Shown piece after piece: positions 1 through 64,000 of a stretch of DNA of 64,000 nucleotides (positions are counted from its first letter, which is position 1; every line of letters starts with the position of its first letter). A model generated the notes under the pieces. It made no database searches, was not told the origin of the DNA, and saw nothing but the letters and a program-made list of their open reading frames with translations. The stretch comes from Desulfobotulus pelophilus (GTDB lineage: Bacteria; Desulfobacterota; Desulfobacteria; Desulfobacterales; ASO4-4). Location: assembly GCF_026155325.1 (NCBI RefSeq), contig NZ_JAPFPW010000014.1, positions 1 to 64,000 of the forward strand, written 5' to 3'. The translations under genes were made by a program, and so were the position numbers.

Positions 1-1971
1 CCATACCCTGCTCTCACAAGGGCAAGGTACAGGTTTCAATCCACGCCCCCGCATGGGGGGCGACGGATCTGAGAAAAAAGTACCCTTCAGCCTTGTTTGT
101 TTCAATCCACGCCCCCGCATGGGGGGCGACCAGGTGCCTTCCGGGGCCAGCCCTTACGGGAAGGTTTCAATCCACGCCCCCGCATGGGGGGCGACCTGTA
201 TGCGCTATTTGCACATCGAGAGTGTAAGTTTCAATCCACGCCCCCGCATGGGGGGCGACGTTTCGATATTCCCGGCGGGTACAGTGGGGGATGTTTCAAT
301 CCACGCCCCCGCATGGGGGGCGACGCTGAACACCATCCTCATGGATGCGGACGGGGAGTTTCAATCCACGCCCCCGCATGGGGGGCGACCATGGCCAGCC
401 ATTCGTCCGTGGTCTCGGCGTGTTTCAATCCACGCCCCCGCATGGGGGGCGACGTGTGGCCCTCTATCGGGAGGCCCGCCATAAGGCGTTTCAATCCACG
501 CCCCCGCATGGGGGGCGACCAATGCACATCCAGTCCGATCCGTCGCTATCGCCAGTTTCAATCCACGCCCCCGCATGGGGGGCGACTGCCCTGCTATGTT
601 TTGCAAGGACAAGGATTCGTTTCAATCCACGCCCCCGCATGGGGGGCGACCAACCTTAAAAGCCTTGACAACAAAACTGGACAGTTTCAATCCACGCCCC
701 CGCATGGGGGGCGACGGGGCTGGACAAAACTATATCGTTACTGATTTAGTTTCAATCCACGCCCCCGCATGGGGGGCGACCTACAGCCACAATGTTCTGG
801 ACACCTCTCAACCCGTTTCAATCCACGCCCCCGCATGGGGGGCGACATTTTTGTAATCATATCCAGTGCCGACACAACGAGTTTCAATCCACGCCCCCGC
901 ATGGGGGGCGACGTGGACGAGCAAGACGAGGCAACGGATAGAAGAAGTTTCAATCCACGCCCCCGCATGGGGGGCGACAGGTAAGAGGTGGCAGTGTTTC
1001 AGGCATACAAAAGTTTCAATCCACGCCCCCGCATGGGGGGCGACTCCAAGAGTGGAGGGCTATATTGATGCTGAATTTGTTTCAATCCACGCCCCCGCAT
1101 GGGGGGCGACTTGTAGGCCAGCCGATGCTGCATGTAGATATCGGCGTTTCAATCCACGCCCCCGCATGGGGGGCGACCTAAATTACTGCCTACTTTCGTT
1201 CTGCTCATGCAGTTTCAATCCACGCCCCCGCATGGGGGGCGACAAGGTATGGCGACAAACTGGCTGAGTCTATTATGGTTTCAATCCACGCCCCCGCATG
1301 GGGGGCGACCTCTGCGCCCGGAGGGGGAATAACCTTGTAGCCGGGAGTTTCAATCCACGCCCCCGCATGGGGGGCGACAAAGCAAGGGACAAAAAGCAGG
1401 GCATACAGGGGGTTTCAATCCACGCCCCCGCATGGGGGGCGACGTGCCTCAAGTGATGACAGCGTACGCACAAGGGAAGTTTCAATCCACGCCCCCGCAT
1501 GGGGGGCGACGCCGACCCCTCCCCATGTAAAACATAACAGAGAGGTTTCAATCCACGCCCCCGCATGGGGGGCGACTGGGGCCGTGAGGCCCAGATGAGC
1601 AAGGTAATGGTTTCAATCCACGCCCCCGCATGGGGGGCGACTCGACCTGTCTTTGTGTTGCCGTAGTAGGAGATCAGTTTCAATCCACGCCCCCGCATGG
1701 GGGGCGACATGTGGCAAGAAGGATTCCCGGGTATAAACGTCGTTTCAATCCACGCCCCCGCATGGGGGGCGACTTTAATCGCTAATTTCAAGGTTTCCGA
1801 GTTGTCGGTTTCAATCCACGCCCCCGCATGGGGGGCGACAGTTATGCACAGGCATGTGCGCACTGATAATTATGGTTTCAATCCACGCCCCCGCATGGGG
1901 GGCGACCAGCCAGCTAGCCGAGGGGGATCAGGCATGGATGTTTCAATCCACGCCCCCGCATGGGGGGCGAC
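1..1971 (-). CRISPR. Type I-C CRISPR array, 30 repeats in view, open at left edge
   Basis: Thirty copies of one 32-bp repeat start at 33, 99, 164, 228 and so on; the last three are 1808-1839, 1875-1906 and 1940-1971. By eye all copies are identical. They enclose 29 complete spacers of 32-37 bp (mostly 33-34). Bases 1-32 are a spacer, so the array runs on past the left edge. Read on the minus strand, the repeat begins GTCGCCCCCC, forms a 7-bp CGCCCCC/GGGGGCG stem with loop CATGC, and ends with the 11-nt tag TGGATTGAAAC. This is the classic I-C repeat cut by Cas5c after the stem. The leader and cas2 lie to the right, so transcription and new spacer addition are inferred from right to left. Confidence 0.99.
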
Positions 1972-2196
1972 TGTAGCTCAATAAAGATAATCTAAAGCAA
2001 CAAGTTAAGGTAAGCTTTCAGCGAACCTCCTTTCTTTTACCTTAAAAGTCCAGTAAAAAATGTTTGATTTTAATTTAACCATTGTTTTCTAAAGATTTTT
2101 TTAATGTGCGAACATCTTTTGCTTTTTTTAATTTAGTTGCTGAAAAGACAGCCTGTTTCTTTCCAATGGCCTCAGACCGCTACTCTCTCGCAAATC
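1972..2196 (-). promoter_or_regulatory. CRISPR leader
   Basis: This 225-bp AT-rich stretch lies between the cas2 stop codon and the first repeat at 1971. It has many A and T runs, unlike the GC-richer array, and encodes no convincing protein. Its position downstream of cas2 and next to the repeat in the cas transcription direction is where I-C leaders sit. It should contain the array promoter and the integration anchor for new spacers. I could not pick a single convincing -35/-10 pair. Confidence 0.8.
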
Positions 2197-2487
2197 TTAA
2201 AAAATCAGAGGCCCATCCATATCCAGACTGGGTTTGGCTCCGACATGCTCCACCTTGGGTTTCCAGTTTTTTCCCATGTAGTAAAAGCGCAAGCTATCTT
2301 CCAGCGGTTCGATTTCTTTTAGCAGCTGGTTTTTCAGTTTTACCCAGAGGGTTGGATCGACGGAACACTCGAACACGGAATACTGGACGCGTTGTCCGTA
2401 ATCTTCAAGGGTTTTCGCTATGCGGCGAAGACGCCTTCTGCCTGCAATATCTGCAGTTTTTACATCGTAGCTTACCAGCACCATCAT
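2197..2487 (-). CDS. cas2: CRISPR-associated endonuclease Cas2
   Basis: 96-residue protein, normal for Cas2, the structural partner of Cas1 in the spacer integration complex. The N-terminus MMVLVSYDVKT is the typical first beta strand carrying the conserved aspartate, followed by an RRLRRIAKTLEDYGQRVQYSVFEC-type ferredoxin fold. A GGAGGT Shine-Dalgarno sequence six bases upstream selects the ATG at 2487 over the longer frame start at 2520, which would overlap cas1. It is the last cas gene, four bases after cas1 and just before the leader and array, the standard I-C position. Confidence 0.95.
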   Translation of the reverse strand: MMVLVSYDVKTADIAGRRRLRRIAKTLEDYGQRVQYSVFECSVDPTLWVKLKNQLLKEIEPLEDSLRFYYMGKNWKPKVEHVGAKPSLDMDGPLIF

Positions 2488-2491
2488 GGGT

Positions 2492-3517
2492 TCACCTCCA
2501 AAGAAAGGGAGGATAGCCATCCAGATCCCCCCGAAGATGTCGTGCCAGCAACCTTGCCTGAATGAAGGGTATCAGGCCTTTGGCTATCTTTTCATCTGTA
2601 AAAGGGTGGGTCAGGGTTTCCTGTTTCATTTTCTGCCATGCGGCCAGCACCCGTTTTCTGGCTTCATCTTCCAGGGTAACGGCTCCACTGTCAGGATTTG
2701 TTAGAAAGTCGGAGGCCCTGACTTGCTCCCGATTGATCAGGGATACTGTCAGGCGATCACAGAAAACAGGACGAAGTTCCTCCATCATGTCCAGGGCGAG
2801 ACTGGGCCGACCGGGCCTGTCCTTATGAAGAAAGCCTACGGCAGAATCCAGCCCCACGGTTTCCAGCGCACTTCTCACATCATGGACAAGCAGGGTGTAG
2901 AAGAGGGAAAGGAGAGCGTTGACGGCATCTTTGGGTGGTCTGCGGTTTCTGCCTGAAAAGGCAAAGGCCGGGTCGTCTTTTCGGATCAGATCCGGGAAGG
3001 CGGAGAAATAGGAACGGGCAGCGTCCCCTTCCATCCCACGGGCTGTATCGCAATCTTCTATAGAAGTAAGTTTGCGTATGCGGTCGGAAAGAAGTTTTTC
3101 CGTTTCTCGCAGGGCAGGGGTTTCCCCGTGATCCCGGATGCACCGCAGGAGCGCCTGACGACAGTTGTAGAGCTTGCCTGCCACAAAGGCAGCGGCAAGG
3201 GTTCCGGATTTATCCGCAATATCTGCAGCGCGGTACTGCGCCCGACGCAGCAGCACATTGCCATGCAGGGGGCCATGCACCTTGGCAAGAAAACGGCCCG
3301 TATCCGTGAGAAAGGTTACGGCCACATTGCGCTCCGCACAGAAACCCATCAGCCATGGACTCATGCCCACTGTACCAAAGCACACAATGCCGGAAATTCC
3401 GTGTATGGGAATTTTCATGTCCGGCCCTTCTTCCAAGCGGATACGAATGGTTTCCCTTTCCTTGGAAAGATAGGCCCCCGGTTTGGTGATATAAAGGATG
3501 TTTTGCAGAGGTTTCAT
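2492..3517 (-). CDS. cas1: CRISPR-associated endonuclease/integrase Cas1 (type I-C)
   Basis: 341 residues, full length for Cas1, which with Cas2 inserts new spacers at the leader end. The metal-binding residues can be placed: Glu163 in the RGMEGDAARSYF segment, His231 in GFLHKDRPGRP, and the acidic pair Asp243 and Glu246/247 in LALDMMEELRP. The start ATG overlaps the cas4 stop in an ATGA junction, so translation of the two is probably coupled. Nothing in the protein looks damaged, so adaptation is likely functional. Confidence 0.97.
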   Translation of the reverse strand: MKPLQNILYITKPGAYLSKERETIRIRLEEGPDMKIPIHGISGIVCFGTVGMSPWLMGFCAERNVAVTFLTDTGRFLAKVHGPLHGNVLLRRAQYRAADIADKSGTLAAAFVAGKLYNCRQALLRCIRDHGETPALRETEKLLSDRIRKLTSIEDCDTARGMEGDAARSYFSAFPDLIRKDDPAFAFSGRNRRPPKDAVNALLSLFYTLLVHDVRSALETVGLDSAVGFLHKDRPGRPSLALDMMEELRPVFCDRLTVSLINREQVRASDFLTNPDSGAVTLEDEARKRVLAAWQKMKQETLTHPFTDEKIAKGLIPFIQARLLARHLRGDLDGYPPFLWR

Positions 3518-4149
3518 GTGAGATCCTCGGAAAGCCGTTTTTGCAGCCAGAGTTTTGCAGATTTGGCTTTGGGCTGACAGATGTCAAAAAGGGAGCAGCG
3601 GTCACAGCGGTCTTTCCGGTACCTGGCCTTTGGCAGTACGCCGCTTTCCATCATGGCATGGTATTCCATGGCCGTCTGGCGGGTAAGCTCCCTCAGGGCA
3701 GCATCAAAAGGAACGGTTTCTCGTCTTCTCGGGCTTGCGTAGAAAAGAAAACCTTCCCGTATTTCTGTATGCAGCATTTCTTCCAGGCAGATGGCTTGTG
3801 CGCAAAGCTGAACCCGATCCGCCTCAATCAGCTTGGGTTTTCCACGCTTGTATTCCACTGGTACGGGCTGCCAGATTTCTTTTTCGATTTTATGAAATTC
3901 CACGCAGTCCGCCACGCCAAAAAGACCGAGGGAAAGGCTTTTCAACGGCATGGCGTAGCAGAGGCGTACTCCGGATTTTTCCTGTTCTCCGCCTTTATCT
4001 ACCCGCTCATGCAGTACACGGCCTTCGGCGGTGAAGCGATTTTCCTCCCATTCCCGATCCACATGGATAAGTCCGCACTGGCGGGGACAATAGATCATGT
4101 GCTGCATACCGGAGACGGGAAGAAAATCGGCTTCAGGATACATAATCAA
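3514..4149 (-). CDS. cas4: CRISPR-associated exonuclease Cas4
   Basis: 211 residues, a RecB-family nuclease with a 4Fe-4S cluster that trims prespacers and selects their PAM end. Cluster ligands are probably Cys21 (YCPRQC) plus Cys182, Cys185 and Cys191 in CDRCSLFDIC. The nuclease motif III lysine is in the VEYKRGK segment. The gene overlaps cas7 upstream and cas1 downstream with ATGA junctions. Its presence between cas7 and cas1 is characteristic of subtype I-C and implies that spacer uptake is PAM-selective here. Confidence 0.95.
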   Translation of the reverse strand: MIMYPEADFLPVSGMQHMIYCPRQCGLIHVDREWEENRFTAEGRVLHERVDKGGEQEKSGVRLCYAMPLKSLSLGLFGVADCVEFHKIEKEIWQPVPVEYKRGKPKLIEADRVQLCAQAICLEEMLHTEIREGFLFYASPRRRETVPFDAALRELTRQTAMEYHAMMESGVLPKARYRKDRCDRCSLFDICQPKAKSAKLWLQKRLSEDLT

Positions 4150-4988
4150 AAACCTTCTATGATTTCAGGTTCTAATCCTGCAAGCGGCTCCATGTCGAAG
4201 AAGGGTGCCTCGCCTTTGGGGTTGAGACTTCTGTGGACTTTGGCAGAGGAATACTGTCCAGATTTGCAGTTATGTTTCCACCAGAAGACTTTTTCGACAA
4301 CAAGGGAGCCTTCTGGTCGAGCCGACGAAGCATCGTTTTCAAAAAGTTTTGGCAGAATCTGTTTGATAGTTTCGGCATCCTCATCATTGAATCCGGTTTT
4401 TTCGGAAAGCTGTGGATTCATGCTTCCATAGAAAATATAGATTCCCTGATCTATACGATGCTTCATACCCATGGTATCGGAGCCTCTTTTTGTTCCATCA
4501 CCTTCACCGCTGACACTTTTTGTGATTTGAGTACTGGTGATTGAAACGGGGGCGATACTGAAGGCTGACTGAACAGAGACAGGCCCTCGAATGGGAATGG
4601 AAACACCTTTCGTTTCGTCACCTCCAAAGGCAAAGAGTTGACCAAAAGCCCTTACATCCAGCCATTTTTTACATGCGGCTTTTATGGTTTCATCGGGTTT
4701 CGTTTTTTTTGCGTTAAAGGCTTCCTTTCCTAATCCGAATTCGGCCGATTCGGCCCTTTCTTTCAGACTGCCCATTCCATCAATTTTACGGTCGTCAGAT
4801 TGAACAAAAATAGGGTGGCCTTTTTCGGAGAGACGATCCCGGATTTTTCTTTTAATACAGACATCCGTCACTTCTCCAAATCCGTCATAGTTGATACGGG
4901 GGCGATTGCCGTTCAAAGGGTCACCGTTTGGGTTAGCATTTTTGACTGAAAAAATTACGGCAAAGTCAATTTTGTTTGAAAGACTCAT
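4146..4988 (-). CDS. cas7c: Cascade backbone protein Cas7c (Csd2)
   Basis: 280 residues, a Csd2/Csh2-family RAMP protein. Multiple copies coat the spacer part of the crRNA in the I-C Cascade complex. The N-terminus (KIDFAVIFSVKNANPNGDP) carries the family's NPNGDP motif and is followed by a GNRPRINYDGFGEVTDVCIKRKIRDR-type segment typical of Csd2. ATGA overlaps on both sides (cas8c, cas4) point to coupled translation. Length and motifs are normal. Confidence 0.96.
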   Translation of the reverse strand: MSLSNKIDFAVIFSVKNANPNGDPLNGNRPRINYDGFGEVTDVCIKRKIRDRLSEKGHPIFVQSDDRKIDGMGSLKERAESAEFGLGKEAFNAKKTKPDETIKAACKKWLDVRAFGQLFAFGGDETKGVSIPIRGPVSVQSAFSIAPVSITSTQITKSVSGEGDGTKRGSDTMGMKHRIDQGIYIFYGSMNPQLSEKTGFNDEDAETIKQILPKLFENDASSARPEGSLVVEKVFWWKHNCKSGQYSSAKVHRSLNPKGEAPFFDMEPLAGLEPEIIEGF

Positions 4989-6943
4989 GCGTTTTCTCCT
5001 TTATCATTTGATCTTTTAAATTCTCTCCGCTGACAATGGAAACCAAGCAGGTATTCTCCAGAAAGCCGGGTATCATTCATATAGTCTGATCTTTCGAAAA
5101 GGGCATGGACATCATCCAAGAGTTTGTTCATGTTGGTGAGAAAGCTAGGGCGAAGACTATGGAGTCTCTGCATGTAAGGCTGGAGAGATTTTTCTATGGT
5201 AAGCCAGGTTGAGCAGGGGTAGTCAGCAAAGCGCTGCATCAGCCGGTTTGCTGCTGTGGGGTGAGAATTGCCATTGGGGTTGGCTGCATATAAGGCGATG
5301 GCTTCAATATGATCCGCAATGGCGAGAAGTCGTCCGTAAAGGTAGTCTCTTGAGGTACATGTTACATCCAGAGCCATGGAATATTCCTTCCGTTTTTTAG
5401 GGTCGGGGTGTCGGATATGAAAACTGCGGTAAAGGGCACAGGCCACGCCCATGCATTTTTCCCATTCCCAGTGTTCCATTCCGATTCGGTTTGAAGTTCT
5501 GCTTATACAGCTTGTCATGAGATCAAGCGGTACCTGCTGACCATCCATGATGCAGGGAACAAGGCGCTCAATGGTTGCTTTTTTAAGCTTGTCGTCCAGC
5601 CTTTGCCCAAAGGCTGCTTCTGCGATGTTTTTGGGTGATGGAGCGGAAAGTGACCAAAACACTTCTTTCTTTTTATTTTTTGTATCATTCTTTTTTCGGG
5701 TAAGACGTTGCCACCAAACGGAATCCGTATGCCAGTTTTCCAGCCGCACTAAAAATTCGGAACCAAGCAGTTCCCGGTAATAGATGATACTCATGCGTCC
5801 AGGGGTGGCAGAGTCCAGTCCGATCATGACAATGTCTTCGGTTGGTGAGATTGTTTTAGCATAACCCTTAATGAAAGATTTCAGTTTTGAGGCAAAGCGT
5901 TGGCCTGCATCCCGTGTATGATCTGGCGATTGGGGAATTTCTTCTTCCGTGAATGGCGTGTCTTCATCCCAGAGCTCATGTGTTTCTGTTAAAGGCTGGG
6001 GGATGGTTTTTCCGGATACGGCCCAGCAGACAAAGGCTTGATCACCATTGCGGACACCCTGGCGAGAGATCAGCCATGCAAGGGAACTGTGGGTCTTTTG
6101 TGATATAACGCTTCCGACAGAGCATGCCTGCAGGTTCTCGGTAAAACGTCCACGATAGGTATAGCCGGTATTGTCATTTGCCGAGATAAGCTTGGCTTTG
6201 TCTCCTGAGTGGCGGAGTTTGGCTGGATGCTGGTTTGCAATAAGAGTTTTTTTACCTTCAACATGACAAAATCCTTCTCCTTGATTTTGATCTTGCAGAT
6301 AGGATATCCAGGCATTTTGTAGAGATTTGTCTCCCCATGTATCACTTTCGGGATCTCCAGGGATGTGGATACTCCAGCATACCAGAGCATCCCCTTGATC
6401 CTGAACGGCTTTTCCTTTCACTTTTTTTTTGGTCAACATACGGAAAATGGGTGGAACAGCCCCTTCTTCCTCTGGCCAAGATGTTCGAAGAATATTTTGG
6501 TTGTCTGTAAAAAGGACTCCGCAGGAAATAAGATCCTGTACGAGCTGTTCTTTTTTTGCGTAGCGTAAAACAGCCTGTACTTTGTGATGTGTGTATGGGG
6601 AGTTTGCCCAGCCAGAAAGAAGTTTTAAATATGATTTAAAATAGCTTTTTTTGGTACCGCCATATTTTGCATAGTCTCCTCCGCAGTACTGGATTTTATC
6701 AATCAGGGGATGTGGAGCTTCTCCGCTTGTTCTACCTGCTGATTTTTCAGTGGCGGGTAGGGGGATGAGTAGCTTATCCAAGATGCTCGCGCGTTTGAAA
6801 TTCCCATAGTTGTCAATTTCGATATGGATATGTGCCTGTTGTACGGTATGTCCGATGGGAAGAAGTCGGGCCTGTTCTGTCATCAGTTGTTCGTTGTTGC
6901 AGCAGGCTTCATATGTTTCATAGAGTTTTTGAATCCAGCTCAT
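4985..6943 (-). CDS. cas8c: Cascade large subunit Cas8c (Csd1)
   Basis: 652 residues, Csd1 family. This subunit recognises the PAM (5'-TTC in known I-C systems). In I-C an internal start in this gene can also yield the small subunit Cas11c. Two in-frame ATGs exist, at 6949 and 6943. I chose 6943 because it gives an ATGA overlap with the cas5c stop, as at the other junctions from cas5c to cas1, and it sits eight bases after a GAGGAG Shine-Dalgarno sequence, whereas 6949 is only two bases away from it. The N-terminus MSWIQKLYETYE is typical of the family. Confidence 0.94.
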   Translation of the reverse strand: MSWIQKLYETYEACCNNEQLMTEQARLLPIGHTVQQAHIHIEIDNYGNFKRASILDKLLIPLPATEKSAGRTSGEAPHPLIDKIQYCGGDYAKYGGTKKSYFKSYLKLLSGWANSPYTHHKVQAVLRYAKKEQLVQDLISCGVLFTDNQNILRTSWPEEEGAVPPIFRMLTKKKVKGKAVQDQGDALVCWSIHIPGDPESDTWGDKSLQNAWISYLQDQNQGEGFCHVEGKKTLIANQHPAKLRHSGDKAKLISANDNTGYTYRGRFTENLQACSVGSVISQKTHSSLAWLISRQGVRNGDQAFVCWAVSGKTIPQPLTETHELWDEDTPFTEEEIPQSPDHTRDAGQRFASKLKSFIKGYAKTISPTEDIVMIGLDSATPGRMSIIYYRELLGSEFLVRLENWHTDSVWWQRLTRKKNDTKNKKKEVFWSLSAPSPKNIAEAAFGQRLDDKLKKATIERLVPCIMDGQQVPLDLMTSCISRTSNRIGMEHWEWEKCMGVACALYRSFHIRHPDPKKRKEYSMALDVTCTSRDYLYGRLLAIADHIEAIALYAANPNGNSHPTAANRLMQRFADYPCSTWLTIEKSLQPYMQRLHSLRPSFLTNMNKLLDDVHALFERSDYMNDTRLSGEYLLGFHCQRREFKRSNDKGENA

Positions 6944-7659
6944 AAGCATGTCTCCTCAATCTCTACGTGTCGCAGGTTCTTGCCGAGTTCAAATTGCTTG
7001 GGTTCCATGGGCCGAATAAATTTTCGGATAGTACAGTCTTCAGGTTTCGGGAATTCGATAATGCCGTGTTTCATGACAGGGTACCAGAAACGGGTTTTTA
7101 AAGCGTTTTCTCCTGTTTCATCGGGGTAGTCAAAACCATGAAACATCAATCCAAAGCCTAGTTCATCCAAGCCGTCATAGTCACTTTTTCCTTCACCAAA
7201 TTCACAGGGTTCCACATATCCCTGGCAGTCCCGCGTCCCAAGAAAGATGTCTTGCCTTCCTCCTTTCTCCAGCATTCGTTTTGCAATGGCGTAGTGTTTG
7301 CCATTAATGCGATCGGGTGCCAGTTCTGTTCGGTATTCATTCCATACAAAGTAGGCTTCAACCTGATACTCGACGTTGGCAAGAAATGTGTAGATTGCAA
7401 GACTGTTGCCTCCACTAAAGGAGATCGGTTTCATTCCTTTGGTCTGGGTGCGGATAGGGTTCATGATCCGTACTTTTTTAATTTTCCATATGAGGGTTGG
7501 TTTTGAGTATATGGATTTGACCACGCCTTTCAGTGCATCATAGGTTGGCACATGATAAGAACATTTTTCTCCCCCGATCCGTGACGTTGGATCTGTAAAC
7601 AGGGCGTATCGCCCGCTTACTTTAAAGCTGATACTGTTTTTTATGATTCCATTTTTCAA
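6940..7659 (-). CDS. cas5c: Cas5c crRNA-processing endonuclease
   Basis: 239 residues. Type I-C lacks Cas6, and Cas5c (Cas5d) cuts pre-crRNA at the base of the repeat hairpin and then stays on the 11-nt 5' tag. Lys121-His122 in NGKHYAIAKRML correspond to the catalytic Lys-His pair known from Bacillus halodurans Cas5d, and Tyr51 or Tyr40 could supply the third residue. The start codon is TTG at 7659, supported by a perfect AGGAGG five bases upstream; there is no upstream in-frame ATG that fits. It is the first gene of the six-gene Cascade/adaptation operon and has its own upstream regulatory region. Confidence 0.95.
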   Translation of the reverse strand: MKNGIIKNSISFKVSGRYALFTDPTSRIGGEKCSYHVPTYDALKGVVKSIYSKPTLIWKIKKVRIMNPIRTQTKGMKPISFSGGNSLAIYTFLANVEYQVEAYFVWNEYRTELAPDRINGKHYAIAKRMLEKGGRQDIFLGTRDCQGYVEPCEFGEGKSDYDGLDELGFGLMFHGFDYPDETGENALKTRFWYPVMKHGIIEFPKPEDCTIRKFIRPMEPKQFELGKNLRHVEIEETCL

Positions 7660-7699
7660 GGAAACCTCCTCGTATTAAGCCGTAGAATCTATTTTACAC

Positions 7700-7761
7700 C
7701 CAAATTTATATTTTTTTTACTTCATTACATATGAATACTTTTGTTTGGTTCAAGATGTCAA
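7700..7761 (-). promoter_or_regulatory. Putative cas5-8-7-4-1-2 promoter overlapped by a guide target site
   Basis: On the minus strand TGTAAT (7729-7724) is a good -10 element, with TTGAAC (7753-7748) 18 bp upstream. A perfect TTGACA (7761-7756) is 18 bp from the weaker TATTCA (7737-7732). A 5'-TTC-3' PAM at 7735-7733 is followed by a sequence starting at 7732. That sequence matches the first 18 positions of the degenerate spacer at 7824-7792 except at 6, 9 and 12. The TGTAAT hexamer lies inside this target at positions 4-9. Promoter elements and target are seen in the sequence; their use is inferred. Confidence 0.6.
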
Positions 7762-7778
7762 TGGCATTTTTTTGAAAA

Positions 7779-7846
7779 GTGGTGGGGCGATTTTTTCTGT
7801 TTACCATTTTACATCGTTTCATATATTTCAATCCACGCCCCACCGA
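7779..7846 (-). ncRNA. Putative crRNA-like regulatory guide (degenerate repeat-spacer-repeat)
   Basis: Within the 239-bp cas3-cas5c gap, the minus strand at 7841-7825 reads GGGGCGTGGATTGAAAT, identical to the last 17 bases of the CRISPR repeat except the final base. After exactly 33 nt (7824-7792), the native spacer length, ATCGCCCC (7791-7784) matches the start of the repeat after its first base. The remaining repeat halves are lost, but GGTGGGGCG in the first half-repeat and CGCCCCACC in the second are perfectly complementary. The 5' tag needed for Cascade loading is thus kept. The architecture resembles CreA/CreR guides of other CRISPR subtypes. Transcription and processing are inferred. 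Confidence 0.72.
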
Positions 7847-7851
7847 TGGCT

Positions 7852-7880
7852 ATATTAACGTTATTTGTGTGAAAAATCAA
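7852..7880 (-). promoter_or_regulatory. Candidate promoter of the crRNA-like guide
   Basis: On the minus strand TTGATT (7880-7875) and TAATAT (7857-7852) are separated by 17 bp. They would start transcription near 7846-7845, immediately before the conserved part of the first degenerate repeat. Each hexamer has four of six consensus bases, so this is a modest match. Its position right after cas3 and right before the guide is what a dedicated guide promoter would require. Read-through from cas3 is the alternative. Confidence 0.4.
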
Positions 7881-7898
7881 TTTTTTGCAACAGGCAAA

Positions 7899-10367
7899 CT
7901 ATATGATCCTTTCTTCCATTAGGGCTACGATTTCTTCGGAAAGCCCGTAGTCGGGACTGTAGAAACGTTCATCCAGAACATAGATCCCGAGTTCTGGGAT
8001 GGGGTGGATGGCTTTTTCATTTTCTAATTTTTTAACCATGTAGGGAAAAATGTTGACGGTATATTTTTGGGCTTTCCGGAGTATTCCTTTCTGGGTTTTT
8101 GGGTGAAAGGCCGCATAAAGTTCTCCAATGATAATTTTTGCTTCTTCATTATAGGGAACAATGATTCCATGGGTTGGTGCGTCAATGGGCTTAAAGGCTT
8201 TGGCAGCCGTAGCAAAGGATTGGCGCAGCATTGCTGGACAGATCATGTTTCCAGGATTCAGAGGATTGCATGAAAGCAGGTTGAGAATGGTTTCATCAAG
8301 GGCATGAATTTTTCCAGGGATGGGATAGGTCATTTCAGATTTACGATTATGGAAGCTGTATTGGAAATAGCGTTCGATGACAAGGGGATTAGAGAGGTCA
8401 TTGTTAAACTCTTGTGGCTTTTCCCTGTACTCATCAAGAATCCTCAGGGATATTTCTTTTCCAATTTTGATGTCAGGCAGCATCCCGATGGGTTCCTTAT
8501 CGGGATTGATAATGAGAACATGGCCTATGTCCTTTTCCATATGCCGATTGCAGCGACCCGCTGCCTGGAGGATGGAATCCATTCCAGCGACAAAGCGAAT
8601 GACAGAGCCAAAGCTGATATCAACGCCTGCTTCAATAAGCTGGGTGCTGATGCAGAGAATAGGCTTGGTATTTTTATCCGGCTGCTTCGGGTCTGGCAGA
8701 CGGTTTCTGATTTGATTTAGAATTTCCATACGATGTACCGGACACATATCTGTACTGAGGTGAAAGACAGGTTCCGTATCTTCAAGCATACTGGAACAGA
8801 CTTGGAAGAGTTTTCTTGCCCAGCTTTTTGTGTTCACGATAACAAGACAGTGTTCTTTTGTTTTGAAGGTTTCCAAGACCTTGGCGGCTACATCATCCAG
8901 ACTCCACCCTGATGGTTTATACAGATTTAGAATTTCAACCCTTTTCAATTGATGGAAGAGGGTGAGGATATCAGGAATAATCTCATTGGATTGAGACAGT
9001 TGCAATGCCCCATATTCCGGCGCAACTTTGCCGATGAGGGGTTGGGTGGCTGTACAGAGAACGGCAGAGGTTTGGCAATGATTGGTCAGATAGTTCAGGG
9101 CATTGCAGAAGAGGTGGATGCATTTGATGGGAAGTGTTTGGATCTCATCAAAAATAATGATGCTTTTTGCCATTCTATGCATCCGTCTTGCACTGCTGGT
9201 TCGGTTTCCAAAAAGGGCTTCTAGGAATTGGACTGTTGTGGTGAAGATGACTGGGGCATCCCAATTTTCACCAAGCAGGCGGTTTCTGTCGAAGCGTTTT
9301 TGTTCTTCTTCACTTTCTTCTTTGGGATCAAGGTTTGAATGATGCTCCAGAACAATGCTGCCCGGAATTGAATCTGCTTCAAGGATTTTTCTGGCTTCCT
9401 GGGCGTTCTGATCAATGATTGATGTGTAGGGAATAACGTAGATGATTCGTTCGAGCTTATGTTTTTCTGCGTGCTGGAGAGCGAATCGCAGGGTGGCAAG
9501 GGTTTTACCCCCACCTGTCGGGACGGTCAGGGTGAAGATTCCTTTTTCATCTTGAGCGCGTTCTCGGCAGCAGTCTGATATTTGTTTTCGAATTTTGTCG
9601 ATGGGGGACTGGTCAGAAAAGCATGCTAAATGATTTTCAAGGTGTTTGATCAGAACAGGCCAGTCTGGCGTTACTTCTTCTTGAACCAGTCCTGAATCCT
9701 TTCCAATGGAAGCTGCATCCGTACGGTCTGCATCAATGAGGCAGCTGTAGAGAAAACGGGTAGCAAGACCAAACTGGAAGGCTGTGATGGGATTTTTTGC
9801 AGCACAAACTCGGGAACATTTGGCGCATGCGGCAGAAACTTCTGAATCGCAGGTGTTTTTTTTGCGTATTTGGCCAAAATGATTTTTGATTTCTTCAATG
9901 GCTTCGTTCAGAAGTATTGAGGCTTTTGTGAGAATATCATTGGGAATAACGGAAAGGATTTCATCAAGGGTGCTTTCTTTTTTCATACGTTTTGTAAAGG
10001 TGTCTGTTTCACCATCCTCAGAGAGACAGTCAAGGAGGGATGAATGGTGGGAGCTGATGGCAAGGGCAAGAATTTGGCCACATAAATACCGGATGTGGGT
10101 GGTGTTTTGGATTTTTTCCCAGATCCATTGGGCTCCGGGGGTTGAGTGGTCGCCCCCCTTTGTTTCTAGCCCCTCAAGATAGTTTTGAAATTTTTCAGAA
10201 TATTTTCCCATGTCATGGAGAAGACCTACCAAGCATCCTGCTGATGAAAGCCCAATTTTTGACGTAAAGCCGGAAGTTTGATCGCTGACAGCAAGAAGGT
10301 GTTGACTGAGCGTTTGCCAGTCTTCCTTTGTTGGATTTTCCGTTGTACGGGCATAAAATTGGCGCAT
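7899..10367 (-). CDS. cas3: CRISPR-associated helicase-nuclease Cas3 (HD + DExH)
   Basis: 822 residues. Cas3 is recruited by target-bound Cascade and degrades DNA. The N-terminal HD nuclease shows His51-Asp52 in GLLHDMGK. The SF2 helicase shows Walker A PTGGGKT near residue 280 and the DEIQ Walker B near residue 404. The open frame extends upstream to 10484, but the ATG at 10367 has AAGGAG five bases away, and the extra 39 residues are an unrelated hydrophobic stretch. The gene is separated from cas5c by 239 bp carrying the guide element, so its expression can be uncoupled from Cascade. Confidence 0.96.
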   Translation of the reverse strand: MRQFYARTTENPTKEDWQTLSQHLLAVSDQTSGFTSKIGLSSAGCLVGLLHDMGKYSEKFQNYLEGLETKGGDHSTPGAQWIWEKIQNTTHIRYLCGQILALAISSHHSSLLDCLSEDGETDTFTKRMKKESTLDEILSVIPNDILTKASILLNEAIEEIKNHFGQIRKKNTCDSEVSAACAKCSRVCAAKNPITAFQFGLATRFLYSCLIDADRTDAASIGKDSGLVQEEVTPDWPVLIKHLENHLACFSDQSPIDKIRKQISDCCRERAQDEKGIFTLTVPTGGGKTLATLRFALQHAEKHKLERIIYVIPYTSIIDQNAQEARKILEADSIPGSIVLEHHSNLDPKEESEEEQKRFDRNRLLGENWDAPVIFTTTVQFLEALFGNRTSSARRMHRMAKSIIIFDEIQTLPIKCIHLFCNALNYLTNHCQTSAVLCTATQPLIGKVAPEYGALQLSQSNEIIPDILTLFHQLKRVEILNLYKPSGWSLDDVAAKVLETFKTKEHCLVIVNTKSWARKLFQVCSSMLEDTEPVFHLSTDMCPVHRMEILNQIRNRLPDPKQPDKNTKPILCISTQLIEAGVDISFGSVIRFVAGMDSILQAAGRCNRHMEKDIGHVLIINPDKEPIGMLPDIKIGKEISLRILDEYREKPQEFNNDLSNPLVIERYFQYSFHNRKSEMTYPIPGKIHALDETILNLLSCNPLNPGNMICPAMLRQSFATAAKAFKPIDAPTHGIIVPYNEEAKIIIGELYAAFHPKTQKGILRKAQKYTVNIFPYMVKKLENEKAIHPIPELGIYVLDERFYSPDYGLSEEIVALMEERII

Positions 10368-10458
10368 GCATGCTCCTTTGCAGATCATTATTTTTGTGAA
10401 AAAGGTTTGTGAAAACTTAAGAAGTGCGCGTAACAGTAAAATACATACCACACCCACC

Positions 10459-10475
10459 GCACCATATAGTGGTGC
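10459..10475. promoter_or_regulatory. Palindrome upstream of cas3, candidate operator
   Basis: GCACCA (10459-10464) and TGGTGC (10470-10475) form a perfect 6-bp inverted repeat around TATAG. It lies in the 131-bp gap between the WYL regulator stop codon and the cas3 start, where a cas3 promoter is expected. A 17-bp palindrome with a 5-bp centre suits a dimeric regulator such as the adjacent WYL protein. The pairing with that protein is inference only. Confidence 0.4.
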
Positions 10476-10498
10476 ACCCCCCAAAAAATTTACCTTTT

Positions 10499-11461
10499 TT
10501 ACACCTCATAATTCCCCAGACTTTTTTTCAACGCCTCCACCACCTCCATCTTCAGGCTTTCCGGGCTTTCTACTTTTACCCCCGGTCCGTGGCGCAGAAT
10601 CTCCCGCACAAGCTCCGTGGAGCTGTTGTAAGGCAGAGATAAAAGCAGGGTGTCGCCGTCCCAGCGGGTCATCTGATTTTTATGCCACTTTTCATCCTTC
10701 ACCCAGCGGGCGTTGGGCTGGTAAAAGCGCAGAAAGGCCGTGTTCTCCGCTTTACCAGCAAAAATGCCAAATCCGCTTTCCGTGTGGTCCTTTACTTTTT
10801 TCGGGTCAAGAATATCGGCAGGAATATCCGGCATGCCCAGAATGGAGATGCGGTCCATGGACAGGGTGCGCAGCTCCTTTCGCAGCTCGCAGAAGGCCAC
10901 CAGATACCAGTTGATCTGGTATTGAATGAGTTTCTGGGGGTGAATGCGCCGGTTTTCCACCTTGTTGTCGCTTCGGGAGTGGTAGCGGATATCCAGCACC
11001 CGCTCTTGAAGAAGGGCGCGGCATACGGCGGCAAACACGGGTCTTTCAAGCTGGCGTTGATAAATGGGCATTACCTGTACGCAGCGCGCGATGAGGCCGG
11101 GATCATGGCCAAGCTTCTGCAGGGCTTTATCCAGTTTTTCCCGGACAGGAACCAGAAATGGTGCCATGGCAGCCTTTTCTTCCGTATCCGTCACTTCCTG
11201 AAGAAGCCTCAGGGCATAGAGTTCCGTCTGGCTGAGCCAGAATCCGGGCAGCTCAAAGGTTCCGGTATCCGTGTTATAAAGGTAGCCGTGCTTTTGTTTA
11301 TTGTAGACGATGGGGGCGTCGAAATAATCTCTCATGTACTGAATATCCCGTTTAATACTGGAGCGGGATTTTTCCATTTCTTCTTCCATGCGGGAAAGGG
11401 AGATGCAGTTGCCTGTCTGGAGAAGGGCGTCAATGCGGTAAATACGTTCTAGCTGGTTCAT
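10499..11461 (-). CDS. WYL-domain transcriptional regulator, CRISPR-linked
   Basis: 320 residues. The first ~65 residues are a DeoR-like winged helix (MNQLERIYRIDALLQ, then SSIKRDIQYMRDYF). The middle and C-terminal part is a WYL domain (KLIQYQINWYLVAF, then LRTLSMDRI). WYL proteins sense ligands, often nucleic acid, and commonly control CRISPR and other defence loci. I chose the ATG at 11461, which has GGAG seven bases upstream; the frame start at 11500 has no ribosome site. It is immediately upstream of cas3 on the same strand, so it probably controls cas genes and perhaps itself. Confidence 0.85.
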   Translation of the reverse strand: MNQLERIYRIDALLQTGNCISLSRMEEEMEKSRSSIKRDIQYMRDYFDAPIVYNKQKHGYLYNTDTGTFELPGFWLSQTELYALRLLQEVTDTEEKAAMAPFLVPVREKLDKALQKLGHDPGLIARCVQVMPIYQRQLERPVFAAVCRALLQERVLDIRYHSRSDNKVENRRIHPQKLIQYQINWYLVAFCELRKELRTLSMDRISILGMPDIPADILDPKKVKDHTESGFGIFAGKAENTAFLRFYQPNARWVKDEKWHKNQMTRWDGDTLLLSLPYNSSTELVREILRHGPGVKVESPESLKMEVVEALKKSLGNYEV

Positions 11462-11671
11462 GGCAAAACTCCGTACAAGGTCAGTGATAAGGTTGGGCAT
11501 GTTTTGGCAAAGAGTCCCTTGGCAATATCACAAAAAGACCGTATAGCAAGAAGAAACACTCTTTTCCTGAGATAAGTCCGGAAAAGATGAAACGAGCATG
11601 CTTCCGGCAGACCTGCGGTCCGGGAAGCTTCCGGGAGTGCACACACAAAAAGTGAAAGAAGGTTTCTTGGT

Positions 11672-12805
11672 ATGGATGAAACAGCGGAAAATATAATTGA
11701 TACTCCTTACTGGTTGCCCGTGTGGCTGGGCGGTATCTGGGATTTTCTGGCCAGTTATCCCTTTGTGCTGGGCATTGTCATTCTTGCCGTTGGTTTTTTT
11801 GTGGCCTTTCTGGTTCGTCGTTTTATTTTGTTCTGGGGCTTGAAACTTACGGAAAAAGCCAATGCGGATCTTATGGGTCAACTGGTTCGTATGGGAGCCG
11901 GTGTTGCGGCGGCTATCATTGTTTATCTCAGTCTGGTCACAGCCCTGCACACACTGCCGCTGCATGAATTCGCCATTACACTCTCTATTCGCATACTGAT
12001 TAGTTTGTTGATACTGAAGCTGATAAGGACAGGTCTCAGGGCCAGTCATCTTTTTCTGGAAATGCTGGGCAGGGTGAAGGACCGCTTTGCCATTGTGGAA
12101 GAGCGTACTCTGCCTCTTTTTGATCTGATCATGACGGTGATCGTCATTGCCATCGGCAGCTATGCCCTCCTGCAGGTATGGAACATCGATGCCACGGCCT
12201 GGCTGGCTTCTGCCGGGGTTATTGGTATTGCCGTGGGTTTTGCCGCAAGAGATACGCTGGCGAACCTCTTTGCCGGTTTTTTTATTATAGCGGATGCTCC
12301 CTATAAGCTGGGAGACTACGTGGTGCTGGACGGAAAGGAGAGGGGAGAGGTTACCAAGGTGGGAATTCGTTCCACAAGGCTTCTTACCCGTGATGATGTG
12401 GAAGTAATTATCCCCAACTCCGTAATGGCCAATACTAAAATTGTGAATGAATCCGGTGGACGCTGGCTGAAATACCGCATCCGTATCAAAGTGGGTGTGG
12501 CTTATGGTTCCGATGTAAATCATGTGGTGGATGTACTGGAAGCCGTGGCACGCAAACACCCCACCGTCTGCCGTGACCCTGAAGCACGGGTGAGAATGCG
12601 GGGTTTTGGAGATTCCAGCCTGGATTTTGAACTGCTCTGCTGGATAGAAAAACCGGAGCAGCGCGGTCTTGTTTCCCATGAGTTGTTTATGGCCGTATAC
12701 AAAGCCCTTGGCAGCAACGGGATTGAAATCCCTTTCCCACAGAGGGATCTGTGGGTACGGGGAATGCCGGAAAAGCCTTCCTGTCCTACAAAAGAGGCAG
12801 AGTAG
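11672..12805 (+). CDS. MscS-family mechanosensitive channel
   Basis: 377 residues. Small-conductance mechanosensitive channels release solutes on hypo-osmotic shock. About four hydrophobic segments precede the pore helix, which has the family's Gly/Ala pattern (WLASAGVIGIAVGFAARDTL, near residues 175-195). The beta domain (DYVVLDGKERGEVTKVGIR) and the conserved IIPNSVMAN segment follow, then the C-terminal alpha-beta domain. It is larger than E. coli MscS (286 aa), with extra N-terminal membrane segments. It stands alone, facing away from the CRISPR locus, and ends at a bidirectional terminator. Confidence 0.92.
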   Translation: MDETAENIIDTPYWLPVWLGGIWDFLASYPFVLGIVILAVGFFVAFLVRRFILFWGLKLTEKANADLMGQLVRMGAGVAAAIIVYLSLVTALHTLPLHEFAITLSIRILISLLILKLIRTGLRASHLFLEMLGRVKDRFAIVEERTLPLFDLIMTVIVIAIGSYALLQVWNIDATAWLASAGVIGIAVGFAARDTLANLFAGFFIIADAPYKLGDYVVLDGKERGEVTKVGIRSTRLLTRDDVEVIIPNSVMANTKIVNESGGRWLKYRIRIKVGVAYGSDVNHVVDVLEAVARKHPTVCRDPEARVRMRGFGDSSLDFELLCWIEKPEQRGLVSHELFMAVYKALGSNGIEIPFPQRDLWVRGMPEKPSCPTKEAE

Positions 12806-12867
12806 CTACGTCGGCAATGTTTGATTCTTGCTGAAAAAGCCATGACAAACATGGGCCTGTGTAGCTC

Positions 12868-12914
12868 CCAAAAAAAGTCCATGCCTTCCCAGGGGGAGGC
12901 ATGGACTTTTTGGG
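12868..12914. terminator. Bidirectional Rho-independent terminator
   Basis: AAAAAGTCCATGCCT and AGGCATGGACTTTTT form a long stem with CCC/GGG extending it towards a tiny loop. The A run on one side and T run on the other let it serve both strands. It sits between the convergent MscS gene and the glycosyltransferase gene. Confidence 0.9.
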
Positions 12915-12938
12915 GGCCGGATCAGGGAAAAGCAAAAT

Positions 12939-14501
12939 TCAGTTCTGCCGAACCGGCAAAAGGGGAGCTGCCCGTATATCATCGGGTCTTGCAGGCTGCC
13001 AGCGGAGCCCACCCTGAAATCCATAACACCGGTATATGTACAAATCCCGAACCTTTTCGCCTCGCCTTGTAACGGTGAACGGAACAGGAGCTTCCACCCT
13101 TTCAAAAACCTGAAGGAGCCGTTGCTGCATATCCGGGTTTCTGGAGACACCAATGGCATCGTTTGTCAGCAGATCTTCATCCTTCCACCAGTAGTCATAT
13201 ACATTGGGGCGATTCCATCGGTTGATGGAAACGGTGCGGGGCTGTCCGGGTATGTAGAAAGCCAGTTCGCTGGCAATCTGGTAGCGCATGCCGAAGAAGA
13301 AGGTGGACTGAGGGTCTGGCATGTCATTTGCCATGGCAGCTACGGTTTTGCCGAGCTGATCCCAGCTGCGGGATTCGATGGCTGCCCGGTCTTTATGGGG
13401 TGGCATGGGCAGAATGGGGTAGAGCACATGAACGAGCAGAAGGCCTGTGAGAAGTAAGCCGGAACCGATGGCCCAGGGCCAGAGTTTGCGGCATCGGCGG
13501 TAGAATTTTGCCGCCGGAACCGCTGCGGATGGTCCAAAAAAAGCGGCGGCCAGCACGGATGCGCCCAGGTAACCCGCCGCTGGCCAGTTACCGTATATGC
13601 GGGTGTGCAGACTGAGCAGGGCGAAAAAAAGGACCATGGGCAGGGACGTCGCCACCAGGTACTGCCGTATCCATGGTTCGCCGGGGGCATCTTTCCGGAA
13701 CGCTGCCACCCATGCGGCCACCACCAGAATAAAGATGACAGGGGTAATCAGGCCCAGTTCGGAACCAATATACTCGAAGAAATACTTGAGCGTGAAGGCA
13801 GATCCGCTTCCGGCACCGCCCAGATGGGCCACATGGCGGAGGGAGTTCCAGTTGTGGGATGCATTCCAGTAGATAACGGGCAGAAACATGGCGCTTCCCA
13901 TGATAACGGCTGTCCAGGGACGGATACCTGCAAGGCGGTAGCGGTGTGCCTTTGAGAAAAGGCCGTATCCTAGGGCAAACAAACCGAAAAGCACCATGGT
14001 GAACTTGGCAAGAAGGCCGAAGCCGAACCAGAACCCTCCCCACAACCACTGGGACCAGCTGTTTTCTTCATAAGCCCTGGCCACATGGTAAGTGGCACCA
14101 GCCCATGCCGCTGCCTGAATTCCGTCGGATGTGGCCAGAATTCCCCCCACCTGAAAAAGGAGTACGGACTGGGTGAGTATGGCCGTTGCCAGTGCGGCCC
14201 GATCACCAAACCAGCGCCTTGCCACAAGCACCATGTACAGACCGGCAAGGGCCATGCCGAGAATGGATGGCATGCGGACAGCCCGTTCCGTATGGCCCAT
14301 GATTTCACAGAAGAACCGGATCAGCCATCCGATCATGGGAGCCTGATCGTGATAACCCCAGTCCAGATGTCTGCCCCATTGCCAGTAATTGGTTTCATCG
14401 GGAACCAGAAGAAAGGTTCCGGCATGGAAAAAACGCATCAGGGTGAACAGGGCAAGAATCCAGAGGGCCAGAGTAAAGGGTCGCATACGTGTCAGAGCCA
14501 T
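12939..14501 (-). CDS. PMT/ArnT-like membrane glycosyltransferase
   Basis: 520 residues. A GT-C fold enzyme that probably transfers a sugar from a polyprenyl-phosphate donor on the periplasmic face of the inner membrane. After the first helix comes the acidic periplasmic loop DETNYWQWGRHLDWGYHDQ, typical of PMT_2/GT83 proteins, with its catalytic-type Asp-Glu and the YHDQAPM signature. About ten further hydrophobic helices and a soluble C-terminal domain follow. The ATG at 14501 was chosen over a GTG at 14513; neither has a strong ribosome site. The substrate (lipid A, protein or glycan) cannot be read from the sequence. Confidence 0.8.
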   Translation of the reverse strand: MALTRMRPFTLALWILALFTLMRFFHAGTFLLVPDETNYWQWGRHLDWGYHDQAPMIGWLIRFFCEIMGHTERAVRMPSILGMALAGLYMVLVARRWFGDRAALATAILTQSVLLFQVGGILATSDGIQAAAWAGATYHVARAYEENSWSQWLWGGFWFGFGLLAKFTMVLFGLFALGYGLFSKAHRYRLAGIRPWTAVIMGSAMFLPVIYWNASHNWNSLRHVAHLGGAGSGSAFTLKYFFEYIGSELGLITPVIFILVVAAWVAAFRKDAPGEPWIRQYLVATSLPMVLFFALLSLHTRIYGNWPAAGYLGASVLAAAFFGPSAAVPAAKFYRRCRKLWPWAIGSGLLLTGLLLVHVLYPILPMPPHKDRAAIESRSWDQLGKTVAAMANDMPDPQSTFFFGMRYQIASELAFYIPGQPRTVSINRWNRPNVYDYWWKDEDLLTNDAIGVSRNPDMQQRLLQVFERVEAPVPFTVTRRGEKVRDLYIYRCYGFQGGLRWQPARPDDIRAAPLLPVRQN

Positions 14502-14716
14502 GGGCGTTCTCACGGGATGGGATCGGGTTTGGGTAATGAGGCCGGTGCGGGCAGGAATATGACAAGCCCGTCAGCCGGAAGTCTGGGCGGCCTGAGCAGA
14601 AGCCTGAGTGCAGGCCTTCTGTTTTTTTCCGGCAAGCAGGGTCCGGCAGCCAGAAAACCATGCACATAAAAAAGCCGGGGGATCCCACAGGAACCCCCGG
14701 CCCGTATGGCAGGTTT

Positions 14717-15004
14717 TCAGGATTCCGGTCCGTTGATGGCATCCCGGAGTTTCCCGGAACACTTGAAGGTTACAACCCTGCGTGGCCGGAGAATGAGATC
14801 ATTGCCCGTGGCGGGATTGCGTCCCCTGCGGGCATTTTTATCCTTGACGCAGAATTTACCGAAGCCGGAAATCAGTACGTCATCTCCTTCTGCCAGCTGG
14901 TCTTTCATGATCATCAGCAGTGTTTCAACAATATCCACAGATTTTTTCTTGTTGAAGCCGGTACTGCTGATTTTTTCCACGATGTCGTTTTTGGTCAGCG
15001 CCAT
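14717..15004 (-). CDS. ihfA: Integration host factor alpha subunit
   Basis: 95 residues, the normal length of this DNA-bending HU/IHF protein. The N-terminus MALTKNDIVEKI and the DNA-binding arm GRNPATGNDLILRPRRVVTF fit IHF alpha (RRVVTF) better than HU. AGGAG five bases upstream fixes the start at 15004; the frame continues further upstream without a ribosome site. IHF acts in recombination, replication and sigma-54 promoters, and in some type I systems in CRISPR integration, though that role is not shown for I-C. Confidence 0.9.
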   Translation of the reverse strand: MALTKNDIVEKISSTGFNKKKSVDIVETLLMIMKDQLAEGDDVLISGFGKFCVKDKNARRGRNPATGNDLILRPRRVVTFKCSGKLRDAINGPES

Positions 15005-15053
15005 TCCTACTCCTGAAATCCTTTGCGTGTTTTTCCCCATGTGGTGGTCTGTT

Positions 15054-15374
15054 TCAGAGGGGGTAATTTTGCTGGTGATAAATACGGTCAAAGTAGTATC
15101 CGTAGTATTCCTCATCAGGGTCTTTGGCTTCCTCTGTAGCTGGGTTGCGTGAGGAAAGCCAGAGAGTTTTTGCATACAGGTACAGTTCTTTTGTCAGCAG
15201 GCTCGGGTCACTCACAACCTCCCGGTTGTTCATGACAAAACTACCGGCACCCTCAACGGCTGCTCTGAGGCAGCGTATGCACTCGCTGTCATCACAGCCC
15301 TGATCCCGGGCAGTGCGATAAAGGGTATCAATGATTTTCTTGGCCACGCCTTCGATACCGTCGATGCAGTTCAT
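15054..15374 (-). CDS. Small hypothetical protein
   Basis: 106 residues, not recognised. GGAGG seven bases upstream of the ATG at 15374 supports translation from there, not from the longer frame. The protein is acidic and soluble, with a short cysteine cluster (CDDSECIRC, residues ~27-35) and a tyrosine-rich C-terminus (DEEYYGYYFDRIYHQQ). It precedes ihfA by 49 bp on the same strand and may be cotranscribed with it. Confidence 0.7.
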   Translation of the reverse strand: MNCIDGIEGVAKKIIDTLYRTARDQGCDDSECIRCLRAAVEGAGSFVMNNREVVSDPSLLTKELYLYAKTLWLSSRNPATEEAKDPDEEYYGYYFDRIYHQQNYPL

Positions 15375-15658
15375 TTTGTATCCTCCGCACACATTGCCGG
15401 CTTCAGGCAGAAATGTTCTGCAGGAAAAATTTACATATACGGCAGTTATATGCAAGTCAAGGCAACATCTTTATTTCTGAAACGAATTTTTTTCCGGGAG
15501 CCGGAAACTGCCCATTGTTTTTTGGGGTTGTCCTCTCCGGGGATTCGTTTATGATGAGCCCGTTTTCAGAGGCTTCCACCGGCCTGCCCTTTTTCTGGAT
15601 AAGGGGGGATGCCATGTGGAGCTGGATGATCAGGCTCTCTGCTGGAAAAGGCTAACCA
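15375..15658. other. Intergenic region without a supported gene
   Basis: Between the small gene and the tRNA-Thr terminator there is an AT-rich stretch (15430-15500) that could hold the promoter of the 15054-15374 gene. A short open frame at 15413-15655 has no ribosome site and no recognisable protein features, so I do not call it. Confidence 0.5.
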
Positions 15659-15664
15659 TAAAAA

Positions 15665-15692
15665 AGGGATTTTCCGGCTAGCGAAAAATCCC
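15665..15692 (-). terminator. Terminator of tRNA-Thr
   Basis: On the minus strand, GGGATTTTTCGC and GGAAAATCCC form a stem (GGGATTTT/AAAATCCC core) followed by TTTTTTA, a typical Rho-independent terminator. It begins about 12 bases after the CCA end of tRNA-Thr. Confidence 0.85.
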
Positions 15693-15704
15693 GTTTCTTT
15701 CAGA

Positions 15705-15780
15705 TGGAGCCGACGAGCAGAGTCGAACTGCTGACTTGCTGATTACGAATCAGCTACTCTACCAACTGAGTTACGCCGGC
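15705..15780 (-). tRNA. tRNA-Thr (anticodon CGT)
   Basis: A 76-nt cloverleaf with encoded CCA. The acceptor stem GCCGGCG pairs with CGTCGGC (one G-T pair), and the T loop has TTCGACT. The anticodon stem CTGAT/ATCAG encloses loop TCGTA with anticodon CGT, reading ACG. The gene lies 28 bp from the mfd start and is divergent from it, so its promoter overlaps the beginning of mfd. Confidence 0.96.
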
Positions 15781-15808
15781 AACAAACGCACAAATTCATA
15801 CAGGTACC

Positions 15809-18800
15809 ATGAAGCAAAATCAAGAAAAAAAAACAGACAGTGGTCTTCAGGCATTTTTACAGAAAAGCGGGCAGCCCCTTACCTGCACAGGTGTGCCCGT
15901 TTCAGCCCGTGCGTTTGTGATTGCTGCGCTGACCGCAGCGGAAAAGCAACCTGTGCTGGTTGTGGTGCCCGGTCAGAAGGAAGCGGAAGAGCTTCTGGAG
16001 CGACTGCGCTTTTTTAGGGACGGCCCCGATCCCTGTGCGGCCATTTTTCCAGGATATAATGTGTTGCCCTTCCAGGCCATGGCCTGCCATGTGGAAACCA
16101 TTGCCACTCGCATGCGCCTGCTGTACGGCTGCCTTTCCGGTGCCATTCCTCCCATTCTCATTGTTCCTTCAGAAACTCTGGTTCAGCGGGTTATTCCGGC
16201 TGAAAAGCTGGAAGCCTTTACGCGAACCCTTTCCGCCGGAGAAACCCTGGACAGGGATGAACTGGTATCCACCATGGTAGCCGCCGGATATCAGCGCAGT
16301 ACCCTTGTGGAGGAGCCCGGTGATTTTGCCCTGCGCGGGGGCATTCTGGATTTTTATTCTCCCGCCCATCCGGATCCCGTACGTATTGAATTTTATGGGG
16401 ATCAGGTGGAGTCCATCCGGTTTTTTTCCGCAGCAAGCCAGAGAAAGGCCGGAGATACGGACGAAGCCGTTATGCTGCCCGCCCGGGAGATGCTGCTTGC
16501 CCCTGCATCCGTGGAAAAACTCCTTGGCAGGGTGCGTCAGGAGGCGGCGGAAGCAGGGCTCCGTGTGACCAAGGTACGGGAGATTGTTGAGCGCATACGG
16601 GAAGAGGGTATTCACCCGGCCATAGAGGGGCAGCTGTCTCTTGTGTATGATAAGCTGGATATATTTCTGGATTATGTACCTAAAAACTCTCTTGTGTTTG
16701 TGGATGATCCGGAACGCTGCTCTCTGCTTGTGGACCGGCAGGAACAGCGCGTGAGAATGGCCCGGAAAGAGGCCATGGCTGCTGAGCGGCTGGCCGTGGC
16801 CGAGGCAGATCTTTATATGTCATGGCAGGAGTTGTACAGTCGGCTTACTCAAAAAAACTGTACACTTTTCAGTGATATGCCCTCCCTGCTGGGCTCCGGT
16901 GACAGTATGGACTGCAAAATCGGAGAAAATACGGTGATCCGGGGTGAGATGGCCGGTCGGCAGGGAGGCATGCAGCCTTTGCTGCCCCTTGTTAACTGGC
17001 TGCAGAACCGGGTGCGGGAAGGTTGTCGAACGGGTATTGTCTGTGCCACTCCCTCCCAGGTGAGCCGGGTAAGGGATCTTTTGAGTGCCTATGAGGTTTC
17101 CGTCGGTATTGCCGGTTCCTTTGCCGAAATCTACCGTGCCAGACGTCCGGGTGTATGGCTCTGCGAAGGACGGATCCGTTCGGGTTTTGTATGGCTGGAT
17201 GAAGGACTGGCCCTTGTCAGTGAAGATGAAATATTCGGTGCCAAACGTCGTCGCAGAAAGGTACAGAAAAGTTCGGCCAAAGACCGCTTCCTGAATCTCG
17301 GAGAACTGAGGGAGGGGGACATCGTGGTCCATACGGAACATGGACTGGGACGTTTTGAGGGACTTGAAAAACTCCGGTTGAACGGAGTGCTGAGTGATTT
17401 CATTCTTTTAACGTATAAAGATGGCGACCGTCTTTACCTGCCCGTAGACCGCATGGGTATTCTGCATAAGTATGTGGGCGTGGACGGCATAGAGCCCGTG
17501 CTGGATAAGATGGGCGGCAAGGCATGGGATAAGGCCCGTGAAAAGGCCAAAGCCTCTGTGGAAAAAATGGCTGGTGAACTCCTGGCCCTGTATGCTGCCC
17601 GTAAGGTGCATACGCGTAAGGTCTTTTCCGCGCCGGACAGCCGCCTGCAGGATTTTGAGGCCGCCTTCCCCTATGAGGAAACCCCGGATCAGCTCAAGGT
17701 TATCGGTGAAGTGCTGGAAGACATGGGCAGCCCTGCACCCATGGATCGTCTTGTCTGCGGAGATGTGGGCTATGGTAAGACAGAGGTGGCTCTGCGGGCG
17801 GCATTCCGGGCTGTGATGGATGGCCGGCAGGTGGCGGTTCTGGTGCCTACCACCATACTGGCGGAGCAGCACTACCGGACCTTTGCCCAGCGGTTTGAGC
17901 ATTACGCCGTGCGTCTTGCGGCACTGGACAGGTTCCGCAGCACAAAGGAACAGCGGCAGATTCTCAATGAAATGGCCGATGGCCGTCTTGATATTATCAT
18001 TGGCACCCACAGGCTCCTGCAGAAGGATGTGCATTTCAAGGATCTGGGCCTTGTCATTATTGACGAAGAGCAGCGTTTTGGTGTCCGCCATAAGGAAATT
18101 CTGAAAAAAATGAGAGAAACGGTGGATGTACTGGCACTGACAGCCACTCCCATCCCCCGTACCCTCCATATGTCACTGATGGGTATGCGGGATATCAGTG
18201 TGATTGCCACGCCGCCGGAAGAACGACAGGCCATTATTTCCTACATATCTGAGTATGACGAGAGTGTGATCCGGGAGTCCGTGAACCGGGAAATGGAGAG
18301 GGAAGGCCAGATCTTTTTTGTTCACAATAATATTCACAGCATCGAGGGGCAGGCGGCCCGGCTGCGGGAGCTGCTTCCTGGTGTTCGTATCGGGGTTGCC
18401 CATGGCAGGATGAAGGAAGATGATCTTGAGAATCAGATGCTGGCCTTTATCCGGAAAGAGACGGATCTTCTGGTCTGTACCACCATCATCGAGTCCGGTC
18501 TGGATATACCATCCGCCAATACCATGATTGTCAACCGGGCAGACCGTTTCGGGCTTTCTCAGCTCTATCAGCTCAGGGGCCGTATCGGCAGGGGAGATGT
18601 GCAGGCCTATGCCTACCTCTTTGTTCCCGAGGAAAACCGGCTTTCCAGAGATGCCATGCGCAGGCTCAAGGTACTGATGGAGCATTCAGACCTTGGCTCC
18701 GGTTTTCAGGTGGCCATGAGCGATCTTCAGATCCGGGGCGGTGGTGCGGCACTGGGGGCCAGTCAGTCCGGCCATATTGCGGCCGTGGGGTATGACATGT

Positions 18801-19309
18801 TTTTGCAACTCATGGAAAATGCGGTTTCTGAGTTGAGAGGTGAGCCGGTACTGGACCCTCTGGAACCGGAGATTACCCTTTCCATGAATGCCTACATTCC
18901 GGAATCCTATGTTCCGGATATTGATCAGCGCATTGCTATTTACCGAAAGCTCTCACGTATGGTATCCATTGGAGAAATTAAAACCTTCCGGGAAGAGCTG
19001 GCGGACCGTTACGGTTCTCTGCCCTCCGAGGCCGGCAATATTCTTTTAAAAATTATGCTGAAGGTCCTTTGTGTGAAGGCCGGGGTTCGGCGTCTGGACC
19101 TGAATGAGCGTCAGCTTCTGATGACCTTTTCGGAAATCCATCAGAAAAGACCCATGGCCATAGGGGAGGTGATGGAGGTGGCAAATCAGGAAATGGTATT
19201 TCTTGCCGACGGCAGTCTGAGGGTCGTATTACTCAAGGATCGCCGGTTGCCTCCCATGGTGCAGGCCAGAAACATCTTGAAAGAAATTGTGGCCCGTGTT
19301 AACGGCTGA
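15809..19309 (+). CDS. mfd: Transcription-repair coupling factor Mfd
   Basis: 1166 residues (E. coli 1148). Mfd removes RNA polymerase stalled at DNA lesions and recruits the UvrA repair machinery. The N-terminal third is the UvrB-like module. The RNA-polymerase-interacting domain begins near residue 490 (LREGDIVVHTEHGLGRFEG). The RecG-like translocase follows with Walker A GDVGYGKTEVALRAAF near 650 and DEEQRFG near 751, then the TRG region and C-terminal domain. All modules are present. It starts a plus-strand series of housekeeping genes reaching ligA, and the following SurA-like pair is a common arrangement in this phylum. Confidence 0.98.
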   Translation: MKQNQEKKTDSGLQAFLQKSGQPLTCTGVPVSARAFVIAALTAAEKQPVLVVVPGQKEAEELLERLRFFRDGPDPCAAIFPGYNVLPFQAMACHVETIATRMRLLYGCLSGAIPPILIVPSETLVQRVIPAEKLEAFTRTLSAGETLDRDELVSTMVAAGYQRSTLVEEPGDFALRGGILDFYSPAHPDPVRIEFYGDQVESIRFFSAASQRKAGDTDEAVMLPAREMLLAPASVEKLLGRVRQEAAEAGLRVTKVREIVERIREEGIHPAIEGQLSLVYDKLDIFLDYVPKNSLVFVDDPERCSLLVDRQEQRVRMARKEAMAAERLAVAEADLYMSWQELYSRLTQKNCTLFSDMPSLLGSGDSMDCKIGENTVIRGEMAGRQGGMQPLLPLVNWLQNRVREGCRTGIVCATPSQVSRVRDLLSAYEVSVGIAGSFAEIYRARRPGVWLCEGRIRSGFVWLDEGLALVSEDEIFGAKRRRRKVQKSSAKDRFLNLGELREGDIVVHTEHGLGRFEGLEKLRLNGVLSDFILLTYKDGDRLYLPVDRMGILHKYVGVDGIEPVLDKMGGKAWDKAREKAKASVEKMAGELLALYAARKVHTRKVFSAPDSRLQDFEAAFPYEETPDQLKVIGEVLEDMGSPAPMDRLVCGDVGYGKTEVALRAAFRAVMDGRQVAVLVPTTILAEQHYRTFAQRFEHYAVRLAALDRFRSTKEQRQILNEMADGRLDIIIGTHRLLQKDVHFKDLGLVIIDEEQRFGVRHKEILKKMRETVDVLALTATPIPRTLHMSLMGMRDISVIATPPEERQAIISYISEYDESVIRESVNREMEREGQIFFVHNNIHSIEGQAARLRELLPGVRIGVAHGRMKEDDLENQMLAFIRKETDLLVCTTIIESGLDIPSANTMIVNRADRFGLSQLYQLRGRIGRGDVQAYAYLFVPEENRLSRDAMRRLKVLMEHSDLGSGFQVAMSDLQIRGGGAALGASQSGHIAAVGYDMFLQLMENAVSELRGEPVLDPLEPEITLSMNAYIPESYVPDIDQRIAIYRKLSRMVSIGEIKTFREELADRYGSLPSEAGNILLKIMLKVLCVKAGVRRLDLNERQLLMTFSEIHQKRPMAIGEVMEVANQEMVFLADGSLRVVLLKDRRLPPMVQARNILKEIVARVNG

Positions 19310-19370
19310 AGGGTTGTCTACTGCTTTTTTTCCGAACAGGGAAAATTCCTTGATCCCACCAGAGAGGACC

Positions 19371-20168
19371 ATGAAGCCTTTTTACGGAACGACTGTCCTT
19401 GCCCGTCTTTGTTGTATCTTTTGGTTGTCCCTTATGCTTGTATCCGGCTGTACTCCGGCACAGTTGCATGATTCGGACTGGATTCTGGCCACAGCGAATT
19501 CGAGGATTACCCTTGTGGAATACCGGGATGCCTATGAAATGGCAAAGGCTGCCTACTCCCATAATATTCTGCAGGAACAGCGGATTCAGAGGGCTCTTCA
19601 CTATCGGGTTCTCAAAGATCTGGCGGAAAGCCTTGTGCTGGAGGCAGGGGCACGACAGGAGGGAATTGTCATTGATGAGGCTCGGTTAAAAGCAGCGGTG
19701 GAAGAGATGCGGATGACATTTCCGGAAGATGAGCTTGAACGTATGCTTTCGGAAAGCGCCATTTCGGAAAGGGCCTGGGAGGAAGGGCTGCGCCGGAGGC
19801 TTCTTACGGAGAAGCTGGTGGAAAAGATTCTGGACCGTGAGCTGGAGGTGACGCCGGAGGCCCTGAGGCCTTTCTTTCTGGAATACAGCAAAACCCTTGG
19901 TCAGAAGCCAGAAGAAGTGGTTATGACGGAAGAGGTTACAGAAGAATTGATTGCCCGTTTCCGCAGACAGGAAGCGGAACCGGTATATAGGAAATGGCTG
20001 CAGGGTGTGAAGGAGCAGGTGGAGGTTCAGGTTCATACCGAACTTCTTTACCGGGTTTTTCCGGAAACCCGGCCCCTGCTGGCCGAGCTGGGTGAGGAGG
20101 AGGGGGATGTCAGTCTGCCCGTGAATCCGGCCCCTGACGTGGATCTGCATGAGGAAGCAGGTTTGTAA
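19371..20168 (+). CDS. SurA-N-like periplasmic chaperone lipoprotein
   Basis: 265 residues. The signal peptide ends in lipobox LVSGC with Cys27, so the mature protein should be lipid-anchored. The remainder resembles the helical chaperone part of SurA/PpiC proteins, for example the AGARQEGIVIDEARLKAAVE segment, but no parvulin isomerase domain is visible. The frame opens at 19287, but the signal peptide starts at the ATG at 19371, which has AGAGGA upstream. It ends one base before the next SurA-like gene, so the two are almost certainly cotranscribed and may work together on outer-membrane protein folding. Confidence 0.8.
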   Translation: MKPFYGTTVLARLCCIFWLSLMLVSGCTPAQLHDSDWILATANSRITLVEYRDAYEMAKAAYSHNILQEQRIQRALHYRVLKDLAESLVLEAGARQEGIVIDEARLKAAVEEMRMTFPEDELERMLSESAISERAWEEGLRRRLLTEKLVEKILDRELEVTPEALRPFFLEYSKTLGQKPEEVVMTEEVTEELIARFRRQEAEPVYRKWLQGVKEQVEVQVHTELLYRVFPETRPLLAELGEEEGDVSLPVNPAPDVDLHEEAGL

Positions 20169-20169
20169 T

Positions 20170-21144
20170 ATGACAAAGTTTTTGGGAACGCTGGTTGTTT
20201 GGATCTGTTTCGGCTTGTTTGCTTTTCCTGTATCGGCCCAGATTATTGTGGACCGGATTATTGCCCTTGTGGATGACCGCATTATCACCAAGGTGGCATT
20301 TGAAGAGACCTTTGCTCCCATACGGGAACGTATTGAAGCTGCCGGTTACGGGCCTGAGGAAACACAGGCGCTGATTGATCGCTATCGGGAAGATGTGATG
20401 AATCAGATGATTGATCAGACCATTACTGATATTGCGGTGGAAGAGGCTGGGATAGAAATCTCAGATCAGGAAGTGAATCAGGCCCTTGAAGATTTTCGCA
20501 TGAATCACAATCTCTCGCCTGAGGAATTTGAGAAAGCCCTTTTGTCAGAAGGTCTCACCCTGGAGGTGTACCGGAACCAGATGCGGGAGCAGATGCTGCG
20601 TTCCAGACTGGTGAATTACATGGTGCGGTCCCGCATTGTCATCACGCGTGAGCAGATAGAGGCTTTTTACCGTGAGAATGCGGAACGTTTCGGAGGTGGG
20701 AAACGCTATCGTCTGGCCCATATTCTGATTCCTTTTCCAAGAAACATGGCACCGGAAACGGAGGCACGGCTTCGGGAAAAAACACAGACACTGGTCGGGT
20801 ACCTTGAATCTGGCAGGAGCTTTTCGGAGCTGGCTGCTCAGGAAAGCCAATCCACCATTGCCGGGCCTGATGGTGAGCTGGGCTGGTTTGAGGCGGAGAC
20901 CCTGTCTCCCCGCATACGGGATGCTGTAGCGGGACTTCAGCGGGGGGATTTTTCCGGTCCCGTGCGTACCCCTCAGGGTTTTCAGATTTTTAAGCTTCTT
21001 GAAACCGGCTTTCAGAATCCAAAACCCCTTTCCGAAGTGGAAGATGAAATAGCCGATGAATTGTATGATGTGGAGGTAAACCGCCGATTCCAGATCTGGG
21101 TTACGGAGTTGCGTGAAAAAGTTCATGTGCGTATGCTGGATTGA
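20170..21144 (+). CDS. surA: SurA-type periplasmic peptidyl-prolyl isomerase
   Basis: 324 residues. SurA escorts outer-membrane proteins across the periplasm. A cleavable signal peptide ending in FPVSAQ is followed by the SurA N-terminal chaperone region (IALVDDRIITK, then EEAGIEISDQEVNQALEDF). One parvulin domain follows at about 185-290 (RYRLAHILIPFP, then GELGWFEAETLSP and GPVRTPQGFQIFKL). E. coli SurA has two parvulin domains; this one has a single copy, usual for deltaproteobacterial versions. It follows the lipoprotein paralogue almost without a gap. Confidence 0.88.
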   Translation: MTKFLGTLVVWICFGLFAFPVSAQIIVDRIIALVDDRIITKVAFEETFAPIRERIEAAGYGPEETQALIDRYREDVMNQMIDQTITDIAVEEAGIEISDQEVNQALEDFRMNHNLSPEEFEKALLSEGLTLEVYRNQMREQMLRSRLVNYMVRSRIVITREQIEAFYRENAERFGGGKRYRLAHILIPFPRNMAPETEARLREKTQTLVGYLESGRSFSELAAQESQSTIAGPDGELGWFEAETLSPRIRDAVAGLQRGDFSGPVRTPQGFQIFKLLETGFQNPKPLSEVEDEIADELYDVEVNRRFQIWVTELREKVHVRMLD

Positions 21145-21173
21145 TAACACCTTTTTTGCGGGGATACAGCGGT

Positions 21174-21890
21174 ATGGGGGAAGAATCCCGGACTACAGAG
21201 GAAGGGTTTGGTCTGTATCTGCAGAATGGCCGTATCATGCAGGGTATTCTGCTGCAGGATCTGGCGGAACGGCTCTTCGTGAGCCGGGAAACGCTGCAGC
21301 GCCTGGAAGATGAGGACCACGGGGGGCTTCCGGTTCCTGTTTTTGTCCGGGGATTTGTGCGGCACTACGCACAGGAAGTGAACCTGGATCCGGATTATGC
21401 GGCGGAACTGTACAAGAAGGCCAGAAAAAAATGGGATGCCAGGGAAGAAGATGCCCGCAGAAAGATTTTGTTCAGAAAGCGTCTGGTCCGATGGTTGAAG
21501 GGATGCGCTGTTTTGTTGATTCTGATAGCAGCGTTGAGCTTTGGGGGAGTATGGCTGGCGGGTTTTATGGGTGATGTGGAGGCCAGAAAAGAAGCGGCTC
21601 TGATGGCCGTTGCCCGCAGCACTCCAGACTACGATCAGCCCCGCAAACCGGTGCAGAGCGGATATAAGCTGGAGCTGCTGGCCGTGGAGTCTACGTGGGT
21701 AAAAATTATTGTGGATGAGGAACCTTCCCGTTCTTTTTCCGTGGAACCCGGAGATGTCCTTGAATTTCATGCGGAAAAAACGTATAATGTTTTAATTGGA
21801 AGTGCCACAGGGGTACGGCTGCGCCTGAACGGAAAAGCCCTGCCCCTTTCCGGCTCAGGTGGACAGGCGGTGAATCTGCACCTTCCCTGA
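21174..21890 (+). CDS. RodZ-like HTH transmembrane protein
   Basis: 238 residues. An N-terminal helix-turn-helix of the RodZ/Cro type (GILLQDLAERLFVSRETLQ) is followed by a basic stretch and a single membrane segment near residues 105-127 (GCAVLLILIAALSFGG). The periplasmic part ends in the RodZ C-terminal beta domain (DUF4115-like; TWVKIIVDEEPSRSFSVEPG). RodZ links the MreB cytoskeleton to cell-wall synthesis. The ATG at 21174 was preferred to a TTG at 21141. It follows surA by 29 bp, so it is probably in the same operon. Confidence 0.8.
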   Translation: MGEESRTTEEGFGLYLQNGRIMQGILLQDLAERLFVSRETLQRLEDEDHGGLPVPVFVRGFVRHYAQEVNLDPDYAAELYKKARKKWDAREEDARRKILFRKRLVRWLKGCAVLLILIAALSFGGVWLAGFMGDVEARKEAALMAVARSTPDYDQPRKPVQSGYKLELLAVESTWVKIIVDEEPSRSFSVEPGDVLEFHAEKTYNVLIGSATGVRLRLNGKALPLSGSGGQAVNLHLP

Positions 21891-22010
21891 CAGTCTGTTC
21901 TGCAACCTGATTTTTCCGACCCGCCGATATCCGGCTGCATCCTACCCCAAGGGCAGTTGCGGCATCGAACGGGTCGTTTTGCGTTCTGGCGAGAGACCGG
22001 GGGTTACCGT

Positions 22011-23363
22011 ATGTTTCATGACCGTCATACCATTCTTGTGGAAAGCATCAAGCGGCTTCTGCGCCGCAATGCCGTCCCGCATCTTAAAAAAATAGTTCGA
22101 AAAACCCACGCAGCCGATCTCGCCTACGCTTTTCGGTACATAGGACTTGCCGATCAAAAGCGGCTTTTTTCCATGATGAACGATGTGGAACAGCAGGGTC
22201 TGCTGCTTTCCGAGCTGGAAGACAGTATTTTTCTGGAGTTTATTCGGGAAATGCCGGTGGATGACATCGTCCATATCCTTGATGAAATGCCCAATGATGA
22301 CGTTGCCGACCTTATCGGTCTGATGCCACCGGAAACCGCCACGGCTGTTCTGGAGAAAATGGAAAAGGAAGGCTCCGAAGAGGTGGAGGGGCTTTTGCGC
22401 TACAGTGATGATACCGCGGGCGGTATCATGACACCTGATTTTGTAGCCCTTTCCCAGGATGCCACGGCCAGGGAGGCCATTGAGTCTCTGCAGAAGGAAC
22501 ACAGGGATGTGGAGATGCCTTTTTATCTCTATGTTGTGGATGATCTGAAGCGGCTTGTGGGGGTTATTTCCCTTCGTCAGCTAGTGGTGGTACGGCCGGA
22601 AACACGGTTGAAGGATATCATGAATCCGGATCTTGTTTCCGTACAGACTTCCATGGATCAGGAAGAAGTGGCTAAAATTGTTGCCCGTTATGATATTTTG
22701 GCCGTTCCCGTTGTGGATGAAACAGGGGTGCTGGAAGGGATTGTTACCGTTGATGACGTAATTGATATTTTCCGTATGGAAGCAACGGAAGATATTCTGA
22801 AAATGGCAGGTGTTGGAGAGATTTTCGTGGAAACCCAGACGATTCTGGGCGGAATCCGTATCCGGCTTCCCTGGCTTTTTGCCTCCTGCCTTGGGGGGAT
22901 TCTGGCTTTTTATGTTATTTCCGGCTTTGAGGAAACCCTTGTCAAATACGCCTATCTTGCCGCATTTATGCCCGTTATTGCAGGTATGGGGGGGAATGTG
23001 GGCACACAGTCTTCCACCATTGTGGTTCGGGGGCTTGCCACGGGCAGGCTTTCTCTGGGGGATTTCTGGCGGGTGATCGGCAAGGAATTTCTGGTGGGAC
23101 TGGTCCTGGGTGCGGTTTACGGTCTTCTCATCGGCCTTGTGGCGGAGCTGCAGTACAGTATTTTTATGTTGAATATTGTTGTCGCACTAGCCATGGTTTC
23201 GTCCATGACCATAGCGGCATTCATGGGTGCCCTTGTACCTCTGGGGCTGGCCCGAATGAAAATAGACCCTGCGGTGGCAACCGGTCCCTTTGTGACTACC
23301 AGCACGGACGTGATTACGGCTTTTCTGTATTTTACCATTGCCACTAAGCTGCTGAATATGTGA
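22011..23363 (+). CDS. mgtE: Magnesium transporter MgtE
   Basis: 450 residues, standard length. MgtE is a dimeric Mg2+ channel gated by intracellular magnesium. Domains in order are the MgtE N-domain (~30-135; MPNDDVADLIGLMPPETA), two CBS domains (~140-265) and five transmembrane helices (~285-450) with the conserved pore segment PVIAGMGGNVGTQSSTIVVRG. The ATG at 22011 is the natural start. The 120-bp leader before it does not show the conserved core of an M-box magnesium riboswitch. Confidence 0.95.
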   Translation: MFHDRHTILVESIKRLLRRNAVPHLKKIVRKTHAADLAYAFRYIGLADQKRLFSMMNDVEQQGLLLSELEDSIFLEFIREMPVDDIVHILDEMPNDDVADLIGLMPPETATAVLEKMEKEGSEEVEGLLRYSDDTAGGIMTPDFVALSQDATAREAIESLQKEHRDVEMPFYLYVVDDLKRLVGVISLRQLVVVRPETRLKDIMNPDLVSVQTSMDQEEVAKIVARYDILAVPVVDETGVLEGIVTVDDVIDIFRMEATEDILKMAGVGEIFVETQTILGGIRIRLPWLFASCLGGILAFYVISGFEETLVKYAYLAAFMPVIAGMGGNVGTQSSTIVVRGLATGRLSLGDFWRVIGKEFLVGLVLGAVYGLLIGLVAELQYSIFMLNIVVALAMVSSMTIAAFMGALVPLGLARMKIDPAVATGPFVTTSTDVITAFLYFTIATKLLNM

Positions 23364-23382
23364 TTCCATGGAGTGCGGTTCT

Positions 23383-24201
23383 ATGAATCCTGATGCGTCT
23401 TCCATTGTGATGCGCCGTGTGGAATATGGTGATTATGATGTTATTTTGACCCTCTTTTCCCGTTCAAAGGGAAAGTTCTCTGCCATTGCCAAAAATGCCC
23501 GTAAAAGCAGACGTCGCTTTTCAGGCAGGCTGGAGCTGTTTTCCGTTCTGCATCCGGACTGCAGCCAGCCGAAATCCGGTGGAATGCCCGTTCTGCAGGA
23601 AGTGCGTCTTCTGGAACCCTTTGAAAATCTGCGTTCGGATTTCATACGTATGGGATATGCGGCTTACTGGTCTGAAATACTCTGTCTCTGGCTGGAGGAA
23701 CATGCCCCGCAGGAAGATGTTTATGATCTTTTTTTTCATAGACTGAAGGCCCTGCACCATGGGGTGGAAAATCCTGAAATAGCCAGCCTTCTCTTTCAGC
23801 TTCGTTTTCTGGGTCTTGCCGGGCTCTCTCCCGGGATGGATAACTGCGGAGGATGTGGGGCCCGTCTGGAAGGTGTTCGTGCCGGTCGTATCCGTTTTGA
23901 CTATGGCAGGGGGCGTATTCTTTGTGGTACCTGTTCTCCTGTGGCGAAAGTCTGTGCCATGGCTCCGGGAACGGTGAAAACCCTCTGCTGGCTGCAGGAA
24001 AGGGTAAGCGAGGGGCCAGGGCGTGTTCAGTTTTCCAGGGAAGCCGCCAGAGAAGGCCTTTTGTTTCTGGAGTCCTTTGTGTCCTTTCATATGGGAAGAG
24101 ATTTTCGTTCCTTGCGTTACCTGCGCAGTGTGCGCGGGCCTCAGGGTTTCTCTCTGGAAACGGCGGCTGCGGATATCACTGCATATCGTGCCAAGGCCTG
24201 A
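23383..24201 (+). CDS. recO: DNA repair protein RecO
   Basis: 272 residues. RecO loads RecA on gaps in the RecFOR pathway. The N-terminal OB fold (SIVMRRVEYGDYDVILTLFS) and a central helical domain are present, along with the zinc site found in many bacteria: CGGCG near residues 148-152 and CGTC further on. GGAG nine bases before the ATG at 23383 selects that start over 23368. recO followed closely by glyQ and glyS is a common order in this phylum; here a kinase gene and a long gap come between. Confidence 0.9.
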   Translation: MNPDASSIVMRRVEYGDYDVILTLFSRSKGKFSAIAKNARKSRRRFSGRLELFSVLHPDCSQPKSGGMPVLQEVRLLEPFENLRSDFIRMGYAAYWSEILCLWLEEHAPQEDVYDLFFHRLKALHHGVENPEIASLLFQLRFLGLAGLSPGMDNCGGCGARLEGVRAGRIRFDYGRGRILCGTCSPVAKVCAMAPGTVKTLCWLQERVSEGPGRVQFSREAAREGLLFLESFVSFHMGRDFRSLRYLRSVRGPQGFSLETAAADITAYRAKA

Positions 24202-24253
24202 AGCGGTTTCGGGTACAGGAAAACATCTGTCTGAAAAGGGGATTTGTTTGGAG

Positions 24254-25288
24254 ATGCTTTGTCCGGAAAAGGAAATGGTGGGCTCTGCGCCCTGTCGGGT
24301 AGATTTTGGTGGAACCCTGGATCTGCCCCTTTTTTATCAGTCTCTGGGGCCGGAACTTGCGTGTACGGTGAACATGGCACTGAATCTCCGTACGGAGGTC
24401 CGTATCCGGCCCCATGAGAAAGGCAGGGTGCGTGTGGTTTCCAGAGGGTTTGAACCGGCGGAGTTTGCCTGCGGTGAAGCACCTTATAACCATCCCCTGG
24501 GTCTGGTGTTTGCCATTCTGGATGCATTTGGTGCCGGGAATATCCATGTGGAAATTACATCCGCTTCTCCGCCGAGAAGTGCTCTGGGCGGCTCTTCTGT
24601 GATGGCGGTGGCACTGGTTGCCCTGCTCATGAGACTGGAGAATAAGAATGCTTCGGTGAACGTGGAGGATGTGGTGCTCAGGGCAAGGGCCATTGAGTCG
24701 GCCGTGGCCGGTGTACCCTGCGGCATGCAGGACCAGCTGGCGGCCGCTTATGGAGGTGTCCATTTATGGCAATGGGAAAGGGAGGGGCTTATTCGTCCAT
24801 GGCGGCAGACCTCTCTTCTGAATCCGTCGGATTACCATGGTCTTGCGTCTTCCATGCTGGTGGCTTACGGAGGTGATCCCCATGACTCCCTGGATGTGAA
24901 CGGACGCTGGGTTCAGGGGTTCAAAGAGGGCAGAACCCGAAAGGAATGGGAGGATATAGGCCTGCTGACCCGCCGATTCGGAGAGGCACTGGCTGAAATG
25001 GACCTGAAGACAGCTGTCTTTTGTATGCAGGAGGAACTGACCATCCGTTTGCGTCTGACTCCGGATGTTCTGGACCCTGCGGGGATGCGTCTTGCCTCGG
25101 CAGCAGGTACCCTTGGTTGCGGCGTCCGTTTTGCGGGTGCCGGAGGAGGGGGCTGTGTCTGGGCACTGGGGCCGGAAGATACGCTAGGAGCTTTACGAAG
25201 CCAGTGGCAACGGCTGATGGATAAAATGCCCGGAGCCTGTATTCTGGATGCGGCTCCTGAAAAAGACGGTGTGCTGTTTGATGTCTGA
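24254..25288 (+). CDS. GHMP-family sugar kinase
   Basis: 344 residues. The three GHMP motifs are visible: APCRVDFGGTLDLP near the N-terminus, the ATP-binding SPPRSALGGSSVMAV near residue 104, and AGAGGGGCVWAL near 294. The N-terminal motif is closest to heptose-7-phosphate or galactokinase-like kinases, so it probably phosphorylates a sugar or sugar phosphate for a cell-envelope glycan. The substrate is not certain. The start could also be a TTG six bases upstream, which has better spacing to AAGGGGA. Confidence 0.78.
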   Translation: MLCPEKEMVGSAPCRVDFGGTLDLPLFYQSLGPELACTVNMALNLRTEVRIRPHEKGRVRVVSRGFEPAEFACGEAPYNHPLGLVFAILDAFGAGNIHVEITSASPPRSALGGSSVMAVALVALLMRLENKNASVNVEDVVLRARAIESAVAGVPCGMQDQLAAAYGGVHLWQWEREGLIRPWRQTSLLNPSDYHGLASSMLVAYGGDPHDSLDVNGRWVQGFKEGRTRKEWEDIGLLTRRFGEALAEMDLKTAVFCMQEELTIRLRLTPDVLDPAGMRLASAAGTLGCGVRFAGAGGGGCVWALGPEDTLGALRSQWQRLMDKMPGACILDAAPEKDGVLFDV

Positions 25289-25783
25289 TGGCAGGAACAG
25301 GCATTATTTATAAAACCTGCGGTAATTTCTGGCCGGAATTAAGCCCTGCAGATTACTTTGTAACGATACTTGCCGCCTTGACGTCACTAGAAAGTTGCTC
25401 GGCGGCAGTACATTCTGCGTGGCTGATCCGTATTATTGCGCCCTGTTAACGACCATGACCGTCAGGCAGACACATGGGCTGTTTGCCTGTGACACCATCT
25501 CTGTTTTTAGAGCTTTTTGTCCTGTACGGGAGCGGTTCGGTGCTCAAGTAAGAAAGCCTTTTTTATCATAAAATGTATCCGCAAATTGGAGTGAAGGATA
25601 ACGTCACTGGCAAACAGCCATGGTGACTTGCATCGGAACCAGCTGCTGATACTGCAGTGCCGGAATGATAGAGTATACATGAGCGGAATCGTTATGTTTT
25701 TGGGATTTCAGAGTAAAATGCTATGAATGTTTACTTTCGTAAGGATATTTTAACAACCTTTTAAGCAAATAAGGATGATGGAT
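25289..25783. other. 495-bp gap with several inverted repeats
   Basis: No protein-coding frame is convincing. Structure is dense. TGCCGCC (25371-25377) pairs with GGCGGCA (25401-25407). A ~20-bp imperfect inverted repeat pairs 25473-25493 with 25603-25623; the shared core is GGCAAACAGCC, with GTCAC and ATG flanks. A small CTCT/AGAG hairpin at 25500-25513 is followed by CTTTTTG. The region may hold a structured RNA, a non-autonomous element, or only the glyQ leader. No T-box or glycine riboswitch core was seen. Confidence 0.5.
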
Positions 25784-26653
25784 ATGCGGTTTCAGGATCT
25801 TATTTTCACCCTGCAGAAATTCTGGGCAGACAGGGGGTGCGTTCAGGCCCAGCCCTATGACCTTGAGGTGGGTGCGGGAACCTTTCATCCCACAACCCTG
25901 CTCAAAGCCCTTGGACCGGAACCATGGAGCGTTGCCTATGCCCAGCCCTGCCGCAGACCCACGGACGGCCGGTATGGGGAAAATCCCAACCGTATGCAGC
26001 ATTATTACCAGTTTCAGGTCATCATGAAACCATCTCCATCGGATGTGCAGGATATGTATCTGGAAAGTCTGAAAGCCATTGGCGTGGACCCCCTGGCCCA
26101 TGACATCCGCTTTGTGGAAGACGACTGGGAGTCGCCCACCCTTGGTGCTTCGGGACTGGGCTGGGAAGTCTGGCTGGATGGGATGGAAATTACTCAGTTT
26201 ACCTATTTTCAGATGACAGGTTCCATAGAGGTGAAGCCCGTGAGCGTAGAGCTGACCTACGGCCTTGAACGCATTGCCATGTATCTGCAGGGTGTGGACA
26301 GTGTGTATGACCTCATGTGGAATGATAAAATCACCTACGGGGATATCTTTCACCAGCAGGAAGTGGAACAGAGCCGCTATAACTTTGAAGAAGCCAATGT
26401 TCCCCTGCTTTTTGATCTTTTTGCAAAGTATGAGTCCGAAGCAAAGAGGCTCATAGAAAAGGATCTGGTTCTGCCCGCCTATGAGTTCGGCCTGAAGTGT
26501 TCCCACACCTTCAACCTTCTGGATGCAAGGGGAGCCATCAGTGTGACGGAAAGAACCGGTTATATCGGAAGAATCCGGAACATCGCCAGGGCCTGTTCCG
26601 AAGCCTATCTGGTTCAGCGGGAAGCCATGGGCTTTCCCCTTCTGAAAAAATAA
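25784..26653 (+). CDS. glyQ: Glycyl-tRNA synthetase alpha subunit
   Basis: 289 residues, the catalytic subunit of the bacterial (alpha-beta)2 glycyl-tRNA synthetase. The family sequence runs from [31 protein letters not shown]-type motif 1 through [17 protein letters not shown] to [14 protein letters not shown]. Three in-frame ATGs lie close together (25775, 25778, 25784). AAGG is adjacent to the first and nine bases from the third, so I chose 25784, which also fits the family's N-terminus. Confidence 0.95.
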
Positions 26654-26713
26654 GCCTGATATCCAAGCCATGTACATTCGGGGGGAATGCCCCGTAGCCA
26701 TAAGGACACCATC

Positions 26714-28786
26714 ATGACAAGTCTTCTTTTTGAAATTGGAACCGAAGAAATACCGGCAGGATACATTGACCCTGCCATTGCGGCCCTTGCCGCATTTCTG
26801 AAAAAAGAGCTGGCCGCCGCCCGCGTTGACTTTGGAGAGATCACAAGTTTTGCCACCCCGAGGCGGCTTTGTGTGCGCATTGCGGATGTGGCCACCATGC
26901 AGCGGCCGGAAACCACGGAGCTGATGGGGCCGCCGGAGAAGGCTGCCTTTGATGCGGAAGGCAAGCCGGGCATCCCCGCTGTGAAATTTGCGGAAAAAGC
27001 CGGAATCTCCTTAGAAGAGATTGAAATCCGGGAAACCCCCAAGGGGCGCTATCTTTTTGCCAGAGTTGAAGAAAAGGTCCGGCCTGTGGCGGAGCTTTTC
27101 TGCCATATGCTGCCTGCGGCGGTCCGTGCCCTGAACTTTCCCAAAACCATGCGCTGGGCAGACACGGAGCTTGCCTTTGCAAGGCCCATTCAGCGTTTTG
27201 TTGCCCTTTTCGGTGAGGCACTGATTCCCTTTGAAGTGGAGGGTATTGTTTCTGACCGCCTGAGCAGCGGCCATCGTTTTCATCATCCCCAGCCCGTGAC
27301 CATTGATTTGCCAGAACATTATGAAGGGATTTTGAAGGATGCCGGTGTTATAGCCGATGTTCAGGAGAGAAAGGCAGCCGTGGCCCGTTCCGTGGAGGAA
27401 GTGGCCAAAAACTCCGGCGGCAGGGTGCTTGCGGATGAAGAGCTGTTAAAAATCGTCACCCACCTTGTGGAAGCGCCCTATCCTGTCATGGGAAGTTTTG
27501 ATCCTGCCTTTCTGGAAGTGCCCAGAGAAGTGCTCATCACATCCATGAGGGAACATCAGAAATATTTTGCCGTTGAAGATGAAAAGGGTAATCTTCTGCC
27601 CCTTTTCATTGCCGTTAACAATACCTCCCCCAAAGATATGGAGCTGGTACGTCAGGGCCACCAGCGTGTACTGAGGGCAAGGCTTTCCGATGCCAGATTC
27701 TTCTGGGAAACGGATAAGAAAGCCACCTTTGACCAGTGGAATGAAAAGCTTGATCAGGTGCTCTTTCAGGCAAAGCTGGGCACCATGGGAGAGAAGGTGG
27801 CACGAATCCGCAGTCTTTGTGCCAGCATGGGTAAAGATTTGGGCCTTGACGGAGAGATGATGGCGGATCTGGACCGGGCCGCCAGCCTCTGCAAGGCGGA
27901 TCTTGCTTCCCAGATGGTTTATGAATTCCCCGAGGTACAGGGCATCATGGGCAGAGCCTATGCCCTTTTCCACGGAGAAAATGAACGGGTGGCCCGTGCC
28001 ATGGAGGATCATTACAGACCCCTTGGCAGTGGTGGAAAACTGCCGGAAGATCTGTGCGGTGTGGTCCTGTCCATGGCGGACAAGCTGGATACCCTCTGTG
28101 GTTGTTTTGCGGTGGGGCTGAGGCCCACAGGAGCGGCTGATCCCTTTGCCCTGCGCCGGGCAACCCTTGGGATTCTGCAGATGCTTCTGGACAAAAACTT
28201 GGGTTTTTCCCTTCGGGAGCTGGTTACCCTTGCCCTGGAAACCCTTGGGGATAAAAAGAAGGAAGACGGGAAAGAAACGGTGCAGGCAGTCTGCGACTTC
28301 ATGGTGACCCGCCTTGCCAATCTGCTGGCCGAAAAAGGATTTTCAAGGGAAGGTATTGCCGCTGTTCTGGCCGTAGAGAATAACCATATTCCAGATGTCC
28401 TGCGCCGGGTGGAAGCCCTGGACCGCGTCAGGAATCAGCCGGATTTTCTTGCTCTGGCCGGAGCCTTTAAAAGGGCTTCCAATATTTTGAAAAAAGCCGG
28501 GGATGTGAAACCTCTGGTGGATGTATCCCTACTGACGGAACCTGCGGAAAAAGGGCTGTATGAAGCCCTTGAACTCTGCGTTCAGACCGTTGACGGCCAC
28601 ATGGTTGTCAATGATCTGGATGCTGCCCTTGCAAGCATTGCCACCCTGCGTCAGTCTGTGGATGCTTTTTTTGACGGGGTGATGGTCATGGCAGAGGATG
28701 AAAGGGTGAAGAATAACCGACTGGGGCTTCTGGCTTCCATTGCGGCTCTTTTTAACAGAATTGCGGATTTTTCACGACTGGGTTAG
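26714..28786 (+). CDS. glyS: Glycyl-tRNA synthetase beta subunit
   Basis: 690 residues (E. coli 689). The beta subunit binds and orients tRNA-Gly. The hallmark N-terminus LLFEIGTEEIPAGYI is present, followed by the REHQKYF segment and a C-terminal DALR-like anticodon-binding region. An AAGGA site upstream supports the ATG at 26714 over the longer frame from 26687. It is 60 bp downstream of glyQ and in the same operon. Confidence 0.96.
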   Translation: MTSLLFEIGTEEIPAGYIDPAIAALAAFLKKELAAARVDFGEITSFATPRRLCVRIADVATMQRPETTELMGPPEKAAFDAEGKPGIPAVKFAEKAGISLEEIEIRETPKGRYLFARVEEKVRPVAELFCHMLPAAVRALNFPKTMRWADTELAFARPIQRFVALFGEALIPFEVEGIVSDRLSSGHRFHHPQPVTIDLPEHYEGILKDAGVIADVQERKAAVARSVEEVAKNSGGRVLADEELLKIVTHLVEAPYPVMGSFDPAFLEVPREVLITSMREHQKYFAVEDEKGNLLPLFIAVNNTSPKDMELVRQGHQRVLRARLSDARFFWETDKKATFDQWNEKLDQVLFQAKLGTMGEKVARIRSLCASMGKDLGLDGEMMADLDRAASLCKADLASQMVYEFPEVQGIMGRAYALFHGENERVARAMEDHYRPLGSGGKLPEDLCGVVLSMADKLDTLCGCFAVGLRPTGAADPFALRRATLGILQMLLDKNLGFSLRELVTLALETLGDKKKEDGKETVQAVCDFMVTRLANLLAEKGFSREGIAAVLAVENNHIPDVLRRVEALDRVRNQPDFLALAGAFKRASNILKKAGDVKPLVDVSLLTEPAEKGLYEALELCVQTVDGHMVVNDLDAALASIATLRQSVDAFFDGVMVMAEDERVKNNRLGLLASIAALFNRIADFSRLG

Positions 28787-28818
28787 CAAAAAGGCTGACT
28801 ATACACTAAGGAGGTAGA

Positions 28819-29079
28819 ATGGCTGGTTTTGATCCGTCAAAGGATAAGGTTTTGAAATCATGGAGAAGTGAGGAAACAGGTCTTGTGGTTGCCATCCACA
28901 GCTATGACGGCGGTGAGGCCAAGTTACAGATCGGACCGAGGATGCTGAAAAAAAAGGATGGTTCCGATAGGGCACCCGTGAAAGCGGGCAGGCTGACAAT
29001 TGAAGACGTGCAGTGGATCTATGATAACATAGATGACATCAAAGATGGCCTGGAAGAACATAACAATCCCATGGATTGA
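28819..29079 (+). CDS. Small conserved-type hypothetical protein
   Basis: 86 residues, not recognised. A very strong AAGGAGGT ribosome site precedes the ATG, so the gene is surely translated. The protein is soluble and charged (WRSEETGLVVAIHSYDGGEAKLQIGP, split here only as a description of its beta-rich middle) and has an acidic C-terminus (IYDNIDDIKDGLEEHN). It lies between glyS and ligA with 32 and 3 bp gaps, indicating an operon. Confidence 0.75.
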   Translation: MAGFDPSKDKVLKSWRSEETGLVVAIHSYDGGEAKLQIGPRMLKKKDGSDRAPVKAGRLTIEDVQWIYDNIDDIKDGLEEHNNPMD

Positions 29080-29082
29080 TGA

Positions 29083-31140
<2,058 letters not shown>

Positions 31141-31202
31141 TGTTGGCTCCGGTTTGGTTCTGCAGCTGGTAGCACGGAAAAATGCTGGCCTGAGGTTTTA
31201 AA

Positions 31203-31240
31203 ATAAACAGCCCCTTCCTTTAAAGGACGGGGCTGTTTAT
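31203..31240. terminator. Bidirectional terminator between ligA and rubrerythrin
   Basis: ATAAACAGCCCC (31203-31214) pairs perfectly with GGGGCTGTTTAT (31229-31240). The minus strand continues with TTTTAAAA, a good poly-T tail for the rubrerythrin transcript; on the plus strand the T-rich stem end can serve ligA. Confidence 0.85.
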
Positions 31241-31307
31241 ATTCCATGACGTATTCTCTGACCGGATGGATCACAGAAAAAAGGAAATGTGCCGGTCAGA
31301 GTCCTGG

Positions 31308-31883
31308 TCAATAGTTGGTGGACTTCAGTTCAAAGTGAGCCTTGGGATGGGCGCAGGCAGGGCACATTTCCGGTGCTTTTTCTCCTGTATGAACATAGCC
31401 GCAGTTACGGCAGGCCCATGTGGTACCTTCTTCACGCTCAAAAACACGCCCTGCATCAATATTGGCTGCCAGAGCAAGGTAGCGCTGCTCATGATGTTCT
31501 TCTGCAACGCAGATCTTTTCAAATACCGTTGCAATCGCCTCAAAACCTTCTTCACGTGCCGTTTTGGCATAGCCGGGATACATGGATGTGAATTCTTCGT
31601 TTTCGCCCTTGGCAGCTGCCTTAAGGTTGTCTACGGTTGTACCGATAACGCCAGCGGGGAAATTCCAGCGAACTTCCACTTCTCCGCCTTCAAGGAATTT
31701 GAAAAAACGCTTGGCATGTTCTTTTTCCTGATTGGCTGTTTCTTCAAAGATGGCAGCAATCTGAACATAGCCCTCTTTTTTGGCCTGGGCAGCGAAATAG
31801 GTGTAGCGGTTTCTCGCCTGAGATTCGCCGGCAAAAGCAGTCAAAAGATTCTTTTCGGTCTGGGTTCCTTTGATGGATTTCAT
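31308..31883 (-). CDS. rbr: Rubrerythrin
   Basis: 191 residues. A peroxide reductase of anaerobes combining a diiron ferritin-like domain and a rubredoxin-like iron site. The ferritin part shows ESQARNRYTYFA and the EKEHAK motif, then EEHHEQRY. The C-terminal rubredoxin site has CRNCGYVH and CPACAH. AAGGAG upstream supports the start. The Fur/PerR-type regulator encoded just upstream on the same strand probably controls it. Confidence 0.97.
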   Translation of the reverse strand: MKSIKGTQTEKNLLTAFAGESQARNRYTYFAAQAKKEGYVQIAAIFEETANQEKEHAKRFFKFLEGGEVEVRWNFPAGVIGTTVDNLKAAAKGENEEFTSMYPGYAKTAREEGFEAIATVFEKICVAEEHHEQRYLALAANIDAGRVFEREEGTTWACRNCGYVHTGEKAPEMCPACAHPKAHFELKSTNY

Positions 31884-31960
31884 TCTGTTGCACTCCTTTA
31901 AATAGATTGAAGGTTCATTTTATAAGTACCACGCCACCATGGTATGGCGGTTCTGATGCC

Positions 31961-32380
31961 TCAAACAGCCGCTTTTTTCTGGCATTCAGGGCATAATCCT
32001 CTGATTTCAATGATCACATCATTGATGGTATAGCCTGTTCCGGTGTTTTCAGGGATCAGGCTTTCAAGATGCTCTTCTACTGCAATATCTTCCAGCTTAT
32101 CGCAGGCTATGCATCGAATGTGAGCATGGGTACGTGTGTCACCATCGTAACGTCTTGGACCTGTACCCGTATCAATTCTTTGAATATACCCACCCTCACT
32201 GAGACTTTCAAGGTTACGGTACACGGTTCCCAGACTTATTCTCGGAAGTTTATGCTGCACACTTCGATAGACCATATCGGCTGTGGGGTGTGATTTGCAG
32301 CCAAGAACGTCCTCCAGTATAACCCGGCGTTGGGCACTGAGACGAGTAGCACCGAGTTTTTTGGGAGAATTCTTTTCCAT
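31961..32380 (-). CDS. Fur/PerR-family regulator
   Basis: 139 residues. An N-terminal winged helix (TRLSAQRRVILEDVLGCKSHPTADMVYRSV in several segments) and the dimerisation domain with a structural zinc site, Cys pairs CIAC and CPEC. AAGGAG seven bases before the ATG at 32380 fixes the start; the frame otherwise begins at a TTG two codons upstream. The position next to rubrerythrin favours a PerR-like peroxide sensor over an iron-sensing Fur, but sequence alone does not settle this. Confidence 0.88.
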   Translation of the reverse strand: MEKNSPKKLGATRLSAQRRVILEDVLGCKSHPTADMVYRSVQHKLPRISLGTVYRNLESLSEGGYIQRIDTGTGPRRYDGDTRTHAHIRCIACDKLEDIAVEEHLESLIPENTGTGYTINDVIIEIRGLCPECQKKAAV

Positions 32381-32418
32381 GAACAATCTCCTTAGCGGGT
32401 GGTTGTACTCGCCATTTT

Positions 32419-32437
32419 CGATAATGATTACTATTAA
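32419..32437. promoter_or_regulatory. Candidate Fur/PerR box
   Basis: The sequence CGATAATGATTACTATTAA contains the imperfect dyad TAATGATTACTATTA, close to Fur and PerR operator consensus sequences. It lies about 40-55 bp upstream of the Fur-family start codon, a normal place for autoregulation. Confidence 0.6.
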
Positions 32438-32654
32438 GCTTTTTTTGTGTCAAGCTTTTTTTCCATAATTATGCAGGCAATAGAGAATATGGCTGGAAGG
32501 CTTAACCCGTTTCATTTTTAAATAGCATTCCTGCAGCCTTTGCACGGGAACAGAATACGTAAGGAAGCTTCTGGTAAGACGTTGATTTCATTAAAAAACT
32601 GACTCCTGCTGGTTGTCTGCCGTTGATTCAATGTGTAGCTGCTATCACGGACAG

Positions 32655-32698
32655 AGACCCAAAAGAGACCCAAAAAAGACCCAAAAGAGACCCAAAAG
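32655..32698. repeat. Four tandem 11-bp repeats
   Basis: AGACCCAAAAG occurs four times head to tail at 32655-32665, 32666-32676 (last base A), 32677-32687 and 32688-32698. Simple repeats of this kind may vary in copy number between strains. No function is evident. Confidence 0.9.
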
Positions 32699-32765
32699 CC
32701 TGATGGCAGATCATGTCCACAGGTCCATTCCATTCGATTGACGGATCTGCTGTTCGTCGGCAGGG

Positions 32766-33380
32766 CTAAAAACCGGCTGCCTCAGCAGCAATAATATCTG
32801 CCAGCATATTCAAGGCCAGAGCCTGCGCTGCCACAAAATCTGAAAAGGATTTACCTTCCGCCCTGGTATGAAGATCAAAGGGTTTTTCTGTTGTTCCCTC
32901 CCGTGCCTCCTGAACGGAAAAAAAACCGGCAAGGCGTATGATTCCATCTGTGTTTGATGAAAAATCAAGAATTCTGACGCGGATACGATGTGTCGGCGTG
33001 GGATAGGCTGAGATGGTATCCGACGGGACAACCCGGGTAGTTTTGAAAATACCGTCCAGCCGACTGGCAAGGGATTCCCGGAAAAGCCGGTCAAGGGGAG
33101 CCGCCCACCGGTGATCTTCATGGACAACAAGTTCGTGGGTTTCCCTGCGGACCACAATCTGGGGTCGGTCCAGGTGCCTTGGCAGTGCGGTGGTTTCCAG
33201 GACCGCAACTTTTTGACGAATATCTTCATCCATACTGCCCGGATCGTGGATACCGAGGTGGTAAAACCGGGGCTGGGGTGTGGCAGCACATCCCAGGCAG
33301 AAAAGAAGTATCAGTATCAGATGGGTGTACCGGTATCCGCGCAAGGGGGATGGTACGGAGCGGGCTGTTTTGCCTGGCAT
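32766..33380 (-). CDS. pqiC: PqiC-like outer-membrane lipoprotein (ABC-type transport auxiliary)
   Basis: 204 residues. A signal peptide with lipobox FCLGC is followed by a PqiC/YmbA-type domain (RFYHLGI, then VAVLETTALPRHLDRPQIVVRRETHELVV in pieces). This resembles lipoproteins that work with MCE proteins in lipid traffic between membranes. AAGGAG six bases before the ATG at 33380 selects this start; the longer frame would overlap the pqiB end. It closes the pqiA-pqiB-pqiC operon. Confidence 0.85.
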   Translation of the reverse strand: MPGKTARSVPSPLRGYRYTHLILILLFCLGCAATPQPRFYHLGIHDPGSMDEDIRQKVAVLETTALPRHLDRPQIVVRRETHELVVHEDHRWAAPLDRLFRESLASRLDGIFKTTRVVPSDTISAYPTPTHRIRVRILDFSSNTDGIIRLAGFFSVQEAREGTTEKPFDLHTRAEGKSFSDFVAAQALALNMLADIIAAEAAGF

Positions 33381-33405
33381 GTCGGTCTCCTTGTGCAAAA
33401 GCAGG

Positions 33406-34980
33406 TTACTTTCCGTGGATAAGCATATCCGGTCTGGCCTCAAGACTTTCTGCAAAAATTCGAACGGCCCGTGCTGAATCGGAAAGCTCCTGGGCGGCCC
33501 GGCTGATTTCCATATAAAGGGAGCTGCCGGGTTGCAGGCTGTGAAGACCCGACTGCAGATTTTCCAGTGTTTTTTGTATGGTCTCAAGAACTTCCTGACT
33601 TTCTGTCAGTATGGGACCAATGTTTTTTGGAAGGGTTTCCATTTCAGCCATGAGGCGCTGTGCACTTTGCAGGGCGTGGATGGTGTTTTCCGCAATACCC
33701 TCTATGGGCAGCTCTCCGATACGGTGCAGGAGGCTGAGCGCACTTTCTGTTATTTTTTCAATGGGATGGGGCATAGTTGCTATGACAGGAAAACCTTCAT
33801 CATTGAATTGTTGGGGTATATATGCGGAAGAGTCATCCATTTCCATGGAAACATAAAGCTGCCCCGTAAGGAGGTTGCCTACATCCAGCCGGGCTTTCAG
33901 GCCTGTCTGCAGCATTTCCATGAGCAACGCTTCCGCATCGGGGATGCCGTTACCCAGAAGCTCTTCCGGGAGTATGGATATGGTTACGGGAATACGTATT
34001 TTACCCGCTTCTCTGTCATAAAGCAGATCGATATCCAGAACTTCACCCACCTGAACGCCCCGGAACTCCACCGGGGCACCGGGCGTAAGGCCGCGCACGG
34101 AGCTGTCAAAGTAGAGTACAAAGGGAAGTCCCATCTGCATGGACTGGGAACGGATGTCTCTGTAACTGGGAAAAAGGTGAAAGCGGCAGCTGTTTTTCAC
34201 CGCCGCTGCCGAAGGGTCCGGATTGTCAAAGGCAATGCCTCCGGCAAAAAGGGTTTCCAGGGATTCTGTATGGAAACGGATACCTTCCGCGCTGAGAGAA
34301 AAATCAATGCCCGAATCACGCCAGAACCGGGATGCCTGATTCACATGGGCGTCGTAGGGGGAGCGGATAAATACATCCAGCAGAATGCGTTGCGGATCCG
34401 GCAAAACGGTGCGCGCTTCCACCGTTCCTACGGGAATTTTTCTGTAATAAATAGTGGTTCCCACATCTACCCCTCCGGAGTCGGTTTCCAGAACAAGGCG
34501 GAGTCCCGGAGTTTCCGGTGAAGTGATGGGCGGGTTTTCAAGACCGGTGAATGTGGTGGCAGGTTTACCTGTCCCCGGCTCCATGGCGATATACGCTCCG
34601 GATAGCAGCGTGTTCAGTCCGGAAATACCATGCCTGTCAATGCGTGGACGGACCACCCAGAAACGGCTGTCTTCGCTGATGTGGGGCTGCATGCTGCGAT
34701 CCACCCGGACATGGACATTGACGTGGGAAAGATTCTGCGTAAGATCAAGGGATTCTACGATTCCGATGGTAAGATCCTTGAAGCGCAGCTGGGTTTTGCC
34801 AGCCACAAGGCCTGAGGCTGTTTCAAACGTGATACTGATGAGAATGCCACGCTGGGCATAGTGCTGAAAAAGAAGCCACCCGCCGCCGATCATGGCAGCA
34901 ATGGGTATGAGCCAGATCCAGAAACGGGCCTTGGCTGTTGTGATGTCAGGAAGTTCCGGTTCGTTCAGGTTCATGGGCAT
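33406..34980 (-). CDS. pqiB: PqiB-type MCE-domain lipid transport protein
   Basis: 524 residues. One N-terminal membrane anchor (residues ~18-40) is followed by three MCE domains (for example ITFETASGLVAGKTQLRFKD, LVLETDSGGVDVGTTIYYRK and LYFDSSVRGLTPGAPVEFRG at about 45, 155 and 285). The C-terminus is helical and predicted coiled-coil. PqiB in E. coli builds a tunnel across the periplasm. GAGGA upstream of the ATG at 34980 fixes the start, which lies inside the end of pqiA (35-bp overlap). Confidence 0.92.
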   Translation of the reverse strand: MPMNLNEPELPDITTAKARFWIWLIPIAAMIGGGWLLFQHYAQRGILISITFETASGLVAGKTQLRFKDLTIGIVESLDLTQNLSHVNVHVRVDRSMQPHISEDSRFWVVRPRIDRHGISGLNTLLSGAYIAMEPGTGKPATTFTGLENPPITSPETPGLRLVLETDSGGVDVGTTIYYRKIPVGTVEARTVLPDPQRILLDVFIRSPYDAHVNQASRFWRDSGIDFSLSAEGIRFHTESLETLFAGGIAFDNPDPSAAAVKNSCRFHLFPSYRDIRSQSMQMGLPFVLYFDSSVRGLTPGAPVEFRGVQVGEVLDIDLLYDREAGKIRIPVTISILPEELLGNGIPDAEALLMEMLQTGLKARLDVGNLLTGQLYVSMEMDDSSAYIPQQFNDEGFPVIATMPHPIEKITESALSLLHRIGELPIEGIAENTIHALQSAQRLMAEMETLPKNIGPILTESQEVLETIQKTLENLQSGLHSLQPGSSLYMEISRAAQELSDSARAVRIFAESLEARPDMLIHGK

Positions 34981-36226
34981 GCTTTTCCTCAGGTTTCCGG
35001 TCCCAGAGTTTTCTGGGGTCGAAGGTTTCGGCTGCAAATAAGGTGATGACCACCATGGCGGCAAAGGCTGTGGCGGCGATGCCTGGTTCTATGGTGGCAA
35101 GGGGACCCATCTGCACCATGGCGGCCAGCGTGGCAACCACAAAGACATCCACCATGGACCATTTGCCTATAACTTCTACTATCTTATAGAGTTTTGTCTG
35201 GTCATGGGGAAAGATTCTTCGGCCGGCATATACGCACCCCATCAGATAAGAAAGGGCAATGAGCTTAGCCAGAGGTATGAAGACGCTGGCAAAAAAGACA
35301 ACAATGGCAACGGAATAGACGCCCGTTTCCCATAAAAGGATAACTCCGCCCAGAATGGTGCTGGAGATCACTTCTCCCATGTTGACTGTAATCATAATGG
35401 GGTAAAGGTTGGCAGGAAAATAGAGAATGGCTGCCGTAAGGGTAAGGGCAAGGGTACGGTTGATGCTCTGGGGTTTACGGCTGTGCAGGGGGCTGGAGCA
35501 GAGCAGGCAGCGTTTCTGCGATATGCTATGGACAAGGGTACATATATGGCAGCTTACAAGACCGGCCTCCATGGCCCTTTTACCAGGCAAGGGTCGGGGA
35601 AGGGTGGAGGAGGTGATGAGTACCTGCCAGATATCCCGTGGGGGTAAAGCAGCAAAAGCAAGTCGGATGCAGAGAACCTGAAGACAGAAGGCCCAGAAGC
35701 CGTAGAGGAGAAGAATATCTGCCATGTGAACGGCTTTGACCAGTACCACGAGAATACTGATGAGATAGACATCGGTCATGTCCCAGAATCGGGTTCGGGA
35801 ATAGGCTTTGAGAAAAAAGCGATAAAAGGGTGGTTTTCTGTTTCTGTTGAGAAAAATAAGGAGATACAGCATGCAAAGAATGGAGCACAGAGGGGCCATG
35901 ATGAGAAGCAGCCCTACGAAAGCTGCCAGTAAGGTCATGCTGTGCTCTGCAAGCATGGTAACGGCGGAGGGAAGGGATACGGTTTGATTCTGCCCTCCGA
36001 AGCTCACATGGATAAAGGGCAGAAGGATGGCGGTTATCCACGCTGTGAGAGCTGCCAGGGAGAGGGCGAAAGGAAGATCCAGACCATGGGGGTTCCGGCC
36101 GACAATGTGGTTCCCGCAGTTTTTACAAAGAGCAATCTGTCCGTCAAGGAGATGGGGCCGTATGTGCAGCTCATCGCAGACGGGGCAGGCCAGCCAGTCG
36201 GGGAAGGGGGTAGTTTTCAGTGCCAC
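34946..36226 (-). CDS. pqiA: PqiA-type membrane protein
   Basis: 426 residues. Two tandem PqiA domains, each beginning with a zinc ribbon: CPVC with CKNC at the N-terminus and CHIC with CLLC near residues 225-245. Each ribbon is followed by four hydrophobic helices. In E. coli PqiA is the inner-membrane partner of PqiB and part of a lipid transport system induced by membrane stress. The start is GTG at 36226, with AAGGAA upstream, and overlaps the M20 peptidase gene by 10 bp. Confidence 0.92.
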   Translation of the reverse strand: MALKTTPFPDWLACPVCDELHIRPHLLDGQIALCKNCGNHIVGRNPHGLDLPFALSLAALTAWITAILLPFIHVSFGGQNQTVSLPSAVTMLAEHSMTLLAAFVGLLLIMAPLCSILCMLYLLIFLNRNRKPPFYRFFLKAYSRTRFWDMTDVYLISILVVLVKAVHMADILLLYGFWAFCLQVLCIRLAFAALPPRDIWQVLITSSTLPRPLPGKRAMEAGLVSCHICTLVHSISQKRCLLCSSPLHSRKPQSINRTLALTLTAAILYFPANLYPIMITVNMGEVISSTILGGVILLWETGVYSVAIVVFFASVFIPLAKLIALSYLMGCVYAGRRIFPHDQTKLYKIVEVIGKWSMVDVFVVATLAAMVQMGPLATIEPGIAATAFAAMVVITLFAAETFDPRKLWDRKPEEKHAHEPERTGTS

Positions 36227-37317
36227 GGAAGTGTTTCCTTATGCACTGTGCAGAGGTCCAGAAAAGACTGCAGTCCGGAATCAAGGGCTTCTATGGAGTC
36301 AATTCGTACACGTTCCGAATCAGAATGCTGGCTCATTTCGCCATCTGCACCCCAGACTACGCCGGGAATTCCTCTGGCTGAAAGAAAATGAGCATCACTG
36401 GCTCCGTGCTCCCGTGCTTCCCCTGCCCATGGAGCGGCCTGCTTCAGAAGATCCAGATAGGGAGACGATCCTGCTGTGAAAACGGGATCATGGGTTTGCT
36501 CACTTAGCGAACTGTGTTTCAAGCTCTTTTGAATCATTTGGAGAATCTCAGCAGGATCATCTTTTTCCGTAAAACGGATATCCAGAAAGGCCGATGCGGA
36601 ATCGGGTACCTGGTTGATAGCCGATCCTCCTTCTATACGGCTGATGTTCAGGGTTTTTTCCCAGAGTTCCTGTTTCTTCCCGCTGAAAAAGCCTTGAAGC
36701 CGGGAGAGATCCTCCATAAGGTTTTCAATGGCATTTCTTCCCAGCCAGGGCCGGGCTGCGTGGGCGCTTTTACCCTTTGCCGTAATACGGAGATGGAGAA
36801 TCCCTTTCTGACAGGTAATGATCTGTTCCGGCGAGCCCCCGTCCAGAACAATGGCAAAATGGCAGTTCAGCAAAGGCAGGATGGTACCGGTGCCTTTTTC
36901 ACCTCCGCTTTCCTCATCTGATGTGATCAGCAGGCCGAAATTCATTGCTTCCACACCGTGTCCCCGCTCCCGCAGGCGGGAAAGGTTACGATAGAAAAGT
37001 GCCAGGGAAAGGGCGATGGCATATTTGTCGTCCACGGCACCCCGACCCCATATGCGACCGTCCTGAACACGCGGAGAAAAAAGATGATCCGGTCCGTCCA
37101 CCACATCCATATGACTGATCAGCAGTATGGGCGCACGGCGTGGCTGGGGGCAGACAAGGATGGATGGACACTGCTGGACAGACAGTATTTCGTGGGGGAC
37201 ACCATGGGCTGTGAGGTTTCTCTGAATGTGTGCCGTGCAGTGCCGGATGGCTTCCGGGTTTTGTGCAAGGGTCCGGAAGGTCATCAGTTCCAGTAGAAAG
37301 GAAACAAGATTCTGCAT
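36217..37317 (-). CDS. M20-family metallopeptidase
   Basis: 366 residues. A zinc-dependent aminoacylase/peptidase/deacetylase fold. Metal-binding and catalytic residues are visible: ISHMDVVDGP near residue 68, GRGAVDDK near 92 and the TSDEESGG glutamates near 131. The dimerisation domain (AKGKSAHAARPWLGRNAIENL) is intact. The substrate is unknown. It overlaps pqiA by 10 bp, so it is translationally linked to a lipid transport operon, an unusual neighbour for a cytosolic peptidase. Confidence 0.88.
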   Translation of the reverse strand: MQNLVSFLLELMTFRTLAQNPEAIRHCTAHIQRNLTAHGVPHEILSVQQCPSILVCPQPRRAPILLISHMDVVDGPDHLFSPRVQDGRIWGRGAVDDKYAIALSLALFYRNLSRLRERGHGVEAMNFGLLITSDEESGGEKGTGTILPLLNCHFAIVLDGGSPEQIITCQKGILHLRITAKGKSAHAARPWLGRNAIENLMEDLSRLQGFFSGKKQELWEKTLNISRIEGGSAINQVPDSASAFLDIRFTEKDDPAEILQMIQKSLKHSSLSEQTHDPVFTAGSSPYLDLLKQAAPWAGEAREHGASDAHFLSARGIPGVVWGADGEMSQHSDSERVRIDSIEALDSGLQSFLDLCTVHKETLPWH

Positions 37318-37686
37318 ATCCTACCCGTTCTCCGCCTGTGGGCTGTATCTTTACTACAGGTCTTCAGTCATGGAATTGGGAGTCAATTCATGCTTTGGTA
37401 AGGTAAACGGCCAAAGGCTACCATGGTCACGGATTCCTGCCCTGATTTACGAAGCCTTTTTTCCGGCTGATGAGATTGGAATAAAGGAACATAGCATGAA
37501 AAGGAAGCGAAGAGAGTCGTTCATTCCCTTTTTGCCAATGCTTTTTAATCCAAGGCGCAAGTAGATGGATGACAAAGGCCTTTTTCAGAACTACAATACA
37601 ATAATATGGTCATTTTGCAAAAGGAGAAGTGGCATTTCCTTTTTTGTATACGTTGAGCTTATTATTAGAGGAAAGGATGAAAAAAT
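37318..37686. other. Intergenic region between M20 peptidase and NDH-2
   Basis: This 369-bp gap between divergent genes should hold both promoters. It contains a possible 22-codon frame (listed separately). Near 37620-37655 a short AAAAGGA/TCCTTTT dyad is followed by T residues, before the ribosome site AGGAAAGG of the NDH-2 gene. Confidence 0.5.
37496..37564 (+). CDS. Possible 22-residue basic microprotein
   Basis: An ATG at 37496 with AAAGGAA about seven bases upstream opens a 22-codon frame ending at TAG. The peptide has basic ends (MKRKRRES and NPRRK) around a hydrophobic, proline-containing core (FIPFLPMLF). Evidence is only the ribosome site and the unusual composition; it could be chance. 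Confidence 0.25.
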   Translation: MKRKRRESFIPFLPMLFNPRRK

Positions 37687-38982
37687 ATGAAACATGTGCT
37701 CATTGTGGGCGGAGGCTTTGTGGGGCTGAATGCAGCCAAGATTCTTGGCAGATCCGGTAAGCTTGACGTGACCCTGATTGATCGCAAAAACTATCATCTT
37801 TTCCAGCCCCTTCTGTATCAGGTGGCCATGGCGGGCTTAAGTCCTGCGGAAATAGCCGCTCCCCTTCGGGCCCTTCTTTCAGGCTACAGAAATGTGAGGG
37901 TTCTCCAGGCGGAAGCCCTTTCCATAGATATGGAAACAAGGAAGGTTGTGACTACAGTAGGCCCGATCCACTATGATTATCTGGTGCTGGGTTGCGGAGC
38001 GCAGCATACCTATTTCGGTAATGAAGTCTGGGAGCCACTGGCACCGGGACTGAAAACCATAGAGCAGGCAACCGAGATACGTCGAAGGATTCTCTATGCT
38101 TTTGAGAGAGCTGAGTGCACGGATAATACGGAAGAAAAAATGAAACAGCTGACTTTTGTGGTGGTGGGTGGCGGTACAACAGGGGTGGAACTTTCCGGTG
38201 CCATCGGTGAGATGAGTCGCTATACTTTCTCCAAAGATTTTAAAAATATAGACCCTACGCTTACCCGGGTGATTCTTGTGGAGGCCGGGGATCGGATTCT
38301 GCCGGGATATCATCCGGATCTTTCGGCTAAAGCAACGCGGGATCTGGAGGCGCTGGGTGTTCAGGTCTGGACTTCAAGAAGGGTAACATCCATTGATTCC
38401 GATGGTGTGGATATTGGTAAGGAACGGGTTCAGGCTGCAACGGTTATCTGGGCCGCAGGGATTCAGGCATCGGATATCAATGGTTTTCTGGGACAGAACA
38501 TGGATGATCTCGGCAGGGTTCCGGTTCGGCCGGATTTAAGTATTGGCGGGCATCCTGAAATTTTTGCAGGGGGTGATCAGGCGGCTTTCATCCCTGATGG
38601 TGCAGAATGGGCGCTACCCGGTGTGGCTCCTGTGGCCCTGCAGCAGGGACGCCATATTGCAAAAAATATTCTTATGGACATGGCCGGTAAACCCCGCCGG
38701 GATTTTACCTATCTTGACAAGGGACAGATGGCTACCATTGGCCGAAGCCGGGCTGTTGTGGAGGTGGGGAAAATTCGTTTTTCAGGATTTTTTGCATGGA
38801 TGACATGGCTGCTCATTCATATTTATTTTCTCACGGGCTTTAAGAACCGCCTTTTTGTTGTACTGCAGTGGGCAGGGGCCTATTTCACCTTTAACAGGGG
38901 GGCACGCCTCATCGTCAATAAGGAATGGCAGTTCTATGCTCCCCCGAAAAAAAAGAAGAAAGAGCCAGTCCCTTCTGAATAG
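37687..38982 (+). CDS. ndh: Type II NADH dehydrogenase (NDH-2)
   Basis: 431 residues. A single-subunit flavoprotein passing electrons from NADH to quinone at the inner membrane without pumping protons. The FAD-binding motif is VGGGFVGLNAAKIL near residue 7; the NADH-binding motif VVVGGGTTGVELSGAIGEM is near residue 158. The conserved AGDQA segment lies near residue 297 (FAGGDQAAF). The C-terminus has the amphipathic membrane-binding helices and a lysine-rich tail. The ribosome site AGGAAAGG precedes the ATG. Confidence 0.93.
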   Translation: MKHVLIVGGGFVGLNAAKILGRSGKLDVTLIDRKNYHLFQPLLYQVAMAGLSPAEIAAPLRALLSGYRNVRVLQAEALSIDMETRKVVTTVGPIHYDYLVLGCGAQHTYFGNEVWEPLAPGLKTIEQATEIRRRILYAFERAECTDNTEEKMKQLTFVVVGGGTTGVELSGAIGEMSRYTFSKDFKNIDPTLTRVILVEAGDRILPGYHPDLSAKATRDLEALGVQVWTSRRVTSIDSDGVDIGKERVQAATVIWAAGIQASDINGFLGQNMDDLGRVPVRPDLSIGGHPEIFAGGDQAAFIPDGAEWALPGVAPVALQQGRHIAKNILMDMAGKPRRDFTYLDKGQMATIGRSRAVVEVGKIRFSGFFAWMTWLLIHIYFLTGFKNRLFVVLQWAGAYFTFNRGARLIVNKEWQFYAPPKKKKKEPVPSE

Positions 38983-39044
38983 CACACAGCACCATTACCT
39001 TATCTGCTGTTGATGGGCCGGTCCCTTACCTTTGAGTTCTGGGT

Positions 39045-40295
39045 TCAGTTGGTTGCCGGGTTTTTGGCCGCAGAGTTTGCAGAATGGCTCAGACGACTCC
39101 CGCTGCCTGCGGTTTGCTGAAGGGTTTTGAGATAAAGTGAATAGGCATCATTTTCCCTGTGAGTCATGAGCACATAGGGGTACCATCCCCCCGGTCCCCT
39201 GAGGTAACCGGCCCGAGTTCGCACATCGGAAAGAGTGCCGGTTTTATACCAGCCACTGGGTTCCTGGCGCATCAGGCTCATGTAGGGGCTGAATGCGTGC
39301 AGGGCTTTCATCATTTCTCTGGCGGATATGAGATTTTTTCTGGAAAGACCGGAGCCTTCTTCTACGGTAAAATCATCTATCCCCAGCTGGCGGCCTATAA
39401 AACTGGCAAAACGTTTTCTTGCCTCATCAAGGCCCATGGGGCCGGAAGTGGTGTTGCCCGCATCATATTGATCCCTGAGGGCGGTTGTCAGCATCAGCTG
39501 GTTGGCCATGACATTGTTGGAGTAGGCCATAAGCTGATGCACAATGTCTTCAATGGTGAATGGAGACAGAACTTCCAGTATGGGGGTATCGGGTATCCGT
39601 GGGGCACTATCCCGGAAAGAATTCTCGGTGTTTTCAAAGGAAAACCCCTCTTCTTCAAGAAAAAAACGGAGCATGGAAGCGGCATATTGCAAAGGGAAAT
39701 CATTTTCCGATGGCAGGGCAATGCGACCCGAAGCCATGCGGGATGCCCGGATTGGCTCAAGAACCATGGGAAGGAGAGGGGTTTCCCTTTCTGCAGACAG
39801 GATTTCTCCCCCCTTTATCTGAAAGGCTACGGTGTTGAAGTTGACGGCAAAGGGGGAAAGGGGAGCATTGTAGGTGCGTTGGGAAGTGTGACAGCGTCCG
39901 TCTACGGGAAGTTTGTGTTCAAAGGCCGATACATCTATGACAAGCTGGGTAAAATGACGCTTCTGCGTGTGGGAAGCCAGTTGCTGGGCCAGATTTTTCA
40001 GTGGCCCTGACGTCATGAGGGGATCCGCCTCCGCCTGTACAACCAGCGATCCGTCATTGCCCGTGCTGAGGAGGGTAGGGATACGATATTCTGCCCCCAG
40101 TGTTTCAAGGGCATAGAGGGAAGTAAGAACTTTCAGTATGGAAGCCGGTATCATGGCTTGTTCCGGGTTCTGTTCAGAAAGGATTTCACCACTGGGGGTT
40201 TTCAGAACCCAGGCCCTTTCCGAAGAAGGTGGATCAGCCAGGGACAGGGTGGGTTGCAACAGAATGAGCATTACAAGCAGTCGGTAGCAGCGCAT
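39045..40295 (-). CDS. dacB: D-alanyl-D-alanine carboxypeptidase/endopeptidase (PBP4, family S13)
   Basis: 416 residues. Periplasmic peptidoglycan hydrolase. A signal peptide ending at LSLADP is followed by the three penicillin-binding motifs: SxxK as Ser52-Ile-Leu-Lys55, SxN in AYSNNVMAN, and KTG in GWYKTGTL. It is shorter than E. coli PBP4 (477 aa). It lies 11 bp downstream of the dtd gene on the same strand. Confidence 0.93.
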   Translation of the reverse strand: MRCYRLLVMLILLQPTLSLADPPSSERAWVLKTPSGEILSEQNPEQAMIPASILKVLTSLYALETLGAEYRIPTLLSTGNDGSLVVQAEADPLMTSGPLKNLAQQLASHTQKRHFTQLVIDVSAFEHKLPVDGRCHTSQRTYNAPLSPFAVNFNTVAFQIKGGEILSAERETPLLPMVLEPIRASRMASGRIALPSENDFPLQYAASMLRFFLEEEGFSFENTENSFRDSAPRIPDTPILEVLSPFTIEDIVHQLMAYSNNVMANQLMLTTALRDQYDAGNTTSGPMGLDEARKRFASFIGRQLGIDDFTVEEGSGLSRKNLISAREMMKALHAFSPYMSLMRQEPSGWYKTGTLSDVRTRAGYLRGPGGWYPYVLMTHRENDAYSLYLKTLQQTAGSGSRLSHSANSAAKNPATN

Positions 40296-40306
40296 GGGTT
40301 CTGTCC

Positions 40307-40759
40307 TTATTTTTTGCGTTCGGTACTGTTCAGCGTAAGGGTAACCGGACCGTCATTGATAAGGGAAACGGCCATTGTGGCCTGAAATTTTCCCGTTGCT
40401 ACCCTTATACCAAAGTTTTTGCAGGCTGTGACAAAGTGCTCATAAAGGGGAATGGCCATTTCAGGTCTGGCGGCCTCCGTAAAGGATGGGCGGCGTCCCC
40501 TGCGGCAGTCTCCCAGGAGGGTGAACTGGGAAACCACGAGAATTTCTCCGCTGAAGTCCAGCAGGGACCGGTTCATTTTGCCTTCCCCATCTTCAAAAAT
40601 ACGCAGATGAACAATTTTATCTGAAAGGTAGTTGCTGTCTTCGGTGGTGTCTTCTCTGGCAACACCAAGGAGAACAAGAATTCCTTTGCCGATCTTTCCT
40701 TCCACATCTCCATCAATGCGAACTTCAGCGGAGCTGACCCGCTGTACAACAGCAATCAT
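40307..40759 (-). CDS. dtd: D-aminoacyl-tRNA deacylase
   Basis: 150 residues, standard for Dtd, which removes D-amino acids (and glycine mischarged on tRNA-Ala) from tRNA. The two signature motifs are present: SQFTLLGDC near residue 79 and the Gly-cisPro motif in NDGPVTL near residue 138. AAGGAA upstream fixes the ATG at 40759; the longer frame to 40915 overlaps the upstream gene without a ribosome site. Confidence 0.95.
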
Positions 40760-40820
40760 GTTATTTTCCTTGTTTTTGTAAGTTTTTTTATACCTTTTTC
40801 CCAGCAGTACAGGCCCTGGA

Positions 40821-41363
40821 TCAGCGGAAAACAGAAAGAATTTCTTTTGCTGTTTCCTGCCGTTTCTGTTTTTTGTGCAGCTTTTCCCATTGGTCCGGAA
40901 AGGCAATGGGAGCAAAACGGGTTTCCAGTGTCAGGGAGATGGATTTTTCTTCGCGTATAAAAGATACAATTCGCATGGGCTCTTCCACCAGTCCTTCGTA
41001 GCGCAGGGTCATGCTTGTGTGGGTGTGTCTGCCTTCCGATGAACTGCGTGCCTGAATACTCTGAGTGCCTTCCCGGAAGAGAAGGGTTTTCCATGCGGTT
41101 TTCAATGCCCTTTCCCGGCCGTCCTGACCGGGCTGGCTGGGGATGGTTACGGAAACAGAAGTCACTGTCCATGCATCTGCTCTGTATTCTTCAGGAGCGG
41201 AGACCATAAGAAGGCGGCTTTCTCCCAGCATGCCATTGTGACTGTCCTGCTCCAGGGTGATGAAATAGGGACCTGTTGTTGCTGCCTGATGTATCCCGGC
41301 GCAGGCCGTGCAAAAAACACAGAGGAAAAGTAAAAGAACTGTATGAACAGGAGAGGACCGCAT
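40821..41363 (-). CDS. Hypothetical lipoprotein
   Basis: 180 residues, not assigned to a named family. The signal peptide has lipobox CTACAG with the lipidated Cys at about residue 21. The mature part is a beta-rich domain ([23 protein letters not shown]) with a basic C-terminal helix. It is 61 bp upstream of dtd on the same strand. Confidence 0.7.
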
Positions 41364-41520
41364 GGTTTTTTCGTTTCTGATAGCGTAAGTCTTAAGGAAA
41401 AAAGCGGCTGGACCGATAGGTTCTGAAATGACGCTTTTTATCTGAGTTCAACCTATAACATGGACCGGCTGCCAGAATAAATGGGAACTTTACAACAGGC
41501 TGGCCGATGGGAGAGTAAAG

Positions 41521-42021
41521 ATGGTAAAAGGACAGAGCAGGGGAGGGCGTGCCTGCCTTTGGCTGAGCGTGGTAATGTTGCTGATTATGTTGGCAGGATG
41601 TGCCACGCGGCATCAGGTGCTGCGGTATCAGACACCGGTGATGCAGGCTGAAAATCTGATTCCTGGTATAGAACCCGAAGAAGCCCTTGTGAAACTCATG
41701 GTGCGGGCGGAAGGACAGGGTCTGGCGCCCGATAAGGGGTCGCCTGCTCAAAGGCGGTATCATGCTGAGCGGGCCGCCATCCTGGATGGGTACAGACGTC
41801 TTTCAGAGCGGATTGGCGGCATACTGATAGAAGCATCCGCCATGTCAGGAGACGGTCAGATGGGGCATGACCGCATTATGGCAGAAACCCGGGCCTATCT
41901 CATGGGTGCGCAGGTTATGGATGTGCGTTATGCAGAAGGTATTGCCATAGCGGAAGTGCGCGTTTTTCTTGCTCCCAGAACTTCCCTTTTCCAATGGGAC
42001 CGCAGGGTGGCTTCTCCCTGA
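41521..42021 (+). CDS. LPP20-type lipoprotein
   Basis: 166 residues. The signal peptide ends in lipobox MLAGC near residue 27. The mature part has the pattern of the LPP20 lipoprotein family: an AERAAILDGYRRLSERIGG helix followed by VMDVRYAEGIAIAEVRVFL. The role is unknown; such proteins are periplasmic or outer-membrane associated. It is divergent from the preceding lipoprotein gene. Confidence 0.72.
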   Translation: MVKGQSRGGRACLWLSVVMLLIMLAGCATRHQVLRYQTPVMQAENLIPGIEPEEALVKLMVRAEGQGLAPDKGSPAQRRYHAERAAILDGYRRLSERIGGILIEASAMSGDGQMGHDRIMAETRAYLMGAQVMDVRYAEGIAIAEVRVFLAPRTSLFQWDRRVASP

Positions 42022-42226
42022 CCAGCGATTGAGAGAGAGCCGTGCCAGGGAATGGCTTTCCCGAAGATCCAATGCTCCATTCTCTTCTGATCCGATGCAG
42101 TGAAAAATAAGAAAGATATATGCATACACCCTGTTGTCCGGGGCAAAGGGCTATGTTAAGAAAAAGGCAGGCAGAAGCGTAGGCTCTGTACTGCTTTTTT
42201 TGTATGGTCAATTGAGAAAGGTGCTT

Positions 42227-43012
42227 ATGCCTGAAACGACACCGCCATCCGGCCTCTCCCGCAGGCTGATTCTGACTCTCCTGATTCTGTTGGCAGTGGG
42301 AGAAATCATTGCTTTTTCTCTTGCCTGGAATGCATCTGGAAAAAAATCATGGCTCCAGGTCCAGAGTAGCGATGGCAGCGTAATTTACGAGACCAGGGGA
42401 GATACCCTGACCCGTTTTGACCGGTATTATTTTGAACAGAATTTTGGCCCTCTTGAATCCTACCATACCCGCCTGGTGACCCGTGAAACACCCTTTCCAC
42501 TTACGGCATGGTTGTTTGCCGCCATTGGTGTCCCCGTTGGCATGGTGCTTTTTTTGGCGTTTTTTGTGAAGGTATGGCGCTCCCTTTTCTCTCAGGAAGA
42601 ATCCGGCCCCATGGAGGACAAGGCGAAGATGGAAACCCTGGGACAGGTGATGGCAGGAATGGACAGGCCCGGTGTTTTTACGGTGGGTGGACTTGTTTTT
42701 CTGTCTGTGCTTGCCCTCTGGGTGCTGCCGGTGCTTTTGTCCCGCGCGGCTCTGTCTGCTCTGGAGCTGGTCCTGCGCTTCCGTTGGATTTTTGCCTCCC
42801 TTTTTCTTGGCATACTGAGTCTTGCTTTCTGGTTTTTGTATCTGAGATATCGCCTTGCCTCCAAAGCCATGGATGCAAGGGTGGAGCTGGAACGTTTACG
42901 TCTTACCATGGAACGGGAGGAACGACTGCTTCCGGAGAGGCGCCGGGATTCGCTTTATCTGCCTGATTCAACAGAAAGCCGGGAAGTACGATCCTCCCGG
43001 GATGAGAAATAG
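42227..43012 (+). CDS. Hypothetical inner-membrane protein
   Basis: 261 residues, family not recognised. Four hydrophobic segments are visible at about 18-36, 95-115, 155-178 and 183-205. A periplasmic loop follows the first, and the C-terminus is a charged helix rich in Arg and Glu (VELERLRLTMEREERLLPER). The ATG at 42227 has AAAGGTG upstream. It precedes the DHH-CBS gene by 30 bp on the same strand and may be cotranscribed with it. Confidence 0.7.
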   Translation: MPETTPPSGLSRRLILTLLILLAVGEIIAFSLAWNASGKKSWLQVQSSDGSVIYETRGDTLTRFDRYYFEQNFGPLESYHTRLVTRETPFPLTAWLFAAIGVPVGMVLFLAFFVKVWRSLFSQEESGPMEDKAKMETLGQVMAGMDRPGVFTVGGLVFLSVLALWVLPVLLSRAALSALELVLRFRWIFASLFLGILSLAFWFLYLRYRLASKAMDARVELERLRLTMEREERLLPERRRDSLYLPDSTESREVRSSRDEK

Positions 43013-43042
43013 AACACCGGATTTGACCCTTAGGGACAAAAT

Positions 43043-44356
43043 GTGAGGAAGATGGACATCATAACGACCCACAAAAATGCGGATTTTGATGCAGTGGCCT
43101 CCATGATGGCTGCGAGCCTGCTGTATCCCGGAGCCATTCCCGTACGGCCCAATGACATGAACCCCAATGTGAAAGCTTTTCTATCCATCCACAAAGATAT
43201 TTTTGACACGTATCTTCCTAAAGAAGTGGAAGTAAAAAAAGTAGAACGCCTGATTGTTGTGGATACGGGATCCTGGTCCCGGCTGGACGGGCAGTTCCGG
43301 AAGTTTAAGGACAAAGAAGGGCTGGAGCTTATACTCTGGGATCATCATCCCGAGGGAGACATACAGGCCGGCTGGACATGCCGGGAAATGATGGGAGCCA
43401 CCGTAACCCTGCTTGTCCGGCGTATCAGGGAAAAGGGTATGCGGCTCACTCCCATGCAGGCGACTCTTTTTCTGTTGGGGCTTTATGAAGATACGGGGAA
43501 CTTAAGTTTCAGCTCCACCCGCTCCGAAGATGCGCTGGCAGCCGCATTTCTTCTGGAAAACCGGGCGGACCTCAATGTGCTTTCCACTTTTTTGCGGCCT
43601 GTGTATGGTGAACGCCAGAAGGACATTCTGTTTGAAATGATTCAGGCGGGTGAAGCAGCCAAGGTGGATGTGAAGGGTCATCGGATTGCCGTCAGTCGCA
43701 TGGTGATTGAAGGCCATGTGGGCAATCTTTCTGTTGTGATCAACATGTACCGGGAAATCATGAACGTGGACGCAGCCTTCGGTATTTTTACGGATCTGGA
43801 ACGCCAGCGTACTTTTGTTATCGGTCGCAGCAAAACCGAAGATCTGAACGTGGGTTCCGTGATGCGCAGTCTTGGCGGCGGTGGACACCCCGCCGCCGGT
43901 TCCGCCATGCTGGATATGGTGAATCCGGATGCCGTGATGGAGCAGATGCTCACCCTTCTGGAAGGCAATCAGCAGAGTTCCATTCAGCTGAGTGATATCA
44001 TGAGCTATCCGGTAAAAACGGTGGAGGCGGATACCCCCATGGATGAGGTGTGGGAGGTCTTGGTGGAGAAAGGGTGCACGGGGCTTCCGGTAGTAGAAAA
44101 AGGTGTGTTAACCGGTGTCATTTCCCGGCGGGATTTCAGAAAGATCCGTAAGGAATCCCAGAAAAAATCACCGGTAAAAGCCTTTATGAGCCGGAATGTG
44201 ATTACCATTGATCCGGGCAAAAGTCCCATGGAGGCGGCCAAGGTGATGGTCAAGCATGATATTGGCCGCCTTCCCGTGGTGAGGGAAGGCAAAATTATAG
44301 GGATTGTTTCCCGTTCCGATGCGATGCGGTATTTCTATGACCTGCTTCCGGATTAG
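43043..44356 (+). CDS. DHH-family phosphoesterase with tandem CBS domains
   Basis: 437 residues. The DHH module has THKNADFDAVASM at the N-terminus and the signature DHHPEGD near residue 99; DHHA1 carries GGGGHPAAGSAML near residue 277. Two CBS domains follow (~310-365 and ~375-435). This resembles the N-terminal half of CBS-DHH-type tRNA nucleotidyltransferases, but the nucleotidyltransferase part is absent and a stop follows directly. It may hydrolyse short oligonucleotides or cyclic dinucleotides under nucleotide control through CBS. The start is a GTG with AGGGA six bases upstream. Confidence 0.85.
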   Translation: MRKMDIITTHKNADFDAVASMMAASLLYPGAIPVRPNDMNPNVKAFLSIHKDIFDTYLPKEVEVKKVERLIVVDTGSWSRLDGQFRKFKDKEGLELILWDHHPEGDIQAGWTCREMMGATVTLLVRRIREKGMRLTPMQATLFLLGLYEDTGNLSFSSTRSEDALAAAFLLENRADLNVLSTFLRPVYGERQKDILFEMIQAGEAAKVDVKGHRIAVSRMVIEGHVGNLSVVINMYREIMNVDAAFGIFTDLERQRTFVIGRSKTEDLNVGSVMRSLGGGGHPAAGSAMLDMVNPDAVMEQMLTLLEGNQQSSIQLSDIMSYPVKTVEADTPMDEVWEVLVEKGCTGLPVVEKGVLTGVISRRDFRKIRKESQKKSPVKAFMSRNVITIDPGKSPMEAAKVMVKHDIGRLPVVREGKIIGIVSRSDAMRYFYDLLPD

Positions 44357-44361
44357 ACCTG

Positions 44362-45369
44362 CTAATTCCGGAGTCCTTTTTTTATGGTCAAACGGAGAAC
44401 CCTGTGGGCAGACTGCAAGAATTGCTTTCTGGCCTCGGGGTTTTCTGCTGTCTGAACAAGGGTTTCAAAAGCTTCTTCCAGGGCAGGGCCCTCATGGCAG
44501 ATCAGTCCCAGATCAATTTCTGCTGCCACCATGCGTTCCATTACTTTTTCCATGGGCAGGCGGATTGCTTTCATGTCCAGATCATCGGTCATGACAAGAC
44601 CCTCATAGCCCATGGTATCTCTTAAAAGGTTTCTGGATATCTGCACAGAAAGGCTGGCTGGCCACTGGGGATCCAGTTTTTCATACAGGATGTGAGATAC
44701 CATGATGCCGGGAACATCTGTCTGGATGGCTGCCCTGAAGGGAATAAGGTCACTGGATGCCAGTTCTTCCCAATCCGTATGGAGATGGGGCAGAACCTGA
44801 TGGGAATCCAGCACCGTACGGCCGATACCGGGAAAGTGTTTGGCCACCGCATCAACCCCCTGCTTCTGATACTCCTCAATCATGGCAAGGCCCATGGTCT
44901 CCACCATGGCCGCACTGCCTTCAAAAGCGCGGTTCAGCATGATACTTCCGGAAGAAGTGGCCACATCCAGAACGGGAGCAAGATTCATGGTGATGCCCAG
45001 GTTTTTTAAGTCTTTGGCCATGGAACGTGCATGATTTCGGGCTTCACTTTCAGTTCGGAGGGTTCTGATGGAAGGATATTCCCTGAAGGACGGCTCCCTC
45101 AGACGGGCAACATGGCCCCCCTCCTGATCAATGGCAATGATAAGAGGTGGAATTTTTGCATCCGAAGCTGCTGTCTGAAGATCGGAGATCAGTCGGCGGA
45201 GCTGGTCCGGAGAGCGGACATTTGTGGCAAAAAGAACCACACCAGCAGGGCGGAAACGGAAAAGAAGTCGGCGTATTCGAGTGTCACAGGCAGGTCCTTC
45301 AAAGCCGATCATCAGCCGTTGCCCTGCAAGGGTGGCCAGGGACCAGGATTCCGGAAGAGATGAAGACAT
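44362..45369 (-). CDS. nagZ: Beta-N-acetylhexosaminidase NagZ (GH3)
   Basis: 335 residues, a cytosolic family 3 glycosidase with no signal peptide, used in peptidoglycan recycling. Signature segments are IIAIDQEGGHVARL, AKHFPGIGRTVLDSH (with the Asp-Ser-His catalytic dyad loop) and the nucleophile in VMTDDLDMKAI near residue 249. AAGGAA upstream supports the ATG. It ends five bases from the end of the convergent DHH gene. Confidence 0.93.
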   Translation of the reverse strand: MSSSLPESWSLATLAGQRLMIGFEGPACDTRIRRLLFRFRPAGVVLFATNVRSPDQLRRLISDLQTAASDAKIPPLIIAIDQEGGHVARLREPSFREYPSIRTLRTESEARNHARSMAKDLKNLGITMNLAPVLDVATSSGSIMLNRAFEGSAAMVETMGLAMIEEYQKQGVDAVAKHFPGIGRTVLDSHQVLPHLHTDWEELASSDLIPFRAAIQTDVPGIMVSHILYEKLDPQWPASLSVQISRNLLRDTMGYEGLVMTDDLDMKAIRLPMEKVMERMVAAEIDLGLICHEGPALEEAFETLVQTAENPEARKQFLQSAHRVLRLTIKKGLRN

Positions 45370-45519
45370 GGGTTCCTTTCAAATCAATCAGGCTAGCACT
45401 AAAAGGCAAAGGATGGGCATGGGTATTGATTGGAAATCATCCTTTAGCGTCAGAATCCCTATCCCTGTACTGCCGGGTCTCCTTGTATTCGTAAGGCCAG
45501 AAGGAGGGCGAGGCCAGGG

Positions 45520-45963
45520 TCATGCTGTTGCAGGTGAAATAGTAATCCATTGCTTGCCATCCCATTGTTTTCCGGAATGGATGGCCATGACAAAGGCGAG
45601 CCAGAGCTGTTCCTGACTTTTGAAGTGGTGGAGGCAGGGGTGTTCTTTTCTGTCTTCGGTACTGCCAGCCCACCTGTGGAAACGAAAGGTCATATCCTGA
45701 AACCGTATGCCGGGTATCTGTGCCAGATCCATGAGCTGGTTGAGCCTGGGAAGCCATACCCGTGACTCGATCCGTATGGTTTTCCCCCTGTAGAAAATGG
45801 CAAAGCCCTTACGGAAGGCATGCGGGGCCTCTGCCTCAATCCAGAAATGAATCCCGGCCTTGTGGGCTGGGGTAATGTAGACGTCACCCTGACTGGGTTC
45901 CCATTTTTGCTGAATCTCAATGGCTTTCCGGCACATGTACTGATATGGGAGAGACTGGTCCAT
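45520..45963 (-). CDS. Hypothetical protein downstream of mltG
   Basis: 147 residues, not recognised. The frame is open up to 46089, which would overlap mltG by about 120 bp. I chose the ATG at 45963, eight bases after the mltG stop and five bases after AGGG. The protein is soluble, rich in aromatic residues (FHRWAG, FAIFYRGKTIRIESRVWLP in part) and has no signal peptide. Proximity suggests cotranscription with mltG. Confidence 0.65.
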   Translation of the reverse strand: MDQSLPYQYMCRKAIEIQQKWEPSQGDVYITPAHKAGIHFWIEAEAPHAFRKGFAIFYRGKTIRIESRVWLPRLNQLMDLAQIPGIRFQDMTFRFHRWAGSTEDRKEHPCLHHFKSQEQLWLAFVMAIHSGKQWDGKQWITISPATA

Positions 45964-45970
45964 CACAACC

Positions 45971-46996
45971 CTATTGTCCTGAATTTCGGTTACCGCGCTG
46001 ATATTTCTGAACCGCACGGTTGTGTTCTGGAAGGTTGGTTGAGAAATGATGGGTGCCATCATTTCTGGAGACGAAAAAGAGGTAGTCACTCTGAGCAGGC
46101 CACAGGGCAGCCTGAATGGAGGCTTTTCCCGGAGATGCTATGGGACCGGGCGGCAACCCCCGGATATGGTAGGTGTTATACGGTGTCGGTGTCCGGAGAT
46201 GGCTTCGGGTGATGGAGCCGCCAAAATCAGGAATTCCGTAAATCACCGTGGGGTCAGTCTGAAGCCGCATGCCTTTTTTCAGCCGGTTATGGAAAACGGA
46301 AGAAATCAGGGGTCTTTCTTCCGGAGCCCCCGTTTCTTTTTCAATGATGGAAGCCAGTGTCACAATTTCGTGCACGGAAAAGCCCAGCTCTTTGGCCCGT
46401 TCTTTTTTTTCGTCCGTAAAAACCCGGTTAAAATGCTTGACCATGGTGTGCAGCATGGTTTCCACACTGTCCTGATGGGTAAAAAAATACGTGTCCGGGA
46501 AGAGGTAGCCTTCAAGGGTAGGAGCGGTAATGCCCAGGCGGATGGCAAAGGCAGGGTCTTTAGCTTGCCAGACGAAGGTTTCTTCTTCCACAAGCCCGGT
46601 TTGCGAGACCCTTTTGGCAATTTCTGTTATGCGCAGGCCTTCGGGCAGGGTGATGCGGTAGCGTTTCACCCGGCCCTCCACCATCATGTCCAGAAGATAT
46701 CGGGGTGAGAGGGCTGGAGACATGGCATAGGTACCGATATGAAGGCGTGTGTCTTTTTTTTCCAGACGCGCCAGAACCCGGAGGCGGAAGGAGGAGTGAA
46801 TCAGTCCCTCTCTTTCCATACGTTCGGCCACGGTTCGGAAGCCTTCACCCGGCCTGACACTGAAAAGAATTTCTTCTCCCTTTTCCTGCAGCGGTGTTTG
46901 TGCGTATTGCTGCAGCTCATTTCGGAGCAGGAGCCCTGTGATCAGTGCCAGTAAAAGAAGAACCAAAAAGGGAATAAAAAAGTAAGAGGGTCGCAT
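45971..46996 (-). CDS. mltG: Endolytic murein transglycosylase MltG
   Basis: 341 residues, standard for YceG/MltG, which cleaves nascent glycan strands and sets their length. An N-terminal membrane helix (residues ~5-25) is followed by a LysM-like part and the catalytic domain with the glutamate in ASIIEKETG near residue 217 and the VFHNRLKKGMRLQTDPTV segment. The ATG at 46996 was chosen because the signal-anchor begins there and GGAG lies upstream. Confidence 0.95.
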   Translation of the reverse strand: MRPSYFFIPFLVLLLLALITGLLLRNELQQYAQTPLQEKGEEILFSVRPGEGFRTVAERMEREGLIHSSFRLRVLARLEKKDTRLHIGTYAMSPALSPRYLLDMMVEGRVKRYRITLPEGLRITEIAKRVSQTGLVEEETFVWQAKDPAFAIRLGITAPTLEGYLFPDTYFFTHQDSVETMLHTMVKHFNRVFTDEKKERAKELGFSVHEIVTLASIIEKETGAPEERPLISSVFHNRLKKGMRLQTDPTVIYGIPDFGGSITRSHLRTPTPYNTYHIRGLPPGPIASPGKASIQAALWPAQSDYLFFVSRNDGTHHFSTNLPEHNRAVQKYQRGNRNSGQ

Positions 46997-47209
46997 GTAA
47001 AGGTGTCTCCTTGGGTATGAACGACGATACTCTATACATTCAATCCTGCGTTGTGTCAAAGTTGCTTGCCATTTTCGTAAAGGTTCCTATGTTGAAAATC
47101 CAGCTTGTTTTGTTGCCGCCATCGCTTGCCAGCTGGCATCTTTGACGATGATAATAAAGAATGTCCAGCCCCTGTACAGGCGCAGATGCAGCAACCGTAA
47201 GGAGGAAGA

Positions 47210-48373
47210 ATGTTGGAAAATAAAAGTGATACATCCATATATCAAGGTTTTGAGCAAGGGCCTATTCGCCCTCCCAGCGAGGCTGGCAGTCTTCTGATCC
47301 GGGTTACACGGAACTGCCCATGGAACCGGTGCCGGTTCTGCCCTGTATACAAAGGGAGCCGTTTCAGTTTGCGGCCTGTGGACCATGTTCTTGCCGATAT
47401 CGACAGTGTGCATGCCTGCCTGACGGCTTTGCAGGCCGACGCGTCAGGAGGCCCCGTGACACGGGATATGGTGACGCGTGCGGGAAAGGATTTGTCCGGA
47501 CCGGAGCTGGATGCGCTGCATGCAACACTTAACTGGATGGCCCATGGCATGGAATCTGTTTTTCTTCAGGATGCCAACAGCTTGATTATGAAACCGGATG
47601 ATCTCATATCGGTGCTGCGCCATATTCGGGACCGCTTTCCATGGATCAGCCGGATTACCTCGTATGCACGCTCCCATACCATTAAGGGAATTCCTGATGC
47701 AAAGCTGAGGGAGATGGCTGAAACCGGTCTGAACCGCATTCATGTGGGGATGGAATCCGGTTGTGATGAGGTGCTGGAAAGAATTCGGAAGGGCGTTACG
47801 CGGGGAGTGCATATTATGGCCGGTCAGAAAGTGAAGGCAGCTGGCATGTCCCTTTCCGAGTATGTCATGCCGGGCCTTGGCGGCAGGGATCTTTCTGAAG
47901 CCCACGCCATGGACACGGCCGATGCTCTGAATCAGATCAACCCGGATTATATACGGCTGAGAACCCTGGCCCTTCCGGCCCATACAGAGCTTTACCAGGA
48001 CTGGCAGGAAGGCCGTTTTGAGAAATGCAGCGGTGAAGAAGTGGCACGGGAAATGCTCGGTTTTATTATGGCACTGGAAGGAATTTCCAGTACCCTGACC
48101 AGTGATCATGTGCTGAATCTCTTTGAAAGTGTCAATGGAAGGTTTCCGGAGGATAAACCGCAAATGATAGCAGAAATCCAGTCTTTTCTGGATCTTCCGG
48201 AAAAGGACAGAATGTTGTACCAGGCGGGACGCCGGATGGGCGTGTATCGCGGAATGGCAGATTTCAGGGACCTGCAGCGCCGGGGTCGTGTGGAGGAAGC
48301 CTGCCGACGTTATGGAATCCGGCCGGATAATCTGGAAGAGGTGCTGGATGACCTTATGCGACGATTCATCTGA
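47210..48373 (+). CDS. Radical SAM protein
   Basis: 387 residues. The 4Fe-4S cluster motif CPWNRCRFC (Cys-x4-Cys-x2-Cys) is near residue 36, and the GMESGCDEVLERIRKG segment is typical of the Elp3/MiaB-like TIM barrel. The substrate is unknown. AGGAGG gives a strong start. Its stop overlaps the HemW start (TGATG), so the two radical SAM proteins are translationally coupled. Confidence 0.85.
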   Translation: MLENKSDTSIYQGFEQGPIRPPSEAGSLLIRVTRNCPWNRCRFCPVYKGSRFSLRPVDHVLADIDSVHACLTALQADASGGPVTRDMVTRAGKDLSGPELDALHATLNWMAHGMESVFLQDANSLIMKPDDLISVLRHIRDRFPWISRITSYARSHTIKGIPDAKLREMAETGLNRIHVGMESGCDEVLERIRKGVTRGVHIMAGQKVKAAGMSLSEYVMPGLGGRDLSEAHAMDTADALNQINPDYIRLRTLALPAHTELYQDWQEGRFEKCSGEEVAREMLGFIMALEGISSTLTSDHVLNLFESVNGRFPEDKPQMIAEIQSFLDLPEKDRMLYQAGRRMGVYRGMADFRDLQRRGRVEEACRRYGIRPDNLEEVLDDLMRRFI

Positions 48374-49512
48374 TGAAAAACAGTATGGGAGTTTACATTC
48401 ATGTGCCTTTCTGCAAATCCCGCTGCAGGTACTGTGATTTTTATTCCACTGCCAGTCTTCAGGCTATGGATGACTGGTCGCAAGCCATTCTGGATGAAAT
48501 AAGTCTCATGGAAAAACCGAAGGGAAAGGGGGTGGATACCCTGTATTTTGGAGGGGGAACTCCCTCTCTTCTGGATGCGGATGTGATAGGCCGGATTGTG
48601 GATGCTGTGGATAGCCGATACGGCATCCGACAGGGGGCTGAAATCACGCTGGAAGCCAATCCTGGCAGCGTTTCACCTCATAAACTGATGGAATTTCGCC
48701 ATGCCGGAGTGAATCGTTTGCATTTCGGCATACAGAGCCTGGATGAACAGGAACTTTGTTTCCTTGGCCGTAGCCACAGTGTGAAAGAAGCTCTGGATGC
48801 ATGGGATGCGGGAAGGAGGGCCGGTTTTTTCAATATGGGATTGGATCTGATCTACGGGCTTCCAGGTCAGGGCAGGGTCTTCTGGGAATCCGGACTGAAA
48901 AAAGCGCTGAGCCTTGGGCCGGATCATCTTTCCCTTTACATGCTTTCCATAGAGTCGGATACCCCCATGGGACGGGATCTGGAGGCAGGGGTGCTTTCTG
49001 CCCCGGATGAATCCATGGTGGCGGATCTTCTGCGGTTTACGTTGTACTATATGGATGCAGCCGGTTACCCATGGTATGAAGTCTCCAGTTTTGCAAGGGG
49101 AGAAGAATTCCAGTCCCGTCACAATCTCGGGTATTGGGAAAAAAAAATTTGCCTTGGTTTCGGACCGGGTGCCCATAGCTATATTCATCCCCTGCGATGG
49201 TCCAATGCTCCGGATCTTGCTTTTTATATCAACTCAGTGAGGCAGAAACAGCTTCCACGTATTCTGGAAGAGCCCCTGACCAGGGATGGGGAGCAGATTG
49301 AAGGGTTTTATCTGGGGTTCAGAACCCGCAAGGGACTGGATATCCAGGCATGGGATACTGCGTTTGGCGGTTCTTTTCATACAGAATACGGGGGTCTGCT
49401 GGATTATTATGAGCAGAAAGGTTTTTTGATTTGTGACAGCCGGTTCTGTCGTCTCACTGTGGAGGGAATGGTTTTTCTGGATGCCGTTACGGCAGCTTTC
49501 TGCTGTAGCTGA
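48373..49512 (+). CDS. hemW: HemW-like radical SAM heme chaperone
   Basis: 379 residues. The N-terminus GVYIHVPFCKSRCRYCDFYS has the CxxxCxxC motif (Cys14, Cys18, Cys21) plus the following Asp-Phe typical of HemW. YFGGGTPSLL and GVNRLHFGIQSLDEQ follow, then the HemN C-terminal domain. HemW delivers heme to respiratory proteins and is often misnamed coproporphyrinogen oxidase. The start overlaps the upstream gene stop by one base. Confidence 0.9.
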   Translation: MKNSMGVYIHVPFCKSRCRYCDFYSTASLQAMDDWSQAILDEISLMEKPKGKGVDTLYFGGGTPSLLDADVIGRIVDAVDSRYGIRQGAEITLEANPGSVSPHKLMEFRHAGVNRLHFGIQSLDEQELCFLGRSHSVKEALDAWDAGRRAGFFNMGLDLIYGLPGQGRVFWESGLKKALSLGPDHLSLYMLSIESDTPMGRDLEAGVLSAPDESMVADLLRFTLYYMDAAGYPWYEVSSFARGEEFQSRHNLGYWEKKICLGFGPGAHSYIHPLRWSNAPDLAFYINSVRQKQLPRILEEPLTRDGEQIEGFYLGFRTRKGLDIQAWDTAFGGSFHTEYGGLLDYYEQKGFLICDSRFCRLTVEGMVFLDAVTAAFCCS

Positions 49513-49542
49513 CAGGCGTTCTGTGGATGGATAACAGGCAAG

Positions 49543-49581
49543 GGCAGCTCCTCCTGTCGATACTAACCGACGGAAGGAGCT
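49543..49581. terminator. Hairpin between hemW and the DUF2333 gene
   Basis: GCAGCTCCT pairs with AGGAGCTG across a ~20-nt loop that itself contains a CGA/TCG pairing. It lies between convergent genes. No T run follows at once, so termination is a weak inference. Confidence 0.45.
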
Positions 49582-49620
49582 GGGATTATGCCGGTTTCTA
49601 CCTGTCTTTTTTGGGTAGGA

Positions 49621-50721
49621 TCAGGTGGAAATGGTTGCTATCAGAACACTAATGTAAAAGCGAGCCAGAGATATGTGGGTGGCAAGATTGGCTCTGTGAT
49701 TGGCGAGAAGCCCGCTCATGTCGCTATTTAAAATAATAAGTGGTTTGATTTCTTCTGCTTTTTTGCAGTAATAGATGGCTTTGCGCAGGCTGTCCAGCCC
49801 GTCTCGATTCTGCAGCATGGGATAAAAATCATGTTCTACAGCTTCAAGAATGATGGACATGGCATTGGCTACTCCCTGGGAATAATAGAAGTAATCGTCA
49901 GCCTTAAAAAAGCTGACAGGCCGTCCATCGCTTTCATGGCTTTTGATGAGGTTCTCATTGCAGCTGCCCAGAAGATTCTTATAGGCAATGAGCAGAGGGA
50001 TGAGATTGTCGGAACGGTTGAAAAAATTGGCATCGCCCTTGGCCAGTTGTTCCTGGTAGCGGCCCATTTCCCTGAGTCCTGCCTTATATTTTGACTCTGC
50101 TGATGGAAACCAGAATTTAGTGGGGCGGATCATGAACCAGTTCATGGCCTGCTCCAGATGCGTATTGAAGGAAGCCGTGCTGCCGGTTCGGGAAATATCC
50201 TCGGCCAGCTTCACGGCTGTTCTTCGTGTGACCTCAAGGGTACCCAGCTGAAAGTTGTTTACGTTGTCCGTGGGGCGGATCAGATCATTGGGCCGCCATC
50301 CCCAGAATCGTTCATACAGCTCGTGATGCATGGGCTGCATGGCTGCTTCCACAAAAGCCCAGCCGACTACATTCTGGGAAGTAGCCGTATTGGGTGGAGG
50401 CAAAGATGCTGCACGGGAAGACCGGGCAGGAGTTTCTGCAGCCATTTCAGTCCGGGTGGTTTCTCTGGGAGTGATGGTCTGAACATGTCCTTCACTTCCT
50501 GGGCGTATGATGCTCTGGCCTTCCCTGTCGCTGGAAGACAGGGAAGGTGCTGCTTCAATGGGATTCGGGCTGTCTGTTGACCGCATGATCCCGAAAATAG
50601 TACCGGTAAGCCATAGCCCGAAAAGAGTAAAAAAGATTGCCTTGCCTGCCTGACGGGTGGCAAAGATGCCAAAGGAACTGGTTTCCTCTTTTGAATTTTC
50701 TGTATCCCTGTCATTGTGCAT
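49621..50721 (-). CDS. DUF2333-family protein
   Basis: 366 residues. One N-terminal membrane helix (~27-47) and a low-complexity Ser/Thr/Pro linker are followed by the DUF2333 domain, recognised by WGWRPNDLIRPTDNVNNFQ, LEVTRRTAVKLAEDISRTGS and FWFPSAESKYKAGL. The function of the family is unknown; the domain should be periplasmic. AAGGA precedes the ATG. It follows selB by 36 bp and is probably in the same transcript. Confidence 0.85.
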   Translation of the reverse strand: MHNDRDTENSKEETSSFGIFATRQAGKAIFFTLFGLWLTGTIFGIMRSTDSPNPIEAAPSLSSSDREGQSIIRPGSEGHVQTITPRETTRTEMAAETPARSSRAASLPPPNTATSQNVVGWAFVEAAMQPMHHELYERFWGWRPNDLIRPTDNVNNFQLGTLEVTRRTAVKLAEDISRTGSTASFNTHLEQAMNWFMIRPTKFWFPSAESKYKAGLREMGRYQEQLAKGDANFFNRSDNLIPLLIAYKNLLGSCNENLIKSHESDGRPVSFFKADDYFYYSQGVANAMSIILEAVEHDFYPMLQNRDGLDSLRKAIYYCKKAEEIKPLIILNSDMSGLLANHRANLATHISLARFYISVLIATIST

Positions 50722-50757
50722 GGTGGGTCCTTATGGGCGTTGTTTTTTAGAAAAAGT

Positions 50758-52722
50758 TTATCTTTCCATTGGGTTCTGTTTCCTGAGCTTCCGTGTGTCA
50801 CCGATGCGGATGGTCAGGTGAATGCCGTCAAAATATTCCATGAGCGGTATGACATATTTTCGTGCAATACCGCCGCAGACTTCCTTGAATTGAGTTGGAT
50901 TCATTTCTTCATTTTGAAGGAGAAAGTCAACTACTTTTTCCTGAAGTTCATCCAGAGAAGTCCGATAAAAATAAAGTTCTTCCTTTACCCTGACCATGAG
51001 ATTTTCCCGGATAAGAATTTTCATCACATCCGGAGCTGCCTGGGCCTGTCCCTTGTCCAGCGTTCTTACTATTTCCCGGAAATAGGGAGGGGTGATGCCC
51101 GCTTCCTTGTAGACGGCGAGAATTCTTTCCCGCAGGGCTTCCTGATCCACCTGAAGGGCAACCTTGTGGGTGCTGAGCCGGACAATTTCTTCTTCCTGTA
51201 CCATTTGCCCATCTTTTACCAGCTGGTTCAGGATCTGGTTGAGAAGGCGAGGCTGAATATAGGAAGGGAACTTGCTTTTCAGCTCTTCTTTGGGCAGGCC
51301 TTCTTTCAGAGGGTGGGACTGATGAAACTTTTCCAGGTAGTCCGTTGCAAAATAGCAGAGCCTTGTAAAGGCATCTGCATGAATATAGCTTTTGGCTTCC
51401 TTATCCATAACCAGAATGGTCCGGTTGGAAAGGAGTTTCTGCAGGATTCCGCCCAGCTGTTTTTCCGAGAGGTTGGTCACCAGTCTGAGGTCGGAGAGGG
51501 TGGAGCCTACAGCCCCCGCCTGAAGCAGGTGGAAGGCAGCGGCTTCTTCACTTCCGGACTCACTGAGATGGTTGAGCCCCTCAATGATTGAATCCTGGAA
51601 CCGTTTGTGCTTTCGGGGTACGGGGTTCAGTATGGTGCCGCCCCCGATGGTTCGGACAGGGGAGTAGGAGCGTACCACATAGCGGTCATCCCGAACGCAG
51701 ACCATGGGAGTGTCAAAACGGAACTGGACAGGTGCTTTTTCTCCGGGGGACAGGGTATCCCTGTCAAGGAGAATGGTGAGCGCTGTGATTTCGCTGGTAC
51801 CCGTATGAAAACGGACGCGGGTGCGGTTTTTCAGGGGCTTTTCATTGCTGGGCAGATAGTGAAAATCCGCATCCACCATGAAGGTATTTTTCAGAGCGTC
51901 TACGGGGGCAATGACATCTCCTCGCTGCACTTCCGAAAGATCCAGGCCCTGAAAGTTCATGGCAGTTCTCTGACCGCATACCGCTGCCGTGACGTTGTTG
52001 TTGTGAACCTGCAGTCCCCGTACGCGGGACTGGGTCAGGGCGGGATATACCATTACGGTATCGCCCGTGCTGACGGAACCGGAAATCAGGGTTCCGGTAA
52101 TCACGGTACCAAAGCCCTTCATGGAGAAGGCTCTGTCTACAGGGAGTCTGAAAACGGTAGTGTTACGGATGTCCGGTACCAGATAGGCCATATGGGCGAT
52201 GGTACGAATCAGTTCTTCCAGGCCCTGACCCGTATGGGAGGAAACAGGGATGATGGGTGCTTCGGCAAGAAAGCTATCGGAAAGAAAATCTCTGACATCT
52301 TCCGTGACCATTTCGAGCCATTCTTCATCCACCAAATCGCACTTGGTGAGTACCACAATACCCTGGCGGATGCCCAGTAGAGAACATATTTCCAAATGCT
52401 CACGGGTCTGGGGCATGGTGCCTTCGTCGGCTGCAATGACCATTGCAACGATGTCGATGCCTGAAGCACCGGCAACCATGTTTTTGACAAATTTTTCATG
52501 ACCGGGTACATCCACAACCCCGAGACGTCTGCCGTCCGGGAGGTTGAGAGAGGCAAATCCTAACTCAATGGTGATACCCCGTTTTTTTTCTTCTTTCAGT
52601 CGGTCTGTGTCCGTTCCCGTAAGCGCACGAACAAGGCTTGTTTTCCCATGATCGATATGACCGGCTGTGCCGAGAATAATTTCTTTCAAAATACCGCAAG
52701 GCTCCGTTGGAGAAGTGTGCAT
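50758..52722 (-). CDS. selB: Selenocysteine-specific elongation factor SelB
   Basis: 654 residues. SelB is a GTPase that brings Sec-tRNA to UGA codons marked by a SECIS hairpin. GTPase motifs are [14 protein letters not shown] near residue 19, DVPGHEKFV near 71 and TKCD near 126. After the EF-Tu-like domains, four winged-helix domains fill the C-terminal half and bind the mRNA hairpin. The ATG at 52722 has no clear ribosome site; a TTG at 52689 would give the family-typical N-terminus [11 protein letters not shown] and may be the true start. selA and selC are not in the window. Confidence 0.95.
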
Positions 52723-52910
52723 GTGGCAGGCGTTCGTTTGGGAAGAACCTCCAGATTTAGAAGGTCGAACGCCATGGAATCCTGTATGAATTAGTGCATA
52801 AGGCCTTCCGGGTCAAGATTTCCTTTTAAAAGGTCCTTTCTTTTTCCGGATGAAAGAAAAAAAGCCTTGCATTTTTTTACCGCCACAGATATAAGCAATC
52901 TCGTTTTTGT

Positions 52911-52987
52911 GGTGGGTATAGCTCAGTTGGCAGAGCACAAGGTTGTGGTCCTTGGGGTCGAGGGTTCGAGCCCCTCTACTCACCCCA
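52911..52987 (+). tRNA. tRNA-His (anticodon GTG)
   Basis: A cloverleaf with acceptor stem GTGGGTA/TACTCAC, anticodon loop TTGTGGT and TTCGAGC in the T arm. The extra G at position -1 (52911) opposite discriminator C is the hallmark of tRNA-His. CCA is encoded. Confidence 0.97.
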
Positions 52988-52998
52988 TAAAAAACTCT

Positions 52999-53075
<77 letters not shown>

Positions 53076-53086
53076 TAAAAAGTAAG

Positions 53087-53118
53087 GGTTTACAGCTTAG
53101 AGCTGTAAACCTTTTTTT
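53087..53118 (+). terminator. Rho-independent terminator after the tRNA pair
   Basis: GGTTTACAGCT (53087-53097) pairs perfectly with AGCTGTAAACC (53101-53111) over a 3-nt loop, followed by seven T residues. It ends the tRNA-His/tRNA-Arg transcript. Confidence 0.96.
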
Positions 53119-53793
53119 TATTGTTTTTAATTAATCCCAGTTTTTCAACTGACGCAGCTGGAATTTATCGGAACAACTTTTGGATTCAGAATGGTATTCT
53201 GCAAGGTTTACGTTTCTGAAAAATGACAAGTCACCTCCACTCGCACATCTGCAGCCTTCCACCGTCCCGCTGCCATCAATCAATCCCGTACCGATCCGCC
53301 TGTTCTGGATACCCGAAATATGCGGATTTCCATAAGGGATTTTTAATCATAAAAAACCGCCCCGCTGTGGGAACGTGCTTTGGTTTTTTATGAATCAGGG
53401 CTGATTAAAAAAGATAATAATCACTGTCCGCTGTGCACGAGACGAACCGGTTAGTACAAATTCTGGCTGTTCCCGTAGACAAGGCCGGACCTGGTACCGG
53501 CGGAAAAGGCTTTGTCACTGTTGTCGGCAGCGGGCAAGGAGGACTAAAACCGGCCATCGTCAGTCGGAACGCTTTTCCTGTAAAATGAGGACAGGGATGG
53601 ACAATGAGCCGTGTACGAAACCTGTCCCCACGGTTTCGTGTGAGGGTAGTGCTGGGGTGGTTACTTACCGGTGTACTGGCAGGGTTAAGGATTGTATTTC
53701 TTATACTCATTATATAGATACAATAGTACTATTGGGTGAAAGGCTCGCTGCGCGTCATTCCTTTTCCTGCTTATGAACTGTCTGGATGGGTAT
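53119..53793. other. 675-bp gap with a nested hairpin and a palindrome
   Basis: No coding frame with a ribosome site or recognisable protein was found. A perfect 12-bp stem TCATAAAAAACC/GGTTTTTTATGA (53347-53358 with 53382-53393) sits inside a second pair TTTTAATCA/TGATTAAAA (around 53341-53349 and 53402-53410). CAATAGTACTATTG at 53721-53734 is a perfect 14-bp palindrome about 60 bp before cardiolipin synthase and may be an operator. The rest appears featureless and may be decayed sequence. Confidence 0.5.
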
Positions 53794-55218
53794 ATGCTTA
53801 CGCTGATTGCTGTTTTGGTTACCGTTGTGGAGGTTCTGGCCATTCTCATGGCGATTCATGCTGTGATGTATGCCAGAAGTTCCCAGGGGGCAGTGGCTTG
53901 GGTGATTGCACTGATCACTTTTCCATGGCTGACGCTGCCCTTTTACTGGGTTTTCGGAAGAAATAAGTTTCATGGTTATCTGGAGGCTCTTCGGCAGGGC
54001 TCCCTGGAAAAAGCCCGTGAAGTGAAGGAGCAGATAGAGACTCTGGAAAGATACCGTGCGTTTTCTCCTGAAGATCAGCCGGACACATACCGGCTATTTG
54101 AAAGTCTTGCACGAGCACCTTTTACCCGTGGCAACAAGGTTCGGCTTCTTGTGAATGGGAAGGCTACATTTGAAGCCATTTTTTCAGCCATAGGAGAAGC
54201 GGAAAATTATATTCTGCTGGAATTTTTTATTGTGCGGGATGACGCTCTGGGCCTGCGACTGCAGAAGCTTCTCATGGAAAAAGCCAGGGCAGGCGTCAGG
54301 GTGTATTTTCTCTATGATGAGATCGGCAGTCGTAAACTGAAAGCCGGGTATGGTCGCAGGTTGAGGGATGCGGGTGTGCAGTTCCGGCCTTTTTTTACCC
54401 GCAGGGGTTTTTTTAACCGGTTTCAGCTGAATTTCCGCAATCATCGTAAAATTGTTGTGGTGGACGGCAGGGAAGCTTTTGTGGGCGGGCATAATGTGGG
54501 AAGGGAGTATCTTGGGAAAAGCAGGAGGTTCGGTTTTTGGCGGGATACCCATATGGGCGTACGGGGGCCGGCAGTTCTTGCGGTCCAGCGGGTGTTTGAA
54601 GGGGACTGGTATTGGGCCACAAGAGCGACACTTTCTCTGCGTAGGGATCCGGAAAATGAAGAGGGGATGGGTACCCCTCTTCTGGTTCTACCCACGGATC
54701 CTGCCCACAATCTCGAAGCATGTTCCCTTTTTTTTGTGAATGCCATTCTGGCTGCCAGAAAAAGAGTCTGGATTGCAAGCCCCTATTTTGTTCCCAACGA
54801 TGCTGTGATGCAGGCCTTGCAGACAGCCGCTCTACGGGGTGTGGATGTACGTATTCTGCTTCCATCCCGTTCGGATTTCTGGCTGGTTCATCTGGCCGGT
54901 TATGCCTATCTGCAGAAACTGGCCATGGAAGGCATTCGTATTTTTCGGTATCTTCCGGGGTTTTTGCACCAGAAAGTGATGCTGGTGGATGATCAGTTTG
55001 CAGCCGTTGGTACGGCCAATGCCGATAACAGATCCTTTTATCTGAACTTTGAAATCACGCTGATTGCAGCGGACTCAAAAGTGGCGGAGACTGTCGGGGA
55101 GATGCTGCAGAGAGATTTTAACGTTTCCTGTGAGGTCAATGCTCAAAGCCTGCCAAAACCTTTGTGGTTTTATCGTTTTGCCGTTCGTTTTGCAGGTCTC
55201 TTTTCTCCCGTGCTGTGA
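53794..55218 (+). CDS. cls: Cardiolipin synthase (phospholipase D family)
   Basis: 474 residues. Joins two phosphatidylglycerol molecules at the inner membrane. Two N-terminal membrane helices (~1-60) are followed by two HKD motifs: NHRKIVVVDGREAFVGGHN near residue 216 and LHQKVMLVDDQFAAVGTAN near residue 394. The ATG at 53794 has GGATGGG five bases upstream; the earlier ATG at 53773 has none. It overlaps the convergent small gene by 49 bp. Confidence 0.93.
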   Translation: MLTLIAVLVTVVEVLAILMAIHAVMYARSSQGAVAWVIALITFPWLTLPFYWVFGRNKFHGYLEALRQGSLEKAREVKEQIETLERYRAFSPEDQPDTYRLFESLARAPFTRGNKVRLLVNGKATFEAIFSAIGEAENYILLEFFIVRDDALGLRLQKLLMEKARAGVRVYFLYDEIGSRKLKAGYGRRLRDAGVQFRPFFTRRGFFNRFQLNFRNHRKIVVVDGREAFVGGHNVGREYLGKSRRFGFWRDTHMGVRGPAVLAVQRVFEGDWYWATRATLSLRRDPENEEGMGTPLLVLPTDPAHNLEACSLFFVNAILAARKRVWIASPYFVPNDAVMQALQTAALRGVDVRILLPSRSDFWLVHLAGYAYLQKLAMEGIRIFRYLPGFLHQKVMLVDDQFAAVGTANADNRSFYLNFEITLIAADSKVAETVGEMLQRDFNVSCEVNAQSLPKPLWFYRFAVRFAGLFSPVL

Positions 55219-55484
55219 TCACCGGGAGAGCTCTGTCCATTATTATCTTTGTTTTCCGATGGAGGGGAGCGGAAGGTACGAATCCGGAAGAAGGAAATGA
55301 TGGCAAAGGTAATACTGAGCAGTATGATGAAATTGGCGGCAAAGAAAAACAGGATAAAGTAGCCCGGTTCTTCAAGGTGGTAGGCAATTCGTAGCACCAG
55401 TATGCCGAACAGGGCAAAAGCAAGGGACAGCAGGATGAGAAAGCCGTAAAAAAGCTGGTAACCGGATGCAAAGAAAAATTTCAT
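55170..55484 (-). CDS. Small two-helix membrane protein
   Basis: 104 residues, not recognised. GAGGAG six bases upstream selects the ATG at 55484. Two long hydrophobic helices (~7-32 and ~40-63) are followed by a basic, disordered cytoplasmic tail ending in KRPAKRTAKR. Its 3' end overlaps the end of cls on the opposite strand by 49 bp. Confidence 0.65.
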   Translation of the reverse strand: MKFFFASGYQLFYGFLILLSLAFALFGILVLRIAYHLEEPGYFILFFFAANFIILLSITFAIISFFRIRTFRSPPSENKDNNGQSSPGDHSTGEKRPAKRTAKR

Positions 55485-55611
55485 GATGGGCTCCTCTCTT
55501 GCGGGTTGTGACATCATTTTGTCCTGCATCTGACGCCATTGAAATGGACAGTCTGGCTGATACACGAAAATGGGCTGCAAGGTCACGTTTTTTCTTAAGG
55601 AATGGAGTACA

Positions 55612-56274
55612 ATGTCCGGTTCGAACTTTTGTATTCATCGTTTCATGGAAATTTTGAAGGAGGCTTACAGGGAGTGGAATGCTCCTGTCATAAGTCTTAT
55701 GGCGGCAACGGGTGCAACGCCTTTCGGTGTTCTTGTGGCAACACTTCTTTCCCTGCGGACCAAGGATGAGGTTACGGAAGCAGCGGCACGGAGACTTTTG
55801 AGCAGGGCAGATACTCCTGAGCGTATGCTGAATCTGGGTGAGGAGCGTATACGGGAGTTGATTTTTCCCGTGGGGTTCTACCCGACCAAAGCCAGGCGAC
55901 TTATGTCCATCGCTGCCATTCTCGTGGAAAAGTATGAAGGCGGTGTTCCGGATTCTATGGAGGAGCTGCTGGCCCTGCCGGGGGTGGGGCGCAAAACAGC
56001 CAATCTTGTTCTGGTGGAAGGGTTCGGTATTCCAGCCATTTGTGTGGATACCCATGTTCACCGCATTTCCAACCGACTGGGCTATGTGGAAGCCCCTACG
56101 CCGGAAAAAACGGAAATGGCACTCAGGGCCAAGCTGCCCCTTGAGTACTGGGTTGCCTACAATGAGATTCTTGTGGCTTTTGGTCAGACCCTCTGCCGAC
56201 CAGTCTCCCCATGGTGCAGCCGGTGTCCTGTGGCTGCCCTTTGTCCGCGTAAAGGGGTAGAGCGCTTCCGCTGA
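55612..56274 (+). CDS. nth: Endonuclease III (DNA glycosylase/AP lyase)
   Basis: 220 residues. Removes oxidised pyrimidines. The helix-hairpin-helix LPGVGRKTANLVL carries the catalytic lysine (near residue 129) and the catalytic aspartate is in VDTHVHRISNRLG near 147. The 4Fe-4S cluster cysteines follow the pattern C-x6-C-x2-C-x5-C (CRPVSPWCSRC, then C). AAGGAATGG upstream supports the ATG at 55612 rather than 55570. Confidence 0.96.
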   Translation: MSGSNFCIHRFMEILKEAYREWNAPVISLMAATGATPFGVLVATLLSLRTKDEVTEAAARRLLSRADTPERMLNLGEERIRELIFPVGFYPTKARRLMSIAAILVEKYEGGVPDSMEELLALPGVGRKTANLVLVEGFGIPAICVDTHVHRISNRLGYVEAPTPEKTEMALRAKLPLEYWVAYNEILVAFGQTLCRPVSPWCSRCPVAALCPRKGVERFR

Positions 56275-56288
56275 AAGACTGTGTGTTT

Positions 56289-56316
56289 CCCCAAAAGCAG
56301 GTACAGGCTTTTGGGG
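56289..56316. terminator. Perfect hairpin between nth and moaA
   Basis: CCCCAAAAGC (56289-56298) pairs with GCTTTTGGGG (56307-56316), a 10-bp perfect stem between convergent genes. There is no T run on either side, so it is a weak intrinsic terminator at best, but it may protect transcript ends. Confidence 0.6.
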
Positions 56317-57306
56317 CTATCCGCCGATTCGTATCATAGCCGTGTCAACCTGATCTGCGCTCTCCGGGTTAAAGTGATGTTCCGCGCCTTTATGCTTTAG
56401 ACTTTCCCGTAATATTTCCTGCAGTCTGCTATTGGGTACTCCCCGGCGCAGGGGGCCTCCTATGTCCATGCTTTCATCGGAAAGAAGGCAGGGCCGCAGG
56501 CGTCCATCGGCAGTGAGTCTGAGGCGGTTGCAATTGTGGCAGAAATGTCTGCTCAGTGCCGGGATGAAGCCGATTTCTCCGATGGCTCCCGGAAAGGAAA
56601 AGCGGCTTGCAGGACCGTCTTCGGCTTCGCTGCTGATGGGTGAGAGAGGGCCGAGGGGTTCCAGAATCTGTCGGATTTCGGGTACCAGTATGGGGCGGTG
56701 GTTCCTGTTGTGGCGATGACCGATGGGCATTTCCTCAATGAAGCGGACACTGACGGGCCATTGACGGGCAAGGGAGGCCAGTGGAAGAAAATCTTTTTCA
56801 TTGATTCCCCGAAGGGCAACGGCATTGAGTTTGATCCGGAAAGAACCGGATTCAACGGCTCTTTCTATCCCTTCCCACACGGTATGGAAGCAGTCTTTGC
56901 CTGTGATGCGGGCAAATTTGCCGGGGTCCATGGTATCCAGACTGATGTTGAGTTGATGAACTCCGGCCTCCTCGAGCTGATTAAGGGTAGAAGCCAGCCG
57001 TACACCATTCGTGGTGATGGCAAGACGGCGGAGACCCGGAAGTTTTCCCAAATGATTCAGAAAAGAAAAGACGCCTTTTCGAATCAGGGGTTCTCCGCCC
57101 GTAATGCGTATTTTACGGATTCCCATATCAAGGGCTGTCTGAGCAATTACAAGAATTTCCTCAAAGCGCAAAATATGCTGATGGGAAAGCCTGGGATTGG
57201 GTTTTTCGGGAGTGCAGTAGAGACACCTAAGATTGCAGTGATCTGTTATGGAAATGCGCAGATAGGTGACGGGCCTGCCGCATCCATCCTGAAGAGGTAG
57301 GGTCAC
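56317..57306 (-). CDS. moaA: GTP 3',8-cyclase MoaA
   Basis: 329 residues. A radical SAM enzyme for the first step of molybdopterin synthesis. The N-terminal cluster has CNLRCLYC (Cys24, Cys28, Cys31). The C-terminal second 4Fe-4S site has CHNC near residue 250 and a third Cys in GRLRPC. The required C-terminal Gly-Gly is present (RIGG). The start is GTG, overlapping the moaC stop as GTGA, so the two are translationally coupled. Confidence 0.96.
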   Translation of the reverse strand: MTLPLQDGCGRPVTYLRISITDHCNLRCLYCTPEKPNPRLSHQHILRFEEILVIAQTALDMGIRKIRITGGEPLIRKGVFSFLNHLGKLPGLRRLAITTNGVRLASTLNQLEEAGVHQLNISLDTMDPGKFARITGKDCFHTVWEGIERAVESGSFRIKLNAVALRGINEKDFLPLASLARQWPVSVRFIEEMPIGHRHNRNHRPILVPEIRQILEPLGPLSPISSEAEDGPASRFSFPGAIGEIGFIPALSRHFCHNCNRLRLTADGRLRPCLLSDESMDIGGPLRRGVPNSRLQEILRESLKHKGAEHHFNPESADQVDTAMIRIGG

Positions 57307-57785
57307 AGGCTGCTCCGTACAAACATGCCGGACTTTCCACCCTCTTTTTCCATAAGCCGTATGCCGGAAATCTCCATGGTTTTGTCCATGGATTTAGCCA
57401 TATCATAGAGGGTGAGAGCGGCGGCGGCTACGGCTGTTAACGCTTCCATCTCCACACCGGTTTTGTCAAAGGTTTTCACTTCTGCCTCAATGCCTATGCA
57501 GTTGTGGTTTCTGTCTGTTGTAAAATCTACACGGATTCCTGTCAGAATAAGAGGGTGGCACATGGGAATGAGCTCTGCCGTGCGTTTGGCAGCCATAATG
57601 CCCGCAATGCGTGCGGTTTCAAGAACATTGCCTTTTCTTCCCTGACCGGAAAGGATTTGGCTGAGGGTTTCCGGTTTCATATGAATGGAGCCTTCTGCTC
57701 TGGCGCGTCGGAGGCTGGGTTGTTTATCGGATACATCTACCATCCGTACCCGTCCTTCGTTATCAAGGTGTGTCAGTTCGGACAT
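57303..57785 (-). CDS. moaC: Cyclic pyranopterin monophosphate synthase MoaC
   Basis: 160 residues, standard length. Converts the MoaA product to cyclic pyranopterin monophosphate. The family segments GNVLETARIAGIMAAKRT and IPMCHPLILTG, and the later GVEMEALTAVAAAALTLYDM, are intact. AAGGAA upstream supports the ATG. Confidence 0.96.
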   Translation of the reverse strand: MSELTHLDNEGRVRMVDVSDKQPSLRRARAEGSIHMKPETLSQILSGQGRKGNVLETARIAGIMAAKRTAELIPMCHPLILTGIRVDFTTDRNHNCIGIEAEVKTFDKTGVEMEALTAVAAAALTLYDMAKSMDKTMEISGIRLMEKEGGKSGMFVRSSL

Positions 57786-57821
57786 TGTTTTCCTTATGCC
57801 TCTGTCTGGTCTGTCGGGGAG

Positions 57822-58184
57822 TTAAAAGAATTCCGTTTTTTGAGTGGCTTCTTTTTTGATCGATTCCAGTGTGGATGTGAGAGCATGGATCACGTGTTCA
57901 CGGATATCCCCTGCCACAACGATGTACATGACATCATCTCCGACTTTCAGAGGCTTGTCTTTGAATATATGTACAAGTACATCCAGGATGCCGGGCATGG
58001 CTTTTGCCTTATGGATAATTTCCGCCAGGCGGGAGGAATCCACGCTGACCCGAAGTCCCGTAACTTTTCTGCCATCGCGACTGGTCTCACGTACTACGCC
58101 ATTGTGGCAGAGAACCATGCCCGCTTGGGGAAAACGCGGATTCTTTTTGATTTCATTCAGAAGATCCTGAAGCGACAGTGTCAT
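57822..58184 (-). CDS. moaE: MoaE-like molybdopterin synthase large subunit
   Basis: 120 residues, shorter than E. coli MoaE (150). The fold pattern matches MoaE: an early GMVLCHNGVVRETSRDG segment, then VLVHIFKDKPLKVGDDVMYIVV, and a C-terminal helix ending in IKKEATQ where the catalytic lysines lie in MoaE. It is 36 bp upstream of moaC on the same strand, which supports the assignment. The MoaD sulfur carrier is not seen nearby. Confidence 0.7.
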   Translation of the reverse strand: MTLSLQDLLNEIKKNPRFPQAGMVLCHNGVVRETSRDGRKVTGLRVSVDSSRLAEIIHKAKAMPGILDVLVHIFKDKPLKVGDDVMYIVVAGDIREHVIHALTSTLESIKKEATQKTEFF

Positions 58185-58223
58185 AAGGTCTCTTTCTGCT
58201 CTTGCGGATGAAGGGGAGGAAAC

Positions 58224-58258
58224 ACCCCGTTCTGCTTGACCGAACGCAGGAACGGGGT
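58224..58258. terminator. Hairpin between the SLOG-like gene and moaE
   Basis: ACCCCGTTC (58224-58232) pairs with GAACGGGGT (58250-58258) with a 17-nt loop, followed by TT on the plus strand and a weak T content on the minus strand. It could end the minus-strand transcript of the upstream gene. Confidence 0.6.
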
Positions 58259-58310
58259 TTGCCAGTTGGATGATGGTAACAGAGTTTTACCATCGTAATC
58301 TCTATGACTT

Positions 58311-58859
58311 TTATTTTTTAAAAGAACGGGCAAAAAGATCGGCTATGGCAGCGCGTCCCTCATCGGTCAGATGCCGTGTTCCTGTGGCGGCAAACGTTGT
58401 ATGGGTAATGACCGGCGCTTCTTTTATCCACTGGTTCTGTTTCCATGAGAACCATTCCATGGATTTCTGATCGTATACGGAAAGGGGGCGGTTAAAAAAC
58501 TTGGCCAGCTCCACTCCCCAGCCCGTGCCTCCTTTTACGGTACCGTCATCCTGGATCCACCCTACGGCCAGTACCTGATGACCATGGTTAATGGTGTGAA
58601 AGAGCAGCTGCATGACCTTACGTATGGTGTCTGCTTTGGTATAGCCACGACCCATGCGTTTGGAAACAATCTCCATGCTGACATCTCCCTTGGCCAGGGT
58701 CGTTTCATCAAGAACCTGCATGGCATTACTGCGTTCGATGGAGCGGCCAGGCCATGAGTAATGAACTTCCTGAATACCATAGCTTTGAGCAAGGCGACCA
58801 AATTCGCTTTCCGTTCCCTGATGACCGCTGGTATAAAGAGTGGTTTGGGACTGTGTCAT
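58311..58859 (-). CDS. Hypothetical protein, possible SLOG/Rossmann fold
   Basis: 182 residues. GGAGG lies four bases before the ATG. The N-terminal LYTSGHQGTESEFGRLA and the later WIQDDGTVKGGTGWGVELAK are arranged like the nucleotide-binding GxxG and GGT motifs of SLOG proteins (YpsA and putative molybdenum-carrier relatives), but I am not certain of the family. It is upstream of moaE, moaC and moaA on the same strand with a hairpin between, so it may or may not be linked to them. Confidence 0.55.
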   Translation of the reverse strand: MTQSQTTLYTSGHQGTESEFGRLAQSYGIQEVHYSWPGRSIERSNAMQVLDETTLAKGDVSMEIVSKRMGRGYTKADTIRKVMQLLFHTINHGHQVLAVGWIQDDGTVKGGTGWGVELAKFFNRPLSVYDQKSMEWFSWKQNQWIKEAPVITHTTFAATGTRHLTDEGRAAIADLFARSFKK

Positions 58860-59223
58860 GGAGCCTCCGTGGAATGAAATGGGTAGGGGACAGGGTATTC
58901 ACCGGCAATGATCCGGGCTGCCTTGCCAGCGAACAGACAGTTGGGTATAAAATGTACGGACAGCAGCAAAAAAATCAAGCGTCATTTGGATAAAGTCAGA
59001 AAATAAAGCTGAAACATGGACATGCAGGCACAGGTTTTGGGTCAAGGGTCTGACCATTTGACAACCTATCGGATCCCAAGAAGAAAGTCGCTTGACAAGA
59101 AGGGGTCAGACGCTTAGTAAGTCCTTTTACACTGAAACGAGATACTTTCAATTCTTTTCTCAGAGCTGTTTTTACGGAACTCTGAATTTTTCCTGAAACC
59201 CATATCTGTGCGGAGGAGGTAAA
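58860..59223. other. Intergenic region with a REP-like element
   Basis: The 364-bp gap between divergent genes should carry the promoters of both. It contains the inverted-repeat element listed separately at 59047-59111 and AT-rich sequence before the strong GGAGGAGG ribosome site of the binding-protein gene. No coding frame is supported. Confidence 0.5.
59047..59111. repeat. REP-like inverted repeat
   Basis: GTCTGACC (59048-59055) and GGTCAGAC (59104-59111) are perfect inverted repeats about 65 bp across, each with a nearby TTGACAA (59059-59065 and 59092-59098) in direct orientation. GGGTCTGACC-type palindromes are often the tips of REP or miniature elements in proteobacteria. A single copy is seen in this window. 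Confidence 0.5.
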
Positions 59224-59979
59224 ATGATAAAGCGGTGTGGAACAATTGTATTGGTAAGTCTGATGATGCTGGTCTGGGCGGGGGCTGCGATGGCCGAATG
59301 CCGTACCTGGACTCAGATTCAGTCATCCGGATTTTTTATTGTGGGCACCAGTCCGGATTATCCTCCTTTTGAGAGCATCGATGATAAGGGAAATATTGTT
59401 GGTTTTGATATTGATCTGATTCGCGCTGTTGCGGAAGAAATGGGTCTTCAGGTCAGACTGCAGGGTATGGGGTTCGATTCCATCCTTATTGCTGTGCGCA
59501 GCGGTCAGGTTCAGCTTGGTATGTCCAGCTTTTCAGTGACGGATGAGCGCAGAGAAAGTGTGGACTTTACCATTCCCTATTATAAAAGCGGACAGGTGGT
59601 TCTTGTGAACCCTGATTCCGGTATCCGGAGCATTGAAGACCTGAAAGGAAAGGTCGTATCCGCACAGATCGGGTCCACAAGTGCCGAAGCGGCTCAATCC
59701 ATTGAGGGAGCAACTGCCCGTATTGTGGATGATGCCAGTACCGCTGTGATGATGCTTCGGAACAGAGCTTCCCATGGTGTTGTGCTGGATGTGGCTATAG
59801 CAGAAAATTATGTGCAGCGATTTGGCTTTGTTCAGCTGGACGAAGCACTGAATTATGAAGAAGTGGCTGCGGTAATCCGCAAAGGATGTCCGGAATTTCT
59901 TGAGGCTCTGAATGTTGCTTTTGAACATGTTATGAAGTCTGGCAAACTGGATGAGTTGCGGGAAAAGTGGAACGTGTAA
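59224..59979 (+). CDS. Amino-acid ABC transporter substrate-binding protein
   Basis: 251 residues. A cleavable signal peptide (ending GAAMAE) and a complete family 3 periplasmic binding domain: FIVGTSPDYPPFESIDDKG, GFDIDLIRAVAEEMG and SFSVTDERRESVDFTIPYY are the polar amino-acid binding signatures. GGAGGAGG gives a very strong start. The permease gene follows after a 393-bp gap; the ATPase gene is not in the window. Confidence 0.93.
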   Translation: MIKRCGTIVLVSLMMLVWAGAAMAECRTWTQIQSSGFFIVGTSPDYPPFESIDDKGNIVGFDIDLIRAVAEEMGLQVRLQGMGFDSILIAVRSGQVQLGMSSFSVTDERRESVDFTIPYYKSGQVVLVNPDSGIRSIEDLKGKVVSAQIGSTSAEAAQSIEGATARIVDDASTAVMMLRNRASHGVVLDVAIAENYVQRFGFVQLDEALNYEEVAAVIRKGCPEFLEALNVAFEHVMKSGKLDELREKWNV

Positions 59980-60372
59980 AAACAGAATTCACCTAGAAAA
60001 TGAGGTGGCCTGGTAAGCCATGTGATGGCCCCTGAATTCCCCCTGTGTCTGATTCGGGCTCATGGGCCATCTCAGCCTGGGGGCAAGGTTCATTCCCCCA
60101 GGCGATTGGATACCTGCCTGAAAAAGGGCGTTGTATGGTACTGTGTATGGTCGCATGTTGATTGACTGTACGTTGCTCCCGATGGAGTTTTGAATTCGTT
60201 TTTTCACCATCAAACGATTATGTCGTAATTTTTGCAGAAACGGGTACTTAATGCAGGCTTTCATCGGGTAATAGGCTTTTTCGCTTTTTTTTGTATCGGG
60301 CCTGGGCATGAAACGAAGCTGAGGTATTCCGAAGAGTACATTTTGTATTGATAAGAAGGGTATAGACAGAGT
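59980..60372. other. 393-bp gap between binding protein and permease, with a stem-loop
   Basis: CCTGGGGG (60076-60083) and CCCCCAGG (60095-60102) form a perfect 8-bp stem with an 11-nt loop and no T run. Such stem-loops after binding-protein genes often stabilise that message and lower permease expression. No coding frame is supported. Confidence 0.55.
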
Positions 60373-61047
60373 ATGGAGTTGGATTTTGCGCTGCTCTGGC
60401 AGCATAGGATGTTTCTGGTTAAAGGGGCAGTGGTAACAATTCAGCTGACGCTGGGGGCCATTCTTCTGGGGTTTATCCTTGGCTGTGTGGCCGGTATCGG
60501 CCGGGTTTCCCGGAATACCACATTCCGAATTGTCAGTGGGATTTATGTCTATGTCCTGCGGGGAACCCCCATGTTGCTGCAGATTTTTTTTGTCTATTTC
60601 GGGGTGCCCCAGATTTATATGGCAATAACGGGTAACAGCATGACTCCGGATCCTCTGATGGCCGGAGTGATCGCCCTCGGATTCAATTCCGGTGCCTATG
60701 TGGCAGAGATTGTCAGGTCAGGCATTGAAGGTATTGCCAAAGGGCAGATGGAGGCAGCGCGTTCTCTGGGCATGACCCATGGGCAGGCCATGCGCCATAT
60801 TATTCTTCCACAGGCCTTTCGAAGAATTATTCCACCCCTCGGTAATGAAATTATCATTCTACTGAAAGATTCCTCTCTGGTTTCTGTCATTGGTGCTGGT
60901 GAGCTGATGTATTCTGCAAGGGTCATGGGTGCGCGGTACTATGATTATGTGCAGTTTCTTGTGGGAGCAGCGTTGATTTATCTTTTACTGACCTTTGTGA
61001 TCTCTCAGCTTCTTGCACTGCTGGAGCGTAAATTAAAGGTGGCCTAG
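60373..61047 (+). CDS. Amino-acid ABC transporter permease (His/Glu family)
   Basis: 224 residues, about five membrane helices. The conserved ATPase-contact loop is visible as QMEAARSLGMTHGQAMRHIILPQAF near residues 130-155, as in HisM/GlnP proteins. The N-terminal GAVVTIQLTLGAI is typical of the family. It is likely to work with the binding protein upstream; no ATP-binding subunit lies next to it. Confidence 0.92.
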   Translation: MELDFALLWQHRMFLVKGAVVTIQLTLGAILLGFILGCVAGIGRVSRNTTFRIVSGIYVYVLRGTPMLLQIFFVYFGVPQIYMAITGNSMTPDPLMAGVIALGFNSGAYVAEIVRSGIEGIAKGQMEAARSLGMTHGQAMRHIILPQAFRRIIPPLGNEIIILLKDSSLVSVIGAGELMYSARVMGARYYDYVQFLVGAALIYLLLTFVISQLLALLERKLKVA

Positions 61048-61140
61048 AAAAGCAGTCTGCGGAAGTCTGTACACCAAGGATGGAATTTTTCATGACCTGA
61101 GGAAAGGAAGGCTGCTTTGATGCGGCTCTGAAATACTGCT

Positions 61141-62712
61141 ATGGAACTGATTGCTTACGATACTTCGGCGTGGTCCCTGTTGCCTCCTGCCATTGCCATT
61201 ATTCTGGCAGTCCTTACCCGGAGAGTTCTGATCTCTCTGGGCCTGGGCATTATCACGGGCGTACTGATGCTCTGCGGTTTCTCTCCGGGAGCAGTTCTCT
61301 CTTACCTTGGCTCCATTGTTCTTTCCCTTTTCTGGGAAGACGGCGGAGTGAATACCTGGAATGTTTTTATTGTTTTGTTCCTGATTTTGCTTGGTATCAT
61401 GACTCGGGCCATTGCCCTTTCCGGTGGTAGCCGTGCTTTTGGTGAATGGGCCATGGAGCGTGTAGCCTCCCGCAGGGGAGCCCGTATGCTGACGGCCATT
61501 CTTGGTGTGTTTATTTTCATTGATGACTACTTTAACAGTCTGGCCGTGGGCTCCATCAGCCGACCCGTGACGGATCGTTACAGAATTTCCAGGGCAAAGC
61601 TTGCCTACCTTCTGGATTCCACGGCTGCACCTATCTGTGTCATTTCACCGGTTTCAAGCTGGGGGGCCTATATTATTGCCCTGATAGGCAGTGTGCTGGC
61701 TGCCCATTCCTTTATGGCATCCCATTCTCCCCTCGGTACCTTCATGTCCATGATACCCATGAACTATTATGCGATTTTTTCCCTGATGCTGGTTTTTTTT
61801 GTTGCCTGGACAGGGCGGTCCTTCGGACCCATGAGAATTCATGAAGAAAGGGCATTAGGCGGGCAATTGTATGATCCGGACAGAACACCTATAGCGGGGA
61901 ATATTGAAGCGGTGGATGACCAGGGCAAGGGATCCGTACAGGATCTTGTGCAGCCCATTCTTGTGTTGATTCTGGCTACAACAGCAGCCATGATCTGGAC
62001 CGGAGCCAGTGAGATGGGTGATGAACCCTTCACTCTTCTGGGAGCCTTTGAAAACACGGATGTGGCAAAATCCCTTGTCTATGGTGGCCTTGCCGGGCTG
62101 GCAGTGACCTTCGGTCGAATGGTGCTGGCCGGTCATGGTGCCCGGACCTATGCTTCCGCTCTTGTTGAGGGGACACGGGCCATGCTTCCGGCTATCTGGA
62201 TTCTGCTGTTTGCCTGGACTATTATCATTGTCATTAAAGCCATTCAGACCGGTGTTTATCTTGCTGGAATGATAGATGGCACCATTCCCATTGCCCTGAT
62301 TCCCGTACTGGTGTTTCTGATTTCTGGTGCAATGGCCTTTGCCACGGGTACGAGTTGGGGGACGTTCGGTATTATGCTTCCCATTGCCGGAGATATTGCA
62401 GCAAAGGTAGCACCTGACCTGCTTCTGCCTGTTCTGGCCGCTGTTCTCGCAGGTGCTGTCCTCGGTGACCATTGTTCCCCTATTTCCGATACGACAATTC
62501 TGAGCTCAACGGGGGCCTCCTGCCATCATATGGACCATGTGCTGACCCAGCTTCCCTATGCTCTTTTTACCGCAGCCATTGCCGGGGTAGCTTACCTGAT
62601 GCTTGGCTTCACGGGGAGTGTGGGGTTGGGTCTTCTGGTCGGCGTGGCTCTTCTGAGTCTGGCAGGATTCTACGTGGTTAAAAACGATGTGGGAAGAATC
62701 GAAGAAAATTGA
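61141..62712 (+). CDS. NhaC-family Na+/H+ antiporter
   Basis: 523 residues, about 12 membrane helices. Family segments include FIFIDDYFNSLAVGSISRPVTD, DSTAAPICVISPVSSWGAY and, near the C-terminus, GTSWGTFGIMLPIAGDIA and LGDHCSPISDTTILSSTGA. These acidic and Ser/Thr-rich motifs are hallmarks of NhaC-type transporters, which also include amino-acid or dicarboxylate exchangers. The transported substrate is therefore not certain. No good ribosome site precedes the ATG. Confidence 0.85.
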   Translation: MELIAYDTSAWSLLPPAIAIILAVLTRRVLISLGLGIITGVLMLCGFSPGAVLSYLGSIVLSLFWEDGGVNTWNVFIVLFLILLGIMTRAIALSGGSRAFGEWAMERVASRRGARMLTAILGVFIFIDDYFNSLAVGSISRPVTDRYRISRAKLAYLLDSTAAPICVISPVSSWGAYIIALIGSVLAAHSFMASHSPLGTFMSMIPMNYYAIFSLMLVFFVAWTGRSFGPMRIHEERALGGQLYDPDRTPIAGNIEAVDDQGKGSVQDLVQPILVLILATTAAMIWTGASEMGDEPFTLLGAFENTDVAKSLVYGGLAGLAVTFGRMVLAGHGARTYASALVEGTRAMLPAIWILLFAWTIIIVIKAIQTGVYLAGMIDGTIPIALIPVLVFLISGAMAFATGTSWGTFGIMLPIAGDIAAKVAPDLLLPVLAAVLAGAVLGDHCSPISDTTILSSTGASCHHMDHVLTQLPYALFTAAIAGVAYLMLGFTGSVGLGLLVGVALLSLAGFYVVKNDVGRIEEN

Positions 62713-62780
62713 ATTCTGTTTTGTGTAACGGGGTCTTTTTCAGGTAATCTTCCATAGATTCCCGTTTAAGTGGCGTTACC

Positions 62781-62843
62781 AAAGAGGCAGGTTTTTCATC
62801 ATCCTGAACTGTTCGGGATATGAGAAAGACTTGCCTCTTTTTT
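62781..62843 (+). terminator. Long-hairpin terminator after the NhaC gene
   Basis: AAAGAGGCAGGTTTTTCAT pairs with ATGAGAAAGACTTGCCTCTTT with small mismatches. An inner CATCCTGAA/TTCGGGAT pairing is also possible. TTTTTT follows on the plus strand, a clear Rho-independent terminator. Confidence 0.88.
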
Positions 62844-62891
62844 GTGTTTCTGCCACTGTAAAAAATCTCTTTACAGCTTTTTTTGACCTGA

Positions 62892-62943
62892 ATAGTCCGC
62901 TGATATGTGTTTTTTTGACTTTGTATGTTTTCGTGCGGACTAT
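62892..62943. promoter_or_regulatory. Inverted repeat in the catalase upstream region
   Basis: ATAGTCCGC (62892-62900) and GCGGACTAT (62935-62943) are perfect inverted repeats 52 bp across. TTGACT (62915-62920) and TATAGT (62941-62946) inside and at the edge resemble -35 and -10 elements, though 20 bp apart. It may be an operator for the catalase gene; a weak terminator is the alternative, since AGTTTTTG follows. Confidence 0.45.
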
Positions 62944-63001
62944 AGTTTTTGTTCCCGGTTTTCTTGAGGCACCCATACTTTATACCAAAGGAGAAGGATG
63001 C

Positions 63002-64000
63002 ATGAAAGATGACAAAAGAAAACTGACAACCAATGGAGGAGCTCCCGTACCCGATAATCAGAATGTGCTGACAGCAGGTCCGCGGGGCCCCATGCTTCTG
63101 CAGGATATCTGGTTTTTGGAAAAGCTGGCGCATTTTGACAGGGAAGTGATCCCGGAGCGAAGGATGCACGCCAAAGGTTCCGGCGCCTATGGGACTTTTA
63201 CGGTAACCCATGATATCAGTTCTTATACCCGGGCAAAGGTTTTTTCTGAAGTGGGTAAACAGACCGAATTGTTTGCCCGTTTCAGTACGGTTGCCGGCGA
63301 GCGGGGTGCTGCGGATGCGGAGCGGGATATTCGTGGTTTTGCACTGAAATTCTATACGGAAGAAGGAAATTGGGATCTCGTTGGTAACAATACGCCGGTC
63401 TTTTTTTTACGGGATCCTTTGAAATTTCCTGACCTGAACCATGCTGTGAAAAGGGACCCCAGAACCAATATGCGCAGTGCCACAAATAACTGGGATTTCT
63501 GGACGTCGCTGCCGGAAGCCCTCCATCAGGTTACCATAACCATGAGTGACCGTGGTATACCTGCCAGCTATCGTCATATGCATGGCTTTGGAAGCCATAC
63601 TTTCAGTATGATCAATGCCACCAATGAGCGTTTCTGGGTAAAGTTTCATTTTAAGACCCAGCAGGGAATTCAGAATCTTACGGATGCGGAAGCGGAAGCT
63701 CTGATCGGAAAATGCAGGGAAAGCCATCAGAGGGATCTGTATGAGAGCATTGAGAACAGGGATTATCCCAGATGGACCTTGTTCATACAGGTTATGCCGG
63801 AGAAAGAGGCTTCTTCCTGCCCATACCATCCCTTTGATCTGACCAAGGTCTGGTCACATAAAGATTATCCCCTGATTGAGGTTGGGGTGATGGAGCTGAA
63901 CCGCAATCCGGATAATTATTTTGCGGAGGTGGAGCAGTCGGCTTTTAATCCCGCTAATGTGGTGCCGGGTATAGGTTTTTCTCCGGATAAAATGCTGCAG
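63002..64000 (+). CDS. katA: Monofunctional heme catalase, 5' part (runs off the window)
   Basis: The first 333 codons are visible and the frame is still open at 64000. The small-subunit catalase sequence is unmistakable: [21 protein letters not shown], the active-site histidine in [13 protein letters not shown], and the conserved asparagine in [24 protein letters not shown] precedes the ATG at 63002; an ATG at 62998 runs into a stop. Catalase in a strict anaerobe protects against oxygen exposure and may belong to the peroxide response of the Fur/PerR protein at 32 kb. Confidence 0.97.

Follow-up and report, generated by a model that had tools for sequence, protein, structure and literature searches.

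A leftover-repeat guide by which a type I-C CRISPR system of Desulfobotulus pelophilus probably throttles its own production

The type I-C locus and the guide unit in its cas3-cas5c gap

The window analyzed here, a stretch of 64,000 nucleotides of D. pelophilus, carries a CRISPR-Cas locus on its minus strand in the order cas3, a gap of 239 nt (7898-7660), cas5c-cas8c-cas7-cas4-cas1-cas2, and the array. The presence of cas5c, cas8c and cas7c together with cas3, cas4, cas1 and cas2, all identified by NCBIfam models above cut-off, assigns the locus to type I-C. The helicase/HD nuclease gene cas3 (7899-10367; models cas3_core and cas3_HD) lies upstream of, and outside, the putatively repressed unit. 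The first gene of this unit is cas5c (6940-7659; TIGR01876), which begins with TTG and has the ribosome-binding site AGGAGG (7665-7670) 5 nt ahead of its start, and it is followed by cas8c (4985-6949), cas7c (4146-4988; Cas7 (Csd2) model), cas4 (3514-4149), cas1c (2492-3517) and cas2 (2197-2520; homology from residue 12 on). Cas5c is the crRNA-processing enzyme of type I-C systems, as stated in a figure legend of PMC10651486. The array (1-1971) contains 30 copies of the repeat GTCGCCCCCCATGCGGGGGCGTGGATTGAAAC within the window, and four more repeats at the edge of another contig of the same genome (C10:53-261) suggest that it runs on across the contig break, from window position 1 to C10. Since no protospacer match to the array was found among phages, TTC is its presumed PAM. 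Directly upstream of cas3, a regulator with a WYL/WCX domain is encoded at 10499-11500 (minus strand); an ORF of 323 aa is found at the same place in each of three other I-C loci (L065, L066, L069).

The gap of 239 nt between cas3 and cas5c is unusual. Among the best 80 of 398 cas5c relatives, with the gap taken from the end of the nearest upstream ORF of more than 150 codons to the cas5 match, it was 43 nt or less in 72, exceeded 100 nt in six and was not measurable in two. One of these six, L059, has a gap of 2532 nt, possibly because of a broken cas3 reading.

Within the gap, a degenerate I-C repeat (7844-7825, minus strand) lies directly ahead of a 33-nt guide, or psi-spacer (7792-7824). 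The repeat, psiR1, retains its 3' stem arm GGTGGGGCG (7836-7844) and an intact 11-nt handle TGGATTGAAAT (7825-7835), while a perfect 5' arm is missing upstream. Where this arm would be expected, the sequence reads TAATAT (7857-7852), the -10 element of a putative guide promoter with TTGATT (7880-7875) 17 nt away; this promoter agrees with the consensus at 8 of 12 positions by eye and is absent from the list of a strict promoter scan. The guide is followed by a half repeat, psiR2 ATCGCCCCACC (7781-7791), similar to the opening part of a further repeat, and the terminator scan found no intrinsic terminator after the guide. The handle with its preceding G, GTGGATTGAAAY, occurs 35 times in the genome: 30 times in the array of the window, four times at the C10 edge and once here, the only copy outside the array. 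The unit is thus crRNA-like, is built on a degenerate repeat outside the array and adjoins the cas genes.

Match of the guide to the region before cas5c

On the minus strand, TTC (7735-7733) is followed by the protospacer ATATGTAATGAAGTAAAA (7732-7715), which agrees with the guide ATATGAAACGATGTAAAA at 15 of 18 positions, the mismatches falling at positions 6, 9 and 12. Past position 18 there is no further pairing run: only 2 of the 15 remaining positions match, giving 17 of 33 for the whole guide. These are exactly the coordinates, PAM and mismatches given in the first-pass annotation, and its statement that pairing stops after position 18 agrees with the count. When the 239-nt gap was shuffled 20,000 times with its dinucleotides preserved, no match of at least 15/18 next to TTC was obtained, while 45 shuffles reached 15/18 when the PAM was not required. 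The runner-up TTC site in the window, with 12/18, is worse by three positions. A genome-wide search with TTCATATGNAACGANGTAAAA, which joins TTC to the guide pattern, allowing up to three mismatches, recovered the target site at one mismatch, the guide itself at three and one other site at three, and the reversed control gave no match under the same conditions. A shorter guide pattern with up to two mismatches was found at four places in the genome, as was its reversed control; therefore, only the exact match, which is the target site, is informative there.

The target overlaps a putative cas5c promoter recognized by eye (TTGAAC, 7753-7748, and TGTAAT, 7729-7724, separated by 18 nt). The first-pass annotation had proposed TGTAAT as the -10 element. 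With TTGAAC upstream this is plausible, but the pair is not listed by the strict promoter scan (the hexamer has G at position 2), which reported a single promoter-like site in 7600-8000, on the plus strand, against an average of 1.4 in shuffled sequence. From the likely start site, a leader of about 57 nt with the AGGAGG motif leads to the TTG of cas5c, and no ORF of at least 20 aa other than cas5 starts on the cas strand in 7740-7621.

The guide therefore shows partial complementarity, beside a PAM, to sequence that precedes a cas gene, and since only the leader lies between the target and cas5c, the obvious target is cas5-8-7-4-1-2. The cited sections of PMC13131331 name types I-B, I-E and V-A as those with CreRs and describe partial complementarity of these RNAs to cas promoters. 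Because nothing but the leader, and no small ORF, precedes cas5c, a CreR fits the locus rather than the toxin-coupled CreTA, and we consider it very probable that the guide unit is a type I-C CreR that autorepresses cas5-8-7-4-1-2. The annotated idea of a Cascade guide acting on its own cas5 operon through deliberately partial pairing thus has good support in the sequence, while the exact promoter stays putative. Among the points against the CreR reading are the absence of both promoters from the strict scan, the mismatch at position 9, and the strand of the protospacer, which is the cas strand here but the opposite one in each of the five further modules presented below. The mismatch at position 9 is a weak point of the match; pairing runs to position 18, and one of the other modules, in L049, is likewise mismatched at this position.

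A repeat hairpin split around the guide

In the array repeat, a 7-bp stem (CGCCCCC/GGGGGCG) folds directly before the handle. In the guide unit, the psiR1 arm is predicted to pair instead across the guide, perfectly and over 9 bp, with CGCCCCACC (7789-7781). Such a downstream complement of the arm arose in only 2 of 50,000 shuffles of 7660-7824. By eye, the seventh pair from the base of the stem is A-U, compared with C-G in the array repeat, so that both sides have changed in what appears to be a compensatory change. The fold of -19.3 kcal/mol (shuffle mean -13.75 kcal/mol, z -1.9) was equaled or bettered by 12 of 200 shuffles; it is stable but not extreme, and moderately better than that of shuffled sequence.

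A 9-bp stem placed just before cas5, with a fold below the shuffle mean, could also act as an RNA terminator or attenuator of transcripts reading into cas5 from cas3 or the guide promoter, Cascade binding being secondary. We regard this as unlikely. Apart from the 12 shuffles with an equal or better fold, the stem is followed by no more than four T, the structure is unlisted by the terminator scan (whose loops are limited to 3-8), and the match between guide and target would be left unexplained.

Under the CreR reading, the single 9-bp helix around the guide would stand in for the two hairpins of a repeat-spacer-repeat unit, and Cas5c would cleave at its base. Nine solitary I-C repeats were compared for a perfect partner of the arm of at least 4 nt. 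In the window alone, a partner exists downstream but not upstream; it lies upstream in L016, L049 and L065, the complete mini-array of L040 has partners on both sides, and L041, L074, L121 and L009 have none on either side within the range tested. A pattern with the letters of the split stem was found in the genome of D. pelophilus alone among 395 genomes of the phylum, a search that is mute on split stems with other letters, and in none of the viral contigs. As far as the cited passages of the literature extend, this architecture may be undescribed for crRNAs or CreRs, and the split stem permits a direct test of the RNA features that Cas5c needs for processing.

In L074 (4675-4900), the stem of the degenerate repeat, CGTCCTTTCT/AGAAAGGACG, encloses about 180 nt that hold 44-nt inverted arms with 80% complementarity, resembling a REP-type palindrome. 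The loop of this hairpin thus probably carries a repeat-element insertion.

Comparable modules in other type I-C loci and the proposed autorepression

The cas5c of the window has no match at E <= 1e-40 in the two genus mates; among the best 80 of 398 relatives, identity to it does not exceed 74%, and a search of the class at E <= 1e-50 returned 22 of 389 genomes, its own included, the others reaching 71% identity at most. The 16 plasmid records all stayed below 60% identity. No copy of the guide unit or of the gap was found in another genome by searches of the genus, the class and the phylum; when the gap DNA was searched in the genus, the only match besides the window was one of 28 nt, in another contig of the same genome (C6) and in G002. 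In C6 it lies, by eye, inside a coding region, and it was treated as a coincidence. Since no relative with a copy of the gap was found, other type I-C loci were surveyed for an independent origin of this anatomy.

In total, 109 I-C loci including the window were surveyed (96 plus 13), which are distinct records and not all independent (L038 and L041 belong to one species); L018 and L068 have little upstream sequence. Dropped as copies were L001, L083 and L085 (of the window), L111-L115, and L154, L155 and L157-L160; the short versions L089-L106, L108 and L109 were replaced by L111-L130, and the sequence of L107 and L110 starts at the end of a contig. In a blind scan, every handle-like site (643) was taken with the guide that follows it, and a target of at least 15/18 beside TTC was sought within 900 nt. 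Six modules emerged: the window, L016 (Alteromonas), L041 (Pseudoalteromonas rubra), L049 (a Methylococcales MAG), L065 (Azonexus) and L074 (Methylobacter). With shuffled guides, 30 runs gave one match altogether, compared with six for the real guides.

The importance of the PAM became apparent when it was left out. A PAM-free survey of 96 loci with 629 handle-like sites gave 16 rows of at least 15/18, and the six rows with TTC are the six modules; the other ten come from L121 (three, A-rich), L024, L015, L021, L026, L035, L122 and L123, the last seven of these loci through handles with two mismatches. Guide-shuffled controls of this survey returned 6-19 rows per run in 20 runs, as many as the 16 real ones, a result probably due to matches in homologous coding sequence of other loci. 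Therefore, the PAM carries the signal, and only TTC together with a near-exact handle separates the modules from noise.

An earlier scan of 111 sequences, which required TTC and at least 9/10 in the seed, gave 12 rows, while ten guide-shuffled controls gave 1-4 rows each. These rows were the window and three copies of it, the five modules named above, and L019 (10/18), L047 (11/18) and L075 (12/18), which have low totals and were taken as chance. Of 19 further loci, six were duplicates and the other 13 contained no new module; one of the 13, L167, gave a row of 15/18 beside AGT instead of TTC, and this row looks palindromic. Among the 109 loci, no module beyond the six combined TTC with at least 15/18. 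L121 has a handle, a guide and a TTC target of 14/18 before a tiny ORF and, being A-rich, was kept outside the pooled counts; its solitary repeat lies upstream of cas3 (L121:3316 and 3556), and the cas5 match of its genome (G110) spans one stop codon. For the solitary repeats upstream of cas3 in L009 and L040, no target with a seed of at least 7/10 and at least 11/18 was found with four PAMs in the available sequence.

When the six modules were pooled, pairing was complete at positions 1-5 (30/30) and 10-11 (12/12), nearly so at 7-8 (11/12) and 13-18 (32/36), partial at 9 (4/6), low at 6 and at 12 (2/6 each), and fell to 22/90 at 19-33. Eight of the 11 mismatches within positions 1-14 fall at 6 or 12 (binomial p ~2e-5, independence assumed). 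The criterion of 15/18 could miss shorter pairing and does not force an end at 18. The concentration of mismatches at positions 6 and 12 and the end of pairing near 18 are thus found again in five unrelated I-C modules. In the cited parts of PMC8501985, a haloarchaeal CreA with a TTC PAM pairs at 1-5 and 7-11 and is insensitive to changes at 6 and 12, whereas altering any one of positions 1-5 or 7-11 lowered transformation about 10,000-fold. The agreement of the pooled signature with this pattern suggests that all six guides are read by Cascade and that pairing by I-C guides commonly spans about three segments of six bases.

The five other modules differ from the window in what their targets precede. 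Four of them (L016, L041, L049, L074) likewise lie inside the cas3-cas5 gap, and all five have a small ORF downstream of the target within about 230 nt; of the six, only the target of the window faces cas5 directly. The ORFs encode 63 aa in L016 (module at 4630-5002), at most 48 aa in L041 (3120-3400), 64 aa in L065 (2137-2433; 88 in another frame) and 50 aa in L074 (4441-4900), and in L016 and L041 they end within about 10 nt of the cas5 match. In L049 (4546-4958), the ORF about 230 nt from the target encodes a ParD-like antitoxin of 60 aa (Pfam PF11903). No Pfam family was found for those of L016, L041 and L065, and the match of L074 is weak and below cut-off; some of these four ORFs have a likely membrane helix by eye. 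From the size and place of the ORFs, we infer that the five are CRISPR-repressed toxin-type modules, those of L016, L041, L065 and L074 looking like unnamed CRISPR-repressed toxins.

Two strains of P. rubra differ in this region: the gap is 340 nt and holds the module in L041 (3070-3410), and is 32 nt in L038 (~4968-5001), the final 600 nt of cas3 being 94% identical. The module seems to have been gained or lost as a cassette.

These modules raise the alternative that the window, too, carries a CRISPR-regulated toxin-antitoxin (CreTA/CrePA) whose guide silences a toxin gene or a toxic RNA between the target and cas5. The five modules with the same pairing and a small ORF favor it, but the 7740-7621 interval offers no ORF besides cas5 at the threshold of 20 aa, a test that a toxic RNA without an ORF would escape, and the short stretch from the likely start site is taken up in part by the cas5 ribosome-binding site. 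We consider a toxin module here very unlikely. An equally small chance is given to a mini-array in decay, or a spacer derived from the genome itself, that no longer functions, as the 5' arm is missing from psiR1 and the 3' half from psiR2, and the guide is mismatched at position 9; against decay, the handle is intact, the 9-bp stem has been kept with one pair changed on both sides, and the mismatches fall mostly at positions unused by the published CreA, a pattern repeated in the five other loci. A chance match in AT-rich sequence, to which the 45 PAM-free shuffles and the high PAM-free survey controls would point, is scarcely credible given the shuffles with PAM, the distance to the next best TTC site and the single match in 30 shuffled-guide surveys.

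Returning to autorepression, a single crRNA-like guide would be made from the solitary degenerate repeat, and Cas5c, Cas7 and Cas8c would assemble on it and recognize TTC at 7735-7733. An R-loop of about 18 nt would then open over the cas5c promoter region and block transcription of cas5-8-7-4-1-2, while the lack of pairing past position 18 would keep Cas3 from cutting. Short R-loop pairing avoids Cas3 cutting in type I systems, and CreA offers a precedent for this. When abundant array crRNAs or an anti-CRISPR take Cascade away, repression would fall, by analogy with published CreRs, for which such release has precedent in the cited sections of PMC12737573, PMC12948488 and PMC13131331. In this way, the immune system probably throttles its own production by means of a guide from a leftover repeat.

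The closest known systems are the CreRs (Liu et al., 2023, Cell Host Microbe, as presented in PMC13131331, PMC12737573 and PMC12948488), which share a crRNA-like guide beside the cas genes, a partial match to a cas promoter, putative in the window, and the absence of a toxin gene. Whereas the published examples in these sections belong to types I-B, I-E and V-A, the window offers type I-C, putative processing by Cas5c, a split repeat hairpin and pairing to 18. CreTA/CreA, as described in passages of PMC8501985 and PMC9458426, has in common with it the degenerate psiR, TTC, free positions 6 and 12, seed-side pairing and the position at the cas locus, but silences a toxin and pairs at 1-5 and 7-11. 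In CrePA (Shu et al., 2025, as cited in part), CreA-guided repression by the Cas effector is directed at a protein toxin gene, which the five other modules resemble and the window, without a small gene at its target, does not. RacrIC1 and other RNA anti-CRISPRs also feature a solitary I-C repeat outside an array; according to the cited part of PMC10651486, they are virus-borne and inhibit Cas proteins instead of guiding them to a promoter, whereas the unit of the window lies between cas3 and cas5c, not apart from the cas genes, with a matched guide.

The principle of a self-repressing guide is already known as CreR, and we do not claim priority in type I-C. None of the literature matches listed concerned a type I-C CreR by title or abstract opening, Liu 2023 and Shmakov 2023 lying outside that set, and the term I-C is absent from the main texts of PMC8501985, PMC9458426, PMC12737573 and PMC12948488. 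Novelty may lie in the subtype, in the 18-nt signature that recurs among I-C modules and in the split hairpin. If the CreR reading is true, RNA-guided CRISPR autorepression extends to type I-C, where the maker of the guide, Cas5c, is also encoded by the first gene that the guide shuts off. In type II-A, tracr-L represses a cas promoter as a natural guide; its Cas9/tracrRNA machinery is unrelated to that of the window, and the likeness lies in a natural guide acting on a cas promoter.

A more far-reaching reading, which joins these features and which we put forward as tentative, is that of a circularly permuted minimal crRNA gene. Its transcript would start from the 3' arm and carry the 5' arm after the guide, so that one 9-bp helix closing around handle and guide forms a Cas5c processing site without a complete repeat. 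As a type I-C CreR, the unit would have replaced a continuous cas3-cas5 operon by a self-limiting cas5-8-7-4-1-2 operon, and the pairing of I-C regulatory guides would in general extend across three Cas7 segments (~18 nt) instead of two.

The signature of TTC, free positions 6 and 12 and pairing to about 18 provides a simple rule for finding more units. The survey of crRNA-like elements by Shmakov (2023) reportedly includes many type I mini-arrays. Among the loci surveyed here, a complete repeat-spacer-repeat mini-array lies just upstream of cas3 on a short contig of a Desulfosarcina MAG (L040:100-260).
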